A DNA stretch of 27,022 nucleotides. Origin: a virus. The DNA lies in the IMG/VR virus record IMGVR_UViG_3300048775_000015, positions 1-27,022 of that record. One strand, 5' to 3'. How positions within the stretch are numbered: the first letter of the stretch is position 1; every line of letters begins with the position of its first letter. Of the stretch, positions 1 through 27,022 are shown one piece after another. The notes under the pieces are model-generated. The model searched no databases. It was given only the letters and a program-made list of their open reading frames with translations, and was not told the origin of the DNA. The translations under genes were made by a program, and so were the position numbers.

Positions 1-220
1 GCTGGTCATCACCGGCAGGATCGGCGCAGGGAGCGCCGATGCAATCCGCCTTGGCGGTTGGGCCGCTGCTGGTTTCCGGAGCAGTTCTGGAAGAGGCCGC
101 GGGGGGCGGAGTCCGTCGATTCGCGCTGGAATAACTGGTTGCCTGCCCAGATGCCGTCGGCGCAGACGCCTGCGTGATAGCCAGCAGCAGCGCACAGAGA
201 GCCAAAGCCTTGAAGATCAT
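1..220 (-). CDS. Partial secreted protein, host-side (N-terminus only)
   Basis: An open frame starts at an ATG at 218-220 and runs leftward off the window, giving about 73 residues without a stop. The first 20 residues form a classical Sec signal peptide: MIFK, a hydrophobic core (ALALCALLLAI), then a TQASA cleavage site. The mature part is rich in Pro, Ala, Ser and Thr and has two cysteines near the window edge (DCIGAPC). I see no domain and propose only export from the cytoplasm. No clear Shine-Dalgarno sequence precedes the ATG. A different frame over the same bases (9-266, minus) is also open, but it lacks the signal peptide and has shadow-like composition, so I prefer this frame. It lies downstream of the ybaB gene on the same strand, separated by a hairpin. 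Confidence 0.6.
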   Translation of the reverse strand, partial: MIFKALALCALLLAITQASAPTASGQATSYSSANRRTPPPAASSRTAPETSSGPTAKADCIGAPCADPAGDDQ

Positions 221-321
221 GGCGACAATGTACCATATGGAAACCGCCAGCCGTTTTGAATGCCAATGGCTGCCAAGGCCGATCGATAGGAAACCGCCGA
301 TTTTGGTTTGAATAGGGTAAA

Positions 322-339
322 CCGGGGTCTTATCCCCGG
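322..339 (-). terminator. Hairpin after ybaB, possible terminator
   Basis: A perfect 6-bp GC-only stem (CCGGGG / CCCCGG) with a 6-base loop lies 11 bases past the ybaB stop. On the minus strand it is followed by only a short T run (TTTACC). That makes it a plausible but weak intrinsic terminator separating ybaB from the secreted-protein gene. Confidence 0.5.
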
Positions 340-350
340 CAAATGCGAGA

Positions 351-695
351 TCAGACAGGGCCAGGCAGCTTGCCGCCGCCCAGCATTCCCAGCATCCCCA
401 TAATTCCTTGCATGTTGGACTGCATGACCTCCTCGGCCTTGCGTTCGGCTTCGTTGACTGCGGCCACCACCAGGTCCTCAAGCATTTCCACATCCGGTTG
501 GCCGCCGCTGAGGCCCACGACAGCAGAGGGGTCGATATGCAACTTGAGGAGTTGCTTCTTGCCGTTCATCGTCGCGATGACGGCGCCGCCGCCGCTGCTT
601 GCCTCGATCACAGTCTGGGCCATCTTGCGATGGATTTCCTCCTGCATCTGGCCGGCCTGGGAGATCATCTCTTGAATCTTGAAGGGGTTGATCAT
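351..695 (-). CDS. ybaB: YbaB/EbfC family nucleoid-associated protein
   Basis: This 114-aa protein has the full length and layout of YbaB/EbfC proteins, which are small DNA-binding dimers associated with the nucleoid. The N-terminal helix (residues 1-35, MINPFKIQEM then QAGQMQEEI) is followed by a beta region with the family pattern around GGGAVIATMNGKKQLLKLHIDP. A helix follows (VEMLEDLVVAAVNEAERKAEEVM), then a Met/Gly-rich tail. The start has an AGGAA ribosome site about 8 bases upstream. In many bacteria ybaB sits between dnaX and recR; here neither is visible and the upstream side faces phage genes. This suggests that the prophage boundary lies between 696 and 1002, or that the host order differs. 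The family assignment is firm; the biological role in this host is inferred from the family. Confidence 0.93.
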   Translation of the reverse strand: MINPFKIQEMISQAGQMQEEIHRKMAQTVIEASSGGGAVIATMNGKKQLLKLHIDPSAVVGLSGGQPDVEMLEDLVVAAVNEAERKAEEVMQSNMQGIMGMLGMLGGGKLPGPV

Positions 696-841
696 GATTC
701 GTTTCCTGAATTTCGTTTTGTAGGCCTGTTCTCGTAGTTAAGTCGGTGTGCGATTGGTTGGCTCGGTCACTTTAGGACCCGTTCACACTGCCTTATCGAG
801 CACTCGACCTGTCTTTCCGGAGGGAGTAGGGGTCTTTAGAA

Positions 842-876
842 CCTTGAAACAGTCATTTTCGAGGAATGTTTCAGGG
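842..876. promoter_or_regulatory. Imperfect 10-bp inverted repeat, possible operator
   Basis: CCTTGAAACA (842-851) and TGTTTCAGGG (867-876) are reverse complements at 9 of 10 positions, spaced by 15 bases. The size and position, upstream of the early genes and a Cro-like HTH gene, fit a repressor operator. A stem-loop is also possible if the region is transcribed. Confidence 0.45.
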
Positions 877-887
877 TTTGCAACCCT
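873..887. promoter_or_regulatory. Perfect short palindrome overlapping the operator-like repeat
   Basis: AGGGTT-TGC-AACCCT is a perfect 6+3+6 inverted repeat. It shares its first four bases with the right arm of the larger repeat. Overlapping dyads like these are typical of phage control regions where two regulators or two dimers compete. The function is inferred. Confidence 0.4.
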
Positions 888-903
888 TACTACAAAAAAC
901 CAT

Positions 904-920
904 TGAGCGCGCTTCGCTCA
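904..920. promoter_or_regulatory. Small hairpin in the early leader
   Basis: TGAGCG and CGCTCA pair perfectly (6 bp) around the loop CGCTT. No T run follows, so it is not an intrinsic terminator. It is one of several dyads stacked before the first phage gene. Confidence 0.35.
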
Positions 921-949
921 GGTCAGTTCACGAATTCGGTCCCATCTAC

Positions 950-983
950 CGGGAAACTCTGAACGAACGGTTCAGGTTTCCCG
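950..983 (+). promoter_or_regulatory. Long hairpin in the 5' leader of the first phage gene
   Basis: CGGGAAAC + CTGAAC pairs with GTTCAG + GTTTCCCG. This makes 14 base pairs with one bulged T (958) and a 5-base loop (GAACG, 965-969). It ends 19 bases before the ATG at 1003, just ahead of the GGGAGA ribosome site. The perfect stem is too long to be ordinary chance. Candidate roles are an operator, a transcript-stabilising hairpin, or an RNA signal for attenuation or antitermination. No T tract follows it. Confidence 0.55.
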
Positions 984-1002
984 CACGAATGGGAGACCGA
1001 CA

Positions 1003-1206
1003 ATGGCTTCAAAACCAAGAGCACCCTTCCTGGAATGGGTCCGAGCATTCGGAATTCATGAGGTCGCAGTCCTCTGCGGCGTCTCCGACCGGGCCGTTTA
1101 CCACTGGCTTGATGGTCAAGCCCAGCCCTCACATGCCTCCTGCCTGACCATTTTGCAGCGGGCCAAGCGCCTCTCTTACGCCGACATCGTGGGGGGTGCG
1201 CAATGA
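1003..1206 (+). CDS. Cro/YdaS-like helix-turn-helix DNA-binding protein
   Basis: This 67-aa protein consists almost wholly of a helix-turn-helix domain. The stretch VRAFGIHEVAVLCGVSDRAV (residues 13-32), followed by YHWLDGQAQPS, has the helix - LCGVS turn - recognition helix - W pattern of phage Cro/YdaS-type regulators. It is preceded by a good ribosome site (GGGAGA, 7 bases before the ATG). Its stop overlaps the start of the exonuclease gene in an ATGA junction. As the first gene after a dyad-rich leader, it probably binds that leader and controls the early operon. No partner repressor gene is visible in the window. Confidence 0.75.
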   Translation: MASKPRAPFLEWVRAFGIHEVAVLCGVSDRAVYHWLDGQAQPSHASCLTILQRAKRLSYADIVGGAQ

Positions 1207-2270
1207 GCACAGCCACCCTCGACCCAATCTTCCAGACCTTCCCACAGGGCGGCGAACTCCCGAGCGTCGACCTCGAATACGACCTTCCTACGCCCCCGTC
1301 CGAGGCAGAGCGCAAAGCCGCCTGGCTGGCCGAGCGCCGGACCTGCATCTCTGGAACGGGGCTTCCTGCCATCCTTGGCCTCAGCCCGTGGCGCAAGCCG
1401 ATTGATGTATGGGCGGAAATCAAGGGTCTTGCCCCGGAGTTTGTTCCCAACGACGCCATGCGCGCTGGGAAACGCTTCGAGCGGGCAATTCTCGAGGAGT
1501 ATTCCGACCGCATCGGGATGCCTCTCGAATTCGCCGACCCCTATCAACTCATCCGCGTTCCGGACTTCCCGCTCCTGGGCGCCACCCTTGACGCCCGCTG
1601 GCTGACTGGCGACCGCCGGCCAGTGGACGCCAAGAACATCCGGTACAAAGACGGCGAGTGGGGCGACGAAGGCTCTGAGGAATTCCCTGTCTATCACCGG
1701 ATGCAGCTCCACGCGCAGACGATGGCGACCGATACGGAAGTCGCCGACCTAGCCGTCTGCTTTACCGGGCAGGACTTCGTAAGGTACACCCTTCACCGGG
1801 ACTACGAGGTAGACGACCTCATCAAGGAAGAGGTTGAAAGCTGGTGGAAGCGGCACATTGTCGGCGATGTTCCGCCCGAGCCGGACGGTTCCGAGTCCTT
1901 CACGAACTACCTCAAGAACAAATTCAAGCGCGCCACTGAAGTGACCAAACCGGCGACGGAGCTGGTCCACGAGTGGGCCGCAACGCTGCGCGCAGCAAAA
2001 GCGAAGTTGGAAGCCGCCGAACAGGAAAAGGCTGAGGCCGAGCAGTTCTTGAAGGCGTACATGGGCGAGGCGTCCTCCATCCCCGGTGTCTGCACCTGGA
2101 AGAACAACAAAGACAGCGAAGTGACCGACTTCAAAGCCGTTGCGGTTGAAGCCTTCGCGGAACTCACTCAGCTTGTGGGGATGGAAAAGGCTTGCGCAAT
2201 TAGAGATGCCGCTCTCGCCTCCCACACCACAACCAAACCCGGCCCGCGTGTGTTTCGGCTGGCCAAGTAG
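1203..2270 (+). CDS. YqaJ-type phage recombination exonuclease
   Basis: This 355-aa protein matches the YqaJ/lambda-exonuclease family (PD-(D/E)XK fold), which degrades one strand of double-stranded DNA ends and exposes single strands for annealing. The N-terminal RRTCISGTGLPAILGLSPW block (residues 45-63) is the family entry motif. The likely active-site elements follow in the expected order: GKRFE (G89, E93), the LDA aspartate D130, VDAK (D142, K144) and the MQLHAQ glutamines (Q168, Q172). Residues 250-300 form a charged helical tail (ATLRAAKAKLEAAEQEKAEAEQF). It overlaps the regulator upstream by 4 bases and lies 14 bases before recT, so exonuclease and annealase form one operon. The family is firm; the substrate specificity is inferred. 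Confidence 0.88.
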   Translation: MSTATLDPIFQTFPQGGELPSVDLEYDLPTPPSEAERKAAWLAERRTCISGTGLPAILGLSPWRKPIDVWAEIKGLAPEFVPNDAMRAGKRFERAILEEYSDRIGMPLEFADPYQLIRVPDFPLLGATLDARWLTGDRRPVDAKNIRYKDGEWGDEGSEEFPVYHRMQLHAQTMATDTEVADLAVCFTGQDFVRYTLHRDYEVDDLIKEEVESWWKRHIVGDVPPEPDGSESFTNYLKNKFKRATEVTKPATELVHEWAATLRAAKAKLEAAEQEKAEAEQFLKAYMGEASSIPGVCTWKNNKDSEVTDFKAVAVEAFAELTQLVGMEKACAIRDAALASHTTTKPGPRVFRLAK

Positions 2271-2284
2271 AAAGAGAGTCTCCA

Positions 2285-3226
2285 ATGGCAAATAACAATC
2301 AACTTGCGGCGTTAAACAGCGTCAAGGCCCTGCTGAATGCCAGCAGGGACGCTATCGCCTCCCGCCTCCCGCGCCACCTGACGGCAGACCGAATGCTGAA
2401 AGTGGCACTGACCAGCATCAACAAAACCCCTAAGCTGCTCGAATGCACCCGCGAAAGCCTCACGGCGGCAATCATGCAGGCCGCCGAGCTTGGCCTGGAG
2501 CCGGGCGGCGCTCTCGGCGAGGGCTACCTCGTGCCTTACAACTGCAAAGTCAAGGACGCCAACGGGAAAGAGCGCTGGGAGATGCAGTGCCAGTTTATAC
2601 CCGGCTATCGCGGCCTCATCTCCCTGGCGCGGCGCTCCGGCCAAATCGTCAGCCTTGAGGCGCATGTGGTCCACGCCAAGGACGCTTTCGCCTGCCAGCT
2701 TGGCCTAAATCCATCGCTTGAACATGCCCCGGCCTGGGAAGAGGCCGACCCCGGCGCTCTGCGCTTCGTTTATGCCGTGGCCAAACTCAAGGACGGCGGG
2801 ACTCAATTTGAAGTCATGTCCAAGGCGCAAGTCGATGGCATCCGCGCCCGCTCCAAGGCTGGGAACTTTGGCCCGTGGGTCACGGATTACGAGGAAATGG
2901 CCCGCAAGACAGTGGTCCGCCGCCTGTTCAAGTACCTGCCTGTCTCGGTCGAAATGGCCCAGGCGTTTGAGATTCAGGGGTCAACCGAGGCCGGCGAGTT
3001 TGTGACGCTGGACGGCGTTGATGAAACCCCGGTCTTCACGGCGACACAGCCCGTGCCGGAACTGACCGGCGAGACCCAGCCCGCTACCAGCGTCAAAGGC
3101 GGGGCCTCTTCGCTGCGGGACGCGATGAAAAGCGCCACCAAGTCCCACGCACCAGTTGAAGCCGAACTTGTCGCGGTCAAGCCAAACGGTCACGACACTG
3201 GCGATTCTTCCGACTACTTCAACTAA
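2285..3226 (+). CDS. recT: RecT-family single-strand annealing protein
   Basis: This 313-aa protein is a RecT annealase. These proteins coat single-stranded DNA and pair it with complementary strands during phage recombination and end repair. The family blocks are visible in order: TPKLLECTRESLTAAIMQAA and LGLEPGG near residues 40-75, then YLVPYN (about 82-87), the QFIPGYRGLISLARRSGQI block (about 106-124), and the MARKTVVRRLFKYLP helix near residues 205-219. The C-terminal 80 residues are low-complexity, Thr/Pro-rich and acidic toward the end (GDSSDYFN), resembling tails that contact single-strand binding proteins. It is paired with the YqaJ exonuclease directly upstream. Confidence 0.92.
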   Translation: MANNNQLAALNSVKALLNASRDAIASRLPRHLTADRMLKVALTSINKTPKLLECTRESLTAAIMQAAELGLEPGGALGEGYLVPYNCKVKDANGKERWEMQCQFIPGYRGLISLARRSGQIVSLEAHVVHAKDAFACQLGLNPSLEHAPAWEEADPGALRFVYAVAKLKDGGTQFEVMSKAQVDGIRARSKAGNFGPWVTDYEEMARKTVVRRLFKYLPVSVEMAQAFEIQGSTEAGEFVTLDGVDETPVFTATQPVPELTGETQPATSVKGGASSLRDAMKSATKSHAPVEAELVAVKPNGHDTGDSSDYFN

Positions 3227-3265
3227 CCGGAAACCGAACTAGCCACCTGAGAGTGAGGACAGCCA

Positions 3266-4462
3266 ATGAGTGCAGGACTCGCAGTAGTACCGCAACTGAC
3301 CATCTTCGAGGGGCGCATGGACGACGCGCCCCAGATGGTCGTGCCTGAGATGGTCGTGATTGACGACGGCGAAAAGTACGCCATCACCGTAGATGACAAC
3401 CGGCTTCGTGACCTCTTCACTGCCAACAGCGGCCTGGTCCCGATCTTGAACGCAATCGAAGACGCAGTGCAAGGCTTCACCCTTGACGCCGCCACAGCCA
3501 AGGGCCGCGCCGAGATCAAATCCTTGGCCCACAAGATCACCCGGTCGAAAACCTACCTGGACGGCATCGGCAAAGACATGGTTGCCGAACTCAAAGACTT
3601 GCCGCGCCGCATCGACGCCAACCGCAAGATGATGCGCGACCAGCTCGAGCTGCTGGCCGAGGAGACGCGCCGCCCGCTGACTGAGTGGGAGACGCGAACC
3701 AAAGCCATCAGCGACCAGCTGAACGCGATTGACGCACTCCCCGTGACACTCGCTACGGCAACGAGCGCGAGGATCGGCTGGGAGATCGAGACCTTGACCA
3801 AAATGGAGCTCACGGCTGAGGTGTGGGAAGGCTTTTTGGATGAGGCCACCGCCATCACCCGTCGGACAATTCCAATCCTGACTGAGATGTGCGCGGCCAG
3901 GCGTAAGGCCGAACTGGACGCCGCTGAACTAGAACAGCTCCGGATCGAATCAGCTAAGCGCGAACAGAAGGACGCTGAGGCAAAGCGGATTGCCGAGGCG
4001 CAAGAGCGGGGCCGTCGCGAAGCTGAGCAGCGCGCCGAGAGTGAACGGCAAGCGGCGCTGGGGCGTGAAGCCGAGGCCAACCGGCAAGCAACGCTGGCGC
4101 GGCAGCGCGAGGCCGATGCAGACCGAAGGGCCAAAGAAGCCGAGTACGAGCGGATTCTCGCAGAAAATCGCGCCATCGTGGAACGTGAGACGGCGCGGGT
4201 TGAAGCTATCGCCGCCGAACGTAAGCGGCAGGAAGATGAAGCCAAACAGGCCCGGCGAGAGAAAGAGGCGCGGGAGGCCGACAAGGACCATCGAAAGCAG
4301 ATCAACGGCGAGGTACTGGCAGATATTAAAGCGGTGTTCGAGAAGACCTATTGCTTTGACTCGCACCCGGCCATCTCCCCTGAAAACGTGATGGTTCTCG
4401 TCAAAGCCGTCACCATCGCCATCATCAAGGGCCAGGTTCGCCACACATCCATCACCTACTAA
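3266..4462 (+). CDS. Coiled-coil phage protein of the recombination operon
   Basis: This 398-aa protein has three parts. Residues 1-60 are acidic. Residues 60-150 contain the conserved-looking stretch DAATAKGRAEIKSLAHKITR and SKTYLDGIGKDMVAELKDLP, which I recall from coiled-coil proteins in enterobacterial prophages. Residues about 210-340 are an almost uninterrupted Arg/Glu/Ala-rich coiled coil. The C-terminal 55 residues form a small globular end (EKTYCFDSHPAISPENVMVLVKAV). Such proteins are often mis-annotated as TolA because of the coiled coil; there is no membrane anchor here. Its place after exonuclease and recT suggests a recombination or replication accessory role, but no activity is shown by the sequence. 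A GTGAGGAC ribosome site supports the start. Confidence 0.75.
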   Translation: MSAGLAVVPQLTIFEGRMDDAPQMVVPEMVVIDDGEKYAITVDDNRLRDLFTANSGLVPILNAIEDAVQGFTLDAATAKGRAEIKSLAHKITRSKTYLDGIGKDMVAELKDLPRRIDANRKMMRDQLELLAEETRRPLTEWETRTKAISDQLNAIDALPVTLATATSARIGWEIETLTKMELTAEVWEGFLDEATAITRRTIPILTEMCAARRKAELDAAELEQLRIESAKREQKDAEAKRIAEAQERGRREAEQRAESERQAALGREAEANRQATLARQREADADRRAKEAEYERILAENRAIVERETARVEAIAAERKRQEDEAKQARREKEAREADKDHRKQINGEVLADIKAVFEKTYCFDSHPAISPENVMVLVKAVTIAIIKGQVRHTSITY

Positions 4463-4482
4463 CTCAACCCAGGAGATCGATC

Positions 4483-5289
4483 ATGGAAACTCTCAAGATC
4501 ACAAAAGCTGATCTAAACGAGCGGAACGAATACGCCCGCTCACGCGACCTTGAATTTGAAGGCCATATCGAAATCGAAGCATCGCTCGGGCGGGTCACCG
4601 TGCTCGGATTCATCCGCGCCGCCGGGAATTTGGCGATCGAAGCTGGCGGCTGGATCAAAGCTGGCGGCTGGATCGAAGCTGGCGGCTGGATCAAAGCTGG
4701 CGACGGGATCAAAGCTGGCGACGGGATCGAAGCTGGCGGCTGGATCAAAGCTGGCGGCTGGATCAAAGCTGGCGGCTGGATCAAAGCTGGCGACGGGATC
4801 GAAGCTGGCGACGGGATCAAAGCTGGCGGCTGGATCGAAGCTGGCGGCTGGATCAAAGCTGGCGGCTGGATCGAAGCTGGCGGCTGGATCAAAGCTGGCG
4901 GCTGGATCAAAGCTGGCGGCTGGATCAAAGCTGGCGACGGGATCGAAGCTGGCGACGGGATCAAAGCTGGCGGCTGGATCGAAGCTGGCGGCTGGATCGA
5001 AGCTGGCGGCTGGATCAAAGCTGGCGGCGGGATCGAAGCTGGCGACGGGATCAAAGCTGGCGGCGGGATCGAAGCTGGCGGCGGGATCGAAGCTGGCGGC
5101 TCCCTAAACGCGGGATTGGCAATCAAAGCGAAAGCGGGGATCACGGTCAAGCTCCGCATCTTTGCTGGCCTCTGCACCTGGCGGCTACCGAAACCCGAGG
5201 AGCAGGTTATCGAGTGCGCCGAACTGATCGAGGGCACTGTGTGTTTCGGTGAACTGAAACTCCTCCCCGCCAAGACTAAAGCCGCCTAA
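4483..5289 (+). CDS. Hexapeptide-repeat protein, predicted beta-solenoid
   Basis: This 268-aa protein has a 53-residue N-terminal part (METLKITKADLNERNEYA...), then 25 tandem six-residue units of the form A-G-[G/D]-[W/G]-I-[K/E]. A degenerate edge (AGGSLN, AGLAIK) and a 60-residue C-terminal cap follow. One Ile per six residues with small residues between is the spacing of beta-solenoids, so I predict a rigid rod whose face carries alternating Lys/Glu and Trp. Similar short-repeat proteins (IEAG/IKAG) are familiar to me from prophages of Proteobacteria, but I know no demonstrated function. It has an AGGAG ribosome site (4472-4476) 6 bases before the ATG. Two other frames across the repeat (4550-5107 plus, 4464-5273 minus) are also open, a by-product of the 18-base period. 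The reading frame here has the non-repetitive ends and fits the operon. Confidence 0.8.
   Translation: METLKITKADLNERNEYARSRDLEFEGHIEIEASLGRVTVLGFIRAAGNLAIEAGGWIKAGGWIEAGGWIKAGDGIKAGDGIEAGGWIKAGGWIKAGGWIKAGDGIEAGDGIKAGGWIEAGGWIKAGGWIEAGGWIKAGGWIKAGGWIKAGDGIEAGDGIKAGGWIEAGGWIEAGGWIKAGGGIEAGDGIKAGGGIEAGGGIEAGGSLNAGLAIKAKAGITVKLRIFAGLCTWRLPKPEEQVIECAELIEGTVCFGELKLLPAKTKAA
4642..5091 (+). repeat. 18-bp tandem repeat array, 25 units
   Basis: Twenty-five in-frame 18-bp units (GCTGGCGGCTGGATCAAA and variants) follow each other without a gap. Nearly all variation sits in two places: GGCTGG versus GACGGG (with GGCGGG in late units), and AAA versus GAA. Such near-identity means recent expansion or homogenisation. 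A 26th, degraded unit follows at 5092. Confidence 0.95.
4724..4998 (+). repeat. Higher-order duplication inside the 18-bp array
   Basis: Units 6-11 and units 14-19 have the same order of variants (W-K, W-K, W-K, D-E, D-K, W-E). With shared flanking bases, about 131 bp (4724-4854) recurs exactly at 4868-4998, offset by 144 bp or eight units. This shows that blocks of units, not only single units, were duplicated. Confidence 0.8.
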
Positions 5290-5296
5290 CCCAACC

Positions 5297-5318
5297 GGGG
5301 CGGCCAGCTAACCGCCCC
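5297..5318 (+). terminator. GC-rich hairpin between repeat-protein gene and next gene
   Basis: GGGGCGG and CCGCCCC form a perfect 7-bp stem with an 8-base loop (CCAGCTAA), 8 bases after a stop codon. No T run follows. It may attenuate or stabilise the transcript rather than terminate it. A strong ribosome site (AGGAGG, 5331-5336) for the next gene follows. Confidence 0.4.
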
Positions 5319-5340
5319 ATCACCCGCAAGAGGAGGAACG

Positions 5341-5844
5341 ATGGCAGCAACGATCACCCTACGAGAGCACGCCGCCCGGATGCGCAGCGTGTTGCACCTG
5401 ACCGTGAAGGCCGCGACTGTGCCTCAGGCGGTCACTGTCCTGTCGTATGCGTCGATGCACCTCAGTTATCCGGGCAACGCGCCGACAAAACCCGGCGAGC
5501 TGGCCGCCTGCGTCCGGCTGCTGACAGCTTACCCGTGGATGCGCGAGCCTGCCTTCGAGTTTCTGAGCAGCCATCACATCGGCGCATGGCCGCTGCTGAT
5601 TCCAGAGTGGGATGCACTCACACAAATCATCGGCGACGAAATCGGAACGGCGCGCAATGTGGACCCCAATGTCTACGCGCCGCGCACCTTCCGCCTCATG
5701 CGCGAGATCGTTGGACGCCAGTGCGACAAGTCCTATTGCGGTCATTCGATCAACGACCACGCCCACACCGAGACGGGCCAACATTTTGGCCGCTGCACCG
5801 TTGCAGGATGCAAGTGCAACTACTTCCTGAAAGGAGACCGCTGA
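5341..5844 (+). CDS. Phage protein with C-terminal Cys/His cluster
   Basis: This 167-aa protein is not one I can name. Residues 1-125 look helical with no recognised motif. The last 40 residues carry C128, C133, H135, H140, H142, C152, C157 and C159 (RQCDKSYCGHSINDHAH, then GRCTVAGCKCNYF), a spacing that suggests a small zinc-binding module. An AGGAGG ribosome site 4 bases before the ATG sets the start. The stop overlaps the next gene (TGATG), so the two are translationally coupled. Its position between recombination genes and RusA suggests a DNA-metabolism role, which remains inference. Confidence 0.65.
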   Translation: MAATITLREHAARMRSVLHLTVKAATVPQAVTVLSYASMHLSYPGNAPTKPGELAACVRLLTAYPWMREPAFEFLSSHHIGAWPLLIPEWDALTQIIGDEIGTARNVDPNVYAPRTFRLMREIVGRQCDKSYCGHSINDHAHTETGQHFGRCTVAGCKCNYFLKGDR

Positions 5845-6173
5845 TGTTATCCGCCCAGCTATCCTCTATCGCCCGCGACCAGGGCATTCAAGGCGTCATG
5901 GCTACCACCGACTTCACCCGCGCTTATGCCGCCGTCTTCATCGCCGCGACTTATCACGCCGAGGTTACGAGCGCCGAGGTTTGGGGGATTCTTGAGTCGC
6001 ACGGAATCACCAGCCTGATTCGCCCGAACGCTGTAGGGGCTGCTTTCCGCAGGGCCGCGTGGAACGGACTCATCACCGAGACAGGCCGCTTTCGCAAGTC
6101 GAACCGGGTATCTGCACACCGAAGGAACGTGCAAGTTTGGAAGTCGCTTCTCTATGTCGGGGTGGCCGCATGA
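5844..6173 (+). CDS. Small winged-helix-like phage protein
   Basis: This 109-aa protein starts at the ATG overlapping the previous stop (TGATG), with AAAGGAG upstream. A longer open frame begins at 5535 but would run through the previous gene, so I reject that start. The order TSAEVWGILESHGI - PNAVGAAFRRAAWNGLI - TGRFRKSNRVSAHRRNVQVWKSL resembles small winged-helix proteins often found in phage replication regions (A/G..F..A...GLI..TG.....S...R...VW). That suggests DNA binding. Its stop overlaps the rusA start (ATGA). Confidence 0.7.
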   Translation: MLSAQLSSIARDQGIQGVMATTDFTRAYAAVFIAATYHAEVTSAEVWGILESHGITSLIRPNAVGAAFRRAAWNGLITETGRFRKSNRVSAHRRNVQVWKSLLYVGVAA

Positions 6174-6646
6174 GCACCGAGACTATCAACAGCGCACTCA
6201 GAACCTACCATTTCACGGTCTACTGCCATCCGGAGCCGCAGGGTAGTTCAAAGGCTTTCATTATCGCCGGGAAAGCGCGCATCACCAGCAACAACGGAAA
6301 ACTCAAGCCTTACCGCCAAACCGTGACCTGCTCTGTGCTGGACGAACTCAACCGCCAGCGGATCGATACGCCTGTCGCTCCAAAGCATGAACCGGTATGG
6401 CTGGGTCTGCGCTTTATCTTTCAGCGGCCGCCGAGCGCCCCGAAGCGCCGCCGCTTGCCGGCCGTCAAGCCGGACCTAGACAAGCTCGTGAGGGCAACTC
6501 TAGACGCTTTGACGGGCGTTCTTTATCTCGACGATGCCCAGGTGTGCCGCCTCTCAGTTGCAAAAGAGTACGGCGAGATTGAGCGGGTGGAGATCATCCA
6601 GCAAAACCCTCAAGACTTGAACGGATTATTCACGGGAGCGCGCTGA
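6170..6646 (+). CDS. rusA: RusA-family Holliday junction resolvase
   Basis: This 158-aa protein matches RusA, a dimeric endonuclease that cuts four-way DNA junctions made during recombination and replication. The core block KPDLDKLVRATLDALTGVLY followed by LDDAQV (residues 100-124) carries the family's acidic residues D102, D104, D112, D121 and D122. The upstream FIFQRPPSAPKRRR segment (82-95) is the usual basic lead-in. The start at 6170 gives an ATGA overlap with the previous gene and a family-like length; an upstream in-frame ATG at 6059 would lie deep within the previous gene. It likely resolves intermediates produced by the exonuclease-RecT pair. Confidence 0.9.
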   Translation: MSTETINSALRTYHFTVYCHPEPQGSSKAFIIAGKARITSNNGKLKPYRQTVTCSVLDELNRQRIDTPVAPKHEPVWLGLRFIFQRPPSAPKRRRLPAVKPDLDKLVRATLDALTGVLYLDDAQVCRLSVAKEYGEIERVEIIQQNPQDLNGLFTGAR

Positions 6647-7662
6647 TGCCCGCAAAGCTCCCAGCTTTTCAGTTTTACCCAGGCGACTGGATGAAAGACC
6701 CAGCCCTGCGGCGCTGCTCAAAAGCCGCAAAAGGTGTGTGGATAGACATGATGTGCCTAATGTTCGAGTGTGAGGATCGAGGCGTGTTTGCAACTGGCGG
6801 TAAGCCTTGGAGTGTCGAAGACATTGCTGTGGCTATCGGTGGGGACATCGCTGAAAATCTTTCGTGCATCGATGAACTGTTACGGAAGGGGGTGGGCAGC
6901 CTGACCAAAATGGGCGCCATCTCTAACCGGCGTATGGTCCGAGATGAACAGGCACGGGCAGATAACCGGAAACGGCAGCATGAGTACCGTAAGTCTAGCA
7001 AAACAAAGGAAAATAGTAACGCGGATGTCACGCGTTTGTCACACCCTTCTTCATCTTCATCTTCATCTTCAATACATAAAGAACCCCCTAGCGCGAGCGC
7101 GAGAGATTCGCCACTCGTTCCGGTCAATCCCGACAGCGGCTCGGAGATGCAGGCGGCGGTCTGGCTCTTCGAGGAGCTTGGCGTCCCAGCAGACTTCAGC
7201 ACTCGCGACATAGCGGCGCAAGCGATTCGCCTGCAGGCTAAGGAGTGGGGCGGCGTGGAGCAGGCTACGCGGCGCATTCTCGCCGCGGCCAAAGATGCCA
7301 AAGCCGGAGGAGAGACGCGCTGGCGCTTCTGGTTTCAAGACTCGGGATATCTGCCAAAGACAGCACAAACCGCAGGAGGAGAATCGCGTGGAAAGAGCAA
7401 GCCAAGTCCAACTCAACAACGCATTGACCGCAACAGAGACGGCCTCAAGGCCGCTGTTGCCGCCCGAGGAATCGATCCAGCTTTCCTTGATCGTGGATCA
7501 AATGCAAACCCGCTATTGGAGCCAGGATACAGCGGAGCCAGTCGAGGGGATTTTATGGGATCTCGAACGGCTAGTGGTCCGGCACTCATTCCGCAAAGTG
7601 GCGGACGCGCTGGCGGAGCTCCGCATCAAGCCGGGCCAGATTTACTTCCCCCGGCCCGATGA
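6646..7662 (+). CDS. Phage replication-initiator-like protein (YdaU/DUF1376-type N-terminus)
   Basis: The start overlaps the rusA stop (TGATG). Residues 1-100 (FQFYPGDWMKDPALRRCS, KGVWIDMMCLMFE, then GDIAENLSCIDELL) are typical of YdaU/DUF1376-like domains of phage replication proteins, which usually carry a winged helix. A basic helix (DNRKRQHEYRKSSK) and a serine run (about residues 134-142) form the linker. Residues 165-240 make a second helical domain (FEELGVPADFSTRDIAAQAI, then WRFWFQDSGYLP). After about residue 282 the composition changes to a Gly/Ser/Pro-rich tail that overlaps another gene by 275 bases. That tail looks like out-of-frame coding, so the natural stop may once have been earlier. 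A role in origin binding or helicase loading is inferred. Confidence 0.75.
   Translation: MPAKLPAFQFYPGDWMKDPALRRCSKAAKGVWIDMMCLMFECEDRGVFATGGKPWSVEDIAVAIGGDIAENLSCIDELLRKGVGSLTKMGAISNRRMVRDEQARADNRKRQHEYRKSSKTKENSNADVTRLSHPSSSSSSSSIHKEPPSASARDSPLVPVNPDSGSEMQAAVWLFEELGVPADFSTRDIAAQAIRLQAKEWGGVEQATRRILAAAKDAKAGGETRWRFWFQDSGYLPKTAQTAGGESRGKSKPSPTQQRIDRNRDGLKAAVAARGIDPAFLDRGSNANPLLEPGYSGASRGDFMGSRTASGPALIPQSGGRAGGAPHQAGPDLLPPAR
7048..7071 (+). repeat. TCTTCA microsatellite (4 units) encoding a serine run
   Basis: Four perfect TCTTCA units lie in frame in the linker of the replication-initiator-like gene and encode consecutive serines. Six-base slippage would change the linker length without a frameshift. 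Confidence 0.85.
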
Positions 7663-7864
7663 AGTCGCCGGAGAGATCGAACGCCAGCAGGAGGGGCACA
7701 ATCGGGCGGCTGACACGGCACGGCAACGGCAAGCGCGTGCGACGGCCGTAGCGGAGTTTTGGCGGTGGGCTCCGGGCTGGATGGAAATCACCGGAAACAA
7801 CGAGGACGAGCTTTTGAACAGGTTCCCGAGCTATCGCGGGACCAAACCACAACCGGCGCAGTAA
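7388..7864 (+). CDS. 158-aa phage protein overlapping the replication gene
   Basis: A GTG start with a strong AGGAGGAG ribosome site (7374-7381) opens a frame one base off the upstream gene and overlaps it for 275 bases. Residues 25-75 (LPPEESIQLSLIVDQM, YWSQDTAEPVEGILWDLERL, VADALAELRIKPGQIYFPRP) look like real protein. They resemble small proteins that follow replication initiators in phages (family not named). A central charged helix (EIERQQEGHNRAADTARQRQ) and a Trp-rich end (AEFWRWAPGWMEI) follow. The start could also be the in-frame ATG at 7502, but that lacks a comparable ribosome site. Helper function in helicase loading is possible but unproven. Confidence 0.65.
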   Translation: MERASQVQLNNALTATETASRPLLPPEESIQLSLIVDQMQTRYWSQDTAEPVEGILWDLERLVVRHSFRKVADALAELRIKPGQIYFPRPDEVAGEIERQQEGHNRAADTARQRQARATAVAEFWRWAPGWMEITGNNEDELLNRFPSYRGTKPQPAQ

Positions 7865-7899
7865 CGTCGCCGCTGGCACGAAGGTACTTGGAGAAAGAT

Positions 7900-8565
7900 A
7901 TGGCATACGCAACATTCTTTGATTTTGTATCTGGTCTATCGAAGCCGATCAAGGTTCCGAAAGGAACAAAGGATCGGATCGCCGAGCACTTCGTGGAAGT
8001 TGAGACCAAACTCGATATGCAGACTCCTGGTGGTGGATCAAAGTGGCATTGGTTCAATCTCCGAGATGCTGTTGCGAGGACAGAGAGTGAGGTGCTCTGT
8101 GATGTTGCGGCAGATCACAATGAGTTTGTGCAACGCCTCTATAAGGATTTGGGGGAATGGTCTGCAAAGCCAGTCAAGGGAGGGGAGCCACTAACACCCG
8201 GCTTCATGAAACGCTACTGGGACGGGCTTACAGCGATTGAAGTCCCGGTTGATAAGTGGACCGCAGACTTCTATCGGTCGCGCATGGATCATCTTTACGA
8301 GGTTATGCGCGGACGCGATTCGGAAGGCGTTTCCTTCGACGAGAAGGCGCTTACCGAGCGACAAGCAGCGCAAGTCATCAATATCTTCTCTCAGTACCTT
8401 CCTGACCATGATCTACGCCTTGATGTTCCACGCGGATGCGATTATCTCGCGTCGTCTTACGACGGTGGTTACGAGTGGTGCGAGAAATGTGGAGCAGTGT
8501 TGCCTGACGAAGCGGACGATTGCAGCAAGCGTGGCTGTCCGATTCGAGCAGAACGCGCCGGGTAG
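7900..8565 (+). CDS. 221-aa protein with C-terminal zinc ribbon
   Basis: I chose the ATG at 7900 because a GGAGA ribosome site stands 6 bases before it. The upstream extension (from 7759) overlaps the previous gene and is shadow-like. Most of the protein is unrecognised (TFFDFVSGLSKPIKVPKGTK, then DAVARTESEVLCDVAADHNE). The end carries C194-x2-C197-x10-C208-x4-C213, a zinc-ribbon-like pattern. Codon use is visibly more AT-rich than in the neighbours (many GAT, GTT and AAA codons), so it may be a later acquisition. It ends the early block; a 92-base gap follows. Confidence 0.7.
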   Translation: MAYATFFDFVSGLSKPIKVPKGTKDRIAEHFVEVETKLDMQTPGGGSKWHWFNLRDAVARTESEVLCDVAADHNEFVQRLYKDLGEWSAKPVKGGEPLTPGFMKRYWDGLTAIEVPVDKWTADFYRSRMDHLYEVMRGRDSEGVSFDEKALTERQAAQVINIFSQYLPDHDLRLDVPRGCDYLASSYDGGYEWCEKCGAVLPDEADDCSKRGCPIRAERAG

Positions 8566-8622
8566 CGTCGCGAAAGGCACGACAACTTGTAAAAGCCGTA
8601 TTTCGGGCGCTTAACCGGCGGT

Positions 8623-8648
8623 TTTTCAGCCACTTTCCGCGCTAGACT
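8623..8648 (+). promoter_or_regulatory. Possible promoter before the packaging genes
   Basis: TAGACT at 8643-8648 resembles a -10 box and lies 9 bases before the ATG at 8658, which has no Shine-Dalgarno sequence. The only -35 candidate, TTTTCA (8623-8628), is 14 bases away, which is short. The gap 8566-8657 is the only real break between early and packaging genes, so a promoter here is sensible, but this call is weak. Confidence 0.3.
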
Positions 8649-8657
8649 GGCAAACAA

Positions 8658-9014
8658 ATGGCAAAGAAACATGTATGGAGGGGCATGGGGCAGACGGTGA
8701 TTCTGGTGGCGTATGGCGAGTACGGCCGGAGAGTGGGCGAGTCGCATCACCGCTCGTTATACCCCGACGCGCTGGTGGAGAAAATGCGGGATATGCGCGA
8801 GTTCGATCACCTCACCTACTCTGAAATATCGCGGCGCACAGGCGTTAACCTTCGCAGCGTCGCCATGATCTGCACCTACATGCGCCGCAACTGCCGCGTA
8901 GACCACTACAAGAAAGTCATCGTCGAGGTACCGGACGAGGACGCAAGAACAAGCCGGATGACCACCTCTGAAAGAGAGCAGCTTAGCTTTACCTGGGGCG
9001 GTCTCAATGGCTAG
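8658..9014 (+). CDS. Helix-turn-helix protein upstream of terminase
   Basis: This 118-aa protein has a clear HTH in the middle: LYPDALVEKMRDMREFDHLT then YSEISRRTGVNLRSVAMICT (about residues 34-74). The YSEISRRTGVNLRSV pattern is a helix-turn-recognition helix. Such proteins directly before terminase genes may regulate late genes or act as a packaging recognition factor. It overlaps the small terminase gene by 8 bases. A basic segment (RRNCRVDHYKK) follows the HTH. No ribosome site is seen before the ATG. Confidence 0.7.
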   Translation: MAKKHVWRGMGQTVILVAYGEYGRRVGESHHRSLYPDALVEKMRDMREFDHLTYSEISRRTGVNLRSVAMICTYMRRNCRVDHYKKVIVEVPDEDARTSRMTTSEREQLSFTWGGLNG

Positions 9015-9522
9015 GCCAAGCAAACTGACAGATAAGCAGAAGTCGGAGATTCAGCGCCGGTACATCGCGGGAGAAACGACTCGTGAACTGGCAAGAGCTT
9101 TCAAGGTGGGACAGGCTACGATTTCAACGCTAGTTTCCGGTCGAACGAAAACTATCAAAACGCTTGCAGGGCAGATAGTTGCGAACGATGCGCAATTGGC
9201 TTCACTGCCGGTTTCCGATCAGTGTTCGGTAATGACGCTGGTTGATCAACTGAAAAGTATCTCAAGGGGACTCGCAGCCGCTGCTGACCACAACGCGCAG
9301 ACGGCAGCAAGACTCGCGAAGGTCGCCAACGAACGGTCATCGCTCCTGGTCGACCTAGGTGAAGGGCAGATCGATGAGGCCGACCTCAAGAGTGTGGCCA
9401 TGCTGGTCGAGACTGCGAACCGCGCCAGCACCATCGGCGTAAACCTGCTCAACGCAAACAAAGACAAGGCCAGCGTGGGGGAACTCACGCTCGAACAGTT
9501 AATCACAGGAGACGCGAAATGA
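9007..9522 (+). CDS. terS: Probable terminase small subunit
   Basis: This 171-aa protein begins with an HTH (KSEIQRRYIAGETTRELARA, then FKVGQATISTLVSGR; residues 12-46). A long helical central part and an acidic C-terminal region follow (ANKDKASVGELTLEQLITGD). An N-terminal HTH followed by helical oligomerisation segments, close to the large terminase gene, is typical of small terminases, which recognise the packaging site on phage DNA and feed it to TerL. The sequence is not a strict family match, so the call relies partly on position. Three very small ORFs separate it from terL. Its stop overlaps the next mini-ORF in an ATGA junction. Confidence 0.65.
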   Translation: MARPSKLTDKQKSEIQRRYIAGETTRELARAFKVGQATISTLVSGRTKTIKTLAGQIVANDAQLASLPVSDQCSVMTLVDQLKSISRGLAAAADHNAQTAARLAKVANERSSLLVDLGEGQIDEADLKSVAMLVETANRASTIGVNLLNANKDKASVGELTLEQLITGDAK

Positions 9523-9581
9523 ACAGTGCAACAGCAGCGAAGTATGAGGCAGAACGAGCATTGGAGGCAGTCAATGGCTAG
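9519..9581 (+). CDS. 20-aa mini-ORF coupled to terS
   Basis: The ATG overlaps the terS stop (ATGA) and has AGGAG 7 bases before it; the stop overlaps the start of the next gene (ATGGCTAG). The predicted peptide is MNSATAAKYEAERALEAVNG, a single helix by composition. Ribosome site plus both overlaps argue for translation. It may serve only to pass ribosomes to the downstream zinc-ribbon gene. Confidence 0.4.
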   Translation: MNSATAAKYEAERALEAVNG

Positions 9582-9762
9582 CGGACGACAGATCACCTGC
9601 AATCACTGCGGCCATAAGACCGTGAAGGGCGCGGCGCGTGTGTCGCGTAAAATTCTCTTCTTCTTCTGCCCTCGTTGCTGGTTCGACCGGCGCGAGGGCT
9701 GCAACAGTCTAATGCTGTGTGTGAGCCGGAGCGGCAGCCTGCAAGAATCGAGGGCGGCCTGA
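9574..9762 (+). CDS. 62-aa zinc-ribbon protein
   Basis: The chosen ATG at 9574 has GGAGG 7 bases upstream (9562-9566). The protein shows C9-x2-C12 and C32-x2-C35 (ITCNHCGHKT; FFCPRCWFDRR), a classical two-knuckle zinc ribbon, with extra cysteines at 43 and 49. Zinc ribbons of this size usually bind nucleic acid or protein partners. Lying between the terminase subunits, it may assist packaging or head-gene regulation; this is inferred. Confidence 0.6.
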   Translation: MASGRQITCNHCGHKTVKGAARVSRKILFFFCPRCWFDRREGCNSLMLCVSRSGSLQESRAA

Positions 9763-9763
9763 G

Positions 9764-9943
9764 ATGCCAGACACGACGAGCACAGCCACAACTACGACCA
9801 CTGCCACGACCACATCCACCAGCACGGCCGGCACAACAGCGGCGGTAACAAGCGGTCCGATGAACACCGTGCAAAAGCGGCCGGCAAGCATGACCTACCG
9901 GCAGCCCACCCCGGCGCAGAAGTCCAGCCGCAGAAAGAATTGA
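9764..9943 (+). CDS. 59-aa Thr-rich small protein before terL
   Basis: An ATG at 9764 opens a 59-codon frame whose first 30 residues are mostly Thr, Ala and Ser and whose last part is basic (PAQKSSRRKN). Its stop overlaps the terL start (TGATG), the same coupling as elsewhere in the cluster. No ribosome site of note precedes it, and low complexity makes coding status uncertain. It could simply lead ribosomes into terL, whose own ribosome site is weak. Confidence 0.4.
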   Translation: MPDTTSTATTTTTATTTSTSTAGTTAAVTSGPMNTVQKRPASMTYRQPTPAQKSSRRKN

Positions 9944-11436
9944 TGAACGCCGCAACAGCCAGAATCCGCGAGTGGAAGCTAGACCCGGTGAAGTTTGTGC
10001 GTGAGGTGTTCCATGCCGAGCCTGACGCTTGGCAGGTTGACGTGTTGAATATCGCGGGCAGACCGGGCCGCAAGCGCATCGCCATGAAGGCCTGCGCCGG
10101 CCCCGGCAAGACAGCAGTGCTTGCATGGATAGGCTGGCATCGCCTGGCCTGCTTCGCAGCCAAGAACGAACACCCCAAGGGAGCCGCGGTATCGATCACC
10201 GGCGACAACCTGCGAGACAATCTCTGGGCTGAGCTTGCGCGCTGGCAGAATGAATCGCCGTTCCTGCTTAAGGCTTTCCAGTGGCGAGCCGAACGCATCA
10301 CCGCCAGAGACCATCCGGAGACCTGGTTCCTTGCCGCCAAGGGCTGGGCCAAGTCTGCCGACCTTGAGACCATTGGGCGCACGCTCAGCGGCCAGCACGC
10401 CCGCTACCCGTTCTACCTGATCGACGAATCCGGCGACATACCGCCCAACATGATCAAGAGCGCCGAGCAGGGCCTGACGAGCTGCGAGGACGGCCTCATC
10501 ATCACCGCGGGCAACACCACCTCGCAGACTGGCCTGCTCTATGAGGTCACAACCCGGGCACGCGCCAACTGGGACGTCATCAGCATCACCGCTGACCCGG
10601 ACGACCCTAAACGCACGCCTCGTGTCGATCTCGATTGGGCTAAAGAGCAGATTGCACTCTATGGCCGTGAGAACCCCTGGGTAATGGCCTACATCTTGGG
10701 CCAGTTCCCGCCGGGCTCGATCAATGCGCTCCTAAGCGTGGAAGAGGTTGAGCGGGCCATGGACCTGCATCCGAGGCTGGAGAATTACGCGTGGGCGCAG
10801 AAGCGGCTGGGAATCGACGTGGCCAGATTCGGCGATGATCGTACGGTGATCTTCCCGCGCCAGGGCATTGTGTCGTTCCTGCCGACCATCATGCGCCATG
10901 CTCGCGACTCGGCGGTATCGGTGGACATAGGCAACCGTGTCATGGCGCGGCGCAATGAATGGGCACGCGATAGCATGAAGGAGTTCCCGGAGTTGCAGGG
11001 CGACTTTGAGTGCCTCACCTTCTTCGACGACACGGTGGGATGGGCGCATGGAGCGGTGGACTTCCTTCGTGCCTCTGGGTTGAGTCCCTATGCTATCCGC
11101 TTCGAAAATAAGCAGACGACGGACGACCGGTACTTCAACCTCCGGGCCGAGATGTGGTTTGGGATGGCAAATTGGATCAAGGCTGGGGGGTCGCTGCCGC
11201 CGATCCCGGAGATGGTCGCAGAGCTCACCTCGCCCACGTATGGATTCAAGGAAGGCAAGATGATTATCGAGAGCAAAGACCAGATCAAAAAGCGCCTAGC
11301 GCGTTCGCCTGACCTTGCCGACGCCCTGGCTCTGACCTTTGCTATACCGGATGCGCCCGCTGGCGTGAAAAGGATGCTGGGCGGCAGCTCTGGAAACGGC
11401 AAGCCGAAAGAGTACGACCCATACGCCAGCATCTAG
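9943..11436 (+). CDS. terL: Terminase large subunit
   Basis: This 497-aa protein is the ATPase-nuclease motor that packages phage DNA into the prohead through the portal. The N-terminal ATPase shows a Walker A-like loop CAGPGKT (residues 51-57, with Ala-50 where many have Gly). Walker B is FYLIDES (157-163, D161 and E162) and the coupling motif is TAGNTT (188-193). The C-terminal RNase H-like nuclease has GIDVARFGDD (290-299, D292), FFDDTVG (360-366) and SPDLADALAL (455-464), supplying the metal-binding aspartates. The length is normal. I start at the ATG 9943 (TGATG overlap) rather than at an in-frame TTG one codon earlier. It is the last gene before the first leaderless-type promoter. Confidence 0.93.
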   Translation: MNAATARIREWKLDPVKFVREVFHAEPDAWQVDVLNIAGRPGRKRIAMKACAGPGKTAVLAWIGWHRLACFAAKNEHPKGAAVSITGDNLRDNLWAELARWQNESPFLLKAFQWRAERITARDHPETWFLAAKGWAKSADLETIGRTLSGQHARYPFYLIDESGDIPPNMIKSAEQGLTSCEDGLIITAGNTTSQTGLLYEVTTRARANWDVISITADPDDPKRTPRVDLDWAKEQIALYGRENPWVMAYILGQFPPGSINALLSVEEVERAMDLHPRLENYAWAQKRLGIDVARFGDDRTVIFPRQGIVSFLPTIMRHARDSAVSVDIGNRVMARRNEWARDSMKEFPELQGDFECLTFFDDTVGWAHGAVDFLRASGLSPYAIRFENKQTTDDRYFNLRAEMWFGMANWIKAGGSLPPIPEMVAELTSPTYGFKEGKMIIESKDQIKKRLARSPDLADALALTFAIPDAPAGVKRMLGGSSGNGKPKEYDPYASI

Positions 11437-11440
11437 GCAG

Positions 11441-11479
11441 GTACACATAACCCTGGCTCATGCCCGCTAGCTTAGGAGC
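11441..11479 (+). promoter_or_regulatory. Leaderless-type promoter element, copy 1
   Basis: The element is GTACACATAACCC (11441-11453), 13 unconserved bases, then CTAGCTT (11467-11473), ending 6 bases before the ATG at 11480. The second copy at 15476 has both blocks identical and the same spacings. TAGCTT occupies -12 to -7 if transcription starts at the A of the ATG, exactly the place of a -10 box. The only Shine-Dalgarno-like string (AGGAG, 11474-11478) stands 1 base from the ATG, too close to work. No standard -35 box is seen; ACACATAACCC lies where one would be. Confidence 0.65.
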
Positions 11480-11932
11480 ATGAGCACGCCTCCCACAATC
11501 CGGCGGATCAGTTACGCGCAGTTCTTGAGCGCCCCGAACGCCCAGGAACTCATCTCCGCGTATGCCGCCGAGTGCTTAATCCCCGACGCGCAGCCGCAGC
11601 ACCAGACCTATACGGCGCTGGAGCAGTCCGGCGCGTTCCAGGGCTTTGGCGCTTACGCTGGCGACGATCTGGTTGGGTTCGTCACCGTGGTGAGCAGCGT
11701 TATGCCGCACAACGGCAAGCGCGCCGCCACTGTCGAAAGCGTATACGTATCCCCTTCGCATCGCGGCTCCAGTGCCGGGAATGCCTTATTGTCCGCTGCC
11801 GAGCAGTACGCGGCAGAGTCTGGATGCGTGGTCATTCTCTATACCGCACGGGTCGATAGCCCGTTTGAAACAGTGCTCTCGCGCCGGAGCGGGTGTAAAG
11901 AGAGCCACACGGTGTTTTCGAGGTGGCTCTGA
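11480..11932 (+). CDS. GNAT-family N-acetyltransferase
   Basis: This 150-aa protein has the GNAT layout. GDDLVGFVTVVSSVMP (61-76) and TVESVYVSPSHRGSSAGNAL (84-103) are the central strands and the acetyl-CoA pyrophosphate loop. The loop RGSSAG has Ser where the RxxGxG/A consensus has its first Gly. The strand VVILYTAR (117-124) and the C-terminal SRRSGCKESHTVFSRWL are also family-like. It would transfer an acetyl group from acetyl-CoA to an unknown amine. It sits between terL and the portal, directly behind promoter copy 1, which is unusual for a morphogenesis block. It is likely made late and could modify virion or host proteins. The next gene overlaps its stop (TGATG). Confidence 0.85.
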   Translation: MSTPPTIRRISYAQFLSAPNAQELISAYAAECLIPDAQPQHQTYTALEQSGAFQGFGAYAGDDLVGFVTVVSSVMPHNGKRAATVESVYVSPSHRGSSAGNALLSAAEQYAAESGCVVILYTARVDSPFETVLSRRSGCKESHTVFSRWL

Positions 11933-12396
11933 TGAGCGCGAGCCTACAGACAATCACAGCGGCTCTTGTGCAGCCAAGCCCAGAGACGCTCGACAAACTG
12001 GCGGTCGTGCAGGAGTGGCTGCTCAAGCAAGAACAAGTCCCTATTGCTACCGAGCACATCCTGCATGGCGGAATGTATATCCGCACGATTCGGCTTCAGC
12101 CGGGAACCATCATGATAGGGTCCCTGATCAAAAAGGCCACTGTGCTTATCGTCAATGGGCGCACATCGGTGCTGGTCGGCGATGAACGCGCCGAACTGGA
12201 AGGATACAACGTGATTCCAGGATGCGCTGGCCGCAAGCAGCTATTTGTGACGCGTGGAGATGTAGAGATGACGATGATCTTCCCCACGCAGGCAAAGACG
12301 GTTGAAGAGGCCGAGAACGAGGTATGCGCGGAGGCTGATCTGTTGATGTCCCGTCAGGATAACAGCAGGGACACCATCCTGATAACAGGGGAGTGA
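11932..12396 (+). CDS. Cupin-like phage protein
   Basis: This 154-aa protein has a beta-rich centre: IRTIRLQPGTIMIGSLIKKA, TVLIVNGRTSVLVGDERAEL, YNVIPGCAGRKQLFVTRGDV, then EMTMIFPT (about residues 48-120). This is the strand and turn order of a small cupin barrel. Related cupin-like proteins occur near portal genes in other podoviruses. The usual cupin His motif is incomplete (HILHGGMY holds two His), so metal binding is uncertain. I use the ATG overlapping the previous stop, not the in-frame one 9 bases earlier. The C-terminal 30 residues are acidic and flexible. Confidence 0.65.
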   Translation: MSASLQTITAALVQPSPETLDKLAVVQEWLLKQEQVPIATEHILHGGMYIRTIRLQPGTIMIGSLIKKATVLIVNGRTSVLVGDERAELEGYNVIPGCAGRKQLFVTRGDVEMTMIFPTQAKTVEEAENEVCAEADLLMSRQDNSRDTILITGE

Positions 12397-12397
12397 C

Positions 12398-12649
12398 ATG
12401 AGCAACATGCGCAAGCTGGTGGTATTCAAATCGGACGGCGAGTTGCATGATCGGGCCGGAAGCTATCCGTGCCTGGTCAATTACAACCCGTTCACGCGAA
12501 CCGGCGTTTATGACGACGGTGTAGGGCACACCAGCGATGTCACGTTCGCGGTAGCAGCCAACTCGGCAGAGCTTAAGCAGCTTGAGTTGGATCAATTTGA
12601 CATCGTGGAACTGAGCGACGCCCAGACGCTCGCAGACTTGTTTTCGTAA
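12398..12649 (+). CDS. 83-aa hypothetical protein
   Basis: A GGGGAG ribosome site and a 1-base gap after the cupin gene support this small gene. The protein (MSNMRKLVVFKSDGELHDRA, then YPCLVNYNPFTRTGVYDDGV) appears as a compact beta-then-helix fold with an acidic C-terminus (SDAQTLADLFS). I do not recognise it. It lies in the short run of small genes before the portal. Confidence 0.65.
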   Translation: MSNMRKLVVFKSDGELHDRAGSYPCLVNYNPFTRTGVYDDGVGHTSDVTFAVAANSAELKQLELDQFDIVELSDAQTLADLFS

Positions 12650-12660
12650 GGAGCGTAACC

Positions 12661-13005
12661 ATGGCAGGAAGCGTATCAGCAGTGACAGCGACACTTATCG
12701 CGGCTGGCGTCGCGGCGGCTGGCGTCGGCGTGAGCGCATACGACGGCGCGAAAGAACAAGCTAACCAGAAGAAGTCATTAGCGGAAGAGACTCAGGCTAC
12801 CCAATCCTCCGAAGCCAACTCTCTCAGCACCGAACGCAAGAACGCGACGGCAGAGAATCAGGCGAATCAGCAATCGCCGGATACGTCCGCCGTCATGAAG
12901 GCCGCCGCCAACGCAGCCAAGACAGGCATCGGCTCAACCATGCTCACCGGATCGAGCGGCGCAGGAACCGGCACGCTCGGCGGCTCAACATTGCTCGGGA
13001 AGTAG
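12661..13005 (+). CDS. Small structural-type protein before the portal
   Basis: This 114-aa protein begins with a hydrophobic Ala/Gly/Val segment (residues 5-27, VSAVTATLIAAGVAAAGVGV). A Gln/Ala/Ser-rich middle follows, then the end KTGIGSTMLTGSSGAGTGTL and GGSTLLGK. I recall similar C-termini (TLLTG...LG..TLLG) in small proteins next to portal genes of several podoviruses, some described as structural. AAGGAG precedes the ATG. A virion or portal-associated role is likely but not shown. Confidence 0.6.
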   Translation: MAGSVSAVTATLIAAGVAAAGVGVSAYDGAKEQANQKKSLAEETQATQSSEANSLSTERKNATAENQANQQSPDTSAVMKAAANAAKTGIGSTMLTGSSGAGTGTLGGSTLLGK

Positions 13006-13011
13006 GAAACC

Positions 13012-14715
13012 ATGCCGACGAATCCCGATCTGCGCAACAACCTGCTCCGTCGCTGGGAAGCGCTCAAGACCGAGCGCAGCTCGTTCTGGGCGCATTGGCA
13101 GGAGATCACGACCTACATCATGCCGTGGAATGGCCGCTACTTCCGCCAGGACCGCGACAAGGGCCGTCGGCGCGCAAACGCGATCTACGATAACACCGGC
13201 ATCCGGGCGCTGAAGACACTTGGAGCTGGTCTCATGAGCGGCGCAACGTCGCCCGCCCGTCCATGGTTCCGCTTGGGCGTTCCCGACCCTGACCTCAATT
13301 CCTATCAGCCGGTCAAGCTGTGGCTCGATGACGTGACCACGCGGATGCATCAGGTGTTTCAGAAGTCGAATACCTATCGCGCTCTCCAGCAGGTCTACGA
13401 GGAACTGGGCGCGTTCGGCACCGGCGCTAGCATCGTCCTTCCAGACTTTGACAACATCATCCACCATTACCCTCTGACCGTGGGCGAATACGCGATTGCG
13501 ACCGACGCGCAGGGCAAGGTCTGCACGCTCTACCGCGAGTTTGAGATGACCGTGAGCGCGATGGTCAAAGAGTTTGGCTACGCCGAGTGCTCGCCTACCG
13601 TGCAAACGCTCTACGACGGCGGCAAGGGGCTGGACCAATGGATTCCTGTCATCCATGCAATCGAGCCTCGCGCCGACCGTGACCCTTCAAAGAAAGACAA
13701 CAAGAACATGGCCTGGGGCAGCTACTACTTTGAGTCGGGCGAAGGCAACGGTCAGATGCTGCGCGAGAGCGGCTTCAGGAACTTCCCGGCCATTTGTCCG
13801 CGCTGGTCTATCGCCGGGGGCGACATCTACGGCAACTCGCCGGGCATGGAAGCGCTGGGCGATGTGAAGCAGTTGCAGCATGAGCAGCTGCGCAAGGCCA
13901 ACGCAATCGACTACCAGACGAACCCTCCGCTTCAGGTTCCAGTGGCCATGAAGAACGTCGAAATCAACCGGCTGCCGGGCGGCACAACCTACTACGACGG
14001 TTCGTCGGCGTCTCCGATCAAAAGCGCGTTCGATGTGAATCTCAACCTGCAAGACATGCTGAGCGATATACAGGACTGCCGCGACCGCATCAAGCAGAGC
14101 TTCTTTTCTGACGTGTTTATGATGCTGGCGAACTCGACCAACCCGCAGATGACCGCTACCGAAGTCGCCGAGCGGCAGGAAGAGAAGATGCTCATGATGG
14201 GGCCGGTGCTCGAGCGCATCAACAACGAGGCCCTCCAGCCGCTCGTCGAAACCACCTTCACGCACATGATGGAAGTGGGAATGATCCCTCAATCTCCGCA
14301 AGAGATGCAGGGGCAGCCGCTCAATATCGAATTTATCGGCATCCTGGCGCAGGCGCAGAAGTCAATCGCCACCAACAGCGTAGACCGCTTCGTGCAGTCG
14401 ATGACGACGGTGGCGCAGGTGAAGCCCGAAGTCCTCGACAACTTCGATCCCGATGCATGGGCCGCGACCTACTCGGACATGATGGGAATCAATCCGAAGC
14501 TCATCGTACCCAGCGACCAGGTGCAAGCGACGCGTCAGGCCAAAGCCAAGGCGCAGGCCGCGCAGGAGCAGGCCCAGGCGATGCAGCAGCAGTCCGTGAC
14601 AGCCAAGAATCTCGCGCAGTCTCCCACGAGCGGCGGCGCTTCCAACGCCCTCAACGACCTGATGAACCAATACAGCGGATACGGCAGCCCCAGTCCGCAG
14701 GAGGTAGGACAGTAA
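13012..14715 (+). CDS. Portal (head-to-tail connecting) protein
   Basis: This 567-aa protein matches the T7 gp8-type head-to-tail connecting family. It forms the dodecameric ring through which DNA enters and leaves the capsid and on which the tail is built. The opening LLRRWEALKTERSSFWAHWQ then YIMPWNGRYF (about 9-45), the TGIRALKTLGAGLMSGATSP block with PWFRLGVPD (about 63-92), and the VYEELGAFGTGASIVLPD stretch are characteristic. The C-terminal 70 residues are Gln/Ala-rich (KAKAQAAQEQAQAMQQQ) and helical, probably the barrel. The length is typical. AGGAA precedes the start; the stop overlaps the following gene (TAATG). Confidence 0.92.
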   Translation: MPTNPDLRNNLLRRWEALKTERSSFWAHWQEITTYIMPWNGRYFRQDRDKGRRRANAIYDNTGIRALKTLGAGLMSGATSPARPWFRLGVPDPDLNSYQPVKLWLDDVTTRMHQVFQKSNTYRALQQVYEELGAFGTGASIVLPDFDNIIHHYPLTVGEYAIATDAQGKVCTLYREFEMTVSAMVKEFGYAECSPTVQTLYDGGKGLDQWIPVIHAIEPRADRDPSKKDNKNMAWGSYYFESGEGNGQMLRESGFRNFPAICPRWSIAGGDIYGNSPGMEALGDVKQLQHEQLRKANAIDYQTNPPLQVPVAMKNVEINRLPGGTTYYDGSSASPIKSAFDVNLNLQDMLSDIQDCRDRIKQSFFSDVFMMLANSTNPQMTATEVAERQEEKMLMMGPVLERINNEALQPLVETTFTHMMEVGMIPQSPQEMQGQPLNIEFIGILAQAQKSIATNSVDRFVQSMTTVAQVKPEVLDNFDPDAWAATYSDMMGINPKLIVPSDQVQATRQAKAKAQAAQEQAQAMQQQSVTAKNLAQSPTSGGASNALNDLMNQYSGYGSPSPQEVGQ

Positions 14716-15461
14716 TGAAAAAGATATGCAGTTTGTTGTTTGCCCTGTTGCTTCTGACGCCCGCCGCTTTCGGCCAGAATCCGCGCTGGACAGCGTCCGG
14801 CACCATCACCAACGCTTCAACCTCGGTCACGGTAACCTCGCGCGACTACGCTCTGGCTACCGTGACCATCCACGGCACCCATGCCGGTGTCACTCTCGTG
14901 TTTGAGTTTTCCGACGACAGCGGCACAACGTGGTATCAGGACCAGTGCGTCCGGTCAGACACTCCGATCATGGAGAACAGCGAGGCTGTCGCCGCCAATG
15001 CAACGCTCGAATGGGATTGCGGCGTGGCCGCCTCAACAAACTTCCGGGTGCGGTCTACGGCTTACACGTCAGGAAGCGCGACCGTCAATATCACCCTCAC
15101 CCAGGATCAGATTGAGCCGGCTGAAACCATCTCCATTGGGAATCAGGCTACATCGGTCCAGATACTGAGCCAAGCCGGAGCTGCGACGACGATCAAGACA
15201 TCTGCGGGGATGGTCTTCGGGGCCAGTCTGGTCAACAACAACGCCGCTGTGGTCTACGTCGAGTTCTTCAACACTAACAGTGTGACGCTGGGAACGACAG
15301 CGCCTGTGCTGGTGCTTGTGATCCCAGCATCGGGAACTCTGAATCTAGGCCCGACAGACACGGGATTGATCTACAACGCAACGGCGATCTCGGTTGCGGC
15401 TGTAACGGCATACACCGGGTCCACGGTGGGTTCTGTGACGGGATCGGTCTTCTACAAGTGA
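14715..15461 (+). CDS. Exported beta-rich protein inside the virion operon
   Basis: I start at the ATG overlapping the portal stop (TAATG), with AGGAGG 11 bases upstream. This yields 248 residues that begin with a textbook Sec signal peptide: MKK, a hydrophobic core (SLLFALLLLTP), then an AAFG-QN cleavage site. The mature protein has two parts. Residues 25-135 form a beta domain (VTVTSRDYALATVTIHGTHA, LVFEFSDDSGTTWYQ, FRVRSTAYTSGSATVNITLT) seen in many phage structural proteins. Residues 140-248 form a second Thr/Val-rich beta domain. Two cysteines (in DQCVR and WDCGV) could form a disulfide after export. A signal peptide on such a protein is unusual. It could act in the periplasm or on the cell surface rather than in the capsid. 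Confidence 0.75.
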   Translation: MKKICSLLFALLLLTPAAFGQNPRWTASGTITNASTSVTVTSRDYALATVTIHGTHAGVTLVFEFSDDSGTTWYQDQCVRSDTPIMENSEAVAANATLEWDCGVAASTNFRVRSTAYTSGSATVNITLTQDQIEPAETISIGNQATSVQILSQAGAATTIKTSAGMVFGASLVNNNAAVVYVEFFNTNSVTLGTTAPVLVLVIPASGTLNLGPTDTGLIYNATAISVAAVTAYTGSTVGSVTGSVFYK

Positions 15462-15475
15462 CGCAAAACAGGGTA

Positions 15476-15514
15476 GTACACATAACCCGGTCTGCCGTGC
15501 TCTAGCTTGGGATT
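15476..15514 (+). promoter_or_regulatory. Leaderless-type promoter element, copy 2
   Basis: GTACACATAACCC (15476-15488), 13 unconserved bases, then CTAGCTT (15502-15508), then 6 bases and a GTG start. Both blocks are identical to copy 1 and every spacing is equal; the 13-base spacers differ. No Shine-Dalgarno sequence is present. TAGCTT again falls at -12 to -7 relative to the start codon. It lies just after the exported-protein gene and would drive the Bbp19-like, scaffold and capsid genes. Confidence 0.7.
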
Positions 15515-15856
15515 GTGAGCAACTACGACCCTACCGATCTCGCCAGCCATGCGCTTGCGGAGAATGAAGCAGACCTCCGCAAGCGCATGGCTAGCGAAGT
15601 TGAAGAGTTGGACTTGAAGTGGCTCATGAGCAGCAAGCGTGGCCGCCGGATCGTTTGGCGGCTCTTGGAGCAGTCCGGGGTATTCCGGCTCTCGTTCAAC
15701 ACCAATGCGATGCAGATGGCGTTCAACGAGGGCAACCGGAACTACGGCAACCGCACCTTGAGTCTGATCCACGCGCACTGCCCTGAGCTTTACCCAGTTT
15801 TGGTCAAGGAGTCTACAAATGCCGGAAGCGACGGAAACGGTTCAAAATCCAACTGA
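15515..15856 (+). CDS. Bbp19-like phage protein
   Basis: This 113-aa protein starts at GTG and resembles the Bbp19 group of Bordetella phage BPP-1 and relatives. The core is DLKWLMSSKRGRRIVWRLLE (about 33-52), then GVFRLSFNTNAMQMAFNEGN and YGNRTLSLIHAHCPELYPVL. The function of that group is not established to my knowledge; it is encoded with head genes. The N-terminal 30 residues are acidic and helical. The start is set by promoter copy 2, whose -10-like box lies 6 bases upstream. The last 38 bases overlap the scaffold gene. Confidence 0.8.
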   Translation: MSNYDPTDLASHALAENEADLRKRMASEVEELDLKWLMSSKRGRRIVWRLLEQSGVFRLSFNTNAMQMAFNEGNRNYGNRTLSLIHAHCPELYPVLVKESTNAGSDGNGSKSN

Positions 15857-16472
15857 GACCGCAACCTCAACTCCAGAGGCGGCCGCTACAACCACTACGC
15901 TCCTCGGGAGCGTGGAACCCGTAACGGCTGAAACCACGACACCAGCAACGCAGACTGAGACGGAACCTGTCGCGGCTGAAAAGCCCGCAGAGGCCAAGAC
16001 CGAAGTGAAGGTCGAAGGCGCGCCCGAGAAGTACGAGTTCAAGGCTCCCGAAGGGAAGAGCTACGACGCGAACATTCTCAGTGCTTTCGAGGCCAGCGCC
16101 AAGGAAGCCAATCTCTCTCAGGATGCGGCACAGAAGCTGCTCGACACGATGTCTCCCAAGATTGCGGAGCGCCAGACCGAGCAGATTCAAGCGATCAACA
16201 AGCAATGGTTGGATGCGTCCACGTCGGACAAGGAGTTCGGCGGCGAGGCTCTCAACGAGAACTTGGGGGTGGCGAAGAAGGCGCTCGACCAGTTCGGGTC
16301 GCCTGACCTCAACAAGCTGCTGGCGTCAACCGGGCTTGGGAATCATCCGGAGATTATTCGGGCGTTCTACAAGGTCGGCAAGGCAATCGGTGAGGACAAG
16401 TTCGTTTCCGGTTCGGCTCCCGCGGGTAAGGGCCGTACCGCCGCATCAGTCCTTTACGACAACACGAAGTAA
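15819..16472 (+). CDS. Capsid scaffold protein
   Basis: This 217-aa protein has the usual scaffold make-up. There is a long disordered N-terminus rich in Thr, Glu, Ala and Pro (residues 1-70), a helical middle with EKYEFKAPEGKSYDANILSA and ASAKEANLSQDAAQKLLDTM (residues 68-110), and a C-terminal helical part. Scaffolds guide capsid protein into the prohead and are then removed. It stands directly before the major capsid gene, as in T7-like and BPP-1-like phages. CAAGGAG precedes the ATG. It overlaps the Bbp19-like gene by 38 bases in another frame. Confidence 0.8.
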   Translation: MPEATETVQNPTETATSTPEAAATTTTLLGSVEPVTAETTTPATQTETEPVAAEKPAEAKTEVKVEGAPEKYEFKAPEGKSYDANILSAFEASAKEANLSQDAAQKLLDTMSPKIAERQTEQIQAINKQWLDASTSDKEFGGEALNENLGVAKKALDQFGSPDLNKLLASTGLGNHPEIIRAFYKVGKAIGEDKFVSGSAPAGKGRTAASVLYDNTK

Positions 16473-16488
16473 CGACGAGGAGAGGTAA

Positions 16489-17553
16489 ATGGCTACGCTT
16501 CCTGCAAACTCAGGGCATAACACCCTGATCGATGTCGCCAAGAGTTTCGGACCCGATGGCAAAGTTGCCGTCCTGGCCGAGTTGCTTAACCAGTCCAACG
16601 AAATCGTCTACGACATGAACTTCATCGAGGGCAATCTGCCGACCGGCCACAAGGGCGTGGTCCGCACGGCTCTCCCGACCGTCACGCTGCGTCAGTTCTA
16701 CAAAGGCGTTGCAACTTCGAAGTCTGGCCGCGCCACCATCGAGGACGTATGCGCCATGCAGGAAGGCCGCAACGAGATTGACAAGGACCTGGCCGACCTG
16801 AACGGCAACACGGCTGCGTTCCGTATGTCGGAAGCACTGGGGTTCGTCGAGGCCATGAACGAGCAGTTCGCTCAACAGGTCTTCTACGGCGACACCAGTT
16901 CCAACAAGGACGGCATCCTGGGCTTCACGCCGCGCTATAACTCCAAGTCGGCAACCTCCGGAACAAACATCATCGACGCCGGCGGCACCGGCAGCAATAA
17001 CACCAGCGTGTGGCTCATCGGCTGGGGCGAAAACACTGTCACCGGCATCTATCCCAAAGGCAGCCAGGCCGGACTTACACAGGAAGACCTGGGCGTGATC
17101 GACGCCTTCGATTCCTCGAACAACCGCTTCCGCGCTTATGCCGAACTGTGGAAGTGGAAGTACGGTCTGCACGTCAAGGACTGGCGCTACGCGGTGCGCA
17201 TCGCCAACATCAACGTGTCGGATATGACCTCCCAATCCAACACTCAGGCGACCACGGCCAGCACCTGGATCAACAAGCTCATGATTCGCGCCTTGGCGCG
17301 CATTCCCTCGATGGGCATGAGCCGCTGCGCGTTCTATGCCAACCGCTCCGTCAAGGAGATGTTGAGCATTGGCGCTCTCGACAAATCGCAGAACGCTCTC
17401 TCGTTCTCCGAGGCCGTGAATCAGTACGGCACGGTCACTGCTGGCAGCGTGGCGGGCAGCGGTACCGGCATCACCGGCGGCGTCTTGAAGTTTCAGGGCG
17501 TCCCGGTGCGGACCGTGGATCAACTCCTGCTCACCGAAGCCACGGTATCGTAA
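16489..17553 (+). CDS. Major capsid protein
   Basis: This 354-aa protein is the probable major capsid protein. It follows the scaffold, has a strong ribosome site (GAGGAGAGG) and resembles the BPP-1 Bbp17-type capsid proteins. The MNFIEGNLPTGHKGVVRTAL segment (about residues 43-62) opens the N-terminal arm. The AFRMSEALGFVEAMNEQFAQ helix (about 107-126) followed by QVFYGDTSSNKDGILGFTPR is typical of this capsid group. The centre includes YGLHVKDWRYAVRIANINVS. The end (GVLKFQGVPVRTVDQLL) is a normal C-terminal beta part. I expect an HK97 fold from the family, not from the sequence alone. The long opposite-strand open frame over this gene is a codon-bias artefact. Confidence 0.88.
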   Translation: MATLPANSGHNTLIDVAKSFGPDGKVAVLAELLNQSNEIVYDMNFIEGNLPTGHKGVVRTALPTVTLRQFYKGVATSKSGRATIEDVCAMQEGRNEIDKDLADLNGNTAAFRMSEALGFVEAMNEQFAQQVFYGDTSSNKDGILGFTPRYNSKSATSGTNIIDAGGTGSNNTSVWLIGWGENTVTGIYPKGSQAGLTQEDLGVIDAFDSSNNRFRAYAELWKWKYGLHVKDWRYAVRIANINVSDMTSQSNTQATTASTWINKLMIRALARIPSMGMSRCAFYANRSVKEMLSIGALDKSQNALSFSEAVNQYGTVTAGSVAGSGTGITGGVLKFQGVPVRTVDQLLLTEATVS

Positions 17554-17581
17554 GCGGCAACGGCAACGAAAACTCTTAACC

Positions 17582-17608
17582 GTGGAGGGGCCTGAAAAGC
17601 CCCTCCGC
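17582..17608 (+). terminator. Strong hairpin between capsid and cement genes
   Basis: GGAGGGGC and GCCCCTCC form a perfect 8-bp stem around the loop CTGAAAA, extendable by a wobble and a G-C pair. It lies 31 bases after the capsid stop. No T run follows, so it may give partial termination or protect the capsid transcript end rather than stop it. The cement gene's ribosome site (AAGGAAG) follows at once. Confidence 0.55.
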
Positions 17609-17625
17609 AAGGAAGCGAGAACAAC

Positions 17626-18078
17626 ATGGGAATGCTCGATTCGGAACTTATCTTCTCGGCGGCGCAGACGCCTACGGCCGTAGGCGATACCCCGAGCACC
17701 AACGTCTACGACACAGGCTCCGCAGCCGGCAATGCGCAGGAAGCTGAAGCCGCACTGACCACAGAGAACCTGTGGCTCAACGTGATCTGCAATACCGTGC
17801 CAACCTCCGGGGGCTCCGCCACCATTCAGGCCGTGTTGCAGGACTCGCCCGACAACGCAACCTGGACTGACCGCTTGCTCGGCGGCGCGGTTAGCTATTC
17901 CAACGTCACCAAAGGCCTGGCGCTCTTGCAGGCGCAGCCTCCGGTCGGCACGCAACGCTACTGGCGCATTGCCTACCGCATCGGCACTGCCGCCCTCACC
18001 GCGGGAGCGTTCGATGCGTACGTTTCGAACACCATCCAGCGCAACGTGTCTCGTCCGTCCGGCTTCTCGGTCAGCTAA
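17626..18078 (+). CDS. Bbp16-like capsid cement protein
   Basis: This 150-aa protein resembles the Bbp16 cement proteins that trim the outside of BPP-1-type capsids. The opening MGMLDSELIFSAAQTPTAVG and the beta core NVICNTVPTSGGSATIQAVL, then DSPDNATWTDRLLGGAVSYS and YWRIAYRIG are the matching parts. The C-terminus is basic with a serine end (RNVSRPSGFSVS). The start has AAGGAAG upstream. Position directly after the major capsid gene supports a role on the capsid surface. The family match is from memory of motifs. Confidence 0.8.
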   Translation: MGMLDSELIFSAAQTPTAVGDTPSTNVYDTGSAAGNAQEAEAALTTENLWLNVICNTVPTSGGSATIQAVLQDSPDNATWTDRLLGGAVSYSNVTKGLALLQAQPPVGTQRYWRIAYRIGTAALTAGAFDAYVSNTIQRNVSRPSGFSVS

Positions 18079-18090
18079 GGAGAGTGAGTG

Positions 18091-18255
18091 ATGCTTGTAC
18101 GGGCAAAAGTAACGCACTTCCACAACGCGCTGCGGCTGGAGGGGGATGAGTTTGAATACTTCGGCCCTCTCTACGAACACATTGAACCTGCTGAACCGGA
18201 GACGAAACGTAAGCCGGGCAGGCAGGTTCAAAACCAAGGCCCCGGCGAGGAGTAA
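18091..18255 (+). CDS. 54-aa small phage protein after the cement gene
   Basis: An AAGGAGAG ribosome site 7 bases before the ATG and a 12-base gap after the cement stop support this gene. The N-terminal 30 residues (MLVRAKVTHFHNALRLEGDE, then FEYFGPLYEHIEP) form a short beta-type unit like small proteins often found after capsid genes. The last part is basic then acidic and probably flexible. Function is unknown. Confidence 0.65.
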   Translation: MLVRAKVTHFHNALRLEGDEFEYFGPLYEHIEPAEPETKRKPGRQVQNQGPGEE

Positions 18256-18275
18256 GCGCCAAGCCAATTCACCAC

Positions 18276-18305
18276 AAGGGCCGACGATAACCAGCTTCGG
18301 CCCTT
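18276..18305 (+). terminator. Hairpin before the tail genes, possible terminator
   Basis: AAGGGCCGA and TCGGCCCTT form a perfect 9-bp stem with a 12-base loop, followed by CGTTCTT. The T content after the stem is modest. It lies in the only gap between head and tail genes, so partial termination is plausible. Confidence 0.5.
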
Positions 18306-18323
18306 CGTTCTTATGAGGCGTCC

Positions 18324-19004
18324 ATGCCGTCGATTGTGACCATCTGCAACCTCGCTCTGAGCCATATCGGCGATGTGGCCGACGTGCAATCCATCTCTCC
18401 TTCCGATGGCTCTGTGCAGGCCGGTTTCTGCTCCAAGTTCTACCCAGTCGCGTTGAGCACACTGCTGGAGCAGTCGAATTGGGACTTCGCGACCCGCCGC
18501 GTCGGTCTCGCGCAGCTTGCCGACAACCCCAGTTCCACCTGGCGCTGCGCTTATGCTGCGCCGGATGGGATGGTCAACGCTATCGCCGTCATTCCGCCCT
18601 ATGCGCTCGACGACTACACAGAGCACGCCGGGCACAAGTCGTGGTTTCTTCCGCAGCCCGATTACCCGAACCCGGCCATCGTGACCTACACGCCGCAGCC
18701 GTTCGCAATCGAGACGGTGGACGACGGAACGAGGGTTATCCTGACCAACGTCTACGATGCTGTCTTGCGCTATACGGTCCAGGTCTCAGACCCGAATCAG
18801 TTCAGCGCGCTCTTTGTTCTAGCCCTTTCCTACCAACTGGCCTCGATGCTCGCCGGTCCGCTCATCAAGGGCGACACCGGCATTCAGATATCATCCGCCA
18901 TGGCGCAGAAGGCGCAGCAGTTCACCAGCCAGGCCAAGACCTCCGACGCGAACCAGCGCAGGATCGAGCTGCAACAGTGTGTGCCATGGATGGCGGGAAG
19001 GTAA
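18324..19004 (+). CDS. Tail tubular protein A (T7 gp11-like)
   Basis: This 226-aa protein has the gp11-type opening IVTICNLALSHIGDVADVQS (about 4-23) and the FYPVALSTLLEQSNWDFATR block with RVGLAQL (about 39-65). The VYDAVLRYTVQVSDPNQFSA stretch and LFVLALSYQLASMLA near residues 145-185 are also family-like. Gp11-type proteins form the ring that joins the portal to the nozzle. Slightly longer than T7 gp11 (about 196 aa). GAGGCG precedes the ATG, and the tail-tubular-B gene starts 4 bases after its stop. Confidence 0.85.
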   Translation: MPSIVTICNLALSHIGDVADVQSISPSDGSVQAGFCSKFYPVALSTLLEQSNWDFATRRVGLAQLADNPSSTWRCAYAAPDGMVNAIAVIPPYALDDYTEHAGHKSWFLPQPDYPNPAIVTYTPQPFAIETVDDGTRVILTNVYDAVLRYTVQVSDPNQFSALFVLALSYQLASMLAGPLIKGDTGIQISSAMAQKAQQFTSQAKTSDANQRRIELQQCVPWMAGR

Positions 19005-19007
19005 ACG

Positions 19008-22000
19008 ATGCCGAATGCACGCACATATCGCGGTTCCTTCGTCGGCGGTGAGTTGTCGCCGGAGATGTACGGCCGTGTCGATGATTCCAAGTTTCAGAAC
19101 GGCGCGGCGTCGATCCAGAATATGATTGCGACCGCGCTCGGCCCGGCTGAGAAACGGCCCGGCTTCGCGTACGTTTGCGAGACCAAGAACAACGGAACGG
19201 CGCGTCTGATTCCGTTTACCTACTCGACTACGCAGACCATGATCATCGAGATTGGGGCAGGGTACTTTCGCTTCCATACACAGGGCGAGAGCCTGCTGGC
19301 GTCCGGCGCGATGGCCTTCTGGAACTCGGGAACCGTCACCATGACGATAGCCAGCCCCGGCGTCATCACCATCTCGGGCGTGACGCCTGTGAACAACGAC
19401 CAGGTAGTCTTTACGACGACCGGCGCGCTGCCCACAGGCATCACCGCGAAGACCACGTATTACATCGTCAATGCCTCCGGGCAAACCTTCCAGATCGCGT
19501 CCACCTCGGGCGGAACGCCGATTGTGACCAGCGGAACGCAGTCTGGCACGCATACCTGCTACCAATTTCACGCGGGCGGCAATGTGTTCACCGTGACCGG
19601 CAACTACGCTGTATCCAATGCCGCTCCCGCTCGGGTAATCACTTCTGCATTATCTCCGATCCATGGCAATACCCAGACAGCCGTCTATTATTCGATCAGC
19701 GATAACTATGGCAATGACGTTTCCTCGACGACCTACTTCTACCTGCTGGGGACGTATGTTTACAGCAGAGGCTCATCGCCCAGCGTCTACTATGAGGTGC
19801 CGAACAGCTACGCGGCGGCCGACCTGTTCGACATTCACTTCGTGCAGAGCGCCGACGTGTTGACATTGTGCCACCCAAACTATCCGCCGTCGGAGCTGCG
19901 CCGCCTCGGGTCCACACAGTGGACGTTCTCTTCCATCGTGTTTGGACAGGCGCTGAGCGCGCCGACCAACGTCGTTGTCACTCCTACGCTTGGATACAAA
20001 TCAATCATTGCCAGCATCCAAACCGGAAGGTCAAACCCGCTGATCACCACCCAAGTGGATCACTCCTTAGCCTTGGGCGACGGCGTGTACGTGGAAGGCC
20101 TGACGGCAACCCTAATCGACGGCACCACAAGGGTCATTGACGGCTTCTGGATGGTGTCGTATGTCCCCTACAACTCCTCCGGCTATCTGATCTACACCGA
20201 GCTTTATCTGTCGGACTACAGCGGCAATCCTCTCGACACCTCCGATTGGACAGGTTACACAGGTAGCGCAACCATTCAGTACGGCACGCAAATAGTAGAC
20301 ATCACCAACTACTATGTGGTGACCACGATTGCCTCGGACGATATCCAGCAGAGTGAAATATCCGCCGAAGTGAGCGTCCTGAACAACCTTTACGTCACTG
20401 GGAGCTACAACACCATCACCTGGGATGCGGTCGAGAATGCCTACCGCTACTACGTCTATAAGAAGAAGGACGGCCTGTACGGCTACATCGGCGAGACCGA
20501 TGGAACCAGCTTCACCGACAACGACATATCGGTTGACATGAGCATCACGCCTGACACGTATGATACCGTCTTCGGCGGGACCAACGACTACCCCGGCGCG
20601 GTGAGTTACTTTCAGCAGCGGCGCTGCTTCGGGGGCACCAACAACGACCCGCAAAACTTCTGGATGACCAAGACCGGCACCGAGTCCGATATGAGCTACT
20701 CGCTGCCCGTGCAGGATACGGATCGCATCGCAATCGCCATCGCGACCCGCGAGATGTCCACCATCCGGCACGTCATCCCCCTGCTTCAGCTCATTCTGCT
20801 CACCAGCTCGTGTGAGATCAGCGCGAGTCCGAGCAGCTCCGACACCATCACGCCCTCGACCATCGCCGCACGCCCGCAGAGCTACATCGGCGCATCGAAC
20901 GTTACGCCCTCGATCATCAACAACCAGATGGTGTTCTGCGCGGCCCGCGGCGGCCATGTGCGCGAGATGGGCTATCAATGGCAGATCGGCGGATATGTGA
21001 CCGGGGATGTGTCGCTCCGGGCCGCTCACTTATTCGACGGGTACGACATCGTGGACCAGGCGTACACGAAAGCGCCCTGGCCGGTCGTCTGGTTCGTCAG
21101 TTCGAGCGGAAACCTTCTCGGATTTACGTACATCCCCGAGGAGCAGGTCGGCGCGTGGCATCACCATGTGACCGATGGGACTTTCTTAAGCGTCGCTTGC
21201 ATAGCTGAGGGGTATGACGACCGGCTCTACGCGATCATCGCAAGGACCATCAACGGCACGACGGTCAACTGCATCGAGCGCATGGGGGCGAGGCTCTATG
21301 GGGACGTTCAGGATGCTTTCTTTGTAGACTGTGGATCGACCTTCGACGGGACGAACACTTCCACAACAACAATGACGGTCAGCGGGGGCACCACTTGGGG
21401 CACAGCCGATGTACTTACCCTGACAGCGTCTGCGGACACATTCGCCAGCACCGATCCCGGGAGCGTAGTCGTCCTCACCGGCTCGGATGGAGTAACCCTC
21501 TATCGATTCAAGGTGAGCGCCTACACAAGCTCGACGGTCGTCACAGGCGTCATCGACAAGACGCTGGAATCCGATTTGCAGGCGACAGCAACAGCGACCT
21601 GGGCATGGGCGCGGCCCACCATCACCGGCCTGACATGGCTGCCAGGGGAGACCGTGAACGTGCTGGTGGACGGCGCGGTCCATCCGCAGTGCGTTGTATC
21701 TTCCGCCGGCGCGATTACCTTGCAACGGCCCGGCGTAGTCGTACAGGCCGGTCTGCCCTATACGGCACAGATCGACACGCTCCCGATCGCGCTTCAGCAG
21801 GTTGACGGCAGCGCGCAGGGCCGCCAGAAGAACGTCAACAAAGTATGGTTCAAGCTCTACAAGTCGGGAGGCTTGTCTGCCGGGCCGACTGGAGGGACAT
21901 TGACCGAGTTCAAACAGCGCACGACAGAGGCTTACGGCGCGCCGCCCGCGTTGATGACCAAGGAAATCGAGCTTTCCATTCAGCCCTCGTGGGACCCGTA

Positions 22001-22082
22001 TGGAACGCTGACCATCAGCCAGTCGGACCCGCTCCCGCTGAATCTGGTGAGCATATCGGCTGAAGTGGCAGTGGGAGGATAA
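19008..22082 (+). CDS. Tail tubular protein B (T7 gp12-like), enlarged
   Basis: This 1024-aa protein has the T7 gp12-like frame, forming the tail nozzle. The opening RGSFVGGELSPEMYGRVDDS then FQNGAASIQNMIATALGPAE (about 6-47) with KRPGFAYV is the family start. VPNSYAAADLFDIHFVQSAD then VLTLCHPNYPPSELRR (about 265-300) and MSTIRHVIPLLQLILLTSSC (about 584-603) belong to the core. It is longer than T7 gp12 (about 794 aa). The extra length includes a beta insertion near 124-185 (FTTTGALPTGITAKTTYYIV) and a fibronectin-III-like unit near 448-518 (YNTITWDAVENAYRYYVYKK). Both types occur in other phage tail proteins. GGAAGG precedes the start. Confidence 0.85.
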   Translation: MPNARTYRGSFVGGELSPEMYGRVDDSKFQNGAASIQNMIATALGPAEKRPGFAYVCETKNNGTARLIPFTYSTTQTMIIEIGAGYFRFHTQGESLLASGAMAFWNSGTVTMTIASPGVITISGVTPVNNDQVVFTTTGALPTGITAKTTYYIVNASGQTFQIASTSGGTPIVTSGTQSGTHTCYQFHAGGNVFTVTGNYAVSNAAPARVITSALSPIHGNTQTAVYYSISDNYGNDVSSTTYFYLLGTYVYSRGSSPSVYYEVPNSYAAADLFDIHFVQSADVLTLCHPNYPPSELRRLGSTQWTFSSIVFGQALSAPTNVVVTPTLGYKSIIASIQTGRSNPLITTQVDHSLALGDGVYVEGLTATLIDGTTRVIDGFWMVSYVPYNSSGYLIYTELYLSDYSGNPLDTSDWTGYTGSATIQYGTQIVDITNYYVVTTIASDDIQQSEISAEVSVLNNLYVTGSYNTITWDAVENAYRYYVYKKKDGLYGYIGETDGTSFTDNDISVDMSITPDTYDTVFGGTNDYPGAVSYFQQRRCFGGTNNDPQNFWMTKTGTESDMSYSLPVQDTDRIAIAIATREMSTIRHVIPLLQLILLTSSCEISASPSSSDTITPSTIAARPQSYIGASNVTPSIINNQMVFCAARGGHVREMGYQWQIGGYVTGDVSLRAAHLFDGYDIVDQAYTKAPWPVVWFVSSSGNLLGFTYIPEEQVGAWHHHVTDGTFLSVACIAEGYDDRLYAIIARTINGTTVNCIERMGARLYGDVQDAFFVDCGSTFDGTNTSTTTMTVSGGTTWGTADVLTLTASADTFASTDPGSVVVLTGSDGVTLYRFKVSAYTSSTVVTGVIDKTLESDLQATATATWAWARPTITGLTWLPGETVNVLVDGAVHPQCVVSSAGAITLQRPGVVVQAGLPYTAQIDTLPIALQQVDGSAQGRQKNVNKVWFKLYKSGGLSAGPTGGTLTEFKQRTTEAYGAPPALMTKEIELSIQPSWDPYGTLTISQSDPLPLNLVSISAEVAVGG

Positions 22083-22084
22083 GC

Positions 22085-22855
22085 ATGGGATACGCCAGCA
22101 CGCTACTGACTGATAGCTGGAGCGGCATCACGAACTTCTTCGACCCCCAGAAGACCGGATATAGTTCGAGCCAGGCAGGGGCGCAGTTCGACGAGAGCGG
22201 AAACTACACGGGCACCGTGCAGCAGAGCTCCGGTGGAACGGACACCTCAAAACTATCGAGCAATCTGTCTCTGTTCACCCAGATCGCGGGCGGCATCAAC
22301 TCGGCAATCGGCGGCTACTACGCTGCGAAGTCGAGCCAGTATCAAGCGAAGTCGCAAGCCGTTCAGCTGCGCTACCAAAGCGACATGGCCGCGATCAACG
22401 CCCGGCAATCCGAGTACAAGGCCGAGAGCGACATCAAGGCCGGGCAGTCGCAAATCTTCAACTACACCATGCAGGAAGGCCAGCAGGCATCGGCGACCAA
22501 AGCCAGCATGGCCGCCAGAGGCTTGCGGGCGGGCATAGGCACCACGCAAGACGTAGTAGCAAGCCAAGAGATCGTCAAAGATGTGAACGTCTACAACATC
22601 AACACGAACGCCGTGCGCGCCGCCTCAGCGGATCGAGAGCAGGCCACCAACTATCGGAACGAGTCGATGGTCGATAGCGTCGGCGCGGCCAATGCCGACC
22701 GGACTGCCGGCTCGATCAGCCCGTTCGCGTCCGGGTACTCGAGCCTGCTCACCAGCGCCAGCCAGATCGCCGGCAACTGGAATAGCAGCCAGCGCATGAA
22801 GCAGTATTTGGCAAACGGCGGGTACATGGGAAGCGGCATGGGAGGATTCAACTAA
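22085..22855 (+). CDS. Internal virion core protein (T7 gp14-like)
   Basis: This 256-aa protein begins with a Ser/Thr/Gly-rich region. A hydrophobic-small patch follows (FTQIAGGINSAIGGYYAAKS, about 60-79), then a long Ala/Gln helix region (SQYQAKSQAVQLRYQSDMAA, INARQSEYKAESDIKAGQSQ, TKASMAARGLRAGIGTTQDV). The MAARGLRAGIGTTQDV stretch is typical of gp14-like ejection proteins. These leave the head during infection and help form the conduit across the envelope. Position between the nozzle gene and the large internal proteins fits T7 order (gp14, gp15, gp16). GGGAGG precedes the ATG and the stop overlaps the next gene (TAATG). Confidence 0.75.
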   Translation: MGYASTLLTDSWSGITNFFDPQKTGYSSSQAGAQFDESGNYTGTVQQSSGGTDTSKLSSNLSLFTQIAGGINSAIGGYYAAKSSQYQAKSQAVQLRYQSDMAAINARQSEYKAESDIKAGQSQIFNYTMQEGQQASATKASMAARGLRAGIGTTQDVVASQEIVKDVNVYNINTNAVRAASADREQATNYRNESMVDSVGAANADRTAGSISPFASGYSSLLTSASQIAGNWNSSQRMKQYLANGGYMGSGMGGFN

Positions 22856-25056
22856 TGGCGCAAGCTACTGACATCTACGCACCGAGCGTAGCGCAAGACC
22901 CGAACCCGACGACCGCGCTCACTGCCGGGCGAATCGAGCCCATGCAGAACTATGCCCCTCAGCAGCAACAGCAGATGGGGCAAGCGGCCATGAAGGTCGG
23001 CGAGACCACCGACAATATCGGCGAGCGCATCCAATGGCAGCTTGACGACGCCAAGACCAAAGCGGCTGAGACGCAGTTCTTGCAGCAGGCCCAGCCGATC
23101 CTTCACGGCGACGGGACGGCCGACAATCCCGGTTACCTCAACTTGCGCGGCCAGACCGCCATTGACGGGTTCGATGACGCCAGCACGGCGCTTGCCAAGG
23201 CCAAGGCACAGGCGTATGGATCGCTCGATAACAAGTTCCAGCAATACATGTTCAATCGCGTGACCACAGCGCACTTGATGAACTTCGGCGCTGCGATGAG
23301 CGATCATCGCTTTCAGCAGAATGCGCAGTTCTCGGCGCAGGCCTCCCACGACAGGTCTCAGTCTTTGATCAAGCAGGCTGTCAACAATATCGACAGTATT
23401 GGGCAGGTGGACCAGGACGGAAATCCAACGGGCAATTACAACGCCATGTCTCAACAGGCGATTCAAGAGGCGCAGCACGAGGCGTTCATTGCCACCGGCG
23501 CAGGCCCCAAAGACCCTCAAGGGGTTGCGGCTGCTCAGTCAGTGACCACTCAGATCGCACTGGGAGTGGTCACGAAGATGATTGACGCTCACAACTACAA
23601 GGGAGCGCAGGCGTATTTTGACAGCGAAGACCAGCAGGGGCGCATCGATGGGGCCGTTGCTCGCGAGCTTGGGTCCGCCATCAAGCGCAACACGGACTCG
23701 GAAACCATCAAGGACGTAGCGAACAAGCTCATGGACAACCTGCTGCGTGCCAAGGCCGGACAGCCTACGGGGATCGATGCTCAGCTTCCTATTCAGGGCG
23801 GTTCCTATACCGTGAACAACAATGACGACAAGAGCCAGACATTCGTCGTTCCGCAGGGCACCGCAGTAACCGCCGCGGCCGATGGCAAAGTGGGCAGCAT
23901 CACCCAGGACAAGCCGGGCGGCCCGTACACGGTTGAAGTAACGCATTCGGACGGCTCAACAACACAGTACGGGAACCTCTCGGCAGTGAATTACAAGGCG
24001 GGCGATTCGGTGATGCAGGGCCAGCAGCCAATCGGCCTGACGGCAAAGGGGGGCCTCGATTACTCCATGGCCGACAAGGACGGCAAGGCTGTAGACCCGG
24101 CCAGCCAGATTCTTCCGGCAGTGAACCGAACGAAGTTCGCCGACCCGGCAGATGCGCAGACAGTCATCGATCAGATCAACAAAACGGACTATCCGCCAGA
24201 GATGAAAGCGCAGATGGCTTCCTATGTCGATGGCCAGCAGAAGATCAACTTCCGGCAGGTTGCCGAGAACAAGGCTCAGGTGGTGCAGGGCATTCAAGAC
24301 GCCTTCTACAGGTACGGGGATGAGCACAATGGGCCTGACGGACCGAAGTACAGCATGAATGCCCTCACCCCAACGCAGCAGCAGCAGCTTGAGGCAATCG
24401 ATCCCCAGAGACTGGCCCAGTTCAAGGGGATGGTGGCCAACGGATCGCCGAAGATTGACAATACCGACATTTTAGCCGGGTTCATCCTGCACCCGGATAC
24501 ACTCACCGTGGCCAACGTGCAGGCGCAAAGAAACAACCTGACTCCAGCGCGTTACCTATCCCTGCTGAGCGATGCGAAGAGCATGATGGATGCGCCCCAG
24601 AAAAGAATAGCGATTTCGATGGATAACGACCAGCTCGACCATATCCTGCTGACTACTCCTGGACTGAATAGGCTTGTGAACCCGCAAAGAGGGAGTCAGG
24701 ATCAAGCAGACTCTGTGCAGTTAAGGACGGCTGTACGTGATCAGATTGACCTGAACCAGAGGATTATTGGCAGAGAACTGACACGTGAACAAACTAGGCA
24801 GGTGATGATCGATATGGCAAAGGACAATGTGTCGATCCCTGGGATATTCAGCAAGCCCAAGGTGAGCGCGCTGGTATCTCCCGACGACATGAAGAAGGCC
24901 AGCGTGAAACTGACGAACGGACAGGTCATTAAACTTGCCGACATTCCAGCGTCGGTCCACGATTCGCTTGCTCAGTCTCTCGAACAGTCTGGATATGCGG
25001 CGTCCCAAGGGAATATCGCAGCTCTTTGGAACTCAAAAGGAAGGCCGAAGCAATGA
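22855..25056 (+). CDS. Large internal virion protein with degenerate M23-like domain
   Basis: This 733-aa protein fills the place of the second ejection protein (T7 gp15 position). Residues 1-310 are helical and Gln/Ala-rich. Residues about 313-420 look like an M23 (LytM/lysostaphin) peptidase fold: VPQGTAVTAAADGKVGSITQ, then VEVTHSDGSTTQYGNLSAVN and YKAGDSVMQGQQPIGLTAKG, then a DPASQIL end. The zinc-site residues seem lost. Where M23 has YxHLS this has YGNLS (N374), and where it has HLHFE this has GLDYS (G400, D402). Residues 420-733 are helical. The domain probably binds or shapes rather than cuts peptidoglycan. GGGAGG stands 9 bases before the ATG; the next gene overlaps its stop (ATGA). 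Confidence 0.75.
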   Translation: MAQATDIYAPSVAQDPNPTTALTAGRIEPMQNYAPQQQQQMGQAAMKVGETTDNIGERIQWQLDDAKTKAAETQFLQQAQPILHGDGTADNPGYLNLRGQTAIDGFDDASTALAKAKAQAYGSLDNKFQQYMFNRVTTAHLMNFGAAMSDHRFQQNAQFSAQASHDRSQSLIKQAVNNIDSIGQVDQDGNPTGNYNAMSQQAIQEAQHEAFIATGAGPKDPQGVAAAQSVTTQIALGVVTKMIDAHNYKGAQAYFDSEDQQGRIDGAVARELGSAIKRNTDSETIKDVANKLMDNLLRAKAGQPTGIDAQLPIQGGSYTVNNNDDKSQTFVVPQGTAVTAAADGKVGSITQDKPGGPYTVEVTHSDGSTTQYGNLSAVNYKAGDSVMQGQQPIGLTAKGGLDYSMADKDGKAVDPASQILPAVNRTKFADPADAQTVIDQINKTDYPPEMKAQMASYVDGQQKINFRQVAENKAQVVQGIQDAFYRYGDEHNGPDGPKYSMNALTPTQQQQLEAIDPQRLAQFKGMVANGSPKIDNTDILAGFILHPDTLTVANVQAQRNNLTPARYLSLLSDAKSMMDAPQKRIAISMDNDQLDHILLTTPGLNRLVNPQRGSQDQADSVQLRTAVRDQIDLNQRIIGRELTREQTRQVMIDMAKDNVSIPGIFSKPKVSALVSPDDMKKASVKLTNGQVIKLADIPASVHDSLAQSLEQSGYAASQGNIAALWNSKGRPKQ

Positions 25057-27022
25057 GCACTGGAAGCAGCGCGGACGCGTTACTGATTAGGCAGATGGCC
25101 CAGAGCGGGCAGCTGCCGGACACAGAAGTAGACCACAGTGGTCTTTATTCCAGCATCTACCAGGCCGCTGGAACGGACCCTAACTCAGCAGGGAAGCAGC
25201 AGCAGCTTTCCCAAAAGTCAGGGCTTGGACCTGTGCTCACAGCTAATGACCCCGTGGAAGCACAGCGGCGCGCTGCCGTTAGCGATCTGATGGAGCGCCG
25301 GCTAGAGTCGCAAAGCCCTATTCTCGCCCGGCAGCTTACGGACCCCAACTTTGCCAACATCGCGCATGATCAGCTCGACAACCTCTCGACGACCGAGAAG
25401 ATTTTCAACTGGTTCAAGATGGATAATGGCCAGTCAGCCGGGAGCGTTTACCGGAACGCCGTCAATAACAGCGACACCTCCGGCGCGGGATCAGACGGCC
25501 TCGCGGGATCGCCCCTCGCGGGACTCGGCTCCGTCATCGCTCACACCAACGCCGTTCATGATCTCTACCAGCCGTTTCAGCAGGGCGAACTCCAGTTTGA
25601 GAGAGGGATGCTTGGTATCAAGGCCAAGCGCGGCATAGCCACGGCTGACGACTGGAATCGTATACACCAGATTGATCAGACCCTCAGTGGTATGCATCCC
25701 ATTCAAACCCCCTTCGGATCGTGGGGAGACCGCGCCATCACCACCCTTGGCAACATGAGCGGCAACATGCTGCCGATGGTGCCGCGAGCGGTCGCCGTCG
25801 GCGCGGCGGGCGCCGGCATCGGGGCCGGAGCCGCAGCGGCTGGCATCGTGACCGCGCCCACGCTACCAGCGGCTGCCCTGGGCGGCTTCGGATTCGGCTT
25901 CAACTCAGAATTCCTGGCGCAGAACTACGACATGATGGCGGGCAACGAGTACATTGACCTGCGCAGCAAGGGAGTTGATGAGAATCGGGCGCAGTGGGCT
26001 GCTGGAACCACAGCCGCCGTCAACACGGCGTTCCAGGCTGGCTTTATGCGGATCGCTGGGAAGCCGCTGGGCGACCTCGCCAGCGGGGCGTTGAGCCGTG
26101 CCGTGGGCGAGAAGATTGCAGCGGCGATGACTGTTCCGACCGCGGCAACGGCGATAAAGAGCGCCGTGCTCGGATGGATGAAGAACACCGCCATAGGCAC
26201 CGGCGAAATGAGCGCACAGACCGTCGTGAGCAGGGTTGGCGAGGATTGGGCGAAGCAGGATGGCTTAGGCGGAACATGGAGCGACCTGACCTCGCCTGAG
26301 TTTCTTCACCAGATGGGTGACTCGCTCGTGAACGGGCTTATTGCGGCGGGCACGATGAGCACGACCGGCTCCATGCTGGGCCTGCACGCGGACATGGAGC
26401 GGGCGGCGGATGCGGATCGCTCGGCAAAGTTCTTCACAGCGCTCTCTGAAAACGCCGCCGACTCCGAAGTGCGCAAGCGCAACCCGAACGCCTATGAGAA
26501 CTTTGTCGCTGCCCAGGCGGACGGCTCCGGTGCGGAGACGACATACATCGACGGTCAGAAGATGGCCGAAGTACTGCACCAGACCGGCGTCGATCCGATG
26601 GAGGTCGAGAAGGTCGTGCCGGGATTCTCCAAGCAGCTCATCGAAGCGCAACCGGGAGGTGACGTGGAGATTCCCACGGCCAAGTTTGCGGCGCACATCG
26701 CCGGTACGGACTTGGGCAACGCGATGACCGAGCATATGCGCCTGGACCCCGACGCCATGAGCGTGGCCGAGGCAAAAGACTTCCAGTCCAAGGTTCAGGA
26801 GATGCAGGCCAAGGCCCAGCAAAGCGCTGTCGAGAAGATGGCTGCGGATGCCGATTTCGGACAGAGCGCCAAGGCCGTCGAGGACAAGATTTACGAGCAG
26901 TTGAAGGCTACCAGGTCTTTACCTGCCGACGTGGCGCGGACCAATGCTGTCCTGCATAGCCGCATGATCGCCTCGCTGGCGGCGGAGGAAGGCAGCACGC
27001 CGGAGCAGTTCTACGAAAAGTA
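25053..27022 (+). CDS. Giant internal/ejection protein, C-terminus outside window
   Basis: The ATG overlaps the previous stop (ATGA) and AAGGAAG lies upstream. The frame stays open to the right edge, giving at least 656 residues. Residues 1-120 are soluble and helical. About 236-285 is a long Ala/Gly-rich hydrophobic stretch (PRAVAVGAAGAGIGAGAAAA, then LGGFGFGF) that could insert in a membrane. About 290-400 is helical with further Ala/Gly patches. About 480-570 has TYIDGQKMAEVLHQTGVDPM and GDVEIPTAKFAAHIAGTDLG, a pattern I recall from giant phage and prophage polyvalent or ejection proteins. It fits the T7 gp16 position, so delivery into the host at infection is likely. Any enzymatic domain would be in the missing part. 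Confidence 0.75.
   Translation, partial: MSTGSSADALLIRQMAQSGQLPDTEVDHSGLYSSIYQAAGTDPNSAGKQQQLSQKSGLGPVLTANDPVEAQRRAAVSDLMERRLESQSPILARQLTDPNFANIAHDQLDNLSTTEKIFNWFKMDNGQSAGSVYRNAVNNSDTSGAGSDGLAGSPLAGLGSVIAHTNAVHDLYQPFQQGELQFERGMLGIKAKRGIATADDWNRIHQIDQTLSGMHPIQTPFGSWGDRAITTLGNMSGNMLPMVPRAVAVGAAGAGIGAGAAAAGIVTAPTLPAAALGGFGFGFNSEFLAQNYDMMAGNEYIDLRSKGVDENRAQWAAGTTAAVNTAFQAGFMRIAGKPLGDLASGALSRAVGEKIAAAMTVPTAATAIKSAVLGWMKNTAIGTGEMSAQTVVSRVGEDWAKQDGLGGTWSDLTSPEFLHQMGDSLVNGLIAAGTMSTTGSMLGLHADMERAADADRSAKFFTALSENAADSEVRKRNPNAYENFVAAQADGSGAETTYIDGQKMAEVLHQTGVDPMEVEKVVPGFSKQLIEAQPGGDVEIPTAKFAAHIAGTDLGNAMTEHMRLDPDAMSVAEAKDFQSKVQEMQAKAQQSAVEKMAADADFGQSAKAVEDKIYEQLKATRSLPADVARTNAVLHSRMIASLAAEEGSTPEQFYEK

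Follow-up and report, generated by a model that had tools for sequence, protein, structure and literature searches.

What are two identical sequence elements, each ending a few bases before a start codon, doing among the late genes of an uncultured phage? The question is raised by IMG/VR record IMGVR_UViG_3300048775_000015, of which positions 1 to 27,022 were analysed (27,022 nucleotides, hereafter the window). The sequence covers part of a BPP-1/BcepC6B-type podovirus genome, with portal and major capsid proteins that match PF12236 and PF20911. At its left end lies a YbaB/EbfC gene (351-695, minus strand; PF02575, E=3e-24), probably host DNA beside a prophage, and the phage may have inserted next to ybaB. 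Further in, positions 4483-5289 (plus strand) encode a 268-residue protein of near-perfect (K/E)AGGWI(K/E)AGDGI repeats with a weak match to filamentous haemagglutinin repeats, and a second, overlapping frame is also open and repetitive; at the right end the contig cuts off a large polyvalent protein (LPD22, PF18834) of which only the start is present (25026-27020, plus strand). The features that bear on the question are these:

8658-9014, plus strand: Bbp27-like helix-turn-helix (HTH) protein, candidate activator (HMM E=7e-24, match placed at 8646-9011; co-occurrence; covariation; place before the terminase genes)
9007-9522, plus strand: HTH protein following the regulator, probable terminase small subunit (TerS) by position (position, HTH matches)
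9940-11436, plus strand: terminase large subunit, TerL (phrog_2, E=4e-20), ending 4 bases before the first block
11441-11453, plus strand: upstream block, copy 1, GTACACATAACCC (exact match; homologous block in relatives)
11468-11473, plus strand: -10 box TAGCTT of copy 1, within CTAGCTT at 11467-11473 (TAnnnT at offset 15 or 16 in relatives)
11474-11479, plus strand: discriminator AGGAGC, with the inferred transcription start at the A of ATG 11480, hence leaderless (geometry, inference)
11480-11932, plus strand: GNAT-family acetyltransferase, Bbp24 homolog, directly after TerL (PF00583, E=3e-11; start conserved)
15476-15488, plus strand: upstream block, copy 2, GTACACATAACCC (exact match)
15503-15508, plus strand: -10 box TAGCTT of copy 2, within CTAGCTT at 15502-15508 (exact match)
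15509-15514, plus strand: discriminator GGGATT, with the inferred transcription start at the G of GTG 15515, hence leaderless (geometry, inference)
15515-15856, plus strand: Bbp19-like protein (PF25181, E=6e-16; start conserved)

A reading made from the sequence alone had described the pattern GTACACATAACCC-N13-CTAGCTT-N6-start at 11441 and 15476, and the description is exact: both copies are found as reported, and 100 dinucleotide shuffles of the 27 kb contain none. No further copy was found in the whole record with either the exact or a relaxed pattern. TAGCTT does lie at -12 to -7 of both start codons and meets the TAnnnT criterion for the -10 box of a canonical sigma-70 promoter. The remark that the upstream block does not resemble a sigma-70 box also holds, as only one or two of the six positions of TTGACA are matched at 16-18 bp spacing in the two window copies and an extended -10 is absent from both. 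The accompanying claim, that the two genes lack a usable Shine-Dalgarno sequence and most of their neighbours have one, needs some tempering. Neither gene has one, the AGGAG before 11480 being only 1 base from the ATG and so unusable, and most other late genes of the window do, but the contrast is not absolute, as the genes at 9007, 9940 and 17626 also score none. The start codons themselves are backed by conserved N-termini in relatives, MS..IRR in the GNAT protein and xS.YDPTDL in Bbp19.

Relatives recovered by capsid searches (36 IMG/VR loci and 6 genome loci) place the two copies in a wider setting. Many share a common plan, namely an 11-base block, 15 or 16 bases, TAnnnT, 6-8 bases and ATG or GTG, for which the general consensus is GTRYVCRTRHC - N15/16 - TAnnnT - N6/7 - ATG/GTG. 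In BPP-1 and in many metagenomic phages the genes downstream of it are again GNAT, following TerL, and Bbp19, and this architecture persists down to about 40% Bbp19 identity. Each phage reuses its own 11-mer at its sites. That of the window is GTACACATAAC, which lies at roughly -39 to -29 relative to the inferred start, with the block-to--10 spacing of 16 rather than the commoner 15, at which the block falls at -38 to -28. The nearest relatives with an upstream region (L007-L010, Bbp19 79% identical) have GTATACATAAC, and others include GTGCGCGTATC, ATACCCGTAAC and AGACCCATAAC. Chance, an inserted repeat and a moron were rejected as origins of the window copies, because GNAT and Bbp19 are core genes that stand in the same place in nearly all relatives.

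Named phages give a similar picture. In BPP-1 the block is GTGCCCGTGCC, found without mismatch at four places: ahead of TerS, GNAT, Bbp19 and the tail-fibre gene bbp9. The TerS site points to ATG 26255, internal to the annotated gene; in the window no block lies upstream of the gene at 9007-9522. The start of bbp9 lies 27 bases on and its promoter sits inside a terminator-like hairpin (L048, about 6184-6125, minus strand), a perfect hairpin followed by TTTTT in which terminator and promoter share bases. Limnohabitans phage DC33 (PQ492659.1, L050), filed under Inoviridae although its genome is that of a BPP-1-type podovirus, carries four copies, and Jess A three; the Jess A -10 boxes depart from the consensus, and at one of its three block copies none lies at 15 or 16. 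In five loci the -10 reads TACGAT (L115:12505, L117:4934, L121:2883, L124:2427 and L130:12254) and overlaps codons of an apparent conserved TerL C-terminus (YDPYA), which looks like coding sequence doubling as promoter. TerL itself is only 27-28% identical to that of the window in L036, L037, L041 and L044, where the block, its presumed reader Bbp27 and the head genes are kept; on this comparison the terminase seems to have been swapped without a change of late control.

Exact searches of IMG/VR gave no match to the window-type pattern containing RTGAGC and no exact relative of the window 11-mer, which, like the window's spacing of 16, counts against the promoter reading favoured here; the three matches to the exact 16-base pattern, at intragenic or odd places in unrelated phages, were dismissed as chance. 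An early scan whose pattern included a start codon barely discriminated in total counts (170 matches, against 165 in a reversed control), although its high scorers were all real sites, and later scans were stricter. A blind scan of all IMG/VR contigs with GTGCSCGTAYC-N15-TAnnnT-N6/7-ATG found 88 stretches, compared with 10 when the block was permuted with its make-up and degeneracy unchanged; an earlier control, a reversed block without degenerate positions, gave 4 matches, is not comparable and was replaced by the permuted block. BPP-1-type late genes are present at 78 of 87 new loci, the nine without them being about the number that the control predicts, and at 80 of 91 sites the ATG is the start of a Bbp19, GNAT or Bbp23 homolog. 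The element is a member of a widespread promoter class, its spacing, conservation and gene placement are matters of observation, and the first interpretation of it was largely right.

That the element is a promoter follows from how its parts move relative to one another. In a survey of 41 distinct phages with one mismatch allowed in the block, the late strand carries 113 block copies and the opposite strand 4; 14 of the former belong to a coding repeat in BPP-1 bbp10 and are not followed by a -10. TAnnnT occurs at offset 15 from the block in 67 cases, 16 in 8 and 20 in one, and otherwise at none from 5 to 30, a test that is partly circular, since only sites with a -10 at 15 or 16 went into the block consensus. 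A -10 is present at 90 sites. At 55 of them a start codon follows after 5-8 bases, with a gap of 6 or 7 in 51 (43 ATG and 12 GTG among the 55), and the other 35 have a longer leader. Only 7 of the 55 adjacent-start sites have a Shine-Dalgarno sequence, compared with 22 of the 35 longer-leader sites (p=1.4e-6). Because the -10 spacing stays fixed while the start codon moves, the element reads as a promoter and not as a translation signal. Where the -10 is adjacent, the first transcribed base would be that of the start codon, and leaderless messages are therefore expected. The suggestion of leaderless control, made at first for two genes, gains from the recurrence of the same element at fixed spacing in dozens of divergent phages and from the loss of the Shine-Dalgarno sequence only at adjacent starts. 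The messages are probably leaderless, a judgement from geometry without RNA data in which the 5' ends are inferred; leaderlessness is frequent and not universal, as over a third of the sites are leadered.

Two other views of the start-codon end have to be set against this. An element that belongs to the start codon and acts through RNA or translation, by recruiting ribosomes or as a regulatory RNA, would account for the near-fixed gap of 6-7 bases and the missing Shine-Dalgarno sequence at 55 of the 90 sites, yet at the other 35 the start is 9-80 bases on, usually with a Shine-Dalgarno sequence, and the block-to-TAnnnT spacing is unchanged; the GNAT start directly follows the element in some phages and comes after a leader in others (L050, L094), and Rfam gives no match in the window. 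We regard such an element as most improbable. A variant that does not exclude the promoter and regulator preferred here places the true start several bases off, leaving a very short leader. Start choice can shift by a few bases and gaps of 7 and 8 bases do occur, but the 6- or 7-base gap at 51 of 55 adjacent sites equals the normal distance from -10 to +1, and a leader so short would have no room for a Shine-Dalgarno sequence anyway; it remains possible, if unlikely. Leaderless translation is established in Caulobacter, which has 375 leaderless mRNAs (PMC4117421). GUG-started leaderless messages are translated poorly in E. coli and Caulobacter (PMC9031893), and the GTG start of copy 2 is a counterpoint to the leaderless reading.

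What, then, reads the block? Region 4 of the sigma factor would sit at this position. The best candidate is the Bbp27-like protein, which in the window is a 118-residue protein with a single HTH that meets both criteria for the family, an HMM match and a place just before the terminase genes. In BPP-1, Bbp27 has 78 residues and likewise lies just before TerS (L048, 26340-26573, minus strand). Bbp27 homologs were found only in motif-bearing phages. Across non-redundant phages with enough upstream sequence, 16 have both regulator and motif, 10 have neither and none is discordant (p=1.9e-7, which is optimistic, as the phages share ancestry and their independence is overstated). L015 seemed to lack the protein only because it is cut, and the remainder of the contig (L082) has it. 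The association also holds in the other direction. Loci fetched by the protein alone carry sites in 59 of 79 cases, the rest being mostly short or cut after the gene, and zth2-2, MW202640 and MW202722, chosen by the protein, have four sites each, whereas phiV10, UFJF_PfDIW6, BcepC6B and AF, without a Bbp27-like protein, have no sites in place. UFJF_PfDIW6 (L136) has a Q-like antiterminator before its late genes (39318-39680), and late control may have been exchanged within the phage group. BPP-1-type head or tail genes accompany the regulator at all 75 loci that extend far enough downstream, and the regulator system has thus been seen only in this group.

A second line of evidence is that residues of the protein change together with bases of the block (41 protein/block pairs, from 56 before clustering). 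Residue 20 against base 7 gives, over the 56 pairs, 37 N-G, 12 R-A, 5 N-A, 1 R-G and 1 R-T. At residue 58, in the recognition helix, D goes with G at base 5, M with A and K mostly with C; residue 17 covaries with base 3 and residue 19 with base 10. The scores are high for N20 and base 7 (z=12) and K58 and base 5 (z=9.8), and identity-stratified odds ratios reach 14 and 4.7 for these pairs and 19 for G54 and base 4, the median over all residue-base pairs being 0.9. The window agrees, with R20 and M58 accompanying A at bases 7 and 5 of GTACACATAAC. Since equally high scores arise for a few pairs that involve nearly invariant block positions or residues beyond the HTH, single residue-base contacts are leads and not results. 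Co-occurrence and covariation are thus observed, whereas binding of the block by the Bbp27-like protein, and activation upon binding, are inferred from them.

The sequence-only reading had left the choice between a phage activator and an alternative sigma factor. The former gains support from the co-occurring and covarying HTH protein, in the absence of binding data. A complete alternative sigma factor is unlikely, given a -10 of the ordinary TAnnnT kind and a co-occurring protein with just one HTH; sigma region 2 is absent from the 118 residues of the regulator, with only weak similarity to region 4. All Pfam and PHROG matches of the family are weak (HTH_38, resolvase HTH, sigma region 4, Mor and the HTH tail of HNH endonucleases), and sequence and fold searches of the PDB with the regulator returned generic HTH matches only. 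AlphaFold is confident only in a three-helix HTH core, and no inference was drawn from the models.

Co-occurrence and covariation are blind to sign, and repression cannot be excluded from sequence. The Bbp27-like protein might be a repressor that covers the -35 place and silences the late genes during lysogeny or in early infection; the block overlaps the polymerase footprint, and many small HTH phage proteins repress. Against this, the core promoter has neither a -35 nor an extended -10 and should be weak unaided, the block has no conserved -35 box beside it, and the gene sits with replication and terminase genes, not beside cI. We find a repressor doubtful, slightly more so than the short leader considered above. 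The reader of the block might instead come from the host, as an alternative sigma factor or some other factor, with the Bbp27-like protein merely travelling along, a view that is not excluded biochemically and to which the weak region-4 similarity of the HTH lends something. It is hard to reconcile with a protein that is present in every motif-bearing phage with enough sequence and whose residues change together with each phage's own 11-mer, with hosts that span alpha- and betaproteobacteria, and with a plain TAnnnT, and it seems to us very unlikely, if a little less so than an RNA-level element. An activator that replaces the -35 contact is the simplest reading of a plain -10 without a -35, the MotA box of T4 offering a parallel.

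In the middle promoters of T4 (MotA/AsiA) a box for a phage protein likewise replaces the -35 and sigma-70 reads the -10, although here binding is inferred. The MotA box is centred near -30 (PMC6755090), whereas the block here has 11 bases centred near -33/-34, one small HTH protein stands in place of the two-domain MotA, and the promoters are late, mostly leaderless and without an extended -10; no Pfam MotA match above cutoff was found in the regulator, the only protein searched for it. Phage Mu encodes comparable small HTH activators, Mor and C, which work beside a sigma-70 -10. The Jess A copy has a weak Mor match (PF08765, 14.2 bits against a cutoff of 24.9) and several regulator copies weakly match PHROG late activators, but all these matches fall below curated cutoffs, and the block here has no dyad symmetry and reaches -28. 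Another likeness is to the HTH tails of HNH endonucleases (phrog_6156, phrog_20467), to which 31 of 43 Bbp27-like domains are similar (GExHxNAKLTD plus HTH). This explains why Bbp27 is annotated as an endonuclease, yet the Bbp27-like proteins have 78-118 residues and consist of the HTH region only, without a nuclease domain. The endonuclease label is that of RefSeq, and MW202722 labels its homolog a 54S ribosomal protein. In leaderless genes of Caulobacter and in lambda cI the -10 is similarly placed for transcription to start at the start codon; what differs is that leaderlessness here recurs at structural-gene promoters across one phage group.

Taken together, the two elements would be late promoters of a BPP-1-like podovirus, at which host RNA polymerase with its main sigma factor would read the -10 TAGCTT and the 11-base block at about -39 to -29 would replace the missing -35 box. 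The block would be bound by the small Bbp27-family protein encoded just before the terminase genes, which would recruit or stabilise polymerase, so that late genes switch on as it accumulates. They would run in separate units, one from GNAT to portal (GNAT, Bbp23-like, ORF83, ORF114, portal) and one from Bbp19 to capsid and tail (Bbp19, protease/scaffold, major capsid, Bbp16, tail), with further units at TerS and the tail fibre in relatives. The proposal that two copies split these genes into units is supported in so far as the element stands before the same unit-leading genes in dozens of divergent phages. We consider it likely that a Bbp27-like activator at the -35 place and sigma-70 at the -10 drive leaderless messages here, on evidence that includes no transcript or binding data. 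A bolder proposal, for and against which we see the case as evenly balanced, is that of an undescribed family of Bbp27-like activators, related to the HTH tail of HNH endonucleases, that replaces sigma-70 region 4 contacts at leaderless late promoters in many hosts, with a specificity code in which residues 17, 19, 20, 54 and 58 read block bases 3, 10, 7, 4 and 5, and with versions that are mutually orthogonal between phages.

The open literature yielded no account of Bbp27 or of late promoters in BPP-1, subscription papers not being covered. BPP-1 is the model phage for diversity-generating retroelements. This phage and a large uncultured group now gain a named candidate for their activator, at present mislabelled an endonuclease, and BPP-1 gains four defined late promoters. 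If the reading is true, these phages would hold a compact family of activators with many natural, probably orthogonal, activator-promoter pairs, and leaderless translation would be used repeatedly for virion genes.
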